64,000 nucleotides of DNA from Variovorax sp. OAS795 (GTDB taxonomy: Bacteria > Pseudomonadota > Gammaproteobacteria > Burkholderiales > Burkholderiaceae_C). This document shows, in pieces, positions 1 through 64,000 of the stretch. The translations under genes and the position numbers were made by a program. The stretch is from assembly GCF_040546685.1 (NCBI RefSeq), contig NZ_JBEPOH010000001.1, forward strand, positions 2,852,001 through 2,916,000, in the 5' to 3' direction. The notes under the pieces are model-generated. The model was not told the origin of the DNA, did no database searches, and worked only from the letters and a program-made list of their open reading frames with translations. Each line of letters begins with the position of its first letter. The stretch's first letter is position 1.

Positions 1-1
1 A

Positions 2-1510
2 AATAGAAACCCTGTCGTGCTTGTTGGTAGCAGAGGGGTAGGAAAGTCATTTTTGCTCAGGGTGGCCCAGAAAGAGCTCGCGGATTCTTTCAAGTCTGAA
101 CGGGTTTTCCCGGTTTATATTAGCTTTGTACGAAGCTCATTGCTTCAATCGTCTGATCCTGATCAATTCAAGCATTGGATGCTTGCAAAGATTTGCTCGT
201 CGGTGTTGAGGGCATTGACGCGAGAAGGTTTATTGGGCGGCATCCCAAAGAGTATCGGGTTGCTCGCCGGCGGATCAACCCCCGCTACGATTGAGTCTAC
301 AAAAGTTGAAAAAATTGCGGATGCATATGAGGCATCTTGGAAACAGCCGAATGCTGCCGTGAGTGCGGACGGGATTCCGAGTCTGGACGACTTTAAAGAG
401 GCGCTGGAGGATCTAAGTGACGAACTTGATATTTCCAGATTTGCGCTACTATTCGATGAGGCGGCACATATATTCCTCCCCGAGCAGCAGCGGCAATTTT
501 TTACGATGTTTAGGGATTTGCGTTCGCATTGTATTACTTGCAATGCTGCTGTGTACCCGGGTGTAACTGCATTTGGTGAGACATTTCAGCCGGTCCATGA
601 TGCAACGATGCTAAGCATAGACAGGGATATTCTCTCCTCGGACTATGTCGAGAATATGAGGGAGATTGTCCAAAAACAAGCTGACGCCAGTTTGCTTGCA
701 CAAATTGCGCAGTATGGTCAGAACTTTGCAACTTTGGCATTCGCTGCGACAGGTAATCCTCGTCTTTTGCTCAAGACAATTGCCCGCTGTCCAAAAATGA
801 ACTCGCAATCGGTAAACGATGCGATAAAAGAATTTTATCGGACCGAGATTTGGTCGGAGCATTCGACCTTGTCTGACAAATACGTAGGGCACAAGCCTCT
901 GATTGACTGGGGGAGGGAATTTATCGAGGGACAGGTAATTCCGGATATAAAAGGAAAGAATGATTCCTATCTCGCCTCGGATAAAGCTACTTCGGCTTTT
1001 TTCTGGATTCATCGCGATGCACCTGAGCTGGTAAAGGAAGCGCTTAGAGTTTTGGCATATACGGGCATTGTGGTGGAAAACGCCGGCGGTATTAAGGCGA
1101 GTCGAGGAGAAATTGGTAAGCGTTATGTAATTAATCTTGGATGTTTGTTTGTCCATGAATCTTCGCCTACGAATTCGGCAGTTACAATTGCGCATGGTTT
1201 AACTCCGAAGCGCATGACGGAGTACGGCGCTACTTATCCCTCTTTCAAAAAACTTACGGATCAAGCAGCGCAGATCACTGGCGCTGCCATGACATTAGCG
1301 CTCAGCGTCCAACTGGACAGACCGGCGAGTGTCTTGGACTTAACTCAGTGGCAATTGGAAAAGCTCACCGAACTTGGCCTCAACACTGTGCGTGATGTAT
1401 TGAATGCCAAAGAAGCGAAACTTAAAGAGGCGAACTATGTCGGCGATGTGAGAGCGCGTCGCATGCGAAATGCCGCAATTGCGGCGGTGTTGGAATATCT
1501 CTCTGGATAG
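2..1510 (+). CDS. ORC/Cdc6-like AAA ATPase, 5' end cut off by window
   Basis: The frame is open from the first bases of the window, so the true start lies upstream; a GTG at 17 is in frame but would put the P-loop at residue 4, too close to the N-terminus. Counting from that GTG there is a Walker A (GSRGVGKS, residues 4-11), a Walker B (LLFDEAA, acidic pair at 147-148), a sensor-2-like GNPR at about 246, a winged-helix-like stretch (about 320-385) and a C-terminal helix-hairpin-helix-like segment (about 440-495). This is the ORC/Cdc6 architecture, seen in stand-alone ATPases of mobile elements and defence loci. The codons are much more AT-rich than the phage genes beside it, suggesting separate acquisition. 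Any partner gene would be upstream, outside the window. Function not known. Confidence 0.75.
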   Translation, partial: NRNPVVLVGSRGVGKSFLLRVAQKELADSFKSERVFPVYISFVRSSLLQSSDPDQFKHWMLAKICSSVLRALTREGLLGGIPKSIGLLAGGSTPATIESTKVEKIADAYEASWKQPNAAVSADGIPSLDDFKEALEDLSDELDISRFALLFDEAAHIFLPEQQRQFFTMFRDLRSHCITCNAAVYPGVTAFGETFQPVHDATMLSIDRDILSSDYVENMREIVQKQADASLLAQIAQYGQNFATLAFAATGNPRLLLKTIARCPKMNSQSVNDAIKEFYRTEIWSEHSTLSDKYVGHKPLIDWGREFIEGQVIPDIKGKNDSYLASDKATSAFFWIHRDAPELVKEALRVLAYTGIVVENAGGIKASRGEIGKRYVINLGCLFVHESSPTNSAVTIAHGLTPKRMTEYGATYPSFKKLTDQAAQITGAAMTLALSVQLDRPASVLDLTQWQLEKLTELGLNTVRDVLNAKEAKLKEANYVGDVRARRMRNAAIAAVLEYLSG

Positions 1511-1594
1511 ATGGAGCGAGCCGACTCTTAAGAAATGTCGATTGAATTTCCCAAAGTAGCGGCTCGCGCCCTCGCAGTGCGCATCGCGGCCGTC

Positions 1595-1870
1595 CTAATC
1601 AGCGCGATGTGATCCAAGCTGAGATAGTTCTTTTCGTGCAGCTTCTTGACGGGCGTCGAGATACTCTGCGAGATCTTGGATGCCGACGCCTTTGAGAGAT
1701 TTCTGGCTGCTTGGATCTGTCCGAACCAACGGTAAACGGATTTCGCCCGTTATGCACTTCGCGGCAAGTTTTTTTAAGTCAAGATGGGAAAAGAAGTCGC
1801 GGCGAATCCATTCAAGTGGAATGATGGGCTGCGCGTCGTACTGAGCCATGAGAAGAAATATGGTCTTCAT
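1595..1870 (-). CDS. Pyocin activator PrtN-family protein
   Basis: A 91-residue protein beginning MKTIFLLMAQY, with an IPLEWI-x-RDFF core and a C-terminal half reading KGVGIQDLAEYLD, the signature of the PrtN (pyocin activator) family. In Pseudomonas PrtN switches on pyocin genes; homologues in prophages sit at the end of the early operon near int and may act as excisionase or activator. The open frame extends upstream to 1978 but family length and the start context favour ATG at 1870. The start lies four bases after the stop of the overprinted frame (1875-2645), pointing to coupled translation. It is the last gene of the leftward operon. Function inferred from family. Confidence 0.82.
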   Translation of the reverse strand: MKTIFLLMAQYDAQPIIPLEWIRRDFFSHLDLKKLAAKCITGEIRLPLVRTDPSSQKSLKGVGIQDLAEYLDARQEAARKELSQLGSHRAD

Positions 1871-1874
1871 TCTT

Positions 1875-2645
1875 TCATCTCTCTTGCCTTGATGCCTGCT
1901 CATTAAAAGCTGAGCGAGAGCATGGACCATGCTGCTGCCGCCACTCGTGGAACTTGTCCGTTGCCAAGGGCGCGACATCTGTCCACCCGATGGGCCAGCC
2001 CATGACCCACTCGACGAATTCGGGGTTCAGCCGGCCAGCCTTGCCATCCCGCTCGACCCAATAGTCGAGTCGGTTCCGAAGCCTGGACTTGCCATTCACG
2101 CGAGTCAGCGCGTTCTCCGACGAGCCCTTCGACATAGCCACTGAAGGCGTCGGTAATGTTTCGCCCCACCACCCAGGCGCGATCCCGCTCGTGGGGTGCT
2201 CCGAGGTTTCCAGCTGATAGACAACCCCATCGAGCATCGAACCCCATTGCGGCAAGGTCACCGAGGACCACTGCAAGGCCTCGTCCCACAAGCAGCGGTG
2301 AGTTCTCCACTCGGACGAACTGCGGTCGAACCTCACCGATGATTCGGCCCATTTGCTTCCATAGGCCGGAGCGCTCTCCTTCGATGCCTTCGCCGCTTCC
2401 GGAAGCGCTGATGTCTTGGCACGGAAAGCCGCCTGAAATGACGTCAACAATGCCTCGCCAAGCTCGACCGTCAAAAGTGCATACGTCAGACCAAATCGGG
2501 AAAACCGGGAGGGTTCCATCGTTCTGTCTTTGCGCCAGAACGGCTGCGGCGTAGGCATCACGTTCAACTGCGCAAACGGTCCGGTCGCCGCACAGTTCGT
2601 TGGCGAGAATTCCTCCACCAGCGCCTGCGAAAAGAGCCAGCTCAT
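1875..2645 (-). CDS. Overprinted frame inside the methyltransferase gene (256 aa, candidate protein)
   Basis: This ORF runs on the same strand as the cytosine methyltransferase gene, one base out of frame, across almost its whole length. Its ATG overlaps the stop of the dNMP kinase gene as ATGA, with GGAGG nine bases upstream, and its TGA ends four bases before prtN; both junctions look like those of a real operon gene. The protein (MSWLFSQALVEE start; PQWGSMLDG near residue 140; NPEFVEWVMGWPIGWTD near 215) resembles, from memory, unnamed phage proteins that start MSWL(Y/F)S-ALVE. No enzymatic motif is recognised. It could be only a frame shadow of a conserved gene, but the length, the family-like motifs and the snug junctions argue for translation. 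Confidence 0.5.
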   Translation of the reverse strand: MSWLFSQALVEEFSPTNCAATGPFAQLNVMPTPQPFWRKDRTMEPSRFSRFGLTYALLTVELGEALLTSFQAAFRAKTSALPEAAKASKESAPAYGSKWAESSVRFDRSSSEWRTHRCLWDEALQWSSVTLPQWGSMLDGVVYQLETSEHPTSGIAPGWWGETLPTPSVAMSKGSSENALTRVNGKSRLRNRLDYWVERDGKAGRLNPEFVEWVMGWPIGWTDVAPLATDKFHEWRQQHGPCSRSAFNEQASRQER

Positions 2646-2649
2646 TCAA
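1903..2649 (-). CDS. Phage C5-cytosine DNA methyltransferase (Dcm type)
   Basis: It transfers a methyl group from S-adenosylmethionine to C5 of cytosine, probably protecting phage DNA from host restriction; no nuclease is beside it. Motif I is LALFAGAGGG near the N-terminus, motif IV GGFPCQ carries the catalytic Cys (about residue 77), motif VI is VENS, and motif X is ALGNGQVP near the C-terminus. At 248 residues it is the short phage form with a minimal target-recognition region. I chose TTG at 2649, giving the usual start NELALFAGAGGG, five bases behind GGAGG; ATG at 2661 is in frame but contains that ribosome-binding sequence itself. It overlaps the upstream kinase gene and is overprinted by another frame. 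Confidence 0.9.
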   Translation of the reverse strand: MNELALFAGAGGGILANELCGDRTVCAVERDAYAAAVLAQRQNDGTLPVFPIWSDVCTFDGRAWRGIVDVISGGFPCQDISASGSGEGIEGERSGLWKQMGRIIGEVRPQFVRVENSPLLVGRGLAVVLGDLAAMGFDARWGCLSAGNLGAPHERDRAWVVGRNITDAFSGYVEGLVGERADSREWQVQASEPTRLLGRAGWQGWPAEPRIRRVGHGLAHRVDRCRALGNGQVPRVAAAAWSMLSLSF

Positions 2650-3397
2650 TCCCCCCTCCATCGCGCGTAGCTGCCTTTAAACCGAACATCATGTGTTTCC
2701 GGTCAAGGCCGAGTTCGCGGGCAATGAATTGCGAAAGCACTTCGACTTGCAGCTGGCGCACGTCACCTGCGTTCGTGACGACGACCTCAGGATTGAAGCG
2801 GCTTCCGTCAGTGGCGCTGATGTGCTGGCCCTCTGCGGAGCCGGTGTGTCCTGGGCGGGTGACTTGCCAAAGCACGGCGCCCGCCATGCGCAGCGTGTGT
2901 GCCTCGTTGTCGAAGCGCACATCGGTGATAGCAAAGCGCGTTTCGCCTTCCCGGCGGTAGTAGGTGAGCCGCTTCATGAGCTGTTCGGTCCAGTAGCGCG
3001 GCGACTGCGATCGACGGTACTCTGTGCCCCACCATTGCATGATCTGCCGAGGGCTGCGCGGCTCGTCGAGCCATGCATCGCTGAGCGGCGTGCGATGGTC
3101 GGGTGCGGCTGCGGACAGCGACAGGACCACGGCCGCGAGAAAGTCGCGTGGCGCAAGCCGCATGCGGAGCGCGACGGTCGGAACGTTCTTCAGGTTCGGG
3201 TTGGTGAGGTCGTCGAGCGAGAGCTCGAAGGCGTGAGAGATTTCGCCGCGCAGCGCGTCGGCGTAGGCGAGCTTGCGAAAGCGGGCGTGCGCGACGAGAA
3301 GGTCGGCAACGGTGTCTTTGCCGACACCGGCATGGCCGGTGAGTGCGATGAGATGGTGAAGGGCGGGGCGCTTCACCGTGGGCGTGATAAGGGTCAT
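2642..3397 (-). CDS. Deoxynucleoside monophosphate kinase
   Basis: A 251-residue P-loop kinase predicted to phosphorylate dNMPs and so supply precursors for phage replication. The Walker A GHAGVGKD is at residues 21-28 after the hydrophobic strand LIALT, and a QWWGTEYRR segment and an ITDVRFDNEA motif follow, as in phage dNMP kinases. The open frame reaches 3550, but the extra N-terminal residues are Pro/His/Arg-rich read-through of the gene upstream; ATG at 3397 leaves 22 bases after that gene's stop. The 3' end overlaps the methyltransferase start and the ATG of the overprinted frame. It is one of nine or ten genes in the leftward early operon. Confidence 0.85.
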   Translation of the reverse strand: MTLITPTVKRPALHHLIALTGHAGVGKDTVADLLVAHARFRKLAYADALRGEISHAFELSLDDLTNPNLKNVPTVALRMRLAPRDFLAAVVLSLSAAAPDHRTPLSDAWLDEPRSPRQIMQWWGTEYRRSQSPRYWTEQLMKRLTYYRREGETRFAITDVRFDNEAHTLRMAGAVLWQVTRPGHTGSAEGQHISATDGSRFNPEVVVTNAGDVRQLQVEVLSQFIARELGLDRKHMMFGLKAATRDGGGIE

Positions 3398-3419
3398 GGT
3401 TGCGGTCGTGGGGGCATGG

Positions 3420-3761
3420 CTAGGCGGTTTGTGCGACCGCGGAGGCGCGTGCGGGCAGCAGCTCGCACGATGTGATGACGGCATGCGTTTCTGGCGATAT
3501 GGCGCCGGGCATCGCGCGGGGGTTGGTGAGCACCAGGCGCAGGGCGTCACCGGCCTTTAGGTCGTTGTGCTTCGCGCGCCACGCTGCGGCGGTCGGGCCA
3601 ACCCAGCGGGCCACGTAGACCTCGACCGCGCGAGGCCCTTGGTTGTCGATGAGGCGCATCTTCAGAACGAACTCGCCGGCATCGGACTTGTGTTCACTGA
3701 CCGCCGGGCGTCCAGGGCGGTCCTTGCCGACGAAGAAAATGCCGGTTGTCGTGGTCGTCAT
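3420..3761 (-). CDS. Small phage early protein, unknown function (113 aa)
   Basis: I do not recognise the family. The protein has a Thr run at the N-terminus (MTTTTTGIFFVG), then alternating hydrophobic and charged residues consistent with a beta-rich fold (RAVEVYVARWVG, DALRLVLTNPRA), and no predicted membrane segment. A GAGGTG ribosome-binding sequence sits ahead of ATG 3761, which overlaps the stop of the preceding small gene as ATGA. An upstream extension to 3941 is rejected because it is His/Arg/Pro-rich out-of-frame sequence. It belongs to the early operon governed by the repressor. Confidence 0.65.
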   Translation of the reverse strand: MTTTTTGIFFVGKDRPGRPAVSEHKSDAGEFVLKMRLIDNQGPRAVEVYVARWVGPTAAAWRAKHNDLKAGDALRLVLTNPRAMPGAISPETHAVITSCELLPARASAVAQTA

Positions 3762-3925
3762 GGCCGCGCACCTCGCTGTTCGGCGCGGATGCGCTTGAAG
3801 GTCTTGCGGATGTCGGTGGCGAGGCTCGGCGTGTACTGAAACCGGCTGTCGATGAGACCGCCGATGGGGCCGGTGCGTTGCGGCTGCTTGGAGCGCCGCG
3901 GGCGAGGGGACGTAATCACGATCAT
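3758..3925 (-). CDS. Small basic phage protein, unknown (55 aa)
   Basis: A Lys/Arg-rich 55-residue protein (MIVITSPRPRRSKQ start, DIRKTFKRIRAEQRG end) with ATGA overlaps at both ends: its start overlaps the stop of the membrane miniprotein gene and its stop overlaps the start of the 113-aa gene. TGGAGC lies about eight bases ahead of ATG 3925; an upstream in-frame ATG at 3949 is inside the neighbour. The basic character would suit nucleic-acid binding, but no motif is recognised. Chained overlaps are the main evidence that it is translated. Confidence 0.6.
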   Translation of the reverse strand: MIVITSPRPRRSKQPQRTGPIGGLIDSRFQYTPSLATDIRKTFKRIRAEQRGARP

Positions 3926-4083
3926 GGCGTGCTCCAGCCATAGACGCACATCGCGGCGAGCACGATGGGCAGGACGATGAAGACCGCCAACGCGGCGGCG
4001 GTCGCGAGGAAGCCCAAGACGGGCCTGACAGGCGATGTCCTCATGAGGCCAACGCCGGTTTCTTGGAACGAGGTCGAGCGCAT
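3922..4083 (-). CDS. Single-span membrane miniprotein of the early operon (53 aa)
   Basis: Translation of the minus strand gives a 53-residue protein whose residues about 22-48 form one strongly hydrophobic segment (VLGFLATAAALAVFIVLPIV onward), preceded by Arg residues, so an inner-membrane miniprotein is predicted. AAAGG lies about seven bases ahead of the ATG, nine bases after the previous gene's stop, and its own TGA overlaps the next start as ATGA. The tight packing supports a real gene although it is short. A role in exclusion or in modulating the membrane is possible, but nothing shows it. Confidence 0.6.
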   Translation of the reverse strand: MRSTSFQETGVGLMRTSPVRPVLGFLATAAALAVFIVLPIVLAAMCVYGWSTP

Positions 4084-4092
4084 GTCGGCCTT

Positions 4093-4365
4093 TCAGAAAG
4101 GGCAGCGCAGGGCAGGGCGCCCGCGTGTGGTCAAGACGATTTCGAGCGCGATGTCGGTCACCTCTTCGTCAGTGGCCCCGTAACGGCTCGCGAGTAGCGC
4201 CGCGCTCATGGGGTTGCGCTCGCAGAACGGCGAACCCGGGCGGTGCTCGTAGTGGTATCCGCCACACCGGCACAGGCTATGGCCGGTATCGCGCAGGTGT
4301 AGCGTGAACAGGCCATGGCTGCGGCGCCGCGTGCGGCATTCGGGGCAGCGGAAAAGGAAGCTCAT
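4093..4365 (-). CDS. Small zinc-ribbon-like phage protein (90 aa)
   Basis: The N-terminal half carries paired cysteines: CPEC at about residues 8-11, then C-x-C at about 32-34 with nearby His residues, the pattern of a zinc ribbon related to phage Ogr/Delta-type or DksA-like miniproteins, although it matches neither closely. The C-terminal half is helical (ATDEEVTDIALEIVL). ATG 4365 overlaps the stop of the preceding gene as ATGA. Inferred role: nucleic-acid or RNA-polymerase binding. Exact function unknown. Confidence 0.65.
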   Translation of the reverse strand: MSFLFRCPECRTRRRSHGLFTLHLRDTGHSLCRCGGYHYEHRPGSPFCERNPMSAALLASRYGATDEEVTDIALEIVLTTRGRPALRCPF

Positions 4366-4769
4366 GCGGCCACGCTGGTCTGTTTCAGGCCGTCCCGTAG
4401 GTCGCTGCGTGTCGTCGCGCTCTTCGCCTCACCAGACGCTGCGAGGTTGAGAGAGTCAATCTCGCCATTGAGGGCGCGGGCGCGCTCGGCGAATTCGACT
4501 GCCATCGGGTGCGCGGGTGCGCTTTCGGTGTAGGCCTTGACCGTTGCGTCAGCGATGCCGGGCAGGCTGATGCTGCCGAGCTTCAACGCTTTGTTGGCGA
4601 GCGGCACACCCATGGCCTGCCAGTTCGCAACGCCCGCGGCGGCGCACCGGTAGAACGCCTGGCGGCGGCGGCCGATCGTGCGAATCCAGATGTCTACGCG
4701 TGCCGAGCTGGTGACCAAGTGGCGCGATACGCCGCGGCCGTCAGCGTGGTTGATTTGAGCGCGAGCCAT
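4362..4769 (-). CDS. Phage early protein, unknown function (135 aa)
   Basis: The protein begins MARAQINHADGRG and has a mostly helical C-terminal half (MAVEFAERARALNGEIDSLN). No family is recognised; the segment IRTIGRRRQAFYRC is basic. ATG 4769 lies four bases beyond the stop of the upstream 69-aa gene, and the 3' end overlaps the zinc-ribbon gene as ATGA, so it is embedded in the leftward operon. An in-frame ATG at 4799 would overlap the upstream gene and is less likely. Confidence 0.6.
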   Translation of the reverse strand: MARAQINHADGRGVSRHLVTSSARVDIWIRTIGRRRQAFYRCAAAGVANWQAMGVPLANKALKLGSISLPGIADATVKAYTESAPAHPMAVEFAERARALNGEIDSLNLAASGEAKSATTRSDLRDGLKQTSVAA

Positions 4770-4773
4770 GCTG

Positions 4774-4983
4774 TCAGCCCTCGATGCGCGTCGCTTCAAT
4801 CACCGGGCATCCGGTGACGTGCTGAGCGATGTCGAGGGCCTGCTCCGCATTGGCGGCGCGAAACTGCACGAACGGTGCGGCACCGGTGTCCGAGGGATTC
4901 AGATGCCCGAAGGCGTCGCGCGGCGTGTAGGTGCAGCGGTAGCGCCGCGAAGAGGTTGTGCGGGCTCGGGTGGATTGCTTCAA
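4774..4983 (-). CDS. First gene of the leftward early operon, unknown (69 aa, TTG start)
   Basis: It starts with TTG at 4983, with TGGAG about seven bases upstream, roughly 25 bases downstream of the predicted transcription start of the operator-covered promoter. The N-terminus is basic (KQSTRARTTSSRRYR); the C-terminal half (FVQFRAANAEQALDIAQHVTG) looks like a small alpha/beta fold. Function unknown. As the promoter-proximal gene it should be the first made when the repressor is inactivated. Confidence 0.6.
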   Translation of the reverse strand: MKQSTRARTTSSRRYRCTYTPRDAFGHLNPSDTGAAPFVQFRAANAEQALDIAQHVTGCPVIEATRIEG

Positions 4984-4994
4984 GTCGTACTCCA

Positions 4995-5074
4995 GTAAGT
5001 GAACTGACGCAGCGACTGTAAGCGTACTAACTCATATTGGCAAGTAAGCTAACGACGAATTTAAGTGAGCTAAC
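4995..5074. promoter_or_regulatory. Four tandem operator-like sites for the phage repressor
   Basis: Four related 14-mers in the same orientation: GTAAGTGAACTGAC (4995-5008), GTAAGCGTACTAAC (5018-5031), GCAAGTAAGCTAAC (5040-5053), TTAAGTGAGCTAAC (5061-5074). They are 23, 22 and 21 bases apart, about two helical turns. Each is an imperfect inverted repeat (GTAAGY and RCTAAC halves), as expected for a dimeric repressor. Two overlap the -10 and -35 elements of the leftward promoter. Three more copies lie in the repressor/Cro gap. Confidence 0.7.
5015..5043 (-). promoter_or_regulatory. Leftward early promoter
   Basis: On the minus strand, TTGCCA (5043-5038) and TACAGT (5020-5015) are separated by 17 bases, a good sigma-70 match. 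Transcription would begin near 5008, about 25 bases before the TTG start at 4983. Operator-like sites overlap both hexamers, so repression by the phage repressor is inferred. Confidence 0.6.
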
Positions 5075-5085
5075 AAACCGGGCGC

Positions 5086-5109
5086 AAAAAAACCCGCTCG
5101 AAGCGGGTT
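5086..5109 (-). terminator. Rho-independent terminator of the repressor gene
   Basis: An 8-bp perfect stem AACCCGCT/AGCGGGTT with a 3-base loop (5091-5109) is followed on the minus strand by a T run (5090-5086). It lies about 20 bases after the repressor stop and just before the operator array of the leftward operon, insulating the two transcription units. Confidence 0.8.
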
Positions 5110-5129
5110 CGTTGTCGCGCGCGACGGTC

Positions 5130-5798
5130 TTAATCGGGTCGCCATTTGCTGGAAGAAACAACGGCAGCGACGGCATGGATCGCGTCGATTTCTGCAGTGT
5201 CGAACGTCAGCCGCTCTTGGGTATTTACGCTCAAGACTTCGATCGATGTGGTGCGACGCACCAGCAGTTCTTTCACCATCTTCCTGCCGTCGCGGAGCTT
5301 CAGCAGCACGTACTCTCCGGTCTGCGGAGTGCCGTTCGGTTCGACTAGGACATACCATCCATCCCTGATGGCAGGGAACATGCTTTGCCCGCGGACGCGC
5401 AGTCCATATGCGTTCGGGTCTTCTGTCGCTATCTCGATGTGCCCATCTCCTGCGCCCACGACGGAGCTGATTTCTTCATAGTAGCCATCGTCTCCCATCT
5501 TGGCCGTGCCGACGACTGGGACGAACCTGGCCTGCCTTGCACGGCCGGCGAACTCGGCATCGTCATGCGATCCCGGAGCATCGACCTTCTTTTGCCCTTT
5601 GCCTTTCGCGAGCCACAAGGCGCTGAAACCCGTGTAGCGCTCCAGCAGCACTGCGGGCTCGATTTTCAGGCTCTGTGTTTCGCCGCTTAGCCATTGCGAA
5701 ACAGCGGAGTGGGAGACACCCGCTTTTCCGCTGATTTCGCCCACGGTCCAACCCGTCTCGCGGACGAGTTCCTGCATGCGTTCTTGAAGGGTGCTCAT
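5130..5798 (-). CDS. LexA-like phage repressor (CI/C2 type, HTH + S24 peptidase)
   Basis: This 222-residue protein maintains lysogeny. Residues about 15-40 form an XRE helix-turn-helix (WTVGEISGKAGVSHSAVSQW). The C-terminal S24 domain has the self-cleavage dyad: Ser139 in VRGQSMFP and Lys176 in GRKMVKELL. RecA-stimulated autocleavage on DNA damage is therefore expected. The usual Ala-Gly cleavage site is not clear; the corresponding segment reads VVGTAKMGDDG (about 95-105). The gene is monocistronic with its own terminator, is divergent from cro, and is flanked on both sides by operator-like repeats. No Shine-Dalgarno is seen, and the predicted start of transcription falls at the ATG, so the message may be leaderless. 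Confidence 0.92.
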   Translation of the reverse strand: MSTLQERMQELVRETGWTVGEISGKAGVSHSAVSQWLSGETQSLKIEPAVLLERYTGFSALWLAKGKGQKKVDAPGSHDDAEFAGRARQARFVPVVGTAKMGDDGYYEEISSVVGAGDGHIEIATEDPNAYGLRVRGQSMFPAIRDGWYVLVEPNGTPQTGEYVLLKLRDGRKMVKELLVRRTTSIEVLSVNTQERLTFDTAEIDAIHAVAAVVSSSKWRPD

Positions 5799-5862
5799 GT
5801 AAGTGTAATTACAGCTTAAGAGTAAGTTAGCAAACTTTTGCTATTTCGGTAAGCGTGCTAAC
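5799..5862. promoter_or_regulatory. Repressor/Cro intergenic operators (three sites)
   Basis: Three 14-mers of the same family as the leftward array: GTAAGTGTAATTAC (5799-5812), GTAAGTTAGCAAAC (5822-5835) and GTAAGCGTGCTAAC (5849-5862). The first abuts the repressor ATG and overlaps a TAATTA -10 for repressor transcription; the last lies just ahead of the cro ATG. The arrangement resembles the lambda OR region. Confidence 0.68.
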
Positions 5863-5870
5863 ATAACGAG

Positions 5871-6101
5871 ATGAAGAAATCTCGGGCGCTTGAGTTGTTG
5901 GGCGGGTCCGTTGGCGCGGCGGCCAAGTCCATTGGCCGAATCTCTTCGGCCGCTATCTCGCAATGGCCCGAGGAACTGCCGCCACGAATCGAGGACAGGG
6001 TGCTCGCAGCACTCGCTCGGAAGTATCTGCCTCCCGAAATGATCGGCGAGGCGAGCACGCTTTCGGTTGACGGTCAGCAAGCCCGGGGTGTGCATGCATA
6101 G
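5871..6101 (+). CDS. Cro-like DNA-binding regulator
   Basis: A 76-residue protein divergent from the repressor gene. It begins MKKSRALELLGGSVGAAAKSIG, with a compact helix-turn-helix-like segment ending in SAAISQWPEELPPRIEDRVLAAL, characteristic of small Cro proteins that compete with CI for shared operators and favour lytic growth. The ATG is nine bases after the last operator-like 14-mer and lacks a convincing ribosome-binding sequence; a leaderless message is possible. It is the first rightward gene. Confidence 0.82.
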   Translation: MKKSRALELLGGSVGAAAKSIGRISSAAISQWPEELPPRIEDRVLAALARKYLPPEMIGEASTLSVDGQQARGVHA

Positions 6102-6124
6102 CGCGCGACGGAAGGGCACTCGCA

Positions 6125-6418
6125 CTACGAAAGCCATCCGCTCGCCGGCCGTAGCACGTCTACGGCGGGCGAAAGCACGCGCTCGCACAGTTGCGCCATC
6201 GCTGTGCGCTCACGCAGCGCCTGCAGCCCTCGGGCGCTTGCGCTTGCCGTCGTTATCTCTATCCACGCCGCAATGCTCTCGCGGTTCAGGTCTGGTTCGA
6301 CTTCCAGCAGTTGCACGAGCTGCTGCAGGAATTGCTCGATGGCGTCGATGCGCTCCGCCAGCGTCGGAGCAGGACTCGCTTCCGCGAGGCATTGGCTGTT
6401 TTTCTCTGAGGTCTGCAT
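6125..6418 (-). CDS. Antisense small helical protein between cro and cII (97 aa)
   Basis: No rightward gene fits here, while the minus strand has a 97-residue frame with sensible composition: an acidic, Leu-rich amphipathic helix (AERIDAIEQFLQQLVQLLEV) and a second helix around ARGLQALRERTAMAQL. Its ATG (6418-6416) overlaps by two bases the divergent ATG of cII (6417-6419), so the two genes would share their start region. No family is recognised. Transcription against the rightward early messages could make it a regulator or an antisense unit; alternatively it is a chance frame. Confidence 0.42.
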   Translation of the reverse strand: MQTSEKNSQCLAEASPAPTLAERIDAIEQFLQQLVQLLEVEPDLNRESIAAWIEITTASASARGLQALRERTAMAQLCERVLSPAVDVLRPASGWLS

Positions 6419-6947
6419 GAGAACGAATATCTCAATTGACGAAGCGCACGGCTATGGCGCCGATGAGCCTGTGCCCGACAAGCTGCGCGGCCACGATGCT
6501 GCAGTAGCGGCCTATGACACCGCGCATGGCTACGACGGCGGCATAGCTGCTCTTGCCAAGCGCATGGGCCACAACGCCAACACGTTGACGCATAAGGTCA
6601 ACCTGCAGAACGCAACCCATCACCTCACGTTGCGCGATGCCATCGAGCTGCAGTGGCAGAGCCGGGATTACCGCATCCTGCACGCGATGGCCGGCGAGCT
6701 GCAGCACGTCTGCATCCGTGCCACGCCGGCGCATTCTGAGGGCGACCCCATCGACACCTTGGTGCAACTGCAGATGGCCTTCGCCGACTACGTGCAGGCG
6801 CTTGGTGAGGCGTTGACGCGCCGCAAGGATGGCGTGTCGCGCAACCAGATGCGCAAGGCCGAGCACCACGCAGCCGAAGCAGTCGCCAATATCGGCCACT
6901 CGCTTGCAATGCTGCGCGGCCTGATGCGGGAGGAACCGAAGGCATGA
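6417..6947 (+). CDS. Phage CII-like regulatory protein
   Basis: A 176-residue protein with the phage CII/CP76 signature: GGIAALAKRMGHNANTLTHK (about residues 38-57) followed by HLTLRDAIELQWQSRDYRIL, then a long helical C-terminal half (MRKAEHHAAEAVANIGHSL). Relatives are transcription activators acting in the lysis-lysogeny decision or early replication control. TGAGGT lies upstream of ATG 6417; the frame continues upstream to 6204, but that part is Arg/Ser-rich noise opposite the 97-aa frame. Next gene starts 40 bases downstream. Confidence 0.8.
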   Translation: MRTNISIDEAHGYGADEPVPDKLRGHDAAVAAYDTAHGYDGGIAALAKRMGHNANTLTHKVNLQNATHHLTLRDAIELQWQSRDYRILHAMAGELQHVCIRATPAHSEGDPIDTLVQLQMAFADYVQALGEALTRRKDGVSRNQMRKAEHHAAEAVANIGHSLAMLRGLMREEPKA

Positions 6948-6987
6948 GCGCAGCGGTTCGACCTGGCCGGGGAGGGCGCGCGACGCC

Positions 6988-7926
6988 ATGAGCATCCGGC
7001 TAATGACGATGGTCTTCGACCGCTATCCCGAGGGCGGCAGCGAGATGCTGCTCGCGCTGGCACTGGCGGATCACGCCCACGACGATGGGACGCGCATCTG
7101 GCCTTCGGTCGGTGAGCTGGCACGCAAGACGCGGCAGAGCACGCGCACGGTACAGCGGCAGCTGCAAAAGATGGTTGCGTCCGGTTGGCTGGAGATGGTC
7201 AGCACTGCGACTGGGCGCCGCGGCTCGACCAATGAATATCGCGTGACCGCTGCATGGGTGGCCGGTGCACACCTCGCGCCGAGGGGTGACAAAGTGACAC
7301 CCCATGAAGCGGGCGAAGTTATGCACGCTGGAGAGGGAGTTATCCACACGGGTGACAGATTGACACCCCTCGATGAAGCGGGGAGGGGTGACACGGGTGA
7401 CGCGAGGGGTGACACAGCTATGTCGCGGGGGGGTGACACAGCTATGTCATCCGAATCTTCAGGAACCGTCAGGAACCGTAATACCCCCCTACCCCCCGGT
7501 GGGGGGGCGACGGGTTTTGATGAGCTTTGGGCGATCTACCCGAACCACGACAACCGGCTGAAGGCCGAGCGTCGATACCGGCGGATGGCGCCGAACGCCG
7601 CGCTGCAGCAGACGATGCGCTCGGCCATCGAGGCCCAAAGGCTTAGCAAAAGGTGGACAAAGGACGGCGGTGAGTTCGTGCTCGAATTCGCGACCTGGCT
7701 TCGCAATGAACGGTGGCGGGACGTGCCTCGTGCGCATGGCGCCCCGAGTGTCGTAGCCGGCGCATGGCACGAGACGCGCAGCGGCATCGACGCGAAGGCC
7801 CGTGCGTTGGGCCTCGCACCGTGGGATGAAGCGGCCTTTTCGGTGGGTCGCGGCGAGAACTATCCCACGTTCACTGCGCGTGTGATGCGTGCCGCGGAAC
7901 GAGCAGGGGAGGCGGTATGCGCGTGA
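6988..7926 (+). CDS. Phage replication initiator (winged helix, O-like)
   Basis: The N-terminal about 85 residues are a winged helix (LALALADHAHDDGTRIWPSV, then RTVQRQLQKMVASGWLEMV), as in phage O/RepO-type initiators that bind the origin. A low-complexity linker (about 95-170) is encoded by iteron-like repeats, and the C-terminal domain (FDELWAIYPNH to the end) matches the DnaA/DnaB-interacting part of such proteins. At 312 residues it has the family's normal size. The last bases overlap the next gene by 10. No helicase loader or helicase gene follows, so it probably recruits host helicase by itself. The poly-C/poly-G hairpin at about 7493-7507 lies in frame in the coding sequence. Confidence 0.8.
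   Translation: MSIRLMTMVFDRYPEGGSEMLLALALADHAHDDGTRIWPSVGELARKTRQSTRTVQRQLQKMVASGWLEMVSTATGRRGSTNEYRVTAAWVAGAHLAPRGDKVTPHEAGEVMHAGEGVIHTGDRLTPLDEAGRGDTGDARGDTAMSRGGDTAMSSESSGTVRNRNTPLPPGGGATGFDELWAIYPNHDNRLKAERRYRRMAPNAALQQTMRSAIEAQRLSKRWTKDGGEFVLEFATWLRNERWRDVPRAHGAPSVVAGAWHETRSGIDAKARALGLAPWDEAAFSVGRGENYPTFTARVMRAAERAGEAVCA
7282..7448 (+). repeat. Iteron-like repeats inside the initiator gene; candidate replication origin
   Basis: Two units of GGGTGACA-n-TGACACCC occur at about 7283-7303 and 7350-7368, each followed by a GATGAAGCGGG-like tail. A 19-bp direct repeat, GGGGTGACACAGCTATGTC, then occurs at 7406-7424 and 7430-7448, each with inverted TGACA/TGTCA arms, and a further GGGGTGACAC lies at 7386-7395. 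Phage lambda has its origin at the same place, in the linker of gene O, so an origin is inferred. Confidence 0.6.
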
Positions 7927-8702
7927 CGGTAGGCTTCCATGGTGCCGGCCTCGCCAGCGTGCAGGCGCAGCTCGCCAAGCTGTCGGGTCAGCAGGCCAAG
8001 CAGGCCTATGCCGATGGCCTGAGCGATGGCGGCTTCCGTGCCCGGCGTGAGTGGCAGCGCGAGATGCGCGAGCAGTTCGACCGCCCCACCTCCTACATCC
8101 TCAAGAGCGTGTATGTGCGCAAGGCCACGCCCGAGCGGCTGAGCGTGGACATCGAGCCGACCTACTTCGGCGGCAAGGGTGTGGACCCGCAGAAGATCCT
8201 CCAGGCGCAAGAGTTCGGCGGCGCACGTCGGGACAAGCGCAGCGAGGCCGCACTGCGCCGCATCGGCATCCTGCCTGCCGGATATCAATCGGCCATCCCG
8301 GCGACGCCCTTCCCCGGCAGTGACGACGGGCGCGGCAATGTGCGCGGTGGCTTCCTGGTCCGCCTGCTGTCCTACTTCCAAGCCATGGGCGAGCAGGGCT
8401 ACAGGGCCAACATGACGGACAGGCGCAAGGCCCGTCTGCACAAGGGCACCAAGGACCGCGAGGGCATGCGCTTCTTCGTGGCCTATGGGCATCTGCGCGG
8501 TGGCGCGACACGGCACCTCGCGCCCGGCATCTGGGCGGCGACCGGACAAGACGGGTTCATCGTGCGACCTGTGCTGATGTTCGTGCCTGATGGCCTGTAC
8601 GAGTCGCGCATCAGCCGCGAGCGCGTGGCCGAGCGTGCCGACCTCGCGCCCTTCATCGAGCGGCGCATCCGCTACCACATCCGAAAGCTCGCAGGCCAAT
8701 GA
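7917..8702 (+). CDS. Putative minor tail / tail-completion protein (gpZ-like)
   Basis: A 261-residue protein. The N-terminal half (ARREWQREMREQFDRPT, then SYILKSVYVRKAT) resembles phage minor tail protein Z or neck proteins; the C-terminal part ends FIERRIRYHIRKLAG. GGGGAGG lies ahead of ATG 7917, which is inside the end of the initiator gene. The position is unusual, since tail-completion genes normally follow the capsid; here it precedes the terminase. Family assignment is tentative: virion assembly is the likeliest role. Confidence 0.5.
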   Translation: MRVTVGFHGAGLASVQAQLAKLSGQQAKQAYADGLSDGGFRARREWQREMREQFDRPTSYILKSVYVRKATPERLSVDIEPTYFGGKGVDPQKILQAQEFGGARRDKRSEAALRRIGILPAGYQSAIPATPFPGSDDGRGNVRGGFLVRLLSYFQAMGEQGYRANMTDRRKARLHKGTKDREGMRFFVAYGHLRGGATRHLAPGIWAATGQDGFIVRPVLMFVPDGLYESRISRERVAERADLAPFIERRIRYHIRKLAGQ

Positions 8703-8796
8703 AGAACAACGTCACGGGTCCTTCCGCAGAAGCTTGGGTTACGGGTAATTCGAACCCCGACTTCGGACTGTTCGGCGGTGCTGCTAAGGGGGTTAA
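8703..8796 (+). other. Non-coding gap before terminase; candidate cos region
   Basis: Ninety-four bases without a gene directly upstream of a Nu1-type terminase small subunit. Lambda-type phages carry cos at this place. I see short repeated elements (TTCGG at about 8763 and 8771) and a TTCGAACCCC segment resembling a tRNA T-arm in reverse, but no recognisable cosN symmetry. The call rests on position only. Confidence 0.2.
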
Positions 8797-9327
8797 GTGA
8801 AGGCCATCGAAGGAATGAGGCAGGCAATTTCGCAAGCCGAGTTCGGCGCGTGGGTCGGCATCAGCGAAGCGCGCGTGAGCCAGCTCATGGCCGAGGGCGT
8901 GCTGACGCGCGGGGAGTCGGGTCACGAATGGCTGATGGCCTACTGCGAGCGCATGCGCGACATCGCCGCCGGCCGTGCGTCGTCGGAGACGGGTGGCCTC
9001 GACCTCGTGCAAGAGCGCGCGGCACTCGCGCGCGAGCAGCGTCTCGGCATTGCAATCAAGAACGCTGTCGCCCGCGGCGAATACGCGCCCATCACGCTCC
9101 TGGCCGAAGTGCTCGCGACTGCGAGCCAGTCCGTGTCCGAACGCTTCGAGCAGCTGCCCGGACTGCTGCGCAAGGTGTGCCCGGAGCTGCCCGACACGGC
9201 GCGCGACAAGCTGATGTCGGCCATCGCCGATGCGCGTAACCAATGGGTGCGCGCGACGGCCCGGCTCGTGACGGAGGCCGTCGTGCAGCCCGAGGAAGAA
9301 GCCGAGGAAGAGGGTGAACCGCTGTGA
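8797..9327 (+). CDS. Terminase small subunit (Nu1-like)
   Basis: A 176-residue DNA-packaging protein. The N-terminus holds a winged helix-turn-helix of Nu1 type (ISQAEFGAWVGISEARVSQLMAEG), used to bind cos; the middle is helical (LDLVQERAALAREQRLGIA) and the C-terminus is acidic (QPEEEAEEEGE), fitting an interaction with the large subunit. The start is GTG at 8797 with AGGGGG upstream. Its stop overlaps the GTG start of the large subunit as GTGA, so the two should be made in coupled amounts. Confidence 0.88.
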   Translation: MKAIEGMRQAISQAEFGAWVGISEARVSQLMAEGVLTRGESGHEWLMAYCERMRDIAAGRASSETGGLDLVQERAALAREQRLGIAIKNAVARGEYAPITLLAEVLATASQSVSERFEQLPGLLRKVCPELPDTARDKLMSAIADARNQWVRATARLVTEAVVQPEEEAEEEGEPL

Positions 9328-11444
9328 GCCTGGCACCCAACGAAACATTGCGTGCGGTGGTCAATGCCGTGGTGTCGGGCCTTGTGCCGCTGAAGATGGA
9401 GCGCCCGCAGCCGCTGAGCACCTGGGCCGAAGACAACTTCTATCTGTCGCCCGAGGCCAGCCACACGCAAGGCGATTGGAAGGCTTACCCGTTCCAGAAA
9501 GGCTGGATGGATGCCTTCAGCAATGACGACATCGAAGAGGTGACGGTGCGCAAGGCGAAGCGCGTCGGCTACACGAAGACGCTGCTCGCTTTCATCGCCT
9601 ACAACGCGGCGCACCGCCGGCGCAAGCAGGCGCTGTGGATGCCGACCGACGATGATCGCGACAGCTTCGTGAAATCGGAAATCGAGCCGATGCTGCGCGA
9701 CGTGGGCGCCCTGAAAGCGGTCATGGTGCCGGGCAAGGAAGACACGATGAAGCTCAAGAGCTTCTTCGGCTCGGTGCTGCACCTGCTCGGCGGCAAGGCC
9801 GCGCGCGCCTACCGCCGCATCACGGTTGCTGTCGCGGTGCTCGACGAAGCCTCGGCCTTCGATCAGAAGATCGAGAAGTCGGCGGACCCCATCACGCTCG
9901 CGCGCGGCCGGCTCGAAGGAGCGCCATTCCCGAAGCTGGTCGCCGGCAGCACCGTGCGGATCAAGGACTTCGACCACATCGAGACGCGCGAGAAGAACGC
10001 CGATGCGCGCATGCGCTACCACGTCGTCTGCCCGCACTGCGATGCCGAGCATCCGCTCATCTGGGGCAGCAAGAAACTGCGGCACGGCTTCAAGTGGGAC
10101 GGCGCCGACTACAACACCGTGCGGCATGTCTGCCCGCACTGTCACGAGTCCATCACGCAAGCCGACTACCTGCGGATCTGGGACACCCGTGCGATGTGGG
10201 TCAGCGAGTGCGGCCGGTATCGCTACGACCACGATCTGCACGTCTGGACCGATGCACAGGGCGTCGTCATCCGGGCGCCGCGGCATGTGGCCTTCGTCGA
10301 GATGTGGAGCGCCTACAGCCCACAGCGCGCGTGGTCCGACATCGTGCGGGAGTTCCTCGAAGCCACCATCAAGGCGAAAGCAGGGGACACGGCGCCGCTC
10401 GAAGGCTTCGTGAACGAAACGCTCGCGCAGTATTGGGAGGCAGTCGTCGAGCGCGCCGACGAGCACGCGCTCTCGCGCCGCGCGGAGGACTACCGGCGCT
10501 TCACGGTGCCGTATGGAGGGCTCGTGCTGGTCACGGGCGTGGACGTGCAGGACAACCGATTCGAGCTGGTGACCTGGGCCATCGGTCGCGGCGAAGAGAT
10601 GTGGTGCATCGACTACAGCGTCATCTGGGCGAATCCTGCCGACGAGCGCGACTGGTCGCACCTCGACGCCTACCGCAAGACAATCTTCCAGCACGAGAGC
10701 GGGCAGGCGATGAAGATCGAAGCCATGGCCGTGGACACCGGCGGTCACTTCACGCACCAGGCCTATAACTACTGCCGCCAGCGCGAGCGCGAACGGGTGT
10801 TCGCAGTGCGGGGCGACCCGCAGCCAAGCAAGATGGTCAAGAGCAAGGCCACGGTTCAAGACGTGAACTGGGGCGGCAAGATCATCAAGCGCGGCGTGCG
10901 CCTTTGGTATGTCGGCACCGATACCGCGAAGGATCTGATGTACGGGCGCTTGTGCGTCGAGCGCAAGGGCGCCGGCTTCGTCCACTTCAGCAAGGATCTG
11001 CCGCCCGAGTTCTACACGCAACTGACCTCCGAGGCGCGCGTGCCGCAGCGCGTGGCCGGTGGCGAGGCCTACCGGTGGATGAAGTCGCCCGGTGCTCGCA
11101 ATGAAGCGCTGGACTGCACCGTCTACGCGATCTTCTGTACGCACATGCTCGGGCTGCACCTGTACACCGGGAAGATGTGGGAGCGCTTGGAGTCGATCGT
11201 GCAACCGCCGAACGGCGATCTGTTCCGTGTGGAACAACCGCAGGCGGCGGCTTCCGATGTTCCACGCGAAACGCAGTCGGACGAATCGCCGGCGCAGACC
11301 AGCGTCGCGCCCGCCGTGTCGTCGCCAAGCTCGCCGCCGGCTGCAGCCACAGCGCCGCCGCCGCCCATGCCCCAGAGGCCGCCGCCGCCACGCCGAACCA
11401 TCCAACGCCCATCCCGTCAATCCAATTCCGCTAGATCATGGTGA
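9324..11444 (+). CDS. Terminase large subunit, GpA family
   Basis: The ATPase-nuclease motor that cuts concatemers and fills proheads. It is 706 residues with a GTG start. The N-terminal ATPase has the degenerate P-loop typical of GpA (KAKRVGYTKT), a Walker B VAVLDEAS, and two CPHC zinc-ribbon halves (about residues 237 and 273). The C-terminal nuclease region includes TGVDVQDNRFEL and AVDTGGHFT. The final about 90 residues are Pro/Ala-rich and probably disordered. Overlaps with the small subunit and with the Mor-like gene make a compact packaging operon. Confidence 0.95.
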   Translation: MSLAPNETLRAVVNAVVSGLVPLKMERPQPLSTWAEDNFYLSPEASHTQGDWKAYPFQKGWMDAFSNDDIEEVTVRKAKRVGYTKTLLAFIAYNAAHRRRKQALWMPTDDDRDSFVKSEIEPMLRDVGALKAVMVPGKEDTMKLKSFFGSVLHLLGGKAARAYRRITVAVAVLDEASAFDQKIEKSADPITLARGRLEGAPFPKLVAGSTVRIKDFDHIETREKNADARMRYHVVCPHCDAEHPLIWGSKKLRHGFKWDGADYNTVRHVCPHCHESITQADYLRIWDTRAMWVSECGRYRYDHDLHVWTDAQGVVIRAPRHVAFVEMWSAYSPQRAWSDIVREFLEATIKAKAGDTAPLEGFVNETLAQYWEAVVERADEHALSRRAEDYRRFTVPYGGLVLVTGVDVQDNRFELVTWAIGRGEEMWCIDYSVIWANPADERDWSHLDAYRKTIFQHESGQAMKIEAMAVDTGGHFTHQAYNYCRQRERERVFAVRGDPQPSKMVKSKATVQDVNWGGKIIKRGVRLWYVGTDTAKDLMYGRLCVERKGAGFVHFSKDLPPEFYTQLTSEARVPQRVAGGEAYRWMKSPGARNEALDCTVYAIFCTHMLGLHLYTGKMWERLESIVQPPNGDLFRVEQPQAAASDVPRETQSDESPAQTSVAPAVSSPSSPPAAATAPPPPMPQRPPPPRRTIQRPSRQSNSARSW

Positions 11445-11740
11445 ACACCAACAACCGAAACGACATCGTTCTCGACATCCTCGGCCGCGTGCAGGAAGCG
11501 CTCGCCGGAGCCAAAGGCGGACTGACGCCTGAGCTTGTGAAGAGCGTGGAGGCGGGCGTTCGTGCCGACTGGGGCGGGGACCGCGTGTTCATCGCGAAGC
11601 GGCGCGGTGAGGGCCATAGCAACCGAAACAGCCGCATCTTCCGCGACTACCTGGCGGGCGAGCGCGTGAAGCTGCTCTCGCGGCGCTACGAGCTTTCTGA
11701 GCGTCAGGTGCTGCGGATCATCAAAACTCCCGCGAGTTGA
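11438..11740 (+). CDS. Mor transcription activator family protein
   Basis: A 100-residue protein with the Mor/C activator pattern: dimerisation helices at the N-terminus (DIVLDILGRVQEALAGAKGG), a G-G-x-R-VFIAKRR strand-loop, then a C-terminal helix-turn-helix (VKLLSRRYELSERQVLRIIK). In Mu, Mor activates middle transcription; here it lies right after the terminase and may drive the structural genes. ATG 11438 overlaps the terminase stop. The 163 bases that follow contain no gene. Confidence 0.8.
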   Translation: MVNTNNRNDIVLDILGRVQEALAGAKGGLTPELVKSVEAGVRADWGGDRVFIAKRRGEGHSNRNSRIFRDYLAGERVKLLSRRYELSERQVLRIIKTPAS

Positions 11741-11903
11741 GAAAAACTGTCCGAGTTCGAATGGCTTCGCTGCTGCGGGTGGGCTTGTTGACAGGACGTT
11801 GGAAATTCCCAGGGATCCCGGCGTCAGGTTCATTCACCAGCTAGTATCCCACCTGCCCAGTCTGCTTGATCGTGCTGCGTACATTCCTTAGGAGTCAATA
11901 GAA

Positions 11904-12287
11904 ATGGATAACGAGAAAAAAGAGTCGGCCGCCATTCACCGAAGATTCAAGCGGACAGAGAGAAACCTTTCCCATGCGATCGCACAGTTCGTCTTGGCGG
12001 CTGAGGCAAAGCTCGACCCAGACCGCAGTATCTATAAGCGTGAAGCGATTCAGAAAAAATTCGAAAAAAGCTTGGAATTAGCTGAACTACTACCGGACTG
12101 GATGGACTCACTGCCGCACATTCGGGAAGATTTCCTTGATGTGCTAGCGCGCTCGGACGATACGGAGCGCATCCTCGCCGAGGGTCAGGCGTTTATGAAC
12201 GGCCTAACCCCTGAGGAGCTGAAACGGCTACTTGCGTTGCGTGACCAAGACGAGAGCGAGGACGAGGACGAGGGCGAAGCTTCGTAG
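11904..12287 (+). CDS. Accessory protein, unknown function (127 aa), lower GC
   Basis: An all-helical, charged protein (RRFKRTERNLSHAIAQFVL, then MNGLTPEELKRLLALRDQ) ending in a strongly acidic tail (DESEDEDEGEAS). AGGAG lies ten bases ahead of ATG 11904. AT-rich codons unlike the surrounding late genes, and a position between terminase and head genes facing an oppositely oriented gene, mark it as lysogenic cargo (a moron). No family recognised; an acidic tail of this type can mimic DNA or bind basic partners, but this is only a possibility. Confidence 0.65.
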   Translation: MDNEKKESAAIHRRFKRTERNLSHAIAQFVLAAEAKLDPDRSIYKREAIQKKFEKSLELAELLPDWMDSLPHIREDFLDVLARSDDTERILAEGQAFMNGLTPEELKRLLALRDQDESEDEDEGEAS

Positions 12288-12339
12288 TGGTGAAGCGCAG
12301 AATGGCCGAGTCGGTGCAATTCGGGTGTCCGCCTCCCTC

Positions 12340-13113
12340 TCAGGGAGACAGGATCCGCACGATCTCACCAAGAAGAACATCCAAGTCGGCTCGAAAATCG
12401 ACTTGGCGCTCTGTGGGCAGAACCTCCCTGTTGCGAATCTGAGCGTGAAGATGCGAGTCCGCGATATGCCGCAATGAATTCTGCAAATTCTTCATAGAGG
12501 CCTTGAATGACTTGGCGCCGGAATAGTTGTTGGCGACCTTCTCGAAGGTATCCACGTTAAACACCGGCGGTATGTGATCGGCAATCGCTCTGACGAGCAT
12601 CGCGGTCGCCATGTGGCACTCAGCAGCGTGCACGAGGTTCAACTCTTCAAGCAACCGAATCAGTCTCTTCAAGTCCCAGTTCAAGCCGGACATGGCACGC
12701 AGCGCCTCTATGCGAGACCGGTGCACGTACTCCGTCGAGTGACCACCTTGGTTCGCGTCGCGCGCCTCGCTTATTTGAGGGGCGGCCTCTTCCTGCAGCT
12801 TTTCTGCTTCCAGAGCCGAAGCTATGGTCTTGACATTTAGGAGGGCATTGTGGGCGTCGGTATTCCTGCCCAGTCCGCTCGTGAAACTCGTTGTGCGTGC
12901 CAGCCTGCTAACCGCTTCCTGAAACTCGTACAAGCGACGCGGGCCCAAATCCTCCCGAATTGAGGATTCGAGCTTACTTCCGTCCAGGCAGGCTGCCGCA
13001 ACTGCCTTGAGCTTGTTCAAGCCGTGATTCGCTCCCGTCGCTTCGAAGGTTTGAAGCGCTACGAGAGCGTCATCAACCATTTGCCCCAATACTTTATAAA
13101 AGGTGTTGCCCAA
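12340..13113 (-). CDS. Accessory all-helical protein on the opposite strand (257 aa)
   Basis: It starts with TTG at 13113 behind a strong GGAGG (seven bases). The protein is predicted helical throughout; the C-terminal part (NNYSGAKSFKASMKNLQ, then HLHAQIRNREVLPTERQV) reminds me of unnamed proteins found near restriction or abortive-infection loci, but I cannot name the family. The orientation is against the late genes and the codons are less GC-rich, so it should be expressed from its own promoter in the lysogen. Together with the convergent 127-aa gene it is a candidate exclusion or defence cassette. Confidence 0.65.
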   Translation of the reverse strand: MGNTFYKVLGQMVDDALVALQTFEATGANHGLNKLKAVAAACLDGSKLESSIREDLGPRRLYEFQEAVSRLARTTSFTSGLGRNTDAHNALLNVKTIASALEAEKLQEEAAPQISEARDANQGGHSTEYVHRSRIEALRAMSGLNWDLKRLIRLLEELNLVHAAECHMATAMLVRAIADHIPPVFNVDTFEKVANNYSGAKSFKASMKNLQNSLRHIADSHLHAQIRNREVLPTERQVDFRADLDVLLGEIVRILSP

Positions 13114-13287
13114 GTGGCCTCCGTTGGTGCATCTGTGAGTACCACCCCTGAAGAACGGGTTGGTTCAACCCTTGCCCTCAGTGATGACTCTACGGAATGT
13201 AGCAGTGCCTCCAAGTGACACGTCTCGCCTTGTTGATGTCAGGTCACCGCTTCGATAGTCCTGTCGACACTGACCAACGGTCCGACC

Positions 13288-13833
13288 ATGGCTATCGACA
13301 CTTCCAACACCGAACCCATCTCCATCATTCCTGGCGATACCGTCAAGTGGAAGCGAACACTTGCGGACTATCCAGCCTCTGCCGGCTGGGCGCTGAGCTA
13401 CGAACTGCTCAACGCACAGCACCGTTATCAAATCGCCGCGTCGGCTGACGGCAACGCGCATCACGTCGTGATCTCCCCGCAGACCACGCAGAACTACGCG
13501 CCCGGTGCCTACGATTGGCGAGCCCGCATTACCAACGCGGATGAGGTCTACACCATCGCGACCGGGCGGTTGACGATCTCGCCGTCGTTTGGCGCAGCGA
13601 GTGATGTCCGCTCGCATGCGCGGCGCACCCTCGATGCCATCGAGGCCGTGCTCGAAGGCCGGGCAACCAGCGCGACGGCCGAATACGAAATCAACGGCCG
13701 GCGCCTGAAGTACATCCCGCTCAACGAGCTGCACGCGATGCGCTCGAAGTATCAGCGAGAGGTCGCCGCAGAAGAGGGCAAGAGCGGGCCGCGGGGCGTG
13801 TCGGGCCGCATCGTGGTGAGGTTCGGCGCATGA
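13288..13833 (+). CDS. Phage head protein in gpW position (head-tail joining, putative)
   Basis: A 181-residue protein with an N-terminal beta-sandwich (IPGDTVKWKRTLADYPASAG, APGAYDWRARI) and a helical C-terminal half (ARRTLDAIEAVLEGRATS, IPLNELHAMRSKYQRE). Proteins of this make-up often lie between GpA-type terminase and portal genes, where lambda has gpW, and are thought to be head-tail connectors. ATG 13288; the stop overlaps the portal ATG as ATGA. Exact role inferred from place. Confidence 0.6.
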   Translation: MAIDTSNTEPISIIPGDTVKWKRTLADYPASAGWALSYELLNAQHRYQIAASADGNAHHVVISPQTTQNYAPGAYDWRARITNADEVYTIATGRLTISPSFGAASDVRSHARRTLDAIEAVLEGRATSATAEYEINGRRLKYIPLNELHAMRSKYQREVAAEEGKSGPRGVSGRIVVRFGA

Positions 13834-15377
13834 AGGCGCCCGCATTCCTTCGCCGCCTCTTCCGCAGCGGTCCTGCACCGAAGAGAACGCAGGTTCGCCG
13901 CTTCCAGGCGGCCCGGATCGACCGCCTCTCGGCCGACTGGATCGCGACCTATTCGAGCATCAACGAAGAACTTCGCGGTGACCTCGACCGGCTGCGCGCG
14001 CGGGGGCGCGAGCTGCGCAACAACAACGACTATGCGCGCAAGTTCTGCGGCATGGTCGAAACCAACATGGTGGGCCCGGCCGGCTTCGTCATGCAGGCGC
14101 GCGTCGAGAACGCGCCGGGCAAGGCCGACAAGCTCGCGAACGATGCCATCGAAGCGGCGTTCGTGCGCTGGCAGGCGGTGTGCGATGTCACCGGTCGCCA
14201 GTCGTTGCGCGATATGTGCGAGACGCTCGTCGGTGGCCTGCCGAGCGATGGCGAGTTTCTGGTGCGGCTGGTGCGCGGCCCCGATGCGCGCAACGAATTC
14301 AACTTCGCGCTGCAGCTCATCGACGTGGACCGGATCGACACCACATTCAACGGCGTGGAGCACTCGACGGGGAACACCGTCATCATGGGCGTGGAAGTGG
14401 ACGCGTATCGCCGGACGGTGGCTGTCCACATCTTCGAGGCGCATCCGAACGATGGTCCGCGCACATCGCGGCAGCGCGTGCGCCTGCCGGCCGAGGACAT
14501 CATCCACGGGTTCAAGGTCGAGCGCGCCGAACAGGTGCGCGGCATTCCTTGGATGGCGCCGGGCATGCTGAGCCTGCATCACCTGGGCGGCTTCATGCTG
14601 GCCGCAGTGCTGGCCGCCGAGCACGGCGCGAACCACTTCGGTTTCTTCACGCAGAACCAGGACGCCGCACCGGGCACCTTGCCCATTGGCGAGCGCGACG
14701 ACGGCGGCGACGCGATCACCACGAGCCAGCCTGGCGTGTACGACACCCTGCCGCCTGGCTACGACTTCAAGCCGCACGAGAGCAAATACCCGAACGAGGT
14801 CTTCGGCCCGTTCGTGAAGACCGCGCTGCAGCGCGTGGCGAGCGGCTGGCGCGTGTCGTATCACGCGCTCGCGAACGACCTCGAAGGCGTCAACTTCTCG
14901 AGCATCCGTAGCGGGACGCTCGACGAGCGCGACCGATGGGCATCGGATCAACAGTGGTTCATCGACATCCTGCTCAGGCGCGTACGGGCCGAATGGATGG
15001 TGATGTCCCTGCTGTCGAACGCGATAACCATGCCAAACGGCAGTCCGCTGCCCGCGGCGAAGGTCGCGAAGTTCGCCGCCCACGACTGGCTCGGCCGTCG
15101 TTGGGAATGGGTGGACCCGCTGAAAGACATGAACGCGCGCATCGCCGGCGTGGGCGCGGGCCTCGTCGCGCCGCAGGATCTGAGTGCGCAGATGGGCCGC
15201 GACTTCTACGACACGATGGTGAAGATCAAGGAAGCGCAGGACTTGGCGCAGCAGCTCGGCATCGTGCTGCCCGCCTATGCGACGAAGGTCGCAGCGCCGG
15301 CGGCGAAGCCTGCGCCGAAGGGCCGACCCGCAGCGGCCGATGAAGAAGACGAAGAGGAAGAAGAAGCCGCGACCTAG
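13830..15377 (+). CDS. Portal protein, lambda gpB family
   Basis: The dodecameric DNA channel at the capsid vertex. At 515 residues it has the family's size. Recognisable segments are the N-terminal SIDRLS/YSSINEELRGDL-like helix, RELRNNNDYARKFCGM, GFVMQARVEN, IDVDRIDTTFNGVEHSTGN, and GIPWMAPGML near the crown. The C-terminus is Lys/Pro/Glu-rich (EEDEEEEEAAT). It is coupled to the upstream gene by ATGA; the capsid fusion begins 50 bases downstream. Confidence 0.93.
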   Translation: MKAPAFLRRLFRSGPAPKRTQVRRFQAARIDRLSADWIATYSSINEELRGDLDRLRARGRELRNNNDYARKFCGMVETNMVGPAGFVMQARVENAPGKADKLANDAIEAAFVRWQAVCDVTGRQSLRDMCETLVGGLPSDGEFLVRLVRGPDARNEFNFALQLIDVDRIDTTFNGVEHSTGNTVIMGVEVDAYRRTVAVHIFEAHPNDGPRTSRQRVRLPAEDIIHGFKVERAEQVRGIPWMAPGMLSLHHLGGFMLAAVLAAEHGANHFGFFTQNQDAAPGTLPIGERDDGGDAITTSQPGVYDTLPPGYDFKPHESKYPNEVFGPFVKTALQRVASGWRVSYHALANDLEGVNFSSIRSGTLDERDRWASDQQWFIDILLRRVRAEWMVMSLLSNAITMPNGSPLPAAKVAKFAAHDWLGRRWEWVDPLKDMNARIAGVGAGLVAPQDLSAQMGRDFYDTMVKIKEAQDLAQQLGIVLPAYATKVAAPAAKPAPKGRPAAADEEDEEEEEAAT

Positions 15378-15427
15378 TGACATCGCGCGCCTTATGAATG
15401 TCAGTGCCGCGAAGTTGCAATAGCGGC

Positions 15428-17293
15428 ATGACTTCAAGTCTTCCTCAAGCTCTTCGCGAGCATCTGCCCACCGGGCAACTCAATCGCGCTTTCGTGGTGG
15501 AGCGGGCCTCCATCGACGAAGAGGCGCGCACCGTGAAGCTCGCCTTCGCGAGCGAGACGCCCGTCAATCGCGGCTGGTTCATCGAGGTCCTGGACCTCAG
15601 CCGCAAGTCGATGCGCACCGGCCGTCTCACCGCCGGCGCCAACCTCCTTTGTGACCACGACACACGAGATGTCGTCGCGGTCGTCGAGTCTGTGGAAATC
15701 GGTTCGGACAAGGTAGCCCGTGCCGTGGTGCGCTTCGGTCGAAGCGTGCGCGCAGAGGAAGTCTTCCGCGACGTGATCGACGGCATCCGCGTCAACGTTT
15801 CGGTGGGCTACATCATCCACGAAGCCATTCTGGACGGCACGCGCGACGGGTCTGACACCTACCGCGTGACCGACTGGGAGCCCTTCGAGTTGTCTCTGGT
15901 CAGCGTGCCAGCGGACGCGACTGTCGGTGTCGGCCGCAGTCTCCCCGCCGAGTTGCCGGCCGTTCCTTCCCTTCCTTCCCTTTCCCCATCTTCCACGGAG
16001 AACCGCGCCATGACGACGCCTGCAAACACGCCCCCCGCCAACCCGGCACCCACCATCGAAACGCCCGTGCAGCGCAACCACGCGAGCGAAATCAGCAAGA
16101 TCGCCGCGGCCATGCCCGGCGGTGCCGAGCTGGCGATGCGCTCGATTCAAGCCGGCCATACGGTCGAGCAGTTCCAGGCCGAAGCGATTCGCACGCTCGC
16201 ATCGAAGCCCGTGCCCACGGCCGACATCGGGCTGACCCCGAAGGAAACGCGCCGCTTCAGCATGGTGCGTGCGCTCAACGCGCTTGCCAATCCCGGCGAT
16301 GTCGGCGCGCGCAATGCAGCGGCCTTCGAATTCGAGTGCTCCAACGCGACCGCGACCAAGCTCGGCAAGACCTCGCGCGGCATCCTGATTCCGTTCGAAG
16401 TGCAGAAGCGCGACATGAACGTGGGCAGCGCGGCGGCCGGCGGCAACCTCGTGGCCACCGACCTGATGTCGGGCGACTTCATCACCATCCTGCGCGATGC
16501 GATGGTGCTCAACACCCTGGGCGTGCGCTTCCTGTCGGGTCTGGTGGGCAACATCGCGATTCCGAAGCAAACCGGCTCGGGCAGTGCCTATTGGGTAGCC
16601 GAAGGCCAGCCGCCGGACGAGAGCGGTGCGGCCATCGGTCAGGTGGCGATGTCGCCGAAGACGGTCGGTGCCTTCACCGACATCAGCCGCAAGCTGCTGC
16701 TGCAGTCGAGCATCGATGTGGAGAGCTTCGTGTCGTCCGACCTGGCGATGGTCCTCGGCCTGGCGATCCAGCGCGCCGCCATCGCCGGCGGCAGCGTGGC
16801 GAATGAGCCAAGCGGCATCCTCGCGAAGATTGCCGCCGGCGTGATCGGCGGCGCCAACGGCGGCGCACCGGACTGGGATCACGTCGTGGATCTGGAGACG
16901 GCCGTGTCGGTCGCGAATGCCGACGTGGGCACGCTGGCCTACCTCACTAACGCCAAGGTGCGCGGCAAGCTGAAGAAGACCTTCGTCGATGGTCCCGGCA
17001 CCGGCGAGCGCGTGTGGCAGAAGGGCAGCGAGCCGCTGAACGGCTACCGTGCCGCGGTCACCAATGCCGTGCCGAGCAACATCGCCAAGGGCACCGGCAC
17101 CAATCTGTCGGCGCTCATCTTCGGCAACTTCGCCGACCTCGTGATCGGCATGTGGGGCGGCCTCGACCTGATGGTCGATCCCTACACGCACAGCACCACG
17201 GGCACCGTGCGCGTGACGGCGCTGCAGGACGTGGATGTCGGCGTGCGCAACGTCGAGAGCTTCGCCACCATGGAAGACGCGCTCACCGCGTAA
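15428..17293 (+). CDS. Fused prohead protease and HK97-type major capsid protein
   Basis: One 621-residue reading frame carries both maturation functions. Residues 1 to about 165 are a U35/HK97 prohead protease with catalytic His in LLCDHDTRD and Ser in VNVSVGY. A Pro/Ser-rich linker (about 170-220) leads to a delta-like helical segment and the HK97-fold capsid (about 285-621: AAGGNLVATDLMSGDFI, VAEGQPPDESG, FGNFADLVIGMWGGLDL). Self-cleavage must release the capsid subunit. ATG 15428 gives the normal protease N-terminus; an in-frame ATG at 15398 adds ten unlikely residues. Confidence 0.9.
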   Translation: MTSSLPQALREHLPTGQLNRAFVVERASIDEEARTVKLAFASETPVNRGWFIEVLDLSRKSMRTGRLTAGANLLCDHDTRDVVAVVESVEIGSDKVARAVVRFGRSVRAEEVFRDVIDGIRVNVSVGYIIHEAILDGTRDGSDTYRVTDWEPFELSLVSVPADATVGVGRSLPAELPAVPSLPSLSPSSTENRAMTTPANTPPANPAPTIETPVQRNHASEISKIAAAMPGGAELAMRSIQAGHTVEQFQAEAIRTLASKPVPTADIGLTPKETRRFSMVRALNALANPGDVGARNAAAFEFECSNATATKLGKTSRGILIPFEVQKRDMNVGSAAAGGNLVATDLMSGDFITILRDAMVLNTLGVRFLSGLVGNIAIPKQTGSGSAYWVAEGQPPDESGAAIGQVAMSPKTVGAFTDISRKLLLQSSIDVESFVSSDLAMVLGLAIQRAAIAGGSVANEPSGILAKIAAGVIGGANGGAPDWDHVVDLETAVSVANADVGTLAYLTNAKVRGKLKKTFVDGPGTGERVWQKGSEPLNGYRAAVTNAVPSNIAKGTGTNLSALIFGNFADLVIGMWGGLDLMVDPYTHSTTGTVRVTALQDVDVGVRNVESFATMEDALTA

Positions 17294-17297
17294 GCCC

Positions 17298-17582
17298 ATG
17301 TTCGCCGAAGACCTGTCCGTTTTCTTCAGCGACTTCGCGGTGAGCGCCTCGTTCACCGTCGAAGGCGTGCAGAAGACCGCGCGCGTCATTTTCGACCGTC
17401 CCTATGCGGCGCCCTTCGGGATGCAGGCCGATGCAGAGTCACCGTCGTGCCAAGGCGCGACGGCCGACCTCGCCGGGCTGCAGCGCGATGACGCGATCAC
17501 CGTCGATGGGAAGACCTTCGAGATCGACCGAGCGGAAGCGGACGGCACCGGCGTGACGAACCTCGTGCTGAGGGGTCGCTGA
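17298..17582 (+). CDS. Head-tail joining protein (gpFII-like)
   Basis: A 94-residue protein beginning MFAEDLSVFFSDFAVSASF, with a small beta-barrel pattern (ARVIFDRPY, DAITVDGKTFEIDRAEADG) typical of phage head-tail attachment proteins of the lambda FII group. ATG 17298 is four bases after the capsid stop; the stop overlaps the next start by one base. It should dock on the portal after packaging to accept the tail. Confidence 0.75.
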   Translation: MFAEDLSVFFSDFAVSASFTVEGVQKTARVIFDRPYAAPFGMQADAESPSCQGATADLAGLQRDDAITVDGKTFEIDRAEADGTGVTNLVLRGR

Positions 17583-17995
17583 TGCTCGCACTGGAACCTG
17601 CCATCGTCGCCCGCCTGCGCGCCGAGCTGCCCGAGACATGGACCGTCAAGGGCATGTTTTCCGACAGCGGCCGGCGCGATGCGGAGCTGTTCGCTTCGGT
17701 GCTGTTCATTGACGGCAACGTGCCGGCCAGCGATGCGCCTGGCGCGCTCGTGCGGCCGTACTGGGCCATCACGCTGATGGCGAAGCGCAGCGACGCGGAC
17801 GCACCTGTCCATCTCGACAGCGCTTTCTCGCGCGTCATCGAGGCGCTGCAGGGCTGGACGCCCGGGCGGATCGCGGGCCGGCGCTGGGAGCGCCTCCAGC
17901 TTGCGAGCGTCAAGCCGCCGCCCTATCCCGAGGCCGGCCTCGTCGGCATCGAACTCGTTTTTTCCACATCCGCCCGCTTCGACGGGCAACCCTGA
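17582..17995 (+). CDS. Tail terminator / minor tail protein (gpU-like)
   Basis: A 137-residue protein starting at ATG 17582, one base overlapping the previous stop. The helix EPAIVARLRAELPETWTVKG, the central strand WAITLMAKRSDADAPVHLDSA and the strand-rich C-terminus (PEAGLVGIELVFSTSARFD) are the pattern of phage tail terminators, which cap the tube and set its length. Placement between joining protein and tail tube supports this. No sequence motif is decisive. Confidence 0.65.
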   Translation: MLALEPAIVARLRAELPETWTVKGMFSDSGRRDAELFASVLFIDGNVPASDAPGALVRPYWAITLMAKRSDADAPVHLDSAFSRVIEALQGWTPGRIAGRRWERLQLASVKPPPYPEAGLVGIELVFSTSARFDGQP

Positions 17996-18005
17996 AGGAA
18001 TCCCC

Positions 18006-18791
18006 ATGCCTATCGTGCACACCAAAACCGAACTGTCGGCCCCGCGTGGCCGCCTGCGCCTCGACATCCTGAACGCCCTCGAAGAACTGACCGGCGAGGA
18101 AGAGATGGGCAACTGCCCGAGCTTCGTCGTCACCGTCGATTCGGAGAAGGCCGAGGAATTCTCGGCCGAGACGGCCGCGAGCGAACTCATCGGCACCCTG
18201 ACCGGCAAGGTCAAGCGCACCGCGAAGATCACCTGCAACAACATGAGCATGGCGACTTACCAGCGCTTCCTCGCTGCGACCAGCGAGGTCGTGGAGCAGT
18301 CGGCCGTGGCGGTCACGGGCGAAATCCGCAAGGTCGTGCCCGGCAAGATCTATCAGCTCGGGCAGACCGCGGCCAATCCCATTGGCGTGCGCAACGTCAC
18401 CGCGGTGACCGTCAAGACCGAAGACGGCACCACGCCCTACGTGGCAGGCGAAGACTTCAACGTCGATCCCGAAACCGGCGCGGTGCAGATCCTCGCCGGC
18501 GGCGACATCGTGGCGGGCAATGTGGCGTTCGGCTACACGCCCGTGGCGGGTTCGTACACGCGCCTGAAGACCGGCGGTAACACGTCGTTCCTCTCGGCCA
18601 TCCGCGTCATGGCCGACAACGCCGCGGGCAGTAACAAGGATTGGTACATGCCGCGCTGCAGCCTGACGCCATCCGGTGACCTGCCCATCGTGTCGAACGA
18701 AGTCGAGTTCGTCACCGTCGAGTTCGATGTGGACATCCTCAAGTCCGCCAACGCGGAAGCGATCTACGTCGGAGGCCGCCCGGTCGCCTGA
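18006..18791 (+). CDS. Major tail tube protein
   Basis: A 261-residue protein with GAAGGAA ahead of ATG 18006. It has a tube-fold core and an inserted beta domain with repeated VTAVTVKTEDGTTPYVAGEDF and YTRLKTGGNTSFLSAIRVMA strands; a C-terminal strand reads VEFVTVEFDVDILKS. It lies between the tail terminator and the tape-measure gene, where siphoviruses keep the tube gene. The frame extends upstream to 17901, but that part is out-of-frame overlap with the terminator gene. Confidence 0.75.
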   Translation: MPIVHTKTELSAPRGRLRLDILNALEELTGEEEMGNCPSFVVTVDSEKAEEFSAETAASELIGTLTGKVKRTAKITCNNMSMATYQRFLAATSEVVEQSAVAVTGEIRKVVPGKIYQLGQTAANPIGVRNVTAVTVKTEDGTTPYVAGEDFNVDPETGAVQILAGGDIVAGNVAFGYTPVAGSYTRLKTGGNTSFLSAIRVMADNAAGSNKDWYMPRCSLTPSGDLPIVSNEVEFVTVEFDVDILKSANAEAIYVGGRPVA

Positions 18792-18898
18792 CCTTTGCGC
18801 CCGTCCCCGCGCCTGGCCGCGGGGGCGTGGCGACGCATGCGGCTTCGCACCGAGGCCTCATGCGCCGCCATCTCTCCTTCACCTGAACTTTCCGCTCC

Positions 18899-21619
18899 AT
18901 GGCCTTCAAGCCGATCCAGATCGTTATCAACGCCAAGGACGATGCGTCCAAGGTGTTCGACCGCCTGCAGCAGCGCGTGATCGCGTTCGCTGCGCTGGTG
19001 GCCGGCTACTTCGGCATTCAGGCCTTTGCCGGCTGGATCAAGGGCGGCGCCGACTTGGAGCAGGCGCTCAGCCGCGTGCAGGCGGCCACCGGCGCCACGG
19101 CGGCCGAGATGCGCATGCTGCGCAAGGCGGCGCAGGAGGCCGCCGCCGATGCCCGCTATGGCTTCACCGAACTGCAGGCCGCCGGCGCGCTGGAGAACCT
19201 CGCCAAAGCCGGCCTCAATGTGCGCGACGCCATCGCGACGCTGCCCGCGGCCATGCAGCTCGCGCGTGCCGGCGATGTCGAACTCGGGACCTCGGCCGAA
19301 TACCTGACGAAGATCGTCAACGGGCTGGGCCTGTCCTTCGCCGATGCCGGCCGCGTGGCCGACGTGCTCGCGCTCGGCGCGAACGCCACGAACACCAGCG
19401 TCAACGGCCTGGCGCAGGCGCTGAGCTATGCGGCGCCGCTCGCGAACACGCTCGGCCTGAGCCTCGAAACGACGGTCGCCATCGTCGGCAAGTTCGCCGA
19501 TGCCGGCATCGACGCGAGCCGCGCCGGCACGGCCCTGAACAGCATCTTTTCGCAGTTCTCCGACCCGGCCAGCAAGTTCCGCACGGAGCTGGCGGCGGCC
19601 GGCATCACGTCGACCAATTTCGAGAAGGCGCTTCACGAGCTGGCCGCGGCCGGCCCGGCGGGGCAGCGCGCCATTGCGGCGGTGGGGCAGGAAGCCGGCC
19701 CGGCATTGCGTGCGCTGCTGAATCAGGGTGTCGATTCGCTCGATGCGCTGACGAAGAAGCTCGAAAACGCCAAGGGCAGCGCGGCCGAGACGGCAGCGAT
19801 CATGCAGTCGAACCTCAACGGGGCGCTCAACGGCTTGCGCACCGCGTGGGATTCGACCATCAATGCGCTCACCACGCCGATCCTGCCGGTGCTGAAGCAA
19901 GGCGTCGAGCAGCTGTCGGGCGCGCTGCGCAGCGCCGTGGCCGATGGCACCGTGGGGCGGTTCGGCAATGCGCTGGCTTCCGCGTTCCAGAACGGCATCA
20001 AGTGGGTGCAGGCCTTCGTCGCGAGCGTCGATGTGCCGGCGCTCGTGGCGAAGGCGCAGGCGCTGGCCGACCGCGCCGGCGCGCTGCTCGACAGCTTCGG
20101 CCAGAAGGCGCAGACCACGGGCAGCATCGTGCAGGCGGTCTGGGGCGCGATGTCCGCCGGCGTGAACGTGGTCATCGCGGCCATGTTCAAGATGGCCGAG
20201 TCCATGGCGAACGTGGTCAGCGCGGTGCAATCCGGGCTGGCCGCCATCATCGGCGGCCTGGCGAAGATCAGCTTCGGCGAACTCTCGGCGACGTTCAAGG
20301 CGGCGGCCGATGAGGTGCGGCTCTCGGCCGAGGCCACGGGCGCGGTCGCCCAAGCGTTCGGCGAGAAAGCCGGCGAAGCCTTCGAGCGCGCAACCGAGGG
20401 CGCCGAGCAGGCGCAGGCCGGCTGGGCGGGCCTGACCGGCAGCGCCGCGGCCACCACGGCTGCGGCCACCAGCGGCGCCGCCGCCTTCACGGGCATGGCG
20501 GCCGAGATGAAGGCGGCCGGCGACACGGCGCAGGAAGCCGGCCAGAAGGCCGCCAGCGGCGCCGAAACGCAGCGGGTGAAGGCGGAGGAAGCCCGGGCCA
20601 CGGTCGAGCGCCTGCGGGCCGAATATGCGCAGGCCATCGAAACGAAGAATCTAGACCTGGCGGCGCTGAAGCTCGACGAGCTGAAGAAGGCGACCCTTGC
20701 GGCGGCCGATGCAGCGGTCACCAACAAGCGGGCGCAGGCCGAAGCCGCGGCCGAGATTGCCGCTGCGTTCCAGCGTGCCGGCGTGCAGACCAAGACCGAG
20801 CTGGAGACGATGGCGAAGACCGCCTTGCGCGACTTCGAGCTGATTCGCGACAGCGGGCAGGCGACCGCCATCGGTTTGGGCGAGGCATGGAAGAAGGCGG
20901 CCGAGGCGGCCATCGAGGCCGGCAACGGCGTGGCGCCCGGCTGGGTGCAGGCGCAGGCCGCGATGCGCGGCTTCGAGGTCGTGCTCGACAGTGCGGGACG
21001 CTCCACGGTCAAGCTGCGCGACGCACAGAACGACGCGATGCAGTCGGCCCACGGCCTAGCCGGCGCACTGCGCGAAGTCACGAACGCCCGCGAGCGCGAC
21101 ATCGAGACGCGCGAGAAGGCCAACGCCCTGAAGGAACGCGAGAACGCGCTGGAGAACAAGCGCCTTGGCCGCGATGCGAGCGGGTTCTCGACCGACAAGA
21201 ACGGCAAGACCGTGAACGCCGGCAGCGACCTGGGCACCCTGACCGGCATCGCCGCGTTCCTGAAGGCCGCCGGCGTCAGCGACGAGAAGCGGGCGCGCGC
21301 CATTGCGATGGAGTTCGCCGACGCGAAGGGCGACATCCCTTTCTTCAACAACCCGGGCCAGAAGAAGTACGCGAACGGCGGCACCCTCAGCCACGCGCTG
21401 CTGAAGGCCGCCGAGAAGGAAACCTTCTTCGGCAACGGCCAGACGCCGACCGCCATCCCGGTGCCGCAGTCCAACCGCACGGTGAACCTGCACCTGAACC
21501 TCAATGGCCGCGACTACGGCACGGTGAACACCGACGCCGCAGGCGCCGATGCCATCGAGGGCCTGCTCGCCAAGCTCGGCGCCGCGGCCGGCGCCTCATC
21601 CAACCGCCCGGGCAAATAG
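18899..21619 (+). CDS. Tail tape measure protein
   Basis: A 906-residue protein whose length sets tail length. It begins AFKPIQIVINAKDDASKVFD, has the TP901-type core (ATGATAAEMRMLRKAAQEAA, then AGAAENLAKAGL-like repeats and TNTSVNGLAQALSYAAPL), hydrophobic segments near residues 24-42 and 420-465 that may enter the host membrane, and a long Ala-rich coiled coil (about 540-760). ATG 18899 lacks a clear ribosome-binding sequence. The 107-base gap before it is too small for the usual G/GT frameshift chaperone genes. Confidence 0.93.
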   Translation: MAFKPIQIVINAKDDASKVFDRLQQRVIAFAALVAGYFGIQAFAGWIKGGADLEQALSRVQAATGATAAEMRMLRKAAQEAAADARYGFTELQAAGALENLAKAGLNVRDAIATLPAAMQLARAGDVELGTSAEYLTKIVNGLGLSFADAGRVADVLALGANATNTSVNGLAQALSYAAPLANTLGLSLETTVAIVGKFADAGIDASRAGTALNSIFSQFSDPASKFRTELAAAGITSTNFEKALHELAAAGPAGQRAIAAVGQEAGPALRALLNQGVDSLDALTKKLENAKGSAAETAAIMQSNLNGALNGLRTAWDSTINALTTPILPVLKQGVEQLSGALRSAVADGTVGRFGNALASAFQNGIKWVQAFVASVDVPALVAKAQALADRAGALLDSFGQKAQTTGSIVQAVWGAMSAGVNVVIAAMFKMAESMANVVSAVQSGLAAIIGGLAKISFGELSATFKAAADEVRLSAEATGAVAQAFGEKAGEAFERATEGAEQAQAGWAGLTGSAAATTAAATSGAAAFTGMAAEMKAAGDTAQEAGQKAASGAETQRVKAEEARATVERLRAEYAQAIETKNLDLAALKLDELKKATLAAADAAVTNKRAQAEAAAEIAAAFQRAGVQTKTELETMAKTALRDFELIRDSGQATAIGLGEAWKKAAEAAIEAGNGVAPGWVQAQAAMRGFEVVLDSAGRSTVKLRDAQNDAMQSAHGLAGALREVTNARERDIETREKANALKERENALENKRLGRDASGFSTDKNGKTVNAGSDLGTLTGIAAFLKAAGVSDEKRARAIAMEFADAKGDIPFFNNPGQKKYANGGTLSHALLKAAEKETFFGNGQTPTAIPVPQSNRTVNLHLNLNGRDYGTVNTDAAGADAIEGLLAKLGAAAGASSNRPGK

Positions 21620-21621
21620 AC

Positions 21622-22017
21622 ATGGCTGCACCTGCTTTCCACACGCTCGCCGGCCTGCCGATTCCACGCGGCATGGTCTGGGTCGATGAGTTCGGCTGGA
21701 GCCGCATCGAGAAGAGTCTCGAGTTTTCGCTCACCGGCGCGGCGTTGATCGATGCCGGCGTGCGCCTGGCCGGCCGGCCCATCACCTTGCAGGGCGAGGT
21801 CGAGGCCGGATGGATCAGGCGCGGCGCGCTCGCGGCACTGCAGACGCTCGCCGGGTCCGATGCCACCGGCGCGCACGCGCTCGTTCTGGCCGATGGCCGC
21901 ACCTTCAACGTGCAGTTCGCGCCCGGCCTGCCGGTCGAAGGCAAACCCATCGCGCGGCCCGAGCTGCCCGTCGAGAACTACCCCTACGTCGCCACCGTGC
22001 GGCTCATCACCGTCTGA
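21622..22017 (+). CDS. Minor tail protein, unknown detail (131 aa)
   Basis: Begins MAAPAFHTLAGLPIPRGMVW two bases after the tape-measure stop. The segment SLEFSLTGAALIDAGVRLAGR and the C-terminal ELPVENYPYVATVRLITV give a beta-rich protein of the type found at the distal end of siphovirus tails. No family is recognised. It overlaps neither neighbour but is only two bases from the next start. Confidence 0.7.
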   Translation: MAAPAFHTLAGLPIPRGMVWVDEFGWSRIEKSLEFSLTGAALIDAGVRLAGRPITLQGEVEAGWIRRGALAALQTLAGSDATGAHALVLADGRTFNVQFAPGLPVEGKPIARPELPVENYPYVATVRLITV

Positions 22018-22019
22018 CC

Positions 22020-25000
22020 ATGACCATTCTCGAATCCGATATCAAGATCGTTGCCACGCAGGTGATGGATGACGTGCCCGAAGGCGGCGGCGCGCCGACT
22101 TCCAAGGTCATCGAAGACGGCGCGGCCAATGCCATCTTCAAGGACATCTCGGCCGTGGACCGCGCGCAGGGCGACGTGTCGATCATGAAGATTGCCGCGG
22201 TCATCCAGACCCTGAACACCGACACCGCGCTCGGCGGCGTCGTCATCATCTCGCGCCCGCCGGCCGACCCGAAGGTGAGCGCGACCCTGTTCGCGACCGG
22301 CGACTTCTTCGACCGCCGCGCGAGCATCCAGAACCGCATCGAGGCCTACACCTCGCCGGGCGAAGAGTTCAACGGCTATCTGCTGTCCAACCATGTGCAG
22401 GGCCAGCGCTCGCTGCAGATCTTCCAGCGCCCGGGCGCCACGCCGCCGAACATCAACGGCACGCTGCAGATCAGTGGCGGCGGAAAGACCGAGTACGTGC
22501 GCGTGTCGAAGGTCGATGTCGAGCAGCGCACCTACAGCTACACCTCGGGCGGCTCCTTCGTGGACTTCCCGGCGCAGGTGTGCGTCTGCGAGCTGGTGGA
22601 CGGGCTGAAGAACGACTTCAGCGGCACGCCGGCGAACCGCCTCTTCGAGCGCAGCGGCACCGCCGCGGCCATCAACAAGATGCTGGTCGCCAACGCCTCG
22701 AAGTTCTACGGCATTGCAACGCTCGCGGCCGACGTGCCGCAGGGCGCGTTCTCGGCCGTGGTGGATCGCATCGACACCCAGCTCGTGCCGAGCGCCACGA
22801 CCGAGATTCCCATCGTGGACACCAGCGCGGCGGGTTCGGCCATCTCGCTGGTGGCCTCGGGCACCGGCACCGTCTCGCTGACCACGGGCGTGGCCTTCGG
22901 CCCGAATTCGATCATCGTCGTGGGCAATCCGATCTATCCCGGCTCGCTGTCGGTCGGCACGACCGCCGGCACGCTGACCGACGACGGCGGGCGCCTGAAG
23001 CTCGGCGCGCTGACCATCGGCAGCGTGAACTATGCCGGCGGGTCGATGAGCTTCGCGAGCGATGCCCCCGCGATCACCGGGAACAAGACCATCGGCTTCC
23101 GGCCCGCCGGTGCGCCGATCCAGCTGGCCGACTCCGCTTCCATCGTGGTGACCGTCGAGAGCCGGCGCATCAACTATCCGCTCACGATCCTGCCGCCGCC
23201 GGCGCCGGGTTCGCTGCGCGTGGCCTACCGCGCCGGCGGCAACTGGTACGAGCTGGCCGATGACGGCGGCGGGCGCCTGGCGGGCAGCAGCTCCAGCATC
23301 GGCAGCGGCACGGTGGACTATGCGACCGGCACGGCGCTGCCCACGCTCGGCGTGCTGCCCGATGTGGGCAGCGAGGTGGTCTACACCTGGGCGGCCAAGG
23401 TCAACTACAAGGACCGCAGCGGCGTCCTCACCGCGGCGCTGTCGATCCTGCTCGCGCTCGACCACCAGGCGGCGCAGGCCGGCACGGTGTCGGTGGACTG
23501 GAACGACGGCACCGCCCGGCACGCGACCGACAACGGCAGCGGCGCGCTCGCGGGCGACGCCACCGGCCCGGTGTCCTATGCGGGCAGCACCATCGAGGTC
23601 AAACCCAACTTGCTGCCGGGCTCGGCGGTCGCGTTCACCGTGGGCTACAGCCACGGCGACCCGGCGACGAAGACCTTCGCGGCGCCGGCGCGCAATGTCG
23701 ATGGTTCGATCACGCTCAATCTCGGGCAGACCAACATCGCGCCGCGTTCGCTCGCGTTGGATTGGAACCTCGTGCTGCAGTCCACCGGCGGCGTGCCGGC
23801 CGACCAATGGGTGCCACAGAACTTCGCGGCCACCAAGACAGTGACCGACGACGGCGCGGGCAGCCTGAAGGACGGGCTCGGCGTCTCGTTCGGCACGCTC
23901 GACTATGCCGCCGGCGTCGCGACGCTGTTTCCCGAGGCCATCGTCACGGTGGCCGTGCCGCAATGGTCGGTGAACCAGCTCGGCATTCTGGGCACCGTGC
24001 TGTCGCCGAACCTGCCCGGCGCCTACCGCAACACGCTCACGGGCTACACCTATGCGCCGCTGGCCGCGTCGCTGCCGACCGACGCCTCGGCGCTGGTGTC
24101 GGCGAGCTTCCGAGTGGTGGGGGCAGGCACAACCAAGACGCAGGTGTTCAACCAGCCGAAGCTCTCCATCCGTCTGCTGCCGAACTTCAGCGAGCCGGGC
24201 GTGCCGGGCACGGTGAACTTCACGCTCGGCGGGAAGACTTACTTCGACCGCGCCGGCGCGCTCTACACCGACCTCGACCCGGCGACCGGCGCCGCCACGC
24301 TGGCGGGCACCTACGACTATGCGACGAACATCGCATCGCTGAACGCCTGGCCGGCCGCGGCGTCGAGCACCGTCACGGTGAACAGCCTGCTCACGACCCT
24401 GGACGGCCAGCCGGTCGAATACGTGGTGTTCCGCACGCCCGTGGCGCCGATCAGCCCGGGCTCGCTGCAGCTGCTCGCCACCAAGCTCAACGGCGGCACC
24501 ATCAACGTGACCGCCGATGCCGCAGGCTTCATCAACGGCACGAACGTGCACGGCACCTTCGACCATGCGACCGGTGTCGGCAAGGTGCGCTTCGGCGATT
24601 GGGTGACCGCGGCGGGCAATGAGAGCGCGATCTGGTACGACCCGGACGCCATCGGTTCGGACGGCAAGATCTGGAAGCCGGTCCCGGTCTTCGCCAGCAC
24701 CATCCGCTACAACGCGGTGGCCTTCATCACCTTGCCGGTGGATGCGACGCTGCTGGGCCTCGATCCGGTGCGCCTGCCGGCCGATGGCCGCGTGCCCATC
24801 TTCCGCAAGGGCGAACTCGCGGTGATCCACAACACCAGGCGCCTGCCGCCCGCCGTGGTCGCGAACGGGCAGACGCTGAGCGCGGGGCGTGAGCGGCTCT
24901 CGCGCGTGCGGATCATCGGCGCCGATGGGGTGACCATTGAAACCGGCTACACGCGCAACGCCGATGCGGGGACGGTGACCTTCACCGATGTATCGAGCTA

Positions 25001-25601
25001 CGCGCAGCCGGTGGTCTACGAGCACCGCATCGAGGACATGCTCACCGTGTCGGATGTGGGCATCGATGGTCGCCTCGCGTTCGCCGGCCGCATCTCGCAC
25101 GACTACACCGCCGGCGAGAGCTACGTGAGCAGCGGCCTGCGCATGGGCGACGTGAAGGCGCGTGTCTCGCTGTTGTTCGATCAGCAGTCGTGGAGCGGTG
25201 CGTGGTCGGACACCCTCATCGGCAGCGCCGCCGATGCCACCTTCAATGACATCGATCACCCGATCACGGTCACCAACAAAGGCGCGGTCACCGAACGCTG
25301 GCGCATGCAGATCAACAACGGCGGCACGACCTACAACCTCATCGGTGAGCACGTCGGCCAGATCGTGACCGGCCAGAGCATGAGCGCGGACTGCTCGCCG
25401 CTCGGCCCCTCGGGAGTGCCCTACATGACGATCCCCGCGGCCGGCTTCGGCAATGGCTGGCCCGCCGGCGCGCTCATCCGCTTCAACACCATCGCTGCGA
25501 CGTTCCCATTCGTGCCCATCCGCACCGTGCAGATGGGCGCCGAGACGGTGCTCGACGACAGCTTCGAAATTCTGGTCCTCATCGGCGTGGACCGTCCCTG
25601 A
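22020..25601 (+). CDS. Large tail tip / fibre protein with six tandem beta modules (1193 aa)
   Basis: The largest gene of the window. The first about 300 residues are unique (ESDIKIVATQVMDDVPEGG start). From about residue 305 to 860 a module of 70-150 residues recurs six times, each starting PGSL/PGTV-like (near 306, 395, 486, 574, 728 and 811) and containing DDG-x-G-x-L and G-T-x-DYATG-like elements. The C-terminal part (RVSLLFDQQSWSGAWSDTLIG, GASVPYMTIPAAG-like) resembles a receptor or baseplate component. Repeated beta modules are common in phage fibres and change readily to alter host range. Function inferred from position. Confidence 0.75.
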   Translation: MTILESDIKIVATQVMDDVPEGGGAPTSKVIEDGAANAIFKDISAVDRAQGDVSIMKIAAVIQTLNTDTALGGVVIISRPPADPKVSATLFATGDFFDRRASIQNRIEAYTSPGEEFNGYLLSNHVQGQRSLQIFQRPGATPPNINGTLQISGGGKTEYVRVSKVDVEQRTYSYTSGGSFVDFPAQVCVCELVDGLKNDFSGTPANRLFERSGTAAAINKMLVANASKFYGIATLAADVPQGAFSAVVDRIDTQLVPSATTEIPIVDTSAAGSAISLVASGTGTVSLTTGVAFGPNSIIVVGNPIYPGSLSVGTTAGTLTDDGGRLKLGALTIGSVNYAGGSMSFASDAPAITGNKTIGFRPAGAPIQLADSASIVVTVESRRINYPLTILPPPAPGSLRVAYRAGGNWYELADDGGGRLAGSSSSIGSGTVDYATGTALPTLGVLPDVGSEVVYTWAAKVNYKDRSGVLTAALSILLALDHQAAQAGTVSVDWNDGTARHATDNGSGALAGDATGPVSYAGSTIEVKPNLLPGSAVAFTVGYSHGDPATKTFAAPARNVDGSITLNLGQTNIAPRSLALDWNLVLQSTGGVPADQWVPQNFAATKTVTDDGAGSLKDGLGVSFGTLDYAAGVATLFPEAIVTVAVPQWSVNQLGILGTVLSPNLPGAYRNTLTGYTYAPLAASLPTDASALVSASFRVVGAGTTKTQVFNQPKLSIRLLPNFSEPGVPGTVNFTLGGKTYFDRAGALYTDLDPATGAATLAGTYDYATNIASLNAWPAAASSTVTVNSLLTTLDGQPVEYVVFRTPVAPISPGSLQLLATKLNGGTINVTADAAGFINGTNVHGTFDHATGVGKVRFGDWVTAAGNESAIWYDPDAIGSDGKIWKPVPVFASTIRYNAVAFITLPVDATLLGLDPVRLPADGRVPIFRKGELAVIHNTRRLPPAVVANGQTLSAGRERLSRVRIIGADGVTIETGYTRNADAGTVTFTDVSSYAQPVVYEHRIEDMLTVSDVGIDGRLAFAGRISHDYTAGESYVSSGLRMGDVKARVSLLFDQQSWSGAWSDTLIGSAADATFNDIDHPITVTNKGAVTERWRMQINNGGTTYNLIGEHVGQIVTGQSMSADCSPLGPSGVPYMTIPAAGFGNGWPAGALIRFNTIAATFPFVPIRTVQMGAETVLDDSFEILVLIGVDRP

Positions 25602-25622
25602 TTCGCAAAAGGAAAAACTCTC

Positions 25623-26807
25623 ATGGCCTCCGTGGTGGACACCAGCGTCAAGCATTTCGGCAACTTCATGGGCGCGGCTGCGCCCGTCATCAACGGCGTG
25701 GCGGGTTCGGTGATCGCCGCCATCGACGCTTTCGCGGTCAACGGCTTCGACCTCAAGAACGCGACCAGCCTCGTGGTGTCGGGCGGCGTCGCGACGCTGG
25801 CTTTCACGGGCTCGCACAGTGCGCGGCTCGACACCGTGATCGTCGTGGCAGGCAGCAGTGTCGCGGCGCTCAACGGCGAACAGAAGGTGACCGCGGTCGA
25901 GGCCGGCATCGTGCGATTCGCCACAGCGGCGCCGGACGGCGCAGCGGGCGGGGCGATCACTTTCAAGATGGCGCCGCTGGGCTTCGTGAAGACCTTCACC
26001 GGCGTCAACCTTGCGACGTTCAAGCCGAGTTCGCCGCAGGCCAGCGGCTTCACGCTGCGGGTCGATGACGCGCTGGCGAACTACGCACAGGTGCGCGGCT
26101 ACGAACAGATGTCGGACGTGAACACCGGCCTGAAGCAGTTCCCGCCCGTGGCACTGGTCACGAGCCAGACCTGGGGCAAGTCGGATGCCGCCAGTGCCGC
26201 GGCCCGCAACTGGTGGGCCTTCGGCGACTCGCGCGGCTTCTATCTGTGCATCGCGCCGAGTGCCAATCAGGCGCTCAACAGCCAGTGCTTCTACTTCGGC
26301 GACCTGAACGCCTACAAGAGCGGCGACGCCTTCGCCTGTGTCCTCAACGCTTTCCCCGGACTCACGCCCCACACCACGGGCAGCACCGTGAACGGATGCG
26401 TGGGCGTCAGCAGCCGGGGCACCACGGCCGGTGGTGTCGCACGGGCCTCCAACGGCGTGGGCGGCGGCCAGTTGAATTACTCGGTGGGGTCTGCAGGCTT
26501 CGGGACGGACGTGTACAGCGGCGGCACCGGTTATGGGCTCGGAACCTACCCGAACCAGGCCGACAACTCGCTGATGACCCACAAGCTGCTGTCGTACCAG
26601 TCGGTGAACAGCGCCTTCCGCGGGTCCTATCCGGGCCTCCTGCACCTGCAGCAGTCCGGCGCGAGCAATGCATTCGCGCCGGGAGACATCGTGGACGGGA
26701 CCGGCGCACTGGCCGGCCGCCGGCTGCTGGCCGTGCGGGTCGGCCCGCCCGCCACCGCCGCGGCCGGCGTGGTCTTCTTCGACATCACCGGCGGCTGGAG
26801 AGACTGA
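25623..26807 (+). CDS. Tail protein, unknown (394 aa), likely fibre or receptor-binding
   Basis: AAAGGAAAA precedes ATG 25623. N-terminal about 130 residues are beta-rich (ATSLVVSGGVATLAFTGSHS); the remainder is Gly/Ser/Asn-rich with aromatic residues (NWWAFGDSRGFYLCIAPSAN, GGTGYGLGTYPNQADNS), a composition seen in phage tip proteins that contact the host surface. The C-terminus VGPPATAAAGVVFFDITGGW may be a beta-strand assembly element. No family recognised. Confidence 0.7.
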   Translation: MASVVDTSVKHFGNFMGAAAPVINGVAGSVIAAIDAFAVNGFDLKNATSLVVSGGVATLAFTGSHSARLDTVIVVAGSSVAALNGEQKVTAVEAGIVRFATAAPDGAAGGAITFKMAPLGFVKTFTGVNLATFKPSSPQASGFTLRVDDALANYAQVRGYEQMSDVNTGLKQFPPVALVTSQTWGKSDAASAAARNWWAFGDSRGFYLCIAPSANQALNSQCFYFGDLNAYKSGDAFACVLNAFPGLTPHTTGSTVNGCVGVSSRGTTAGGVARASNGVGGGQLNYSVGSAGFGTDVYSGGTGYGLGTYPNQADNSLMTHKLLSYQSVNSAFRGSYPGLLHLQQSGASNAFAPGDIVDGTGALAGRRLLAVRVGPPATAAAGVVFFDITGGWRD

Positions 26808-26810
26808 CCG

Positions 26811-28226
26811 ATGGCGGCCTCACGCTACTGGCGCGCGATCAACTTCGAGACCTACGGCAGCGTCGGTCTCGAAGTCAGCGAGCTGCAGCTCTACTACAAC
26901 GGCGTGCGCGTGGACGTGGGTGCCACCATCACGGCGTCGATGGCGCCCGCGAGCGGTGCCCTGGCGGCGCTGCAGGACGGCAGCGCGGCGGTGGCGGTCG
27001 CATGGGATGCCGCAACGGTCAAGAGCCCGGGCTTCGCGATCTATTTCGACCTCGGCCCGGGTGTCACGGCGGATGTGGATGCCGTGCGCGCGGGCGGTGG
27101 ATCGGCGCAGGCCAAGATGGTCGCGTCCTTGGTGCTGCAGAACTCGACCGATGGCATCACCTACGACAGCAATGTCCCCATCGGCCGCTTTCCGTGGCCC
27201 GGTGTCAACACCCTGAACCCTGCGCCGGCGCAGACCCTGCAGGCGCTCGGCGCCGAGACGTTCGCGACGGGCATTCCTTCGGGGTTCGCCAGTGTTCTGA
27301 CCGACGCCGCCACGCTGACGCCGGTGTGGGACTCGGCCTCGCAAGCGGTGGATCTGGATGCGACCGGCTTCAATTCGGCGTGGATGTTCGGGCTGTTCCC
27401 GGCCGTCAACGGGCTGCGGGTCGAGCTCGATGTCGAGATCCTCACCGCCAACTACGGCAACAACGGCATGCTCGGCGCGGTGTTCAAGGGCGGGCCGCAA
27501 CTGCTGCAGAACATGTTCCAGCACGCGGCGGCGCCGCAGGCCATCGCCTCGGCGCGCTCGCCCAGCGCCACCACGCTGGGCATTTCCTTCGTGGACTTCA
27601 CGACGAACTCGCTGCCGGTCGCGCTGCCCAGCTCGGGGCTGCACACCTACGTGATGACCAGTGCGCCCAACAGCAGCGGCACGCGCGACTACACGATGAG
27701 CGTCGATGGCGCCGGCGTGGCGTTCACGCACGGGCAGACCGATGGCACGGCGATGCTGACCGGCGGAATTTTCCTGCGCTCGTGCAAGGTCCGCTTGCAC
27801 GCCGTGCGCGTCTATCAGATCGTCTCGGGCGGCAGCATGCTGCCGATGACCCGGCCGGTGCGGTCGCTCGCGCTCGACCTCATCCCGCCGGTGCAGGCGG
27901 TCGATGCATTCCGCGTGCGCTCGACCTATGCGGACATCGACCGCAAGGACATCGAGTGGGGCGGCAAGGGCCGGGTGCGCGGATTCACGCTCGACTATGT
28001 GAACCCGGTGAACAAGCCGTATCAGGCGTTTGTGCGTCTCGTGCGGGAAATCGACGGGCAGGTGATTCGCGCCGCGTGGTCGGGCGCCGATGGCAGCTAT
28101 GACTTCCAGCGCATCGACGAGACGCAGAGCTATTCCGTCGTCGCCTACTACGCCGCGCACGGCAAGCAGGCGGAGATCGCGGACGGCCTGAGCCTTGCCA
28201 ATGGCAAGGTGGAGCTGATGGCATGA
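26811..28226 (+). CDS. Tail protein with discoidin-like N-terminus (471 aa)
   Basis: N-terminal about 140 residues begin SRYWRAINFETYGSVGLEVS and ELQLYYNGVRV, the pattern of phage proteins with F5/8 (discoidin)-like carbohydrate-binding folds. The middle is a jelly-roll-like region (DLDATGFNSAWMFGLFPAVN), and the C-terminus (VRLVREIDGQVIRAAWSGAD, YDFQRIDETQSYSVVAYY) resembles a small Ig-like domain. Binding to surface glycans is a reasonable inference. Its stop overlaps the next start as ATGA. Confidence 0.68.
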   Translation: MAASRYWRAINFETYGSVGLEVSELQLYYNGVRVDVGATITASMAPASGALAALQDGSAAVAVAWDAATVKSPGFAIYFDLGPGVTADVDAVRAGGGSAQAKMVASLVLQNSTDGITYDSNVPIGRFPWPGVNTLNPAPAQTLQALGAETFATGIPSGFASVLTDAATLTPVWDSASQAVDLDATGFNSAWMFGLFPAVNGLRVELDVEILTANYGNNGMLGAVFKGGPQLLQNMFQHAAAPQAIASARSPSATTLGISFVDFTTNSLPVALPSSGLHTYVMTSAPNSSGTRDYTMSVDGAGVAFTHGQTDGTAMLTGGIFLRSCKVRLHAVRVYQIVSGGSMLPMTRPVRSLALDLIPPVQAVDAFRVRSTYADIDRKDIEWGGKGRVRGFTLDYVNPVNKPYQAFVRLVREIDGQVIRAAWSGADGSYDFQRIDETQSYSVVAYYAAHGKQAEIADGLSLANGKVELMA

Positions 28227-28633
28227 ACGTGCTCGCGATCAACGCCATGCTGCAGGGACCGGGCCTCCTGGCCTATCTGGGCGAGGGCGCGCGCTTTCTG
28301 GTCTTTGGCGGGCTGCAGCCGGCGGAAGGCGGCGCGGCCACCACGCTGCTGGCCGCGGCCATGCTCGCGCTGCCGGCGGGTGCGGTGGCTGGTGGGCAGC
28401 TCGCGCTCGCGCAGGCCGACAGCGCGGGCGACCTGGCGCTTGCGACCGGCATCGCGACGTGGGGCCGTGTGGAGCTGGCGGACGGCACCTGGGTGGCCGA
28501 CTTCAGCATGAGCGGGCCTTCGGGCGCGGGTCAGGTCAAGCTCGTGGTGCAGAGCCCGCCCGAGGGCGATCCCGAGGCGAAGCTCTATCAGGGCGGAACC
28601 TTCTTCATCGGCGCGGTGGTCTTCGGTGGTTGA
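28223..28633 (+). CDS. Small tail protein, unknown (136 aa)
   Basis: An Ala/Gly-rich protein beginning MNVLAINAMLQGPGLLAYLG, with a beta-rich second half (WGRVELADGTWVADFSMSGP, QVKLVVQSPPEGDPEAKLYQ). ATGA overlap with the upstream gene and an 8-base overlap with the downstream GTG start show operon coupling. Not recognised; may be an adaptor between fibre and hub proteins. Confidence 0.65.
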   Translation: MNVLAINAMLQGPGLLAYLGEGARFLVFGGLQPAEGGAATTLLAAAMLALPAGAVAGGQLALAQADSAGDLALATGIATWGRVELADGTWVADFSMSGPSGAGQVKLVVQSPPEGDPEAKLYQGGTFFIGAVVFGG

Positions 28634-30515
28634 CGACCTCGTTTTCCGGAAGCCGCCGCGCGGCGGGCCGCCGAACATCCTTGTCTTCGGCGAGCCGCAG
28701 GAGCCGGCCAGCGCCGCCTATGCGCTCGGGCGCATCCCGCTGCCTGGCTTCATGGTGTCCGGCGCCGCGGTGGCCACGATGCCGCCCTATGCGACGGCCC
28801 GCGGCGCGATCCCGCTGCCGGCGTTCATGGTGCGGGGCAGCGCGAAATACTCGAGTGCGGTGTCGCGCCCGCTCGTGGGCAAGGCGTCGGCCCGCTGGCA
28901 GATCGCGCGACAGATCGAAAGCGGCGCGCTGGCGCGGCACCAGGTGGCTGCACCCGCGCGTGCCTACCGCGCGACCGCCTGGCAGAAGGCCGCGCCGCTG
29001 GCTTCGGGGGCCGCAACGGCCTGGCAGGACGTGCTTCGCACGAGCAACGCGGCGGCGCTGCGGTATCAGGCGGCCAGCCAACTGGGCGCCGCGGCCCTGC
29101 TGCGCCATCAGGAGGCGGTGCGGATGCGCGCCGGCGGCGCGTCACGCTGGCAGGAAGCCGTGCGCGTGGCGACGGCGCCGGTCGGCATCCGGCATCAGGA
29201 GGCCGAGCGGTTGCGCCGCGGCGTGCGCGCGCGCTGGCAGGAGGCCGTGCACGCCGAGCGGCACCACGGGACGGGCTTCGGCGTGGCGGCCCAGCTCGAC
29301 ATCGGGCGCGTGTCGCGCTGGCAGGCGGCCATGGCGCCGCTGCCGGGCCGGTCGGTCATCGCGCCGCCGGTCGAGAACCCTTGCTACGAGCCCTCGACCA
29401 CGGTCGTTTTTAAGGGGCGGCAGACGTACAGCACGACGCTCATTTTTGTTTGCGAGCGGCATGGGTCGCCGCCCGGCACCGGGCAGACCGTGGTCGTGCC
29501 CGTCTTGGAGGTTTATTCCGTGGAAAACAGCATCGCGCTCACGCGCGTGGACAGTGGCGACATCATCGAGGCCCGAGGTTTCTCGATGTCGCTCGATGCC
29601 GACTCGTGGACCTGGCAATGGAGCGCGACGCTGCCGGGCTCAGAGCTGCCGCTGGTGCAGGAGGACGGCAACGGCGATCCAGCCGAGCTGCTCGCGATGG
29701 TCAACGGTGTGCCGTATCGGCTCGTGGCCGATGCCCCTGCTCGCGAGCGTCGCTTTGCCCGCGCGGAGGTGCGTGTGCGGGGCAAGGGCCGCGCGGCGCT
29801 GCTCGACGGGCCCTATGTGGCAGAGCAGCACTTTGCCTCTGCGGCGGGGCGCACGGCCGCGCAGCTCATGGCACTCGCCATGACTATTAATGGCGTTAAT
29901 AACGGCTGGGCCATCGACTACGGAGTCGGCGATTGGTTCGTGCCCGGGGAGACCTGGGCCTTTCAGGGCACGCCCATTGCGGCCGTGCTCGACATCGCGA
30001 CCGCAGCGGGCGCCATCGTGCAGCCGCACAACACCGACCCGACGCTGCGCATCCTTCCGCGCTATCCGGCTGCGCCGTGGATGTGGCACACGCTCACGCC
30101 CGACTACGTGCTGCCCGCCGATGTCGTGTCGGTCGAGGGCATCGAGTGGGTCCGGCGGCCCGCCTACAACCGCGCGTTCGTCTATGGCGCGTCCGGCTCG
30201 GGCGTGCGGGGCGATATCACGCGCAGCGGCACGGCCGGCGACTACGCCGCGCCCATGGTCGTGCATCCGCTCATGACGCACGCCGATGCCGTCATGCAGC
30301 GCGGCGTTGCGGAGCTGAGCAACACGGGCCGGCAGGCGCACGTCAGCCTGCGCATGCCGGTGCTCGCGGAGACGGGCCTGATTCTTCCCGGCTCGCTCGT
30401 GCGCTACGACGGCGGCGATGCCACGCGGCTGGGTCTGGTGCGCGGTGTCGCGCTCGATGAGGCCTGGCCGACGCTGCGGCAGACGCTCACCGTTGAAACG
30501 CATGTGGAGGCCTGA
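28626..30515 (+). CDS. Tail hub/baseplate-like protein with 14-residue tandem repeats (629 aa)
   Basis: GTG start inside the end of the preceding gene. Residues about 90-236 are ten consecutive units of 14 residues (one of 15) that begin R/A-W/H/Y-Q, for example RWQIARQIESGALA and RHQEAVRMRAGGAS; four heptads per pair suggest a long helical stalk. Ahead of them IPLPGFMVSG and IPLPAFMVRG repeat at about 37 and 62. The C-terminal about 380 residues (VFKGRQTYSTTLIFVCER, DSWTWQWSATLPG, ATAAGAIVQPHNTDPTLRIL) resemble phage hub proteins. The repeat is unusual. Confidence 0.75.
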   Translation: MVDDLVFRKPPRGGPPNILVFGEPQEPASAAYALGRIPLPGFMVSGAAVATMPPYATARGAIPLPAFMVRGSAKYSSAVSRPLVGKASARWQIARQIESGALARHQVAAPARAYRATAWQKAAPLASGAATAWQDVLRTSNAAALRYQAASQLGAAALLRHQEAVRMRAGGASRWQEAVRVATAPVGIRHQEAERLRRGVRARWQEAVHAERHHGTGFGVAAQLDIGRVSRWQAAMAPLPGRSVIAPPVENPCYEPSTTVVFKGRQTYSTTLIFVCERHGSPPGTGQTVVVPVLEVYSVENSIALTRVDSGDIIEARGFSMSLDADSWTWQWSATLPGSELPLVQEDGNGDPAELLAMVNGVPYRLVADAPARERRFARAEVRVRGKGRAALLDGPYVAEQHFASAAGRTAAQLMALAMTINGVNNGWAIDYGVGDWFVPGETWAFQGTPIAAVLDIATAAGAIVQPHNTDPTLRILPRYPAAPWMWHTLTPDYVLPADVVSVEGIEWVRRPAYNRAFVYGASGSGVRGDITRSGTAGDYAAPMVVHPLMTHADAVMQRGVAELSNTGRQAHVSLRMPVLAETGLILPGSLVRYDGGDATRLGLVRGVALDEAWPTLRQTLTVETHVEA

Positions 30516-30517
30516 GC

Positions 30518-30751
30518 ATGAGCCGCAATCCCTACAGCGTCTTTCTGGATCTGCTGCCGCCCAAGCGGCTGGTGATCGCAACCGTGACCGGCATCGACGG
30601 CGATGTCGCACGGCTGGTGCTGCCCGGTGGCGGCGTGCTGACCGCGCGCGGCGTGGGGCAGCGCGTGGTCGGCGCCGAGGTGTATGTGCGCGATGGCGTG
30701 ATCGAGGGCGATGCGCCCGCCGACATGCCGCCCGTGCAGTTCGAAATTTAA
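30518..30751 (+). CDS. Small tail-associated protein (77 aa)
   Basis: Begins MSRNPYSVFLDLLPPKRLVI two bases after the hub protein stop. A compact beta pattern (ATVTGIDGDVARLVLPGGG, GQRVVGAEVYVRDGVIEG) suggests an OB-like or beta-barrel fold; such proteins commonly end tail operons in betaproteobacterial phages. No known function. Confidence 0.65.
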   Translation: MSRNPYSVFLDLLPPKRLVIATVTGIDGDVARLVLPGGGVLTARGVGQRVVGAEVYVRDGVIEGDAPADMPPVQFEI

Positions 30752-30773
30752 GACGGAAGAGAAGAGGCACCTC

Positions 30774-31142
30774 ATGGACATGGGCGACATCGCCGGCAAT
30801 CCGATCGCACAACTTGCGTTCCTCATTCTCTCGGCCGCTGGCGGCTATCAGGTGTGGCGCAAGCAGCAGCCCACCGATGCGAAGGAGCGCGCTGATAGCG
30901 AAGGGCAGATTGCCGCGCTCGGGACGTGGAAGGAGCTGCTCGAAGGCGAGCGCGCCGCGCGCGTGAAGGCTGAAGAGCGGGCCGACAAGTTCGCGGCCGA
31001 GCGCAACGAAGCATTGAAAGAGCTGTGGGAGATGAAGGGACAGCTCAAGGCCATGAACGAAACCCTCGCCGCGCAGACCGCCGAGCTGGCCTTGCTGCGC
31101 GACCAGGTCCGCCAACTGAAGGAGCAACTGCATGCACAGTGA
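30774..31142 (+). CDS. Single-TM coiled-coil protein, lysis region (122 aa)
   Basis: One N-terminal membrane segment (PIAQLAFLILSAAGGYQVW, about residues 10-28) followed by a long charged coiled coil (ELLEGERAARVKAEERADKF, ETLAAQTAELALLRDQVRQL). GAAGAGG lies upstream of ATG 30774. It opens the lysis cluster ahead of endolysin and spanins, so a holin-like or holin-modulating role is possible; holins usually lack so long a coil, and it could instead be a membrane anchor. Confidence 0.6.
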   Translation: MDMGDIAGNPIAQLAFLILSAAGGYQVWRKQQPTDAKERADSEGQIAALGTWKELLEGERAARVKAEERADKFAAERNEALKELWEMKGQLKAMNETLAAQTAELALLRDQVRQLKEQLHAQ

Positions 31143-31524
31143 TTCGCACATCGATTCGGACCGCGCGGCGCTCGATGTCCTGCCGCGCGTGCGCCCCCCG
31201 CGCCCGTGGCGCCGGTTCTTCGAGACCGTGGGCGTCGTCGGGAGCCTGTTTCTCGGCGGTTTCGGCTCGGGCTACTTCTGGGCCGCGCGCAACGCAGAGG
31301 CGCAGATCACGCGTCAGCGCGAAGACCACCTGGCCGAGATTGCCCGGCTGCGCGAGGCCTTCGGCGACCGCCTTTCGTCTCTCACCGGCCGCGTCAACCG
31401 CGCGGCCGACACCGCGGCGAGTGCCGCGCAGACCGCGGGCGAGGCCGCCAGCACGGCGCAGACCGCCGCACAGACCGCCAACCAGGCCGCGAAGACCGCG
31501 GCGAAGGAACTCAAGAAACCATGA
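31132..31524 (+). CDS. Single-TM Ala-rich coiled-coil protein, lysis region (130 aa)
   Basis: Basic N-terminus (RVRPPRPWRRFF), one membrane segment (VGVVGSLFLGGFGSGYFW, about 36-53), then a coiled coil ending in an Ala/Thr/Gln repeat (AQTAGEAASTAQTAAQTANQ). It overlaps the preceding gene by 11 bases and the endolysin start by four. With the previous gene it forms a pair of small membrane proteins, perhaps holin and antiholin. This is inference from order only. Confidence 0.6.
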   Translation: MHSDSHIDSDRAALDVLPRVRPPRPWRRFFETVGVVGSLFLGGFGSGYFWAARNAEAQITRQREDHLAEIARLREAFGDRLSSLTGRVNRAADTAASAAQTAGEAASTAQTAAQTANQAAKTAAKELKKP

Positions 31525-32105
31525 TCGACACGCAAACCCTCATCGACTGCACCGGCGCCGCACGCGCCGACGCCGAACGCTACACCTTGCACCTGGCAGA
31601 CGGGATGAATCGCTTCGGCATTCATTCCGTCAACGCGATGGCTGCCTTCCTCGGGCAGCTCGCCATCGAATCCGATGAGCTGCAGAAGGTCGAAGAGAAC
31701 CTCAACTACACGACGCCGGCGCGGCTGCGCGAGATCTTCCCGAGCCTGTTCGTCAAGGGCGGCTATCGGGCCGAAGAGTACGTGCGCAACCCGCGGGGGC
31801 TGAGCACGCTGCGCTACAAGGGATTCCACGGCCGCGGCTTGATTCAGCTCACCTGGGAAGACGCCTACGTCGCCGCGGGCCATTCGCTCGGCGTGGACTT
31901 CCGCCGACATCCCGAGCTGCTGCTGCAGCCGCAGTACGCGGCGCAGTCGGCGTGCTGGTTCTTCGCGGTGTTCAAGGACTGCTTGCCGGCGGCCGAGCGT
32001 GGCGATGTCTACGAGGTGACCGGGCGCGTGAACGGCCCGGCACGCCTGAAGCTCGCGGAGCGCAAGGCGATCACTGCGCGTGCGTACAAGGTGCTGAGTC
32101 AATGA
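31521..32105 (+). CDS. Endolysin, glycoside hydrolase family 19 (chitinase-like)
   Basis: A 194-residue muralytic enzyme expected to hydrolyse peptidoglycan. The GH19 features are MAAFLGQLAIESDELQ with the catalytic Glu, KVEENLNYTTPARLREIFP, FHGRGLIQLTWEDAYVAAG and ESACWFF-like QSACWFFAVFKDC near the C-terminus. No signal peptide, so export depends on a holin. ATG 31521 overlaps the preceding gene by four bases; its stop overlaps the Rz start. Confidence 0.92.
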   Translation: MIDTQTLIDCTGAARADAERYTLHLADGMNRFGIHSVNAMAAFLGQLAIESDELQKVEENLNYTTPARLREIFPSLFVKGGYRAEEYVRNPRGLSTLRYKGFHGRGLIQLTWEDAYVAAGHSLGVDFRRHPELLLQPQYAAQSACWFFAVFKDCLPAAERGDVYEVTGRVNGPARLKLAERKAITARAYKVLSQ

Positions 32106-32455
32106 GCCTCATACAAGCGTTGTTAGTCGCGCTCGGGCTGAGCGTCGCGGTCAATGCCGCGCTTGGGTGGGCGTGGGTGGGTGCGCATGAAAAAGCCGCG
32201 ACGACGGTAGTCGAGCGCGACAACGCGCGTTCGGCGGCCTCTGCATGCAGTGATGCGACCGAAGACCTTCGCGACCTGGCCGACAAACGTGCGGCCGAGG
32301 CGAAAAAGGCGCAGGCCGTTGCACGTGCTGCGGCAACTGGGCGGCAGCAAGCAGCCCATACGATTCTGAGCACGCCACCGGCAATACCGGGCGACGCTTG
32401 CGCGAGCGCACAACTCCGCGTCGATGCGTGGTTGAAGGGGAGGGCGCAGCCATGA
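32102..32455 (+). CDS. Inner-membrane spanin (Rz-like)
   Basis: A 117-residue protein with an N-terminal signal-anchor (IQALLVALGLSVAVNAALGW) and a charged periplasmic helix (ERDNARSAASACSDATEDLR, KRAAEAKKAQAVARAAA), the form of i-spanins that bridge to the outer membrane at the end of lysis. ATGA overlaps at both ends tie it to the endolysin and to Rz1. Confidence 0.82.
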   Translation: MSLIQALLVALGLSVAVNAALGWAWVGAHEKAATTVVERDNARSAASACSDATEDLRDLADKRAAEAKKAQAVARAAATGRQQAAHTILSTPPAIPGDACASAQLRVDAWLKGRAQP

Positions 32456-32730
32456 AGCGTTTCGCGCTCTTGGCCGCTATGGTGGGCCTTGCCGGGTCGC
32501 TTGCCGCGTGCGGCATGTTTCCGGTCCAAACGGTGATGGTGCCGATCCCGGTCGCGTGCAATGTCGATGTGCCGGCACGGCCAGCTATGCCGACCGAAGC
32601 GCTTTCGCCCGGCGTGGATCTAGACCGCTTCAGCGCATCGGCGCTGGCGGAGATTGAACTGCGCGAGGGCTATGAAGGCGAACTGCGGGCAGCGATTGCC
32701 GAATGCATAAAGCCCATGCGTGTCGAGTGA
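32452..32730 (+). CDS. Outer-membrane spanin lipoprotein (Rz1-like)
   Basis: A 92-residue lipoprotein: signal peptide MKRFALLAAMVGLAGSLAAC with lipobox LAAC (acylated Cys at 20), then a Pro-rich mature part (VPARPAMPTEALSPG) and a helical tail. It overlaps the Rz gene by four bases rather than being embedded in it. Expected to be anchored in the outer membrane and bind Rz. The late operon ends here; 49 bases separate it from the convergent restriction gene. Confidence 0.82.
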   Translation: MKRFALLAAMVGLAGSLAACGMFPVQTVMVPIPVACNVDVPARPAMPTEALSPGVDLDRFSASALAEIELREGYEGELRAAIAECIKPMRVE

Positions 32731-32779
32731 TGTCGGTTCGTACTTAAGTTAAATTTCCATCGCGATAAGAGCAGATCGA

Positions 32780-33931
32780 TTAGGGTGTAGTTTGCAAAAG
32801 GTCTGTAATTCTTGACCAATTGAAGATGAACCCGCGATTTGGATGAAAGACGTACCGCCCCTTTGGCTGGACAAGCTCCAATTGCTTCCACAGTTGCTTT
32901 TCCGCTTTCAAAAAACCGCGCTCTTCACCGCGAGTTGCAGCCGCAGCCCGTGCAATGTTTCGCTTCAGTAGTCCCTTCGATTCTAAAAACAATTCAAGGT
33001 TGTCAAGCCACAGCCCTTGATCGGGAAAAGACCCTCTAATTGAGTCTTGGTAGTCGCTGATCGCGTTGAAGAGGATTAAGTGCTTACCTGCGGTCAATGT
33101 CGCGATTGCAATGGCATCCAAAAACGGCCTAGACCAAGCTCCGTAGAGCGTCCCGACGTGATGAGCATCTAAGCCTTCCTTGGTCAGCGCTCCATCCGCC
33201 TCTGTCCAACCAATATGAAAAAGAAAGTTGCGATAGTTCTTTTTCACGCCTTCCTTTGTCGACGGTGCGGCATTGCGCGGAGTTCTTGCCCAGTTTTGCA
33301 CTCGCCCCGCTTGGATGTCTTCCCACAACTTGTCGAAGGCCCGGTCACGGATGTTCCGAGTCGAAGCAACAATCGGCCGCATCTCGCTATAGCAGTACGT
33401 CAGCAACAAAAAAATTTCCTGCGGGCTCATCTCCCGCCACTTCGCATAAAAGCTGTTATCGAGAGATGCAAGTTGAGTAGGTTGAGTCGCACGGGCCGAA
33501 AAGAAATGTGCTTCGCGAAATCGAGGTGCCAGCGGGGTGAATAGAGCGGGATCGTACGTCAGCACGCCGACAGGCGCGGTGTTAAAGGCAGCCTGCCGCA
33601 TAACGTCGACCACATGATCAGCGATGCGATAGCCATCGTCGGCTATCTCGGGGATAACCAAGAGCGAGTAGTGAAAATCTCTCGAATACGCAACCGCTTG
33701 TCCCAGTCCAGTGAGGTACTCGCGCTTGGTCTGCTTGGGAGGTTTGAATTCCGCCGCTACGTTGAGATTATTTATGCTGTCGACCAACACGAAATCAGGG
33801 ACTGGCCAAGTCCGTGAGGCCGTAATATATGCGTTGGACGAAAAGAGCGTATTCCAGGGCGCGCTTCCAGCCCTCAGACGTGCCACTGCCTCCGTTGCTA
33901 TTGCATATGCGAGCACATCATGAGTGCTCAC
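32780..33931 (-). CDS. Putative type II restriction endonuclease, PD-(D/E)xK
   Basis: A 383-residue protein with a textbook PD-(D/E)xK core: Pro45-Asp46 in WPVPDFVLV, then Glu61-x-Lys63 in AAEFKPPK after 14 residues, followed by a helix with GLGQAVAYSRDF. The remainder is not recognised and probably holds the DNA-recognition part. Its ATG overlaps the stop of the methyltransferase gene as ATGA, so it is translated after the protective enzyme. GC content is well below the neighbouring phage genes. It should cleave DNA lacking the cytosine methylation made by its partner. Confidence 0.82.
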   Translation of the reverse strand: MSTHDVLAYAIATEAVARLRAGSAPWNTLFSSNAYITASRTWPVPDFVLVDSINNLNVAAEFKPPKQTKREYLTGLGQAVAYSRDFHYSLLVIPEIADDGYRIADHVVDVMRQAAFNTAPVGVLTYDPALFTPLAPRFREAHFFSARATQPTQLASLDNSFYAKWREMSPQEIFLLLTYCYSEMRPIVASTRNIRDRAFDKLWEDIQAGRVQNWARTPRNAAPSTKEGVKKNYRNFLFHIGWTEADGALTKEGLDAHHVGTLYGAWSRPFLDAIAIATLTAGKHLILFNAISDYQDSIRGSFPDQGLWLDNLELFLESKGLLKRNIARAAAATRGEERGFLKAEKQLWKQLELVQPKGRYVFHPNRGFIFNWSRITDLLQTTP

Positions 33932-36129
33932 GGGGAAGCCGCCAAGTCGTAGACGTCACGCTTGTAGCCTCGCGATGAATAATTTCCCTTAATGGTCTTC
34001 ACGATGTTGCAGGCGAATATTTCGGCAAGCACTGGCGGGACAGCATTGCCAACCAAAGTGCATTGTTGCTGCCGAGTGCCAATAAATCTCATCCAATCGG
34101 GAAAAGTTTGGATGCGGGCCGCTTCTCGCACGGTCAGCGTTCGATGCAAAACTGGATGAACTGGGAAGGCGTTGTGACCTGGGACCATGGTCGTCGCGGG
34201 CGAACCCATTGATAGACGCTTGTAAACATGGCTGTAGTTCTTCACGTTGTCCGAACGGTATCCCTTTCTTAGGTGCTCTGGTAAGCCATTTTCTGGGAGC
34301 CGCCCGCCCTCAGGGATCAGCTTATATCTCGCGACCACCAGCTCTTTATGAGCCATTGGAGCATGACTAAACTCGTCCCCACACGTGGCAGGATCCATCA
34401 GGTCTGAGATTACATCTCCGACCGTGACATAAGGTCGCTGCCAAGACTTGGGATCACTGAAATACTTTGGTTCTGGCCACTGGAACATGAGTCCCTTTTT
34501 CCAAGCGACGAGGATGAATCGCTCTCGTTGCTGGGGTACCCCGTAATCAGCGCAATTCACGACCTTGTGGGCAACCTCATAACCGGCTCGCTTAAGCTTC
34601 TTTTCGACCTCAGCCAAGTAGGTCGAGTTGCCACGCTGAGTTGAAACAAATCCTTTTACGTTCTCCAGAAAAATCGCCTTTGGCGAGAGGCCGATAGCAA
34701 GCTCTATATATTTGATCGAGAGGTCATTTCGCTCGTCGTCTTCTGGCTTGTGATCTTGGGTGTTGATGAATCGGCGACGGCCAAAGATCGAAAAACCTTG
34801 GCAAGGCGGCCCGCCGAAGACAATATCGATCTGCTTGTTTTTCGTGTTCTTTCTGATTTCTTCCACCGTCAGTAAAGCCGCATCCGATACGAAGTGCGGG
34901 ACATCGGGGAAATTCAATTTCTGATTCCTGTCGACGCTATTCTTTTTGTCGTAAGAGGCGAGCACATTGCAACCCGCATTTAGGAATCCCAACATTAGGC
35001 CGCCGACACCCGAGAAAAAACTGACCGCCGTTGGCCCCGTTCTCCTTGCAGGTTTCGCTTCTGCTTCCTTGAAAGCGGCGAGCGCGATTTCCTCGCCAGA
35101 CAGCTTTGTCGTCGGCTTCTGTTCACTCACAGTAATTTTCCCTTGAATATGGCGTTTGATCTGCTCTCCGAGCTGCTTCGCAAGAAGAACAGGAACCGCA
35201 TTGCCGACCAGTTGACATTGCTCTGCGCGCGATCCTGAAAAAACGTAGGAATCAGGAAAGGTCTGTATTCGTGCAGCCTCCCTCGGAGACAAGCTACGGT
35301 TTTCCACCGGGTGAATCGGAAAAGCATTGTTTCCCGGGACCATTGTGAGTGCTGGTCGTTCGCGATGAAGACGCTTGTAAGTATTGCCAAAATTCTTTCT
35401 TCGAATTGCCTCCGGAAGCTCTGAAGGTGGCGGCATACGCCCACCCTCGGGAATGAGTTGGTAACGTGACACGACAATTTCGCCATGGCGAAGGAAGGAA
35501 TGGTTCGCTATGTCGTCGCGCGGACCTGAGAGGTCGGAAAGCACCGACCAAACCGGCACGTGAGGATTGGTTTCAGTGCCATGAGTCACTTTGGGCCACG
35601 CGAATCCCGTCTTCAACCGAGTTCCAAAAAAGAATACTCTCTTCCGGATTTGAGGTACTCCGAAATCGGCAGAATTAAGAGTTGTGACCCACATGCGATA
35701 GCCCAGCCGTTCGAAGGCGGCGATGATCTCTCGTTCAAAGCGACCGCCATATTGCGTCCGAAGATAATTGACATTCTCCATCAGCACGCACGAAGGCTTT
35801 ATCCATTCCACAATACGGGCAAAGCACCAGAAAAGTCCGTTACGCGGATCGGCCGGATTTTGGTCGCCGATTGTCGAGAAGCCTTGGCATGGTGGTCCGC
35901 CAACGATTAGGTCGACTTTGCGGCCATCAATGATCTTCTCTAGGTAATCACGCGTAAGGCGGCGGACGTCTCCGGCAAAGAAAGGAACGTCTGGGAAATT
36001 GTGGCGAAAAGTCTCTTCCGCCGACGGCTTAACGTCGGTTGCAAACAGAGTCTCGAATCCTGCCGCGGTAGTACCCAAAGTCATTCCACCGCCACCAGCA
36101 AATAGCGAGATCGAGGTCAGTTTTTTCAT
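33928..36129 (-). CDS. Two complete C5-cytosine methyltransferases fused in one protein (733 aa)
   Basis: Both halves carry a full motif set. First: motif I SISLFAGGGGMTLG, motif IV GGPPCQGFS (Cys81), motif VI LMENV, motif VIII PQIRKRVFF, motif X QLVGNAVPVLLA. Second: SFFSGVGGLMLGF, GGPPCQGFS (Cys about 443), FLENVKGF, PQQRERFIL, TLVGNAVPPVLA. The target-recognition regions are alike (RYQLIPEGGRMP and RYKLIPEGGRLP; TMVPGNNAFP and TMVPGHNAFP), so the protein probably arose by tandem duplication and fusion. A fused pair suits an asymmetric site in which each half methylates one strand. The nuclease gene overlaps its end. Confidence 0.93.
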   Translation of the reverse strand: MKKLTSISLFAGGGGMTLGTTAAGFETLFATDVKPSAEETFRHNFPDVPFFAGDVRRLTRDYLEKIIDGRKVDLIVGGPPCQGFSTIGDQNPADPRNGLFWCFARIVEWIKPSCVLMENVNYLRTQYGGRFEREIIAAFERLGYRMWVTTLNSADFGVPQIRKRVFFFGTRLKTGFAWPKVTHGTETNPHVPVWSVLSDLSGPRDDIANHSFLRHGEIVVSRYQLIPEGGRMPPPSELPEAIRRKNFGNTYKRLHRERPALTMVPGNNAFPIHPVENRSLSPREAARIQTFPDSYVFSGSRAEQCQLVGNAVPVLLAKQLGEQIKRHIQGKITVSEQKPTTKLSGEEIALAAFKEAEAKPARRTGPTAVSFFSGVGGLMLGFLNAGCNVLASYDKKNSVDRNQKLNFPDVPHFVSDAALLTVEEIRKNTKNKQIDIVFGGPPCQGFSIFGRRRFINTQDHKPEDDERNDLSIKYIELAIGLSPKAIFLENVKGFVSTQRGNSTYLAEVEKKLKRAGYEVAHKVVNCADYGVPQQRERFILVAWKKGLMFQWPEPKYFSDPKSWQRPYVTVGDVISDLMDPATCGDEFSHAPMAHKELVVARYKLIPEGGRLPENGLPEHLRKGYRSDNVKNYSHVYKRLSMGSPATTMVPGHNAFPVHPVLHRTLTVREAARIQTFPDWMRFIGTRQQQCTLVGNAVPPVLAEIFACNIVKTIKGNYSSRGYKRDVYDLAASP

Positions 36130-36156
36130 ACTTTTCAGTTGTTCGTCGTTTGACCG

Positions 36157-36360
36157 CTATCCAGCGACCGCACTGTCTTGTTCTTCGTATTCGTCAAAGA
36201 GCGATGGTTGGCGCGCGCCCGTTCCATGTCGTTCGACGTACCAGCGCATAAAGCCGCGCAACACCTGTGCAGCTGTCGTGTCATGGCCCTTGCACGTCTC
36301 AATGAAGTCGCGCCGTAGAGAGTCGTCTACGCGAATTCGTAGACCCGTATCTTCGGTCAT
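36157..36360 (-). CDS. Ribbon-helix-helix regulator of the restriction cassette
   Basis: A 67-residue protein: N-terminal strand GLRIRVDDSLRRDF followed by two helices (TAAQVLRGFMRWYVERHG), the RHH fold of CopG/Arc-type repressors. GAGGT lies upstream of ATG 36360; a GTG at 36423 in frame would give 88 residues. It is first of three leftward genes, 27 bases ahead of the methyltransferase, the place where classical systems keep a C-protein, so control of the cassette is inferred. It could also be an orphan antitoxin-like protein. Confidence 0.72.
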   Translation of the reverse strand: MTEDTGLRIRVDDSLRRDFIETCKGHDTTAAQVLRGFMRWYVERHGTGARQPSLFDEYEEQDSAVAG

Positions 36361-36388
36361 GTGTAACCTCTGGATGTACAAAGTGTTC

Positions 36389-36417
36389 ATTGTCGGCACA
36401 CATCCAAGAGCCGTCAA
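36389..36417 (-). promoter_or_regulatory. Promoter of the RHH-methyltransferase-nuclease operon
   Basis: On the minus strand TTGACG (36417-36412) and GACAAT (36394-36389) are 17 bases apart. Transcription would start near 36382, giving a leader of about 22 bases with a GAGGT ribosome-binding sequence ahead of ATG 36360. Confidence 0.55.
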
Positions 36418-36425
36418 TCGCACTC

Positions 36426-36453
36426 CAGTACGGCGTACTGTATATAATAACAG
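36426..36453. promoter_or_regulatory. LexA-box-like site fused to a CAGTAC/GTACTG palindrome
   Basis: CTGTATATAATAACAG (36438-36453) fits the SOS box CTGT-N8-ACAG. It overlaps a perfect 6-3-6 inverted repeat CAGTAC-GGC-GTACTG (36426-36440). It stands upstream of the restriction operon promoter. It may bind LexA, the RHH protein or both. Confidence 0.55.
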
Positions 36454-36598
36454 TGCCGAACGGGTTCTGTTGGAGGGTTGGAGCCGGTCCTCAAAAGCAG
36501 GCCTGCATCTCAGATGGGAGGGGCGGGCAGCGCATCTCTAACCTGCCCGGCTTGTGCCGCCAAGCACTGGCGGATGCTTCAGGGCTCGCGGCGGCAGC

Positions 36599-37699
36599 TC
36601 AGATAGGTGCTGCTGCTGCAGCAGCTGGCTTGACGCCAAGTTTGTAGAGCCATGGCCACGCATGATATTTGTCGCCGCGCTCGCGGATGTGCGTGTACCG
36701 GCGAAGTGAGTTCCAAGTTCGATGACCTGATATGCCGGCCACGTTGGGAATGTTCCAGCCGAGCTCGAACAGGCGGCTGATGCCGTCGTGGCGAAGGTCA
36801 TGGAAATGTAGTTCCTCAATGCCAAGCAGGGCACAAGCGTCTGTAAACGCGCGACTGATCGAGTCGCCGTTGTGCGGGAAAATTCGACCAGTTTGGTCCA
36901 GAGACTTGCGGCGATTCACGATGAGCGCCAGCGCTTCCGGCGTGAGCCCGCACCGCACATCGTTGCCCACCTTCTCGCCAGGGTGCTTCATGTCTCTCAC
37001 CCAGATATCAGGGTGGCTCTCGTCTAAGTCCTCGAAGGTCTGCCTTGTGATCTCCTCCTGGCGCCGCGTGCTGAAAATCGCATAGCAAATGATCTCGCGC
37101 ATCGGGATGGCGTCCTTGCGCTTAACCCGGCCGAAGTGCTCCATGAGCTTGTCAAGTTCGGTCAGGGTGGGGCGTCGCTCGCGCTGGTTTGATCTTGAAG
37201 TCAGCCCGAGAGATTTACAGACTTTGCGCGCATCGTCGATCACCTGAGAGTCGAGCTGATATCCCCAGGCTGGCCGGGCGAGCTGATAGATCGCGGAGAT
37301 ATGGGAGAGGTAGTTGCCCGCGGTTTGAGGTTGGACGCCGAGATCTTTGGCGAACTGCACCCAGTCGGCGCTGGTGATCGTGGAGCCGCGCCGCTTGGCT
37401 AGGGGGGTTGCCGCCACAGAGTTGAGCACCTGGGCCTTCGTCTTGCCGATCGCCTTGCGAGATTCGGCGATGTACTTTCGGATCGCTTCGGCAAACGTGG
37501 GGTCGGGTGCCTTGAGCTTTTCCAGCGCCCCGGGCTTTGCCAGGTCGGTTTCCCGATTCTTGATCCAGAGCTTGGCTGCAGCCTCGCGGTCGAAGGTTTC
37601 CGTCTCGCTGTGCATGACAACGCCGCCATCCTTAATTCGGATGCGGGCCATGTGCGCTACGCTTCCGTCTGCGCGCTTGCGTTTCGTGATGGTGCCCAA
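36599..37699 (-). CDS. Tyrosine-recombinase integrase, dusA-targeting type
   Basis: A 366-residue phage integrase. The N-terminus GTITKRKRADGSVAHMARIR is typical of integrases that insert at dusA, which sets the start at TTG 37699; a longer frame to 37789 runs through attachment-site sequence. A SAM-like domain lies at about 100-180. Catalytic residues: Arg in STRRQEEITR, His-x-x-Arg in HDLRHDG, His in GHRTWNSL and the Tyr nucleophile in RRYTHI. It reads away from dusA into the prophage. The C-terminus is an Ala tract (KPAAAAAAPI). Confidence 0.92.
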   Translation of the reverse strand: MGTITKRKRADGSVAHMARIRIKDGGVVMHSETETFDREAAAKLWIKNRETDLAKPGALEKLKAPDPTFAEAIRKYIAESRKAIGKTKAQVLNSVAATPLAKRRGSTITSADWVQFAKDLGVQPQTAGNYLSHISAIYQLARPAWGYQLDSQVIDDARKVCKSLGLTSRSNQRERRPTLTELDKLMEHFGRVKRKDAIPMREIICYAIFSTRRQEEITRQTFEDLDESHPDIWVRDMKHPGEKVGNDVRCGLTPEALALIVNRRKSLDQTGRIFPHNGDSISRAFTDACALLGIEELHFHDLRHDGISRLFELGWNIPNVAGISGHRTWNSLRRYTHIRERGDKYHAWPWLYKLGVKPAAAAAAPI

Positions 37700-37712
37700 G
37701 GGGTGCCTTTTC

Positions 37713-37751
37713 GGTGGTACATGCTTTTTTGTGGCACGGAATGTACCACCG
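37713..37751. repeat. 11-bp inverted repeat between int and dusA
   Basis: CGGTGGTACAT at 37712-37722 and its exact complement ATGTACCACCG at 37741-37751 flank an 18-base spacer. It begins about 13 bases upstream of the integrase TTG start. Likely integrase binding sites of the attachment region or an operator for int. Confidence 0.6.
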
Positions 37752-37857
37752 GGACCGAAAAAACGCGGCCCAATCAGACCAAATGACACCGAACGAGAAC
37801 CACGAAAGCACTAGGCTCCAAGCCGATTTCCCTCTGAACACCAGTGAGGCAAAGGCC

Positions 37858-38823
37858 ATGCGCGTGTCGGTTGCCCCGATGATGGATTGGACGGACCGCC
37901 ATTGCCGGTACTTCCACCGCCTGATGTCGCGCCACGCGCTGCTCTACACCGAAATGGTGACCACCGGTGCGCTGGTCCATGGCGACGTGCCGCGGCACCT
38001 GCGCTTCAACGGCGAAGAACATCCCGTCGCGCTGCAGTTGGGCGGCAGCGAGCCGGCCGAGCTTGCGCACTGCGCAAAGCTGGGCGAGGAATGGGGCTAC
38101 GACGAGATCAACCTCAATTGCGGCTGCCCGAGCGAGCGCGTGCAGCGCGGCGCTTTCGGCGCGTGCCTCATGGCCGAGCCGGCGCTGGTGGCCGACTGCG
38201 TGAAGGCGATGGTCGACGCGGTCGATGTGCCGGTGACGGTCAAGCATCGCATCGGCATCGACAAGATCGAAAGCTACGACTTCGTGCGCGACTTCGTCGG
38301 TGCGGTGAGCGAGGCGGGCTGCGGCACGTTCATCGTCCATGCGCGCAACGCCTGGCTGCAAGGCCTGAGCCCGAAGCAGAACCGGGAGATTCCGCCGCTG
38401 CGCCATGAACTCGTGCACCGCTTGAAGCACGACTTTCCGGCGCTTGGCTTTTCGATCAACGGCGGGATCACGGCCAATGCCCAGGTGCACGACCACCTGC
38501 GGCTGCTCGATGGCGTGATGGTCGGGCGGGAGGCCTATCACAACCCCTGGTGGCTGGCCGAATGGGACGCCGAGTTCTTCGGCGCCGCGCCGCAGGCGCT
38601 CACGCGCGAAGAGGTGGAGTCGCTGATGTGCGACTACATGGTCCGCGAGGCCGCCGAACACGGCACGCAGTGGTCGTCCATCGCCCGGCACATGCTGGGC
38701 TTGCGCAACGGCCTGCCGGGCGCGCGCCGCTGGCGCCAGGTATGGAGCGACCATCGCCTCAAGACGCGCCCGCCGCATGAAGTCATGGCGTTGGCGCACG
38801 AATCCGTCACGCAGGCTGCCTAG
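37858..38823 (+). CDS. dusA: tRNA-dihydrouridine synthase A
   Basis: FMN enzyme that reduces U20/U20a in tRNA D-loops. It begins RVSVAPMMDWTDRHCRYFHR, with INLNCGCPSERVQRGAFGAC (catalytic Cys), TVKHRIGID for FMN phosphate and FSINGGI; 321 residues, the normal DusA size. AGGCAAAGG precedes ATG 37858. Integration at its 5' end has left the coding sequence intact but replaced whatever promoter lay upstream, so expression may now depend on phage-end sequence. An in-frame upstream extension to 37714 is attachment-site read-through. Confidence 0.95.
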   Translation: MRVSVAPMMDWTDRHCRYFHRLMSRHALLYTEMVTTGALVHGDVPRHLRFNGEEHPVALQLGGSEPAELAHCAKLGEEWGYDEINLNCGCPSERVQRGAFGACLMAEPALVADCVKAMVDAVDVPVTVKHRIGIDKIESYDFVRDFVGAVSEAGCGTFIVHARNAWLQGLSPKQNREIPPLRHELVHRLKHDFPALGFSINGGITANAQVHDHLRLLDGVMVGREAYHNPWWLAEWDAEFFGAAPQALTREEVESLMCDYMVREAAEHGTQWSSIARHMLGLRNGLPGARRWRQVWSDHRLKTRPPHEVMALAHESVTQAA

Positions 38824-38968
38824 CCGTTCACGCTATGTTTGCGGCGGCAAGGCTTTTGCCATTTCGCAACACATAGTGTTCCAAAATGATAATGATTTGT
38901 GAAGTGGCGCAATTTTTCATTTCTTCTGCTGAAGAATGAAGAACGCTGATTAATAGGGATCTTGATTC

Positions 38969-39754
38969 ATGGCTGACGCGGTCGGGGGCAAGGAAGAGGT
39001 CACTGCGCTCGGGCGTGGCCTGGCCCTGCTCAAGGTGATCGGGATGTCGTCCGCGCCGGTGAGCAACCGCGAGCTGGCGGACACCACCGGCATCCCCAAG
39101 GCAACGGTTTCGCGCCTGACGGCCACGCTGGTGGGCGCGGGCTACCTGCGGCAATCGCAGGACAGCGAGCGTTTCAGCCTGGGGCCGGCGTTGCTCGACA
39201 TGAGCAGCCGCTACCTGCGCCAGTTCGATCTCCGGGCTGTGGCAAGGCCGCACCTGTCGGAGTTGTCTGAATTTGCCGGCGCCAGTGTCCACGTCGCGGT
39301 GCGCGACGAGCTCGAGATGCTGGTCATCGATTCGCTGCGTCCCCGTTCGGCCCTGATCAGTTCCCGCCTGGAGATCGGCACCCGGTTGACCGTCGTCACC
39401 TCGGCCGCCGGAAGGGCCTGTCTTGCAGCGTTGCCCGCCGCCGAGCAGGGCTCGCTGCTGGAGCGCATCCGCCAGGAAAGCGGCGACGAGTGGCCCTCCA
39501 TCGAGCCGCGCCTGATGCAGGGGCTCGACGAATATGCGCGCCTGGGCTATTGCAGCTCGTTCGGCGAATGGCATCCGCACATCCATGCGCTCGGCTTCGC
39601 GCTCAAAGGCCCGCACGGCGAGCACTATGGCGTGAGCTGCGGCGGCCCGGCCTACCTGCTGCCGAAGGAGATGATGCTCACGCAGGTCGCGCCCCGGCTG
39701 CTCGACGTGGCCCGGCGCATCTCGGCCGAGACCGGCTCCGTGAACCCCGACTAG
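38969..39754 (+). CDS. IclR-family transcriptional regulator
   Basis: Winged helix at about residues 28-55 (SNRELADTTGIPKATVSRLT) and the IclR effector domain (SVHVAVRDELEMLVIDSLR, IGTRLTVVTSAAGRACLAAL, LGFALKGPHGEHYGVSCGG). 261 residues. The target is not visible: the gene stands alone between dusA and a convergent GntR gene. The 145-base AT-rich region upstream carries an AACAC-ATA-GTGTT palindrome (about 38869-38881), which may be its own operator. Confidence 0.9.
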   Translation: MADAVGGKEEVTALGRGLALLKVIGMSSAPVSNRELADTTGIPKATVSRLTATLVGAGYLRQSQDSERFSLGPALLDMSSRYLRQFDLRAVARPHLSELSEFAGASVHVAVRDELEMLVIDSLRPRSALISSRLEIGTRLTVVTSAAGRACLAALPAAEQGSLLERIRQESGDEWPSIEPRLMQGLDEYARLGYCSSFGEWHPHIHALGFALKGPHGEHYGVSCGGPAYLLPKEMMLTQVAPRLLDVARRISAETGSVNPD

Positions 39755-39759
39755 CGAGC

Positions 39760-40407
39760 CTACACAGCGGCCTCGAGGCCATTGCGGAAATGCTCGCGCA
39801 TGCGCGCCATGGCTGCCGCGGCGTCGCCGGATTCGATCGCGGCCATCATGGCGCGGTGCTCCGCCAGCGATTCGGCAATCCGCCCTTCCTTGAGCAGCGA
39901 GTTGTGCCGGTTGAGCTTCATCACCTTGCGCAGGTCGGCCACCATCTGGTCGCGCCACTTGTTGTTGGCAATGGCCAGCAGGCGCATGTGGAAGCGCTCG
40001 TTCAGTGCGAAGAAGTGCTCGCGGTTTTCCTTGCCCGGGGCGGCGGCGGCCTCCAGCTCGGCGTGCAATGCCTTCAGCTCCGCGCGCTCGGCATCGGTGG
40101 CGCGTTCGGCCACCACGCCCGCCGCGTCGCTTTCCAGCAGCGAGAGCAGGTGGTAGACATCGGCCAGGTCCTGTTCCGATACTTCGGTCACGTAGGCGCC
40201 GCGCCGCACCTTCATCGTCACCAGGCCTTCGGCCGCCAGCACCTTCAACGCCTCGCGCAGGGGCGTGCGGCTGATGCCGTATTCCTCGGCCAGCTTGAGT
40301 TCGTCGATCCAGCTGCCCGGCTCGAGCTCTCGGCGGAAGATCCGCTGGCGCAGCAGCTCGGCCACCTCTTCATAGAGGGCGCGCGGGGTGAGGGTGAGGG
40401 CGGACAT
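39760..40407 (-). CDS. GntR-family regulator, FCD subfamily
   Basis: N-terminal winged helix (LAEEYGISRTPLREALKVLA, about 42-61) and FCD ligand domain with metal-binding pattern (HFFALNERFHMRLLAIANN, EHRAMMAAIESGDAAAAMA). 215 residues with ATG 40407; an in-frame start at 40425 is less likely. It is divergent from the methylmalonyl-CoA mutase gene across 126 bases containing an AT-rich near-palindrome AATTAATAATT, so it probably controls the propionyl-CoA operon, with an acyl-CoA or organic acid as ligand. Confidence 0.9.
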   Translation of the reverse strand: MSALTLTPRALYEEVAELLRQRIFRRELEPGSWIDELKLAEEYGISRTPLREALKVLAAEGLVTMKVRRGAYVTEVSEQDLADVYHLLSLLESDAAGVVAERATDAERAELKALHAELEAAAAPGKENREHFFALNERFHMRLLAIANNKWRDQMVADLRKVMKLNRHNSLLKEGRIAESLAEHRAMMAAIESGDAAAAMARMREHFRNGLEAAV

Positions 40408-40533
40408 GGCCGGACTGTACCGCAAAAATTGAGTTTGAATTAATAATTATGGATCGGTTAGACTCGCTGCGGCCTGCAAATCCCTGCAGGCGAATTTGCG
40501 ACTACCCTGCACGACACTGCAAGACGGCCCCTC

Positions 40534-42696
<2,163 letters not shown>

Positions 42697-42704
42697 GCAG
42701 CAAC

Positions 42705-43178
42705 GTGGGCGATCTCTTGTCGCGGCTGTCGCTGCAGCCGGTGGATTCCAGCGATTTCGAGGCCATGCTGGCCCTGCGCGTCGATGCGATGCGCCCGAGC
42801 CTGGAGCGCGTCGGGCGCTTCGATCCCGCACGCTCGCGCGAGCGCCTGCAGGCCGGATTCATCGTGCCGTTCATGCACCACATCGTGCTCGACGGCGACC
42901 AGCGCGTCGGCTTCGTCACGCTCAAGCCGGAGGGCGCCGATGCGCTGCGGCTCGACCATCTCTACCTGCGCACCGGCTTCCAGGGCCTGGGCATCGGCGA
43001 GTGGGTGCTGGAGTGGGCCAAGGCGCAGGCGCGCGAACAGCAAGTGGACATCAAGCTCACCGCGCTCGTGCAGAGCGATGCCAACCGCTTCTACCTGCGG
43101 CACGGCTTCGTGCTCAAAGGCGAGGAGGGTGTCGACCTGCACTACCGGTGGCGCGCGACGTCGGAGGGCGCGTGCTGA
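42705..43178 (+). CDS. GNAT-family acetyltransferase
   Basis: A 157-residue GNAT protein: acetyl-CoA-binding loop [15 protein letters not shown] (Q/R-x-x-G-x-G), strand [13 protein letters not shown] before it, and [14 protein letters not shown] at the C-terminus. GTG 42705 lies eight bases after the mutase stop. Lodged between mutase and MeaB genes, it may acetylate an enzyme or CoA-pathway intermediate, but the substrate is unknown. Its end overlaps the meaB start by seven bases. Confidence 0.85.
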
Positions 43179-44221
43179 AGTCGGCCGACGCACTGGAGCG
43201 CGCGATTGCCGAGCCGGAAGGCATGGTCCAGCGCCGCGCCATCGCCAAGGCCATCACGCTGCTCGAATCGACCCGCGCCGACCACCGCACGCAGGCCGAT
43301 GCATTGCTCACCGCGCTGCTGCCGCGAACCGGCAACTCATTTCGCCTCGGCATCTCGGGCGTGCCGGGTGTCGGCAAATCGACCTTCATCGAAACGCTGG
43401 GCCTGCTCCTCATCGGCAAGGGCCACCGCGTGGCGGTGCTCACCATCGACCCCTCGTCCACCGTCTCGGGCGGCTCGATCCTCGGTGACAAGACGCGCAT
43501 GGAGCGGCTCTCGGTGCACGAGCGCGCCTACATCCGCCCGAGCCCGTCGAGCGGCACGCTCGGCGGCGTGGCGGAGAAAACGCGCGAAGCCATGCTCGTG
43601 TGCGAGGCCGCGGGCTACGACATCGTGATCGTCGAAACCGTCGGCGTGGGCCAGAGCGAAACCGCAGTGGCCGGCATGACCGACATGTTCGTGCTGATGC
43701 AGCTGCCCAATGCGGGCGACGACCTGCAGGCCATCAAGAAGGGCGTGATGGAGCTGGCCGACCTCGTCGTCATCAACAAGGCCGACATCGACAAGGATGC
43801 CGCCACGCGCGCGCAGGCACAGATCACCTCGGCGCTGCGCCTGTTCGGCCACCAGGGCAACCCGGACCACGCGCATGCCGTGCACGATGCGCACAGCGGC
43901 ATGCAGGTGCGCTTCTGGCTGCCCAAGGTGCTGCAGCTCAGCGCGCTGGCCGGCACCGGCGTCGATGCCTTCTGGGATGCCGTGACGCAGTTCAGGCAAC
44001 TGCAGACCGCCAACGGCAAGCTCGCCACGCGGCGCGAAAAACAGGCCACCGCGTGGATGTGGGAACGCATCGACGCCGGACTCAAGCAGGCCTTCAGGCA
44101 GCATGCGCAGGTGCGCGAACTGCTGCCTCAACTCACACGGCAGGTGGCGCAAGGTGCGCTGCCCGCATCGACGGCGGCACGCCAGCTGCTTGCGGCGGCG
44201 GCCATCACCGCCCGGCCATGA
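43172..44221 (+). CDS. meaB: Methylmalonyl-CoA mutase G-protein chaperone MeaB (ArgK)
   Basis: A SIMIBI-class GTPase that protects and reloads the mutase cofactor. Walker [10 protein letters not shown] (about residue 65), [16 protein letters not shown], the switch segment [11 protein letters not shown] and base-recognition NKAD in VVINKADID. 349 residues. GTG 43172 has a good GGAGG; longer frames upstream are read-through. Close linkage to the mutase is the usual arrangement. Confidence 0.95.
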
Positions 44222-44261
44222 CGGCCCACACAATCCAGGACCACAGCTTCGGAAGCACACC

Positions 44262-45806
<1,545 letters not shown>

Positions 45807-45827
45807 GCGGCTACGGAGAAGAAGAAC

Positions 45828-47876
45828 ATGTTCAAGAAAATCCTGATCGCCAACCGCGGAGAGATCGCCTGCCGCGTCATCCAGACCGCAAGGAAGATGG
45901 GGATCCTCACGGTCGCTGTCTACTCCGACGCCGACAAGGAAGCGCGCCATGTCGAGCTGGCCGACGAAGCGGTGCACATCGGCGCTGCGCCCAGCCGCGA
46001 GAGCTACCTGCAGGCCGACCGCATCATCGCGGCCTGCAAGCAGACCGGCGCGGAAGCCGTGCATCCGGGCTACGGCTTCCTGTCGGAGAACGAAGCGTTT
46101 GCGCGCAAGGTCGAGGAAGAGGGCATTGCCTTCATCGGGCCCAAGCACTATTCGATCGCGGCCATGGGCGACAAGATCGCCTCGAAGAAGCTCGCGAACG
46201 AAGCCAAGGTCAACACCATTCCGGGCTGGAACGACGCCATCGAGACGGCCGAGCGCGCGGTCGAGATCGCCAAGGACATCGGCTACCCGGTGATGATCAA
46301 GGCTTCGGCGGGCGGCGGCGGCAAGGGCCTGCGCGTGGCCTACGACGACAAGGAAGCCTTCGAGGGCTTCACCTCGTGCCGCAACGAAGCGCGCAACAGC
46401 TTCGGCGATGACCGCGTGTTCATCGAGAAATTCGTCGAGGAGCCGCGCCACATCGAGATCCAGGTACTGGGCGATTCGCACGGCAACGTCATCTACCTGA
46501 ACGAGCGCGAATGCTCGATCCAGCGCCGGCACCAGAAGGTGATCGAGGAGGCGCCGTCGCCGTTCATCAGCGACGCCACGCGCAGGGCGATGGGCGAACA
46601 GGCGGTGCAACTGGCCAAGGCGGTGCAATACCAGAGCGCGGGCACCGTGGAGTTCGTGGTCGGCAAGGACCAGAGCTTCTACTTCCTGGAAATGAACACG
46701 CGGCTGCAGGTGGAGCATCCGGTGACCGAGTGCATCACCGGCCTCGACCTGGTCGAGCTGATGATCCGCGTGGCGGCGGGCGAAGCCTTGCCGCTCACGC
46801 AGGCCGAGGTGAAGCGCAACGGCTGGGCCATCGAGTGCCGCATCAATGCCGAGGATCCGTTCCGCAACTTCCTGCCCTCCACGGGCCGCCTGGTCAAGTT
46901 CCAGCCGCCGGCCGAGACCATGTTCGCGGCCGACACCGAGCACCTGAACGGCGTCCGCGTGGACACCGGCGTGTACGACGGCGGCGAGATCCCGATGTAC
47001 TACGACTCGATGATCGCCAAGCTCATCGTGCACGGCAAGGACCGGCAGCATGCGATCGCACGCATGCGCGAGGCGCTCAACGGCTTCGTGATCCGGGGCA
47101 TCAGCAGCAACATCCCGTTCCAGGCGGCGCTGCTCGCGCATCCCAGGTTCGTGGCGGGCGACTTCAACACCGGTTTCATCGCCGAGCACTACGGCAAGGG
47201 CTTCCATGCGGAAGACGTGCCGCACGCCGACCCGGCTTTCCTCATCGCGCTCGCGGCCTACGTGCACCGGCGCTACCGCGCGCGCGCATCGGGCATCAGC
47301 GGCCAACTCGAAGGCCATGGCGTGAAGGTGGGCGAGCAGTTCGTGGTGGTGGAGCTGGGGCCGGAGGGCAGGCACGTGCACCATCCGGTCTCGGTCACCG
47401 ACTTCCATGGCAAGACCGGCGCCAGCGCCGTGGCCGTGGGCGACACGAGCTACAAGATCGACAGCGGCTTTGCGCTCGGGGCCGTTCGCGTGCAGGGCAT
47501 GGTCAATGACCGGCCCTTCACCGCGCAGGTGGAGCGCGGCGCGGGCAGGAATCCGCTGGCGCTGCGCGTGTCGCACGACGGCAAGCAGATCGACGCGATG
47601 GTGCTGTCGCCGCTCGGCGCGCGGCTGCTCGAACTGATGCCCTATAAGGCGCCGCCGGACCTGAGCAAGTTCCTGATGTCGCCGATGCCGGGCCTCCTGG
47701 TCGAGGTGTCGGTGCAGCCGGGCCAGCAGGTGCGTGCGGGCGAGAAGCTGGCCGTCATCGAGGCCATGAAAATGGAAAACGTGCTGTTTGCCACGCAGGA
47801 CGGCGTGGTCGGCAAGGTGTCGGCCAGCAAGGGCGAGTCGCTCGCCGTCGATCAAATCATTCTGGAGTTCAACTGA
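45828..47876 (+). CDS. pccA: Propionyl-CoA carboxylase alpha subunit (biotin carboxylase + carrier)
   Basis: ATP-dependent carboxylation of its own biotin. Biotin carboxylase domain: [32 protein letters not shown]-grasp loop [29 protein letters not shown]-like central part (about 475-590) docks to the beta subunit. The C-terminal carrier ends with the biotinylation motif EAMKMEN (Lys about 646). 682 residues. The stop TGA shares bases with the biotin synthase ATG, so production of the enzyme is tied to its cofactor supply. Confidence 0.96.
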
Positions 47877-48901
47877 TGGGTGCCAACGACCTGCAACAGC
47901 CGATCACGCTGCACAAGCCTTCCAAGGTGCCGGCGCCGCAAGGGCCCTGGTCGATCGAGGCGATCCAGGCCCTGCTCGACAAGCCGCTGATGGCGCTGTT
48001 GTTCGAAGCGCAGACGGTGCATCGCGCGCACTTCCCCGACGGCGACATCGAGCTGGCGACGCTGCTCTCGGTCAAGACCGGCGGCTGCCCCGAGAACTGC
48101 GGCTACTGCCCGCAATCGGCCGAGTTCGACACCGGCGTGAAGGCGCAGAAGCTCATGGAGGTCGACGAGGTGCTGCGTGCCGCGCAGGCCGCCAAGGACG
48201 CCGGCGCCACGCGCTTCTGCATGGGCGCCGCATGGCGCGCACCGAAGGACCGCGACGTCGAGAAGGTGGCGGTACTGGTCGAGGCGGTGAAGGGCCTCGG
48301 GATGCAGACCTGCGCCACGCTCGGCATGCTGGAGCCGCACCATGCGCACCAGCTCAAGGCCGCGGGCCTGGACTACTACAACCACAACCTGGACACCGCC
48401 CCCGAGTACTACACCGACGTCGTCGACACGCGCACCTACCAGGACCGGCTCGATACGCTGGCCCATGTGCGCAGTGCCGGCATCAGCGTGTGCTGCGGCG
48501 GCATCGTCGGCATGGGCGAGCAGCCGGTGCACCGCGCAGGGCTCATCGCGCAACTGGCCAATCTGAATCCGTATCCGGAGTCGGTGCCGATCAACAGCCT
48601 GGTGCGTGTACCCGGCACGCCGCTGGCCGATTCGGAACCGGTCGATCCTTTCGACTTCGTGCGCATGATCGCGGTCGCGCGCATCACGATGCCGACGGCG
48701 CGCGTGCGCCTGTCGGCGGGCCGCCAGCAGATGGGCGATGCGGTGCAGGCCCTGTGCTTCATGGCCGGCGCCAACTCGATCTTCTACGGCGACAAGCTGC
48801 TGGTCACCGGCAACCCCGATGTCGAGGCCGACGTGCAGCTGCTGCGCAAGCTGGGGCTTGAGGCGCGCCGCACAGCCGAACAGGCGGAGCCCTGCGCATG
48901 A
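47876..48901 (+). CDS. bioB: Biotin synthase
   Basis: Radical-SAM enzyme that inserts sulfur into dethiobiotin. 341 residues; the SAM cluster Cys71-x3-Cys75-x2-Cys78 is in [12 protein letters not shown], the [2Fe-2S] ligands lie in RFCMGAAWR and QTCATLGML with [13 protein letters not shown], and the fourth (Arg) ligand in [16 protein letters not shown]. It is not with other bio genes but overlaps pccA by one base. Its iron-sulfur clusters depend on the Isc system encoded further along this window. Confidence 0.96.
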
Positions 48902-49386
48902 CGGCAACGGCACGCCCCTTCAAGGTGCTGGGCATCCAGCAGATCGCCATCGGCGGGCCGGACAAGCTGCGGCTGCAGAAGCTCTGGGTCGACATGCTGG
49001 GGCTCGAGGTCACGGGCACCTTCAAGAGCGAACGCGAGAACGTCGACGAGGACATCTGTTCGATGGGCAGCGGCCCGTTCAAGGTCGAGGTCGACCTGAT
49101 GCAGCCGCTGGACCCGGACAAGAAACCGGCGGTGCACACGACGCCCCTCAACCACGTGGGCCTGTGGATCGACGACCTGCCAAAGGCCGTCGAATGGCTC
49201 ACCGCGCAGGGCGTGCGCTTTGCGCCCGGCGGCATCCGCAAGGGCGCGGCCGGCTTCGACATCTGCTTCCTGCATCCGAAGGCGAACGACGAATTTCCGA
49301 TCGCGGGCGAGGGCGTGCTCATCGAGATGGTGCAGGCGCCGCCCGAGGTGGTGGCGGCCTTCGGCGCGCTGGCCGCTACGCGTTGA
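48898..49386 (+). CDS. VOC-family protein, candidate methylmalonyl-CoA epimerase
   Basis: A 162-residue two-module VOC (glyoxalase-fold) protein. Metal-ligand candidates are His86 in [10 protein letters not shown] and Glu143 in VLIEMVQAP; where epimerases have an N-terminal His, this has Gln (GIQQIAIGG, 14-15). The pathway needs an epimerase between carboxylase and mutase and no other candidate is in the operon, so that role is plausible. A lactoylglutathione lyase-like activity is the alternative. ATGA overlap with bioB; its 3' end overlaps the convergent Lrp gene by 11 bases. Confidence 0.75.
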
Positions 49387-49873
49387 GCACCTTCCTGATC
49401 GGCGGCTTCACATCGGAGCGCCGGGGCGGCAGCATCGGCTGGTGCTCGCGCGCCGGATTCAGGATGATCGATGTGGCCGTTTCGGTGAGGATGCAGAACT
49501 TGGTGACCACCGCATCGAGGTGGCTCACGTCGATGACCGCGATCTCCAGGATCCAGCTGTCGTCGCCGGTCACGTTGTAGGCATTGACGCACTCGGGCGT
49601 TTGCTGAACCAGTTCGACCACACGCGCGTAGTCGGCACGGCCGACGCGGATGATGGCGCGAATGCCGTAGCCAAGCTTGCCGAGGTTGACCGTGGCGCGG
49701 TAGCCGCTGATCACGCCCGAGGCCTCGAGTTTCTTCACGCGTTCGGTCACGGCCGGCTGGCTCAGGTGCACACGGCGGCCGAGCTCGGCCATGGTGAGCC
49801 GCGCATCGGCCTGCAGTTCGGCGAGGATGCGCGTGTCGTGGGGATCGAGCGCGGGGTTCAAGGGATAGTCCAT
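49376..49873 (-). CDS. Lrp/AsnC-family regulator
   Basis: 165 residues. N-terminal HTH ([20 protein letters not shown], about 22-41) and RAM effector domain ([40 protein letters not shown]). Typically senses amino acids. Convergent with the VOC gene and divergent from the EamA exporter, which it most likely regulates. The C-terminal tail is Pro/Arg-rich ([18 protein letters not shown]). Confidence 0.92.
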
Positions 49874-49987
49874 GCAACTCCTTCAAATCGACGGTAGGAA
49901 ACGCAAAGAACCATGAAAGCTGCATGGTTGCCGGAAGAACGCTTTCATACCATGGTCGGTGTTCCAACACCAACAAGACCCATCCCG

Positions 49988-50905
49988 ATGCCCACACTCG
50001 CATCTCCCGCAGAGGCCGCGCCCAGCGCCGCACGCGCTGCGCTCCCGCCCATCCTTTGGCTCTGTCTGGCCGCCACCTGGGTGGTCTGGGGCTCGACCTA
50101 TCTCGCGATCAAGTACGCACTGGTCAGCTTCGCGCCCTTTCTGCAGATGGGCTCGCGCTTCCTGTTCGCGGGCGTGCTGCTGGCCGCCTGGATGCGCTGG
50201 CGCGGCGCGGCGTGGCCCTCGCGCCTGCAATGGCGCAACGCGCTGCTGGTCGGCACCCTGATGCTGGGTGGCGGCATGGGGGGCACCGCGCACGCCGAAG
50301 TGACGATCGGCTCCGGGCTGGTGGTGGCCTTCATTGCGGTGGTGCCGCTGCTGATCGCATTGATGAACCTGGTCTGGGGCGTGAAGCCGACAGGGCTGGA
50401 AGCAGCGGGCATTGCGCTCGGGCTCGTCGGCGTGCTGATGCTCACGCAGGGCAGCGGTTTCCAGTCGTCGCCCGCGGGCCTGGTGGCCATTTCCGTCGCG
50501 TGCGTCTGCTGGTCGATGGGCAGCGTGCTGAGCCAGCGCAGCCTGCCGCTCGCGCCCGGTGCCATGGGTTTTGCGAGCGAGATGATCTGCGGCGGCGTGG
50601 TGCTGCTGGTGCTCTCCGCCCTCTCTGGTGAAGAGCTGCTGTGGCCGCCCCAGCCCGAAGCCGCTGCGGCCTGGCTGTATCTCGTGGTGTTCGGATCGCT
50701 GATCGCGTTCAACGCCTACATGGTGCTGCTCGCCAGGGCGCCCGCCGCGCTGGCGGCGAGCTACACCTTCGTCAACCCGGTGATCGCGATGCTGCTGGGC
50801 GTCTGGATCGCCAACGAGACGGTGACGCGCTTCGAGTGGTACGCGGTCGTGGTCATCCTGGCCGGGGTGCTGCTGTTGCTCTTCAAGCGTTCGGCGAAGG
50901 CGTGA
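49988..50905 (+). CDS. EamA/DMT-family transporter
   Basis: Ten predicted membrane helices in two EamA halves (WLCLAATWVVWGSTYLAIKY at the start; AYMVLLARAPAALAASYTFV and PVIAMLLGVWIANETVT in the second). Related to YedA/PecM-like exporters of amino acids or other metabolites. I chose ATG 49988; ATGs at 49952 and 49913 are in frame and none has a strong ribosome-binding sequence. Divergent from the Lrp gene, which suggests amino-acid-linked export. Confidence 0.88.
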   Translation: MPTLASPAEAAPSAARAALPPILWLCLAATWVVWGSTYLAIKYALVSFAPFLQMGSRFLFAGVLLAAWMRWRGAAWPSRLQWRNALLVGTLMLGGGMGGTAHAEVTIGSGLVVAFIAVVPLLIALMNLVWGVKPTGLEAAGIALGLVGVLMLTQGSGFQSSPAGLVAISVACVCWSMGSVLSQRSLPLAPGAMGFASEMICGGVVLLVLSALSGEELLWPPQPEAAAAWLYLVVFGSLIAFNAYMVLLARAPAALAASYTFVNPVIAMLLGVWIANETVTRFEWYAVVVILAGVLLLLFKRSAKA

Positions 50906-50917
50906 GCTGCGCGCCGT

Positions 50918-51556
50918 TCAGGTGCCCGGACGGCGCCAGAAGGCGAGCGTGGCCGCCAGCAGCCACATGCCCGCGGCGCAGCTGCGGTTCAGCGCCTTGA
51001 GTCCGCGGCGCGAGAGCCAGCGCACGGCCTGCGTTCCGGCGGCCGCGTAGGCCAGCATCACGCAGGTGTCGAGCGCCACGAAGATCGAGCCCAGCAACAG
51101 GTATTGCGTGCCCTGAGGCTGGGAGATGTCGATGAACTGCGGCAGGAAGGCGGCAAAGAACAGCACCGTCTTGGGGTTCGACAGCGCCACCAGCAGGCTG
51201 CGCACCAGTGCGACGCGGCCGTGCGGGCGATGCTCGATGGCCGAGCTGGCCAGCGCCGTGCCGAGGTCGGTCGCTTCGCTGCGCCACAGCTTGACGCCGA
51301 GCCAGACCAGGTAGGCGACGCCGGCCACGCGGATCGCATTGAAGAGCAGCTCCGATGCGGCGAGCAGCGAACCGAGGCCGAGCGCCACCACCGCAATCAG
51401 CGTGACGCTGCCAAGCGACGCGCCGGCAATGCCCCAGCTCGCGCGGCGCATGCCGCCGTCGATGCCGTTGGACAGCGCCAGCAGCATCGTGGGTCCGGGG
51501 ATCACGGCCAGTGCAAGCGAGGCGACGACGTAGATCAGCAGGGTGTCGAGTGTCAT
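50918..51556 (-). CDS. LysE/RhtB-family exporter
   Basis: 212 residues, six predicted membrane helices, with the family's N-terminal signature [19 protein letters not shown] and [16 protein letters not shown]. Exports amino acids or homoserine lactone-like compounds. ATG 51556 overlaps the stop of the ferredoxin gene as ATGA. It converges on the EamA gene, so two exporters of similar class lie tail to tail. Confidence 0.9.
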
Positions 51557-52185
51557 GGCTTGGCGGCGCGCGGTCGTTGCGGGGAGGCGGCACGGGCACG
51601 CGCCAGTGCGGCTTCGACGATGGACCGCTTGCGCGTGTCGGCGGCTTGCGGCTCGGCGGCGGGCGCCGCTTCCTTGTCTTGCGGCCTGCCGGCCCGGCGA
51701 TGCGCGCCATGCAGCTTGTAGCGCTGCAGTGCGGCCTTGGCCTGCGCCTCGGACCAGGCTTGCCAGCCTGTGCGGCCCGGCGTTTCGGCTTCGAGCGAAA
51801 TGCAGTCGACCGGGCACACCGGAATGCACAGCTCGCAACCCGTGCAGTGGGCCTCGATCACGGTGTGCATGCGCTTGTTGATGCCCACGATGGCATCGGT
51901 CGGGCAGGCGTCCAGGCAGAGCGTGCAGCCGATGCACCAGGCCTCGTCGATGACGGCCATGGCCCGCGGGCCTTCGGTGCCGAACTGCGGATCGAGCGGC
52001 AGCGGCTCGCGGCCCGTGAGCCGTGCCAGCCTGGCGATGCCTTCCGCGCCGCCGGGAGGGCATTGGTTGATTTCGGCCGTGCCATCGGCCACCGCCTGGG
52101 CGTAGCCCGCGCAATCGGGGTAGCCGCAACGCGTGCACTGCGTCTGCGGCAGTGCATCGTGGATGCGTGCGGCCAGCCCGGTCAC
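51553..52185 (-). CDS. RnfB-like electron-transport ferredoxin
   Basis: 210 residues. N-terminal [4Fe-4S] domain with C-x2-C-x4-C ([15 protein letters not shown]) as in RnfB/RsxB, then two ferredoxin-type clusters ([31 protein letters not shown]). It lacks the N-terminal membrane anchor of standard RnfB, and no other rnf gene is adjacent. The C-terminal about 60 residues are Ala/Arg/Lys-rich. GTG 52185 with AAGGAA overlaps the phaZ stop; the longer frame is noise inside phaZ. Likely electron carrier to an oxidoreductase such as SoxR-reducing systems or nitrogenase-type donors. Confidence 0.88.
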
Positions 52186-53597
52186 TTCCTTCGTGCCGCG
52201 GTCTTCTTCACGGGGGCGACCGCCACCGCTTTCCTGGCTGCGACATTCTTGCGGGCTGCAGCGGTAGCCGTGCTGCGCGCCGGCTTGATCCGGTCTTCGG
52301 CCGGCAGGCTCTCGCGCGCACCGGCCCGGCGCTGCGGCTGGTCGTGGGCCGCGATGAACTTGACCACCTTGGGGTAGACCAGGTCGCGCCAGCGGCGGCC
52401 GCTGAAGATGCCGTAGTGGCCTGCGCCCTTGACTTCGTAGTGCTCGCGCTGGGCGTCGTCGATGCCGGTGCACAGGCTGTGCGCGGCCTCGGTCTGGCCG
52501 GAGCCCGAAATGTCGTCGAGCTCGCCCTCGACGGTGAGCAGGGCCGTGGAGTGGATGTCTTGCGGGCGCACGCGCTCGATCTGGCCCTTGGGGTTCTTGA
52601 CGTCCCAGGTGCCGTTCACGAGATCGAACTCCTGGAACACGGCGCGGATGGTGTCCAGGTAGTAGTCGGCGTCCATGTCGAGCACCGCGTTGTACTCGTC
52701 GTAGAACTTGCGGTGGGCTTCGGCGCTCGCGTCGTCGCCCTTGATCAGGTCCTTGAAGTAGTCGTAGTGGCTGCTGGCGTGGCGGTCGGGGTTCATGGCC
52801 ACGAAGCCCGTGTGCTGCAGGAAGCCGGGGTACACGCGGCGGCCTTCACCCGGGAAGCCCTGCGGCACGCGGTAGATCACGTTGTTCTCGAACCACTCGA
52901 AGCTCTTGTTCATCGCGAGGTTGTTCACCGCCGTGGGCGATTTGCGCGCGTCGATGGGGCCGCCCATCATCGTCATGGTGAGCGGCAGCTGCTCGCCGCG
53001 GCTGGCCATGAGCGACACGGCGGCCAGCACCGGCACCGTGGGCTGGCACACGCTCACCACGTGGCAGTTGCCGTACTCGGCCTGCAGCCGGCGGATGAAC
53101 TCCTGCACGTAGTTGACGTAGTCGTCCAGGTGGAACTCGCCTTCCGACAGCGGCACGAGGCGCGCGTTCTTCCAGTCGGTGATGTAGACCTTGTGGTCCT
53201 GCAGCATGGTGCGCACGGTGTCGCGCAGCAGCGTGGCGTAGTGGCCCGACAGCGGCGCCACGATCAGCACCACGGGCTGGCTCTTGAGCGTCTTGAGAAT
53301 GTGCGGCTCGTCGGTGAAGCGCTTGAACCGGCGCAGCTCGCAGAAAGGCTTGTCGAGCTCGACGGCCTCCTGGATCACCACGTCTTCGCCCTCGACCTTC
53401 ACGGACTTGATGTTGAACTCGGGCTTCTCGTAGTCCTTGCCGAGGCGATAGAGCAGGTCGTAGCCTGCCGCCATGCGCTGGGCCATGGGCACTTGCCCCC
53501 ACACGGCACCTTGGCCGAAGAGCTTGGACGCCGCTTGCGCGAAGTCCGAAAACGGTTCCATCAGGGAACGCTGGGCTTCGTAGAGTTGGTAGAGCAT
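52182..53597 (-). CDS. phaZ: Intracellular polyhydroxyalkanoate depolymerase
   Basis: Mobilises stored polyhydroxybutyrate. 471 residues of alpha/beta-hydrolase type with Cys184 nucleophile in SVCQPTVP, the mark of the intracellular PhaZ class; [12 protein letters not shown] near 395 holds the catalytic His. The last about 50 residues form an Ala/Lys/Arg-rich tail ([20 protein letters not shown]), unlike a typical depolymerase end and reminiscent of phasin or histone-like tails. A TATATT -10 (53633-53628) lies upstream. First of three overlapping leftward genes. Confidence 0.94.
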
Positions 53598-53754
53598 CGC
53601 TGGTGTTGGAGTGGGATGTTGCGGTGCAATATATCAGCGCCGGGGCGATGGCGCAGGGGGCGTTACCCCTACGTAGATCCCACCGCCGGAAGCATCGCGT
53701 GCCATGGGGTGCGAGAAAAGCGTGGTCAGGACGCTCTCTCGCACCTGCCGGCGG

Positions 53755-54951
53755 TCAGATGACCTTGGCGATCGACGCGCAGACGTAGTCGATGTTCTTG
53801 CTGTTGAGCGCGGCCACGCACATGCGGCCGGTGTCGGTGCCGTACACCCCGAATTCGTTGCGCAAGCGCACCATCTGCTCCTTGCCGAGGCCCGAATAGC
53901 TGAACATGCCGATCTGGGTGGTGATGAAGCTCATGTCTTCCTTCACGCCGGCGGCCTTGAGGCCGTCGACCAGCTTCTGGCGCATGGCCTTGATGCGCAC
54001 GCGCATTTCGCCGAGTTCCTTCTCCCACAGGGCGCGCAGTTCGGGGTTGCCGAGCACCGCGGCCACCACGGCGCCGCCGTGGATCGGCGGGTTGCTGTAG
54101 TTGGTGCGGATCGCGATCTTGAGCTGCGAGAGGACGCGGCCGGCTTCTTCCTTGCTCTCGCACAGCACCGAGAGGGCGCCCACGCGCTCGCCGTACAGGC
54201 TGAAGCTCTTGGAGAACGAAGTCGAGACGAAGAAGGTCAGGCCGGCATCGACGAACTTGGCAACCGCCGCGCCGTCTTCCTTCAGGCCGTAGCCGAAGCC
54301 CTGGTAGGCCATGTCGAGGAAGGGCACGAGGCCCTTGGCCTTGACGGTGGCGACGACCTGGTCCCACTGTTCGGAGTTGATGTCGTAGCCCGTCGGGTTG
54401 TGGCAGCAGGCGTGCAGCACCACGACCGTGCCCGCCGGCGCCGCGTTCAGCGCCGCCAGCATGCCGCCGAAGTCGATCCCGCGCTTGGCGGCATCGTAGT
54501 AGGGGTAGCTCTCGACCTCGAAGCCCGCGTTGGTGAACAGGGCGCGGTGGTTTTCCCAGCTCGGGTCGCTGATCAGCACCTTGGCCTTGGGGTTGAGCTT
54601 CTTGAGGAAGTCGGCGCCGACCTTCAGGCCGCCGGTGCCGCCGATGGCCTGGATGGTGGCCACGCGGCCGGACTGCACGGGCTCGCTGTCGGCGCCGAAC
54701 ACCAGGCCCTTGACGGCGTTGTCGTACGCCACGATGCCGTCGATCGGCAGGTAGCCGCGTGCCGAGGGGGCCTTCATCATGTTCTGTTCGGCGGCCTGCA
54801 CGCACTGGAGCAGGGGCAGCTTGCCGTTGTCGTCGTAATAGACGCCGACGCCGAGGTTGACCTTGCTGGGGTTGGTATCGGCTGCAAATTGCTCGTTGAG
54901 GCCGAGGATCGGGTCGCGCGGTGCCATTTCGACCGCGGTGAACATAGACAT
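53755..54951 (-). CDS. Aromatic amino acid aminotransferase (class I, TyrB/AspC type)
   Basis: PLP enzyme of 398 residues; typical N-terminus [20 protein letters not shown] and [14 protein letters not shown], the ring-stacking/PLP segment [15 protein letters not shown] Lys in [16 protein letters not shown], and RTNYSNPP. Interconverts aromatic or acidic amino acids with 2-oxo acids. ATG 54951 has AAGGACC upstream; a second ATG is two codons further. Divergent from uvrB across 105 bases that contain a 10-bp inverted repeat. Confidence 0.95.
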
Positions 54952-54981
54952 GGAAAGGTCCTTTGGGATGAAAGCTTCGCT

Positions 54982-55016
54982 GGCAACCGGAGAGGCTTTA
55001 TGCTTTCCGGTTGCCT
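54982..55016. repeat. Perfect 10-bp inverted repeat between aminotransferase and uvrB
   Basis: GGCAACCGGA (54982-54991) and TCCGGTTGCC (55006-55015) with a 14-base loop containing TTTATGCT. It is central in the divergent promoter region. It may be an operator or an RNA hairpin in either leader. Confidence 0.6.
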
Positions 55017-55056
55017 TGAATTTTACCGGCGCTACCGCCACCTGTCGGGAACAGCC

Positions 55057-57174
55057 ATGCCAGAGAACAACGAAGCCATAGCAGACCTGAAGAAACTGGA
55101 CCCGATCGGTCCGGCCAAGCAGGGCGAATTCATCAAGTATCCGGGCTCGCCTTTCGAGCTTTTCCAGCCCTATCCGCCGGCAGGGGACCAGCCGAAGGCG
55201 ATCGACGGGCTGGTCGAGGGCGTGCTCGACGGCGAGGTGTTCCAGACGCTGCTGGGCGTGACGGGCTCCGGCAAGACCTTCACCATGGCCAACGTGATCG
55301 CCCGGCTGGGCCGGCCGGCGATCGTGTTCGCGCCCAACAAGACGCTGGCGGCGCAGCTCTACAGCGAATTCCGCGAGTTCTTCCCGAAGAACGCCGTCGA
55401 GTACTTCGTCAGCTATTACGACTACTACCAGCCCGAGGCCTACGTGCCCCAGCGCGACCTGTTCATCGAAAAGGACTCGTCGATCAACGAGCACATCGAG
55501 CAGATGCGGCTGTCGGCCACCAAGAGCGTGCTGGAGCGGCGAGACACGGTCATCGTGGCCACGGTGAGCGCCATCTACGGCATCGGCACGCCCGAGGACT
55601 ACACGCAGATGCGTTTCATCATGCGGGTGGGCGACAAGATCGGCCAGCGCGACGTGATCGGGCGCCTGATCCGCATGCAGTACACCCGCAACGAGCAGGA
55701 TTTCTCGCGCGGCACCTTTCGGGTGCGGGGCGACACGATCGACGTGTTCCCGGCCGAGCACAGCGAGCTTGCGATCCGCATCGAGCTGTTCGACGACGAG
55801 ATCGAGTCGCTGCAGTTGTTCGATCCGCTCACGGGCCGCATCCGCCAGAAGATCCCGCGCTTCACGGTGTACCCGTCGAGCCACTACGTGACGCCCCGCG
55901 ACAAGGTGCTGGGCGCGGTCGAAACCATCAAGATCGAGCTGGCCGAGCGGCTCAAGGAGTTCGTGTCCCAAGGCAAGCTGGTCGAGGCGCAGCGGCTGGA
56001 GCAGCGCACCCGTTTCGACCTCGAGATGCTGGCCGAGATCGGCCACTGCAAGGGCATCGAGAACTACACGCGGCACCTCTCCGGAGCGGCGCCCGGCGAG
56101 CCGCCGGCCACCCTGACCGACTACCTCCCGAAGGACGCGCTGATGTTCCTGGACGAGAGCCACCAGATGGTCGGCCAGCTCAGCGCCATGTACAACGGCG
56201 ACCGGGCCCGCAAGACCACGCTGGTCGAATACGGCTTCCGGCTGCCGAGTGCGCTGGACAACCGGCCGCTCAAGCTGGAGGAGTTCGAGACGCGCATGCG
56301 CCAGTGCATCTTCGTTTCGGCCACGCCCGCGCAGTACGAGAAGGACCATGCCGGCAACGTAGTCGAGCAGTTGGTCCGGCCGACCGGCCTGATCGACCCC
56401 GAGGTGGAGGTGCGCCCCGCCACGCACCAGGTGGACGACGTGCTGGGCGAGATCCGCATCCGCGTCGAAAAGAACGAGCGCGTGCTGATCACCACCCTGA
56501 CCAAGCGCATGGCCGAGCAGCTCACCGACTACCTGGGCGACAACGGCGTGAAGGTGCGCTACCTGCACAGCGACGTCGACACGGTCGAGCGGGTGGAAAT
56601 CCTGCGCGACCTGCGCCTGGGCAGTTTCGACGTGCTGGTGGGCATCAACCTGCTGCGCGAAGGCCTGGACATTCCCGAGGTGTCGCTGGTGGCCATCCTC
56701 GATGCCGACAAGGAAGGGTTCCTGCGCGCCGAGCGTTCGCTGATCCAGACCATCGGCCGGGCGGCCCGGAACCTGAACGGCAAGGCCATCCTGTATGCCG
56801 ACCGGATGACCGATTCTATGAAGAAGGCGATCGGCGAGACCGAGCGCCGTCGCGCCCGCCAGGTGGCCTACAACGAGGCCAACGGCATCACCCCGCGCAG
56901 CATCGTCAAGCAGGTGCGCGACCTGATCGACGGCGTCTACAGCGAAAAGACGGGCAAGGAAATGGCCAAGCTCGACCTGGAACGCGCCAAGGTCGAGGAC
57001 ATGAGCGAAAAAGACATCGCCCGGGAAATCAAGCGCCTTGAAAAGCTCATGCTCGAGCACGCCCGCAACCTCGAGTTCGAGAAGGCGGCGCGGGTGCGCG
57101 ACCAGCTGGCGCTGCTGCGGGAGCAGGCATTCGGGGCTTCCGGCGGGGACAACATCGCGGTGTTGCCGTCGTAG
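55057..57174 (+). CDS. uvrB: Excinuclease ABC subunit B
   Basis: Helicase-like damage-verification subunit of nucleotide excision repair. 705 residues: Walker [13 protein letters not shown] (about 60), beta-hairpin [19 protein letters not shown]-equivalent LFLDESH near 365, motif [18 protein letters not shown] and QTIGRAARN, and the C-terminal UVR domain that contacts UvrC ([20 protein letters not shown]). ATG 55057; the longer frame upstream is antisense to the aminotransferase. I see no LexA box with the right spacing ahead of it. Confidence 0.97.
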
Positions 57175-57243
57175 GGCGGGGTTCCGGCTTCTTCAAGCGG
57201 TTTGCGCTGGGGTTTACCCGAGCAAACTTCAGGGCCTTCTGCT

Positions 57244-57268
57244 ATACTTGACAGAAATACTCAACAAC
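57244..57268 (+). promoter_or_regulatory. IscR type-1-like site at the isc promoter
   Basis: The 25 bases starting ATACTTGACAGAAATACTCA match the IscR type-1 consensus at about 21 positions. They overlap a TATACT -10 candidate (57243-57248). [2Fe-2S]-IscR binding here would repress the operon, the usual feedback. Confidence 0.6.
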
Positions 57269-57407
57269 AAAAAAAAGAACTTCGCGATGAAGGACCGATC
57301 CCACCGGCTGGTTCACCAGCGTCAGGGGTCGGGCAGGGCGGAGACGAAGTCACCGCGGCCCCGGGCCACGGTGTCGTTTCAACGGTAAGCACTTGAAGGA
57401 GCTTGCG

Positions 57408-57944
57408 ATGCGTCTCACTACCAAAGGCCGTTTTGCGGTCACAGCAATGATCGATCTGGCGCTGCGTCAGAACACCGGTCCGGTCACGCTGGCTGCGATC
57501 AGCCAGCGGCAGCAGATTTCCCTGTCGTATCTCGAGCAGCTGTTCGGCAAGCTTCGCCGCCACGAGCTCGTCGAGTCGACCCGCGGCCCCGGCGGCGGCT
57601 ACAGCCTCGGCCGCAAGGCTGCGGATATCACCGTCGCAGACATCATTGTTTCCGTCGATGAGCCCATCGATGCCACGCAGTGCGGCGGCAAGGAAAACTG
57701 CCTCGGCGAGGCCGGCCGCTGCATGACGCACGAGCTCTGGGCCTCGCTGAACCAGCGCATGGTCGAGTTCCTTGATTCCGTCACGCTGCAGAAGCTGGTC
57801 GACGACCAGATCGCCAAGGGTGTGCAGATCGAGAACAAGCCGGTCGTCAAGCGTGCCATCTCGGCGCAGCCCGTGGTCAAGCCGATCCGCGTGAACGCGC
57901 CGAACTCGGTGTTTGCCCTCGGCAACGCATTCGCGAAGTCCTGA
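57408..57944 (+). CDS. iscR: Iron-sulfur cluster regulator IscR
   Basis: Rrf2-family repressor. 178 residues: [20 protein letters not shown] start, [21 protein letters not shown], and cluster ligands Cys92, Cys98, Cys105 in [14 protein letters not shown] with His108; the third Cys is one residue later than in E. coli. GAAGGAGC precedes ATG 57408; a start 15 bases upstream is unlikely. It has an extended C-terminal tail. First gene of isc, with a leader of about 150 bases containing a run of A. Confidence 0.95.
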
Positions 57945-58032
57945 TGCCCCGAATCGCATGCGGCGCCTGCGGGCGCCGCTGCGAAAAGCCGCCCAGATAA
58001 AGAAACAACCCCCACGCCAGCCCGAGCCAGCC

Positions 58033-59253
58033 ATGGACGTCACTCCTCATTTCCCGATCTACCTTGATTACGGCGCGACCACGCCGGTCGACCCGCGTGT
58101 CGTCGACGCCATGATTCCCTGGTTGCGCGAACATTTCGGCAACCCGGCATCGCGCAGCCACGCCTGGGGCTGGGAGGCGGAAGAGGCGGTCGAGAAGGCG
58201 CGCGGCCAGGTGGCCGAGCTGATCAATGCGGACCCCCGCGAGATCGTCTGGACCTCCGGCGCCACCGAGTCGATCAACCTGGCACTGAAGGGTGCGGCGC
58301 ACTTCTACAAGGGCAAGGGCAAGCACCTGATCACGCTGAAGACCGAGCACAAGGCCGTGCTCGACACCATGCGTGAACTCGAGCGCCAAGGCTTCGAAGT
58401 CACTTACCTCGATGTCGAGGAAAACGGCCTCGTCGACCTCGGCAAGTTCAAGGCGGCGATCCGCCCCGACACCATCGTGGCCAGCGTGCTGTTCGTGAAC
58501 AACGAAATCGGCGTGATCCAGGATGTGGTGGCGCTCGGCAACGCATGCCGCGAAAAGGGCGTGATCTTCCACGTCGATTCGGCCCAGGCCACCGGCAAGG
58601 TCGAGATCGACATCACCAAGCTGCCCATCGACCTGATGAGCCTGGCATCGCACAAGACCTACGGTCCCAAGGGCATCGGTGCCCTGTACGTGCGCCGCAA
58701 GCCGCGCATTCGCCTCGAAGCGCAAATGCACGGCGGCGGCCATGAGCGCGGCATGCGCTCGGGCACCTTGCCCACGCACCAGATCGTCGGCATGGGCGAG
58801 GCCTATCGCATCGCCAAGCTCGAGATGAAGGATGACATCGCCCATGCGCGCCGCCTGCAGCAACGCCTGCTCGATGGCCTGAAGGACGTGGAGCAGGTCT
58901 TCATCAACGGCGACCTCGAGCAGCGCGTGCCGCACAACCTGAACATGAGCTTCAACTACGTCGAAGGCGAGTCGCTGATCATGGGCATCAAGGGCCTGGC
59001 GGTGTCGTCGGGTTCGGCCTGCACGTCGGCCAGCCTGGAGCCCAGCTATGTGCTGCGCGCCCTGGGCCGCAGCGACGAGCTGGCCCACAGCAGCCTTCGC
59101 ATGACCATCGGCCGTTTCACGACCGAGGAAGAAATCGACTACGCCATCTCGACCATCAAGCACAACGTCGCCAAGCTGCGCGAGCTGAGCCCCCTCTGGG
59201 AGATGTTCCAGGACGGCGTCGACATCAGCACGATCCAGTGGTCGGCCCACTGA
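58033..59253 (+). CDS. iscS: Cysteine desulfurase IscS
   Basis: PLP enzyme that removes sulfur from cysteine and passes it to IscU. 406 residues: [19 protein letters not shown] start, PLP Lys208 in [10 protein letters not shown], catalytic Cys330 in [11 protein letters not shown]-terminal docking helix [15 protein letters not shown] 58033 matches the family length; 88 bases separate it from iscR. Also the likely sulfur source for tRNA thiolation and, through clusters, for biotin synthase. Confidence 0.97.
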
Positions 59254-59313
59254 CGCATCGGCGTACTGGCCCACCAGCGCTCCACGATTTGAACAAAGTT
59301 TGAGAGGTACACC

Positions 59314-59730
59314 ATGGCATATTCATCCAAGGTCATCGACCACTACGAAAATCCACGCAACGTCGGCTCCTTCGAAAAGGGCGACGATTCGGTCGGCACC
59401 GGCATGGTCGGCGCACCGGCCTGCGGCGACGTCATGAAGCTGCAGATCAAGGTCAACCCCGAAACCGGCGTGATCGAAGACGCGCGCTTCAAGACCTACG
59501 GTTGCGGCTCCGCCATCGCCTCGTCGTCGCTCGTGACCGAATGGGTCAAGGGCAAGACGCTGGACGAAGCGGCTGCGCTCAAGAACGCGCAGATCGCCGA
59601 AGAGCTGGCGCTGCCGCCCGTCAAGATCCACTGCTCGATCCTGGCCGAGGACGCCATCAAGGCCGCCGTGAACGACTACAAGGCCAAGCACGGCGCCAAG
59701 ACGGCGCAAGCCGAGCCGGCAGTCCACTGA
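59314..59730 (+). CDS. iscU: Iron-sulfur scaffold IscU
   Basis: Scaffold on which [2Fe-2S] clusters are built. 138 residues with the three ligand cysteines in [22 protein letters not shown] and [10 protein letters not shown], and the HscA-binding motif LPPVK just before the last Cys. Normal length. Separated from iscA by one base. Confidence 0.97.
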
Positions 59731-59731
59731 C

Positions 59732-60055
59732 ATGGCCGTCACGTTGACCGAAGCCGCTGCGCGCCATGTGACCCGCTACCTCGGCAAGCGGGGCAAGGGC
59801 GTGGGTGTGCGGCTGGGCGTGAAGACCACCGGTTGCTCGGGGCTGGCCTACAAGCTCGAGTACGTGGACGAGTTCACGCCCGAGGACGTGGTGTTCGAGG
59901 ATCACGGCGTCAAGGTGCTGGTCGATCCGAAGAGCCTCGCCTACATCGACGGCACGCAGCTCGACTTCGTGCGCGAAGGCCTGAACGAAGGCTTCAAGTT
60001 CATCAACCCGAACGAACGCGACCGTTGCGGCTGCGGGGAAAGCTTTCGCATCTGA
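59732..60055 (+). CDS. iscA: Iron-sulfur assembly protein IscA
   Basis: A-type carrier delivering clusters to apo-proteins. 107 residues, with cysteines in TTGCSGLAY and the C-terminal [11 protein letters not shown] 59732 directly follows the iscU stop. A terminator-like hairpin lies in the 63 bases that follow. Confidence 0.96.
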
Positions 60056-60081
60056 CGCGCCGTCGCTGAGCGCGACAACAG

Positions 60082-60112
60082 CCGCCACCATGTCATGTGC
60101 TGGCGGTTTTTT
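60082..60112 (+). terminator. Terminator-like hairpin between iscA and hscB
   Basis: CCGCCA (60082-60087) pairs with TGGCGG (60101-60106) and is followed by six T (60107-60112). The stem is short with a 13-base loop, so it may terminate only partly, dividing iscRSUA from hscBA-fdx output. Confidence 0.55.
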
Positions 60113-60118
60113 CATGCC

Positions 60119-60637
60119 ATGAACCTGAACGACACCGACTTCCAACTGTTCGCCGTCCCCGCGACGTTCGCGCAGGACCGCGCCGCGCTCGACGCGCGCT
60201 GGAAAGAGCTGCAGCGCGAGGCCCACCCGGACCGCTTTGCCGCGCAGGGCGCCGCGGCGCAGCGCGTGGCCATGCAGTGGTCGGTGCGCATCAACGAGGC
60301 CTACCAGCGGCTGAAGGACCCGATCCGGCGCGCGAGCTACATCTGTGAGCTCCACGGCGCGCCGCTGAATGCCGAGCACAACACGGCCATGCCGCCGGAA
60401 TTCCTGATGCAGCAGATGGCATGGCGCGAGGAGCTGGACGACGCCGAGGACGTCGCGGCGATCGAGAAGCTGCAGGCCGAGGTCGAAGCCGGCCGCGCGC
60501 GCGCGCTGTCGTCGCTCGACTGGCTGATCGACGAGAAGGGGGACTATCCCGCCGCCGCGCAGCAGGTGAGAGCCCTCATGTTCATTGAGCGTTTCGGACA
60601 GGACGTCGAAGCCAGGTTCGACCAGTTGGGACAATAG
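60119..60637 (+). CDS. hscB: Co-chaperone HscB
   Basis: J-protein that brings IscU to HscA. 172 residues: [23 protein letters not shown] motif in [12 protein letters not shown], then the C-terminal three-helix IscU-binding domain ([19 protein letters not shown]). ATG 60119 lies seven bases after the T run of the hairpin; an earlier in-frame ATG at 60095 is inside that hairpin and unlikely. Confidence 0.94.
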
Positions 60638-60648
60638 GCTTCATACAT

Positions 60649-62511
60649 ATGGCTCTTCTACAGATTTCAGAACCCGGCCAGGCGCCCGATCCGCATCAGC
60701 GCCGCATTGCCGTGGGCATCGACCTCGGCACCACGCATTCGCTGGTTGCCGCGGTGCGCAACGGCGTGGCTGAGTGCCTGCCCGACGACCAGGGCCGCGT
60801 GCTGCTGCCCTCGGCCGTGCGCTACCTCGAAGGCGACCGCCGGCAGATCGGCTTCGACGCCGTGGCGGCACGCGGACAGGACCCTGCCAACACCATCACC
60901 TCGGTCAAGCGGCTCATGGGCCGTGGCCTTTCCGACATCTCGAACCGCGAAGCGATGTCGTATCACGTCGAGGGCAGCGACGGCGGCATGGTGAAGGTGC
61001 AGACCCTCGCTGGCCTGAAGTCGCCGGTCGAGATCAGCGCCGAAATCCTTGCCACGCTGCGCTTTCGCGCCGAAGACACCTTCGACGACGAGCTCTACGG
61101 CGCGGTGATCACCGTGCCGGCCTACTTCGACGAAGGCCAGCGCCAGGCCACCAAGGACGCCGCGCAGCTCGCGGGCCTCAACGTGCTGCGGCTGATCAGC
61201 GAACCGACGGCCGCCGCCATTGCCTATGGCCTGGACAACGCGAGCGAGGGTGTCTACGCCGTTTACGACCTGGGCGGCGGCACCTTCGACATCTCGATCC
61301 TGCGTCTCACGCAGGGCGTGTTCGAAGTGATCGCCACGGGTGGAGATTCGGCCCTGGGCGGCGACGACTACGACCACGCGCTGGCCGACTTCGTGCTCGC
61401 GCAAACCGGCCTGAAGGCCGGCGGCGACAACGACAAGGCCGCGATGCTCGTGGCCGCCCGCGCCGCGAAAGAGGCATTGACCGACAGCGAATCGACCACG
61501 TTCTGCGCTGAGCTGGCAAGCCAGGCGCTTCGATTCGAACTGGGGCGCGATCAGTTCGATGCCGCCACGAGGCCGCTCACCGACCGCACGATTGCCGCGG
61601 TTCGCAAGGCGCTGCGAGACGCCAGGCTCAAGCCCGACGACCTGAAGGGCATCGTGCTGGTCGGCGGCTCCACGCGCATGCCGCAGGTCCGCCGTGCCGT
61701 GGCCGGTTTCTTCGGACGCGAGCCCCTGGTCAACCTCAACCCCGACGAAGTGGTGGCCCTCGGCGCGGCCATCCAGGCCAACCAGCTGGCCGGCAACAAC
61801 GGCGCTGGCGACCTGCTGCTGCTCGACGTGATTCCACTCTCGCTCGGCATCGAGACCATGGGCGGTCTGGTCGAGCGCATCGTGCCGCGCAACCAGACCA
61901 TCCCCACTGCGATGGCGCAGGACTTCACCACCTACCAGGACGGCCAGACCGCCCTTGCGCTGCACGTGGTGCAGGGTGAGCGCGACCTGGTCGCCGACTG
62001 CCGCAGCCTTGCGCGCTTCACGTTGCGTGGCATTCCGCCGATGGCGGCCGGTGCCGCACGCATCCGCGTGACCTTCACCGTCGATGCCGATGGCCTGCTG
62101 AGCGTCAGCGCCAAAGAGCAGGGCAGCGGCGTCGAGGCCAGCGTCACCGTCAAGCCTTCGTACGGGCTTTCGGACGACCAGATCGCGACCATGCTGCAGG
62201 AGAGCTTTTCCACCGCGCAGCAGGACATGCAGGCGCGTGCGCTCGTCGAGGCCCGCGTCGATGCCGAACGCATGCTGCTTGCCACGCAGAGCGCGCTCGA
62301 TGCCGACGGCGACCTGCTCGAAGCGCAAGAGCGCGCCGCCATCGATGCATCGATGGCGCGGCTGCGCGAAGCCGCGAAAGGCAGCAACGAAGCGGCGGCC
62401 ATCGAAGCGGCCACCAAGGCCCTGGCCAACGACACCGAAGCCTTTGCCGCCCAGCGCATGAACGCGGGCATTGCACGCGCGTTGTCGGGCCGCAAGGTCG
62501 AATCCCTCTAA
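60649..62511 (+). CDS. hscA: Fe-S chaperone HscA (Hsp70 family)
   Basis: ATP-driven release of clusters from IscU. 620 residues: [48 protein letters not shown] in the nucleotide domain; the substrate domain carries [19 protein letters not shown]. The lid is shorter than in DnaK, as in HscA. 12 bases after hscB and seven before fdx. Confidence 0.96.
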
Positions 62512-62518
62512 GAACAAC

Positions 62519-62857
62519 ATGCCCACCATCAAGATATTTCCGCATCCCGAGTACTGCCCCGAGGGTGCAGAAATCAAGGCCCCGGCAGGCACTTCGATCT
62601 GCGAGGCACTGCTGGACAACCACATCGACATCGAGCATGCGTGCGAGATGAGCTGCGCCTGCACCACCTGCCACGTCATCGTGCGCCAGGGGTTCAGCTC
62701 GCTGAACGAAGCCGAGGAGGGCGAGGAAGACCTGCTGGACCGCGCCTGGGGCCTGGAGCCACAATCGCGCCTCAGCTGCCAGGCCATCCTGGCGCAGGAA
62801 GACGTGACGATCGAGATTCCCAAGTACTCGATCAACCACGCCAAGGAAAACCACTGA
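62519..62857 (+). CDS. fdx: ISC [2Fe-2S] ferredoxin
   Basis: Electron donor for cluster assembly. 112 residues; adrenodoxin-type ligands C-x5-C-x2-C in HACEMSCACTTCHV and the last Cys in SRLSCQAIL; acidic patch EAEEGEEDLLDRA for partner docking. ATG 62519. Its stop shares a base with the dnaQ ATG. Confidence 0.95.
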   Translation: MPTIKIFPHPEYCPEGAEIKAPAGTSICEALLDNHIDIEHACEMSCACTTCHVIVRQGFSSLNEAEEGEEDLLDRAWGLEPQSRLSCQAILAQEDVTIEIPKYSINHAKENH

Positions 62858-63564
62858 TGTCGCGCCAGATCGTCCTCGACACCGAAACCACCGGCCTTTC
62901 CGCCGAGAACGGCGACCGCGTCATCGAGCTGGGCTGCGTGGAGCTGTTTGCGCGCAAGCTCACCGGCAACGACCTGCACATCTACTTCAACCCCGAGCGC
63001 GAGAGCCATGAAGACGCGCTCAAGGTGCACGGCCTGACGACCGACTTCCTGCGCGACAAGCCGAAGTTCGCCACCCTGGCCGGCGACATCGTCGAGTACT
63101 TGCGCGGCGCCGAACTGATCATCCACAACGCGGCCTTCGACGTCGGCTTTCTCAACAAGGAGCTCGAGTTGGCTGGCCTGCCGCCGCTGCGCACCTTCGT
63201 CGGCGAAGTGACCGACACGCTGGCCATGGCCAAGCAGGTCTATCCGGGCAAGCGCAATTCGCTCGATGCGCTGTGCGATCGCTTCGGCGTCGATCGCTCG
63301 AACCGCACCTTCCACGGTGCCAAGCTCGACGCCCAGCTGCTGGCCGACGTCTACATCAACCTGACGCGCGGGCAGGATGCGCTCCTGATCGACGTGTCGT
63401 CCAACGAGCCGGCGCCGGGCAGCACCGTGGTGACCATCGACCTCAGCCAGTTCGACCTGCCGGTCATCCTGGCAGGCGAGCAGGAGTTGGCCGCGCATGA
63501 AGCGCTGTTGTCGCAGCTCGACAAATCGAGCAACGGACGCACGCTCTTTCGCCAATTCGGCTGA
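62857..63564 (+). CDS. dnaQ: DNA polymerase III epsilon subunit (3'-5' exonuclease)
   Basis: Proofreading exonuclease. 235 residues: ExoI motif VLDTETTGL (Asp8, Glu10), ExoII HNAAFDVGFLN, ExoIII HGAKLDAQLLADVY with catalytic His and Asp, and a C-terminal tail that binds the polymerase subunit. The upstream open frame is read-through of fdx. TGATG overlap makes it the last gene of the isc transcript; the link to iron-sulfur assembly looks incidental. Confidence 0.95.
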   Translation: MSRQIVLDTETTGLSAENGDRVIELGCVELFARKLTGNDLHIYFNPERESHEDALKVHGLTTDFLRDKPKFATLAGDIVEYLRGAELIIHNAAFDVGFLNKELELAGLPPLRTFVGEVTDTLAMAKQVYPGKRNSLDALCDRFGVDRSNRTFHGAKLDAQLLADVYINLTRGQDALLIDVSSNEPAPGSTVVTIDLSQFDLPVILAGEQELAAHEALLSQLDKSSNGRTLFRQFG

Positions 63565-63643
63565 AATGCTGTGGCATAATCAAAGGCTTCGCGCAACGCG
63601 ATTAATTCCGGGGCACTGCACTTGCAGCGCCAAGGGGTTTGCA

Positions 63644-63718
63644 GGGCGGTTAGCTCAGGGGTAGAGCACAGCATTCACACTGCTGGGGTCGGAGGTTCGA
63701 AACCTCCACCGCCCACCA
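63644..63718 (+). tRNA. tRNA-Val (anticodon CAC)
   Basis: GGGCGGT pairs with ACCGCCC in the acceptor; D-arm GCTCAGGGGTAGAGC; anticodon stem CAGCA/TGCTG with loop TTCACAC (anticodon CAC, reads GTG); T-arm GGAGG-TTCGAAA-CCTCC; discriminator A and encoded CCA. All arms fold without mismatch. Confidence 0.95.
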
Positions 63719-63737
63719 ATTTCCTCGAAAATGAATC

Positions 63738-63766
63738 AGCGACTTGGATTGCCCAAGTCGCTTTTT
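63738..63766 (+). terminator. Rho-independent terminator after tRNA-Val
   Basis: AGCGACTTGG (63738-63747) pairs with CCAAGTCGCT (63753-63762) over a 5-base loop and runs into TTTTT. Ten-bp stem, 20 bases after the tRNA. Confidence 0.88.
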
Positions 63767-63898
63767 GTTTTGTGCGCCGCAAGTGCTCGGCGGTGGGGTG
63801 GGCGGGCTCGACTGTCGGCCCGTGCCGACGCCCACTGTCGCCTCGCACCTGCGCAATTTCCTGGCGGAGCGCGTACACGACAGGGAAGGAGACTCCCC

Positions 63899-64000
63899 AT
63901 GGCCACTCATCCCGACATTCCGCCCGACCTGCCCGTGGAACCCGACGAAGGACCGAGCACGCCGCCGGACGATCCGACCGATCCCGAACCGCCTCCCACC
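63899..64000 (+). CDS. Proline-rich small protein, 3' end outside window
   Basis: ATG 63899 follows AAGGAGA and opens a frame that continues to the edge: an Asp/Glu/Pro-rich chain (ATHPDIPPDLPVEPDEGP), with no signal peptide or known domain in the visible 34 residues. Such short acidic Pro-rich proteins occur in Variovorax and relatives without known function. The 130 bases before it hold no other gene. Confidence 0.6.
   Translation, partial: MATHPDIPPDLPVEPDEGPSTPPDDPTDPEPPPT

Follow-up and report, generated by a model that had tools for sequence, protein, structure and literature searches.

A methyltransferase gene and a second reading frame on the same strand

What does a long open reading frame encode when it lies on the same strand as a methyltransferase gene and shares 743 bp with it (2645..1903)? 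This question is raised by the dcm locus, part of a prophage, in a 64,000-nucleotide stretch of the Variovorax sp. OAS795 genome (the window), for which the initial annotation had proposed two long overprinted genes, dcm and a second frame of 256 aa. Both reading frames are present as described, and the features of the locus, all on the minus strand, are as follows.

1903..2649, minus: dcm (proposed alpha subunit), from the TTG at 2649; the ORF opens at an ATG at 2661; C5-methyltransferase motifs I-VIII and X
1875..2645, minus: second gene (proposed beta subunit), 256 aa, ATG start, +1 frame of dcm; variable region with LPTP, and predicted motif IX
2655..2659, minus: GGAGG, possible ribosome-binding site common to both starts, from the sequence and the start codons of homologues
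1983..2030, minus: predicted motif IX region in the second frame, LNPEFVEWVMGWPIGW; hhalign to type-B IX-X, wobble in close pairs
1948..1971, minus: predicted motif X in the dcm frame, ALGNGQVP; hhalign to type-B IX-X, frame-0 wobble pattern
2416..2427, minus: FPCQ, catalytic motif IV of dcm; little excess conservation around it in the second frame
2145..2156, minus: LPTP in the second frame; conserved above the overlapping dcm residues (168-172)
2642..3397, minus: deoxynucleotide monophosphate kinase (DNMK family), upstream; ATG at 3397, ORF opens at a GTG at 3550; PF21448 on 2642-3400
1595..1870, minus: prtN, pyocin activator, downstream; PF11112 on 1595-1897

The finer points of the layout that had been given at the outset also agree with the sequence. 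The second-gene ATG shares bases with the TGA (2644..2642) that ends the upstream DNMK-family kinase ORF, the prtN ATG (1870) follows the end of the second-gene stop by 4 nt, and the GGAGG stands 5 nt from the dcm TTG and 9 nt from the second-gene ATG, which is four bases past the dcm start and behind this single GGAGG. By Pfam, the direct neighbors of dcm in the window are DNMK and PrtN. Because the second ORF is in the +1 frame, every third codon position in dcm is also a second codon position in the other frame, and therefore nearly every synonymous change in dcm alters the other protein.

The second frame is kept open in homologous loci

We retrieved 80 viral loci with the dcm protein as query, blind to the second frame and with near-duplicates among them, and obtained expected numbers of stop codons by shuffling the synonymous codons of each sequence. 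The +1 frame of these loci contained 1 stop versus 364.8 expected, with none at all in 79 of the 80, and the +2 frame of the same loci contained 1186 versus 951 expected, i.e., it was not depleted. The GC content of the loci ranges from approximately 40 to 65%. Taken alone, the window sequence is weak evidence (0 stops versus 2.8 expected, p 0.022).

For counts restricted to motifs IV-VIII, we left out loci that lacked an HMM hit or a clear motif IV, as well as those with a stop or an N in the dcm match, and de-duplication dropped any locus that had over half of its 5-residue words in common with a locus already kept. Across the five sets that remained, the +1 frame was open in 139 of 139 loci (0 stops versus 299 expected). 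By set, no stop was present versus 27.0 expected for the dcm query together with the window (n = 17), 121.8 for the dcm query set (n = 41), 90.2 for the second-frame query (n = 55), 28.8 for the PHROG query (n = 13), and 31.6 for named phages (n = 13). The initial annotation had called such an overlap rare, a description that these counts contradict; it had also held that stops in the second frame of close dcm homologues would speak against a second gene, and a single one was found in the 80 loci. The Paenibacillus-type set, before de-duplication, had 1 stop versus 173.9 in 66 loci. Over the same motifs, Streptomyces-type loci had 15 stops versus 33.2, with none in 9 of 14. Loci found with the Philonius query showed no clear depletion (23 versus 30.5, n = 11), and canonical methyltransferases showed none (128 versus 136.7, n = 26); both sets served as controls.

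The picture is different over motifs I-IV. Here the +1 frame is depleted of stops in the window's family (1 versus 17.2), and bacterial-genome loci had 15 versus 63.1, whereas the Paenibacillus type is not depleted (144 versus 114.3). From this contrast we conclude that the core of the second gene begins near motif IV, and that the window's clade extends the gene up to the dcm start. When the whole dcm stretch was considered, ends included, the homologue alignment contained 192 +1 stops versus 621 expected. There were 185 in window columns, 183 of them before column 6 or after column 246, one at column 211 and one at column 247; save for column 211, the stops sit outside the second gene or at its ends.

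Predicted placement of motifs IX and X

The dcm product matches PF00145 (E 4.6e-26) with residues 9-167, and this match covers only positions 5-161 of the 324 in the profile; the whole profile, as would be expected of a complete one-chain C5-methyltransferase, is not covered. Against TIGR00675 the protein scores 70.4 bits, under the cut-off of 100.65. For the second protein we obtained no Pfam match up to E 1, and its profile matched no PDB chain. It does match PHROG family phrog_1008 ("DNA methyltransferase"; E 4e-25, best stretch residues 67-184). Further matches to this family have E-values of 6e-72 for both the Paenibacillus phage Bloom second frame and gp79 of mycobacteriophage Rebeuca, 4e-71 for the Philonius methyltransferase C-terminus, and 9e-33 for the gp35 region of Sebastisaurus.

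We then ran hhalign, one profile pair at a time, with a reference group that we call type B: phage methyltransferases with motifs IX and X in one frame. The second-frame C-terminus of the window type aligned with type-B IX-X at 97.7% (E 2.3e-12), and the dcm C-terminus aligned with the same region over motif X (E 6.3e-9). Type B in turn aligned with canonical IX-X at 80.3% (P 1.4e-5), the canonical profile consisting of 9 sequences because such regions were obtained from 9 of 30 loci. Against these 9 canonical sequences directly, neither the second-frame C-terminus (0.6%) nor the dcm C-terminus (5.2%) gave a significant alignment, and the link from the second frame to canonical motif IX therefore runs through type B. 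This pattern indicates that the IX-X region found in a single frame in type B is divided here, with IX in the second frame and X in dcm.

We also scored loci with a motif IX HMM, which was built partly from the loci scored, though from none of the Paenibacillus-type set, and was used at a loose threshold. In the window's family, 75 of 80 dcm-query loci had motif IX in the +1 frame only and 5 had it in none; frames 0 and +2 gave no match. Results for the Paenibacillus-type dcm-query loci were similar (+1 only in 74 of 80, frame 0 in 3, none in 3), as were those for bacterial-genome loci (+1 only in 77 of 80, none in 2, +2 in 1) and second-frame-query loci (+1 only in 26 of 29, none in 2, and 1 without a dcm hit). 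Streptomyces-type loci had the motif in +1 in 22 of 25 and in frame 0 in 3. Philonius-query loci had it mostly in frame 0 (25 of 33), with 5 in +1, 2 in +2 and 1 with none. In no locus of any set scored did the HMM find motif IX in two frames. It found the motif in 0 of 30 canonical methyltransferases, i.e., it is blind to canonical motif IX. The Paenibacillus-type and Philonius families were chosen since a second-frame query had led to them; their loci were fetched with dcm-frame peptides, and the Philonius protein includes its own motif IX. From the profile comparisons and the HMM we conclude that the second protein carries the predicted motif IX region that is absent from the dcm frame.

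Starts of the second gene and selection along the two frames

For measures of conservation we started from 214 loci and kept the 165 that were close to full length, had 45% identity or more, and contained neither an N nor an internal dcm stop; removal of those at least 80% identical left 113 non-redundant homologues. The start of the second gene is conserved among them, being ATG in 103, GTG in 3 and another codon in 7. Of 42 Paenibacillus-type loci, 34 have a second-frame ATG located 8-17 codons ahead of motif IV (10.0 expected). A Shine-Dalgarno match of 5 nt or longer accompanies this ATG in 18 of the 34, compared with a mean of 4.3 and a maximum of 9 in 200 shuffles.

Column conservation in the second frame is 1.68 versus 0.36 in shuffles (z 177). 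It is raised in the +2 frame as well (1.04 versus 0.20, z 93), so part of the signal reflects shared ancestry of wobble bases. Stronger evidence comes from second-frame residues that are conserved above the overlying dcm residues, at dcm positions 168-172, which correspond to LPTP/WPTP, and likewise at positions 211, 222, 223, 226 and 232; at position 220, conservation is 0.99 for a second-frame M versus 0.55 for the dcm D. In the window's clade, conservation extends to the N-terminal segment of the second protein (approximately 66 residues, over motifs I-III), which has no methyltransferase counterpart.

The frame under selection can also be read from codon positions, which we compared in 54 close pairs that share no member and have 70-97% identity in dcm. 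For dcm codon positions 1/2/3, the differences were 0.117/0.089/0.397 over motif IV, 0.129/0.068/0.175 over motifs V-VII, 0.543/0.334/0.344 over the linker, 0.239/0.073/0.105 over the second-frame motif IX, and 0.078/0.058/0.344 over motif X. The free base is thus the dcm third over IV and X, and the dcm first, which is the second-frame third, over the linker and IX. In the close pairs, mean identity over motif IX is 0.71 for the second frame and 0.57 for dcm; in the linker (VIII to X), where wobble is in the second frame, the values are 0.24 and 0.17. A pooled ratio of third to first-plus-second positions over I-VIII did not separate overlap sets (1.15 and 1.08) from Philonius (1.21); for canonical methyltransferases, with 6 pairs only, it is 1.74. 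Both frames are under purifying selection. A lack of such selection in the second frame, the other finding that the initial annotation would have counted against the gene, is contradicted by the wobble pattern and by the conservation over motif IX.

A proposed two-subunit methyltransferase

We consider it likely, from the distribution of motifs and of selection, that a single phage C5-cytosine methyltransferase is encoded here as two subunits, alpha by dcm and beta, with motif IX, by the second gene. Alpha would contribute motifs I-VIII, which serve SAM binding and catalysis, as well as motif X. Beta, translated in +1 from its own ATG, would contribute motif IX and, by the selection pattern, some or all of the variable (target-recognition) region. 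What dcm encodes between VIII and X would then be mostly a by-product of beta coding. Alpha and beta would assemble and methylate DNA only jointly, by analogy with what passages on M.EcoHK31I report (discussed below); beta would help to read the target, and the phage may use the methyltransferase against restriction. The arrangement could have arisen by a frame change between VIII and IX and a return before X, leaving motif IX in +1, after which the second reading frame would have been extended upstream, in the window's clade as far as the dcm start. The initial annotation had described the second protein as one of unknown role. That description holds only in part, since the protein carries the predicted motif IX region that dcm lacks and fits the split of M.EcoHK31I as given in the passages cited below.

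Somewhat less firmly, we favor the broader reading that phage C5-methyltransferases include a large and ancient class in which two subunits are obligatory, with alpha in one frame and a IX/target-recognition beta in +1. Existing records would give this class as a single-frame Dcm or as "hypothetical protein", and it would extend to phages that infect proteobacteria, Bacillota, Bacteroidota, actinobacteria and cyanobacteria. Within the clade of the window, beta would have gained a new N-terminal part over the SAM-binding domain, making the overlap nearly complete. A change in the linker would shift target specificity in beta, and the alpha reading of the linker would be free to vary. One observation weighs against an obligate pair, which would not keep such loci: 4 of the 80 dcm-query loci (L041, L044, L059 and L070), all from viral metagenomes, have one TGA in dcm and an intact second frame. 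L041 and L044 look identical, leaving 3 distinct cases. For these TGA codons sequencing error, natural loss of alpha and recoding are all possible. The reverse case, a broken second frame with dcm intact, is seen in L107.

The overlap could also be explained if both proteins were made and the second were independent, for example a regulator or an anti-restriction factor with a borrowed IX-like stretch, while dcm worked alone. The conserved N-terminal part of approximately 66 residues without a methyltransferase counterpart, the 4 of 80 loci (3 distinct) that keep the second frame beside a broken dcm, the lack of a Pfam or PDB match to the second protein, and the lack of a direct match to canonical motif IX would all sit well with such a protein. 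We nevertheless think it unlikely: motif IX is missing from dcm at the very place where the second frame carries it, wobble moves to the second frame at IX and back at X, no locus has motif IX in two frames, and +1 stops show no clear depletion where IX is mostly in frame 0 (23 versus 30.5).

A +1 ribosomal frameshift out of dcm, yielding a dcm-beta fusion and no separate second protein, seems to us very unlikely. The Streptomyces-phage-like loci in which dcm ends after VIII and +1 holds IX and X (L209, L210) would serve this reading as well as the two-subunit one. The separate starts disfavor a fusion: the second frame is selected from its own start (ATG or GTG in 106 of 113), which in the window is four bases past that of dcm, and the Paenibacillus-type second-frame ATG has a Shine-Dalgarno signal at a place where a shift would lose the catalytic motifs; moreover, the window's second frame is without motif X. 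That the open frame is simply a by-product of GC-rich composition and dcm conservation has next to no probability. Such an effect could be suspected from a window of 65% GC whose own frame is only weakly unusual (p 0.022), but it is ruled out by the synonymous shuffles (1 stop versus 365 expected, in loci down to 40% GC), by the +2 frame and the canonical methyltransferases, neither of them depleted, and, over motif IX, by second-frame residues conserved above those of dcm.

If the two-subunit proposal is right, a likely role can be given to a large protein family that has been without one. Relatives of the second protein do exist as separate database entries, as had been stated in the initial annotation, and the single query returned 2376 at E <= 1e-3. 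Among the matches listed (120 of the 2376), Pfam domains are absent throughout, and the names, with the exception of one "putative cytosine-specific methyltransferase", amount to "hypothetical protein" or similar. The proposal also predicts that matching Dcm proteins, expressed singly as they are annotated, would be inactive. It would be an unusually clear case of one enzyme divided between two reading frames of the same DNA.

Comparison with known systems

The small gene of EcoHK31I is nested in the large gene in another frame. The window differs in that almost the whole of dcm is overlapped by the second gene. In the passages of PMC3404938 that describe M.EcoHK31I, the larger polypeptide has motifs I-VIII and X and the smaller only IX, and the title of a study cited there (Lee, Kam and Shaw 1995) states that the enzyme (YGGCCR) needs two proteins for methylation in vitro; a passage of PMC3439449 terms it naturally split. 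By motif layout alone the window is alike, with a larger polypeptide that has I-VIII and X without IX and a smaller one with IX. The same part of PMC3404938 predicts the target-recognition domain of M.EcoHK31I in the larger subunit, whereas the linker in the window is selected in the second frame. It also describes the small domain of M.HhaI and M.HaeIII as containing the variable region and motif IX and as making the specific DNA contacts. Judged by motif layout, the window would work like EcoHK31I, and the location of its target-recognition domain may differ. The setting differs too: EcoHK31I is counted among restriction-modification systems in a passage of PMC6456624, and the window genes lie between a nucleotide kinase gene and prtN. 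The split of one enzyme is already known from one bacterial enzyme, and what is added here is the wide range of phages in which such a split is predicted.

M.AquI (CYCGRG), as given in part of PMC3404938, resembles the Streptomyces-phage-like loci (L209, L210 and most of L252-L269), with I-VIII in dcm and IX and X in +1. The window is not AquI-like, because its motif X is in the dcm frame and its second frame ends without X. The methylase of phage ShiLan, according to a passage of PMC11855218, contains an out-of-frame HNH endonuclease, a mobile insertion in a third frame. The window likewise has a hidden second frame inside a phage methylase gene, but one that spans the gene and has no HNH match; HNH or another known domain in the second frame was rejected on the absence of any Pfam match up to E 1. 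Passages of PMC6070908 list both gp62 and gp63 of a P. larvae phage as DNA-cytosine methyltransferases and, in those passages, make no mention of an overlap. We found no literature report of this overlap in phages in a search of titles and abstract openings, outside of which most subscription journals fell.

Other layouts and additional observations

Several layouts are extant. The Philonius methyltransferase holds FPEWMMGWPAGWV and motif X (IIGNGVCPQQ) in one frame; Philonius-like mycobacteriophage methyltransferases (L212 and 25 of the 33 loci L219-L251) are like the window in this motif IX type and in LPTP repeats, and they differ in having all motifs in one frame and +1 stops that are not clearly depleted. 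For phiBT1, Sebastisaurus and Rebeuca, IX and X are both in +1, and dcm ends once motif VIII has been encoded. Because these layouts exist beside that of the window, with IX alone in the second frame, the origin of the overlapping genes is traceable. In GenBank, phage Bloom has both frames labeled as DNA cytosine methyltransferase, and the other records that we examined, e.g., those of Salmonella phage S9-5 and Vibrio phage 1.003.O, annotate one frame only.

Among the 246 genomes of the family to which one Citrobacter genome belongs, 19 have a hit to phrog_1008. This family also contains another dcm subfamily that is accompanied by such a second frame (L400, L401, L405, L406, L407 and L409). 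Its motif I is FFAGIGGW or similar, accompanied by PCQPFS, and its second frame ends, where this is visible, in QLNPA.S.WL(M/Q)G.P. The LPTP repeats of Philonius-query loci L219-L248 lie in frame 0, with some in +1, which gives the impression that repeat units were inserted in more than one frame. L029 has a C-terminal second-frame match without a dcm hit.

Additional features of the window deserve mention. The GC3 of dcm (1903-2661) is 0.55 in a window of 65% GC, a value that looks low and would fit constraint by the second frame. On the minus strand, 33928-36129 is a 733-aa ORF for an ordinary fused double C5-methyltransferase, in one frame and with two PF00145 matches; by eye, each half has motif IX in its own frame (LSPREAARIQTFPDSY), as expected of a one-frame enzyme. 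Beside it are a 383-aa ORF (32780-33931), which may be its restriction enzyme, and an ORF that is integrase-like by eye (36599-37789). At the edge of the window, on the plus strand, 17-1510 is a long ATPase-like ORF with the P-loop GSRGVGKS, also noted by eye.
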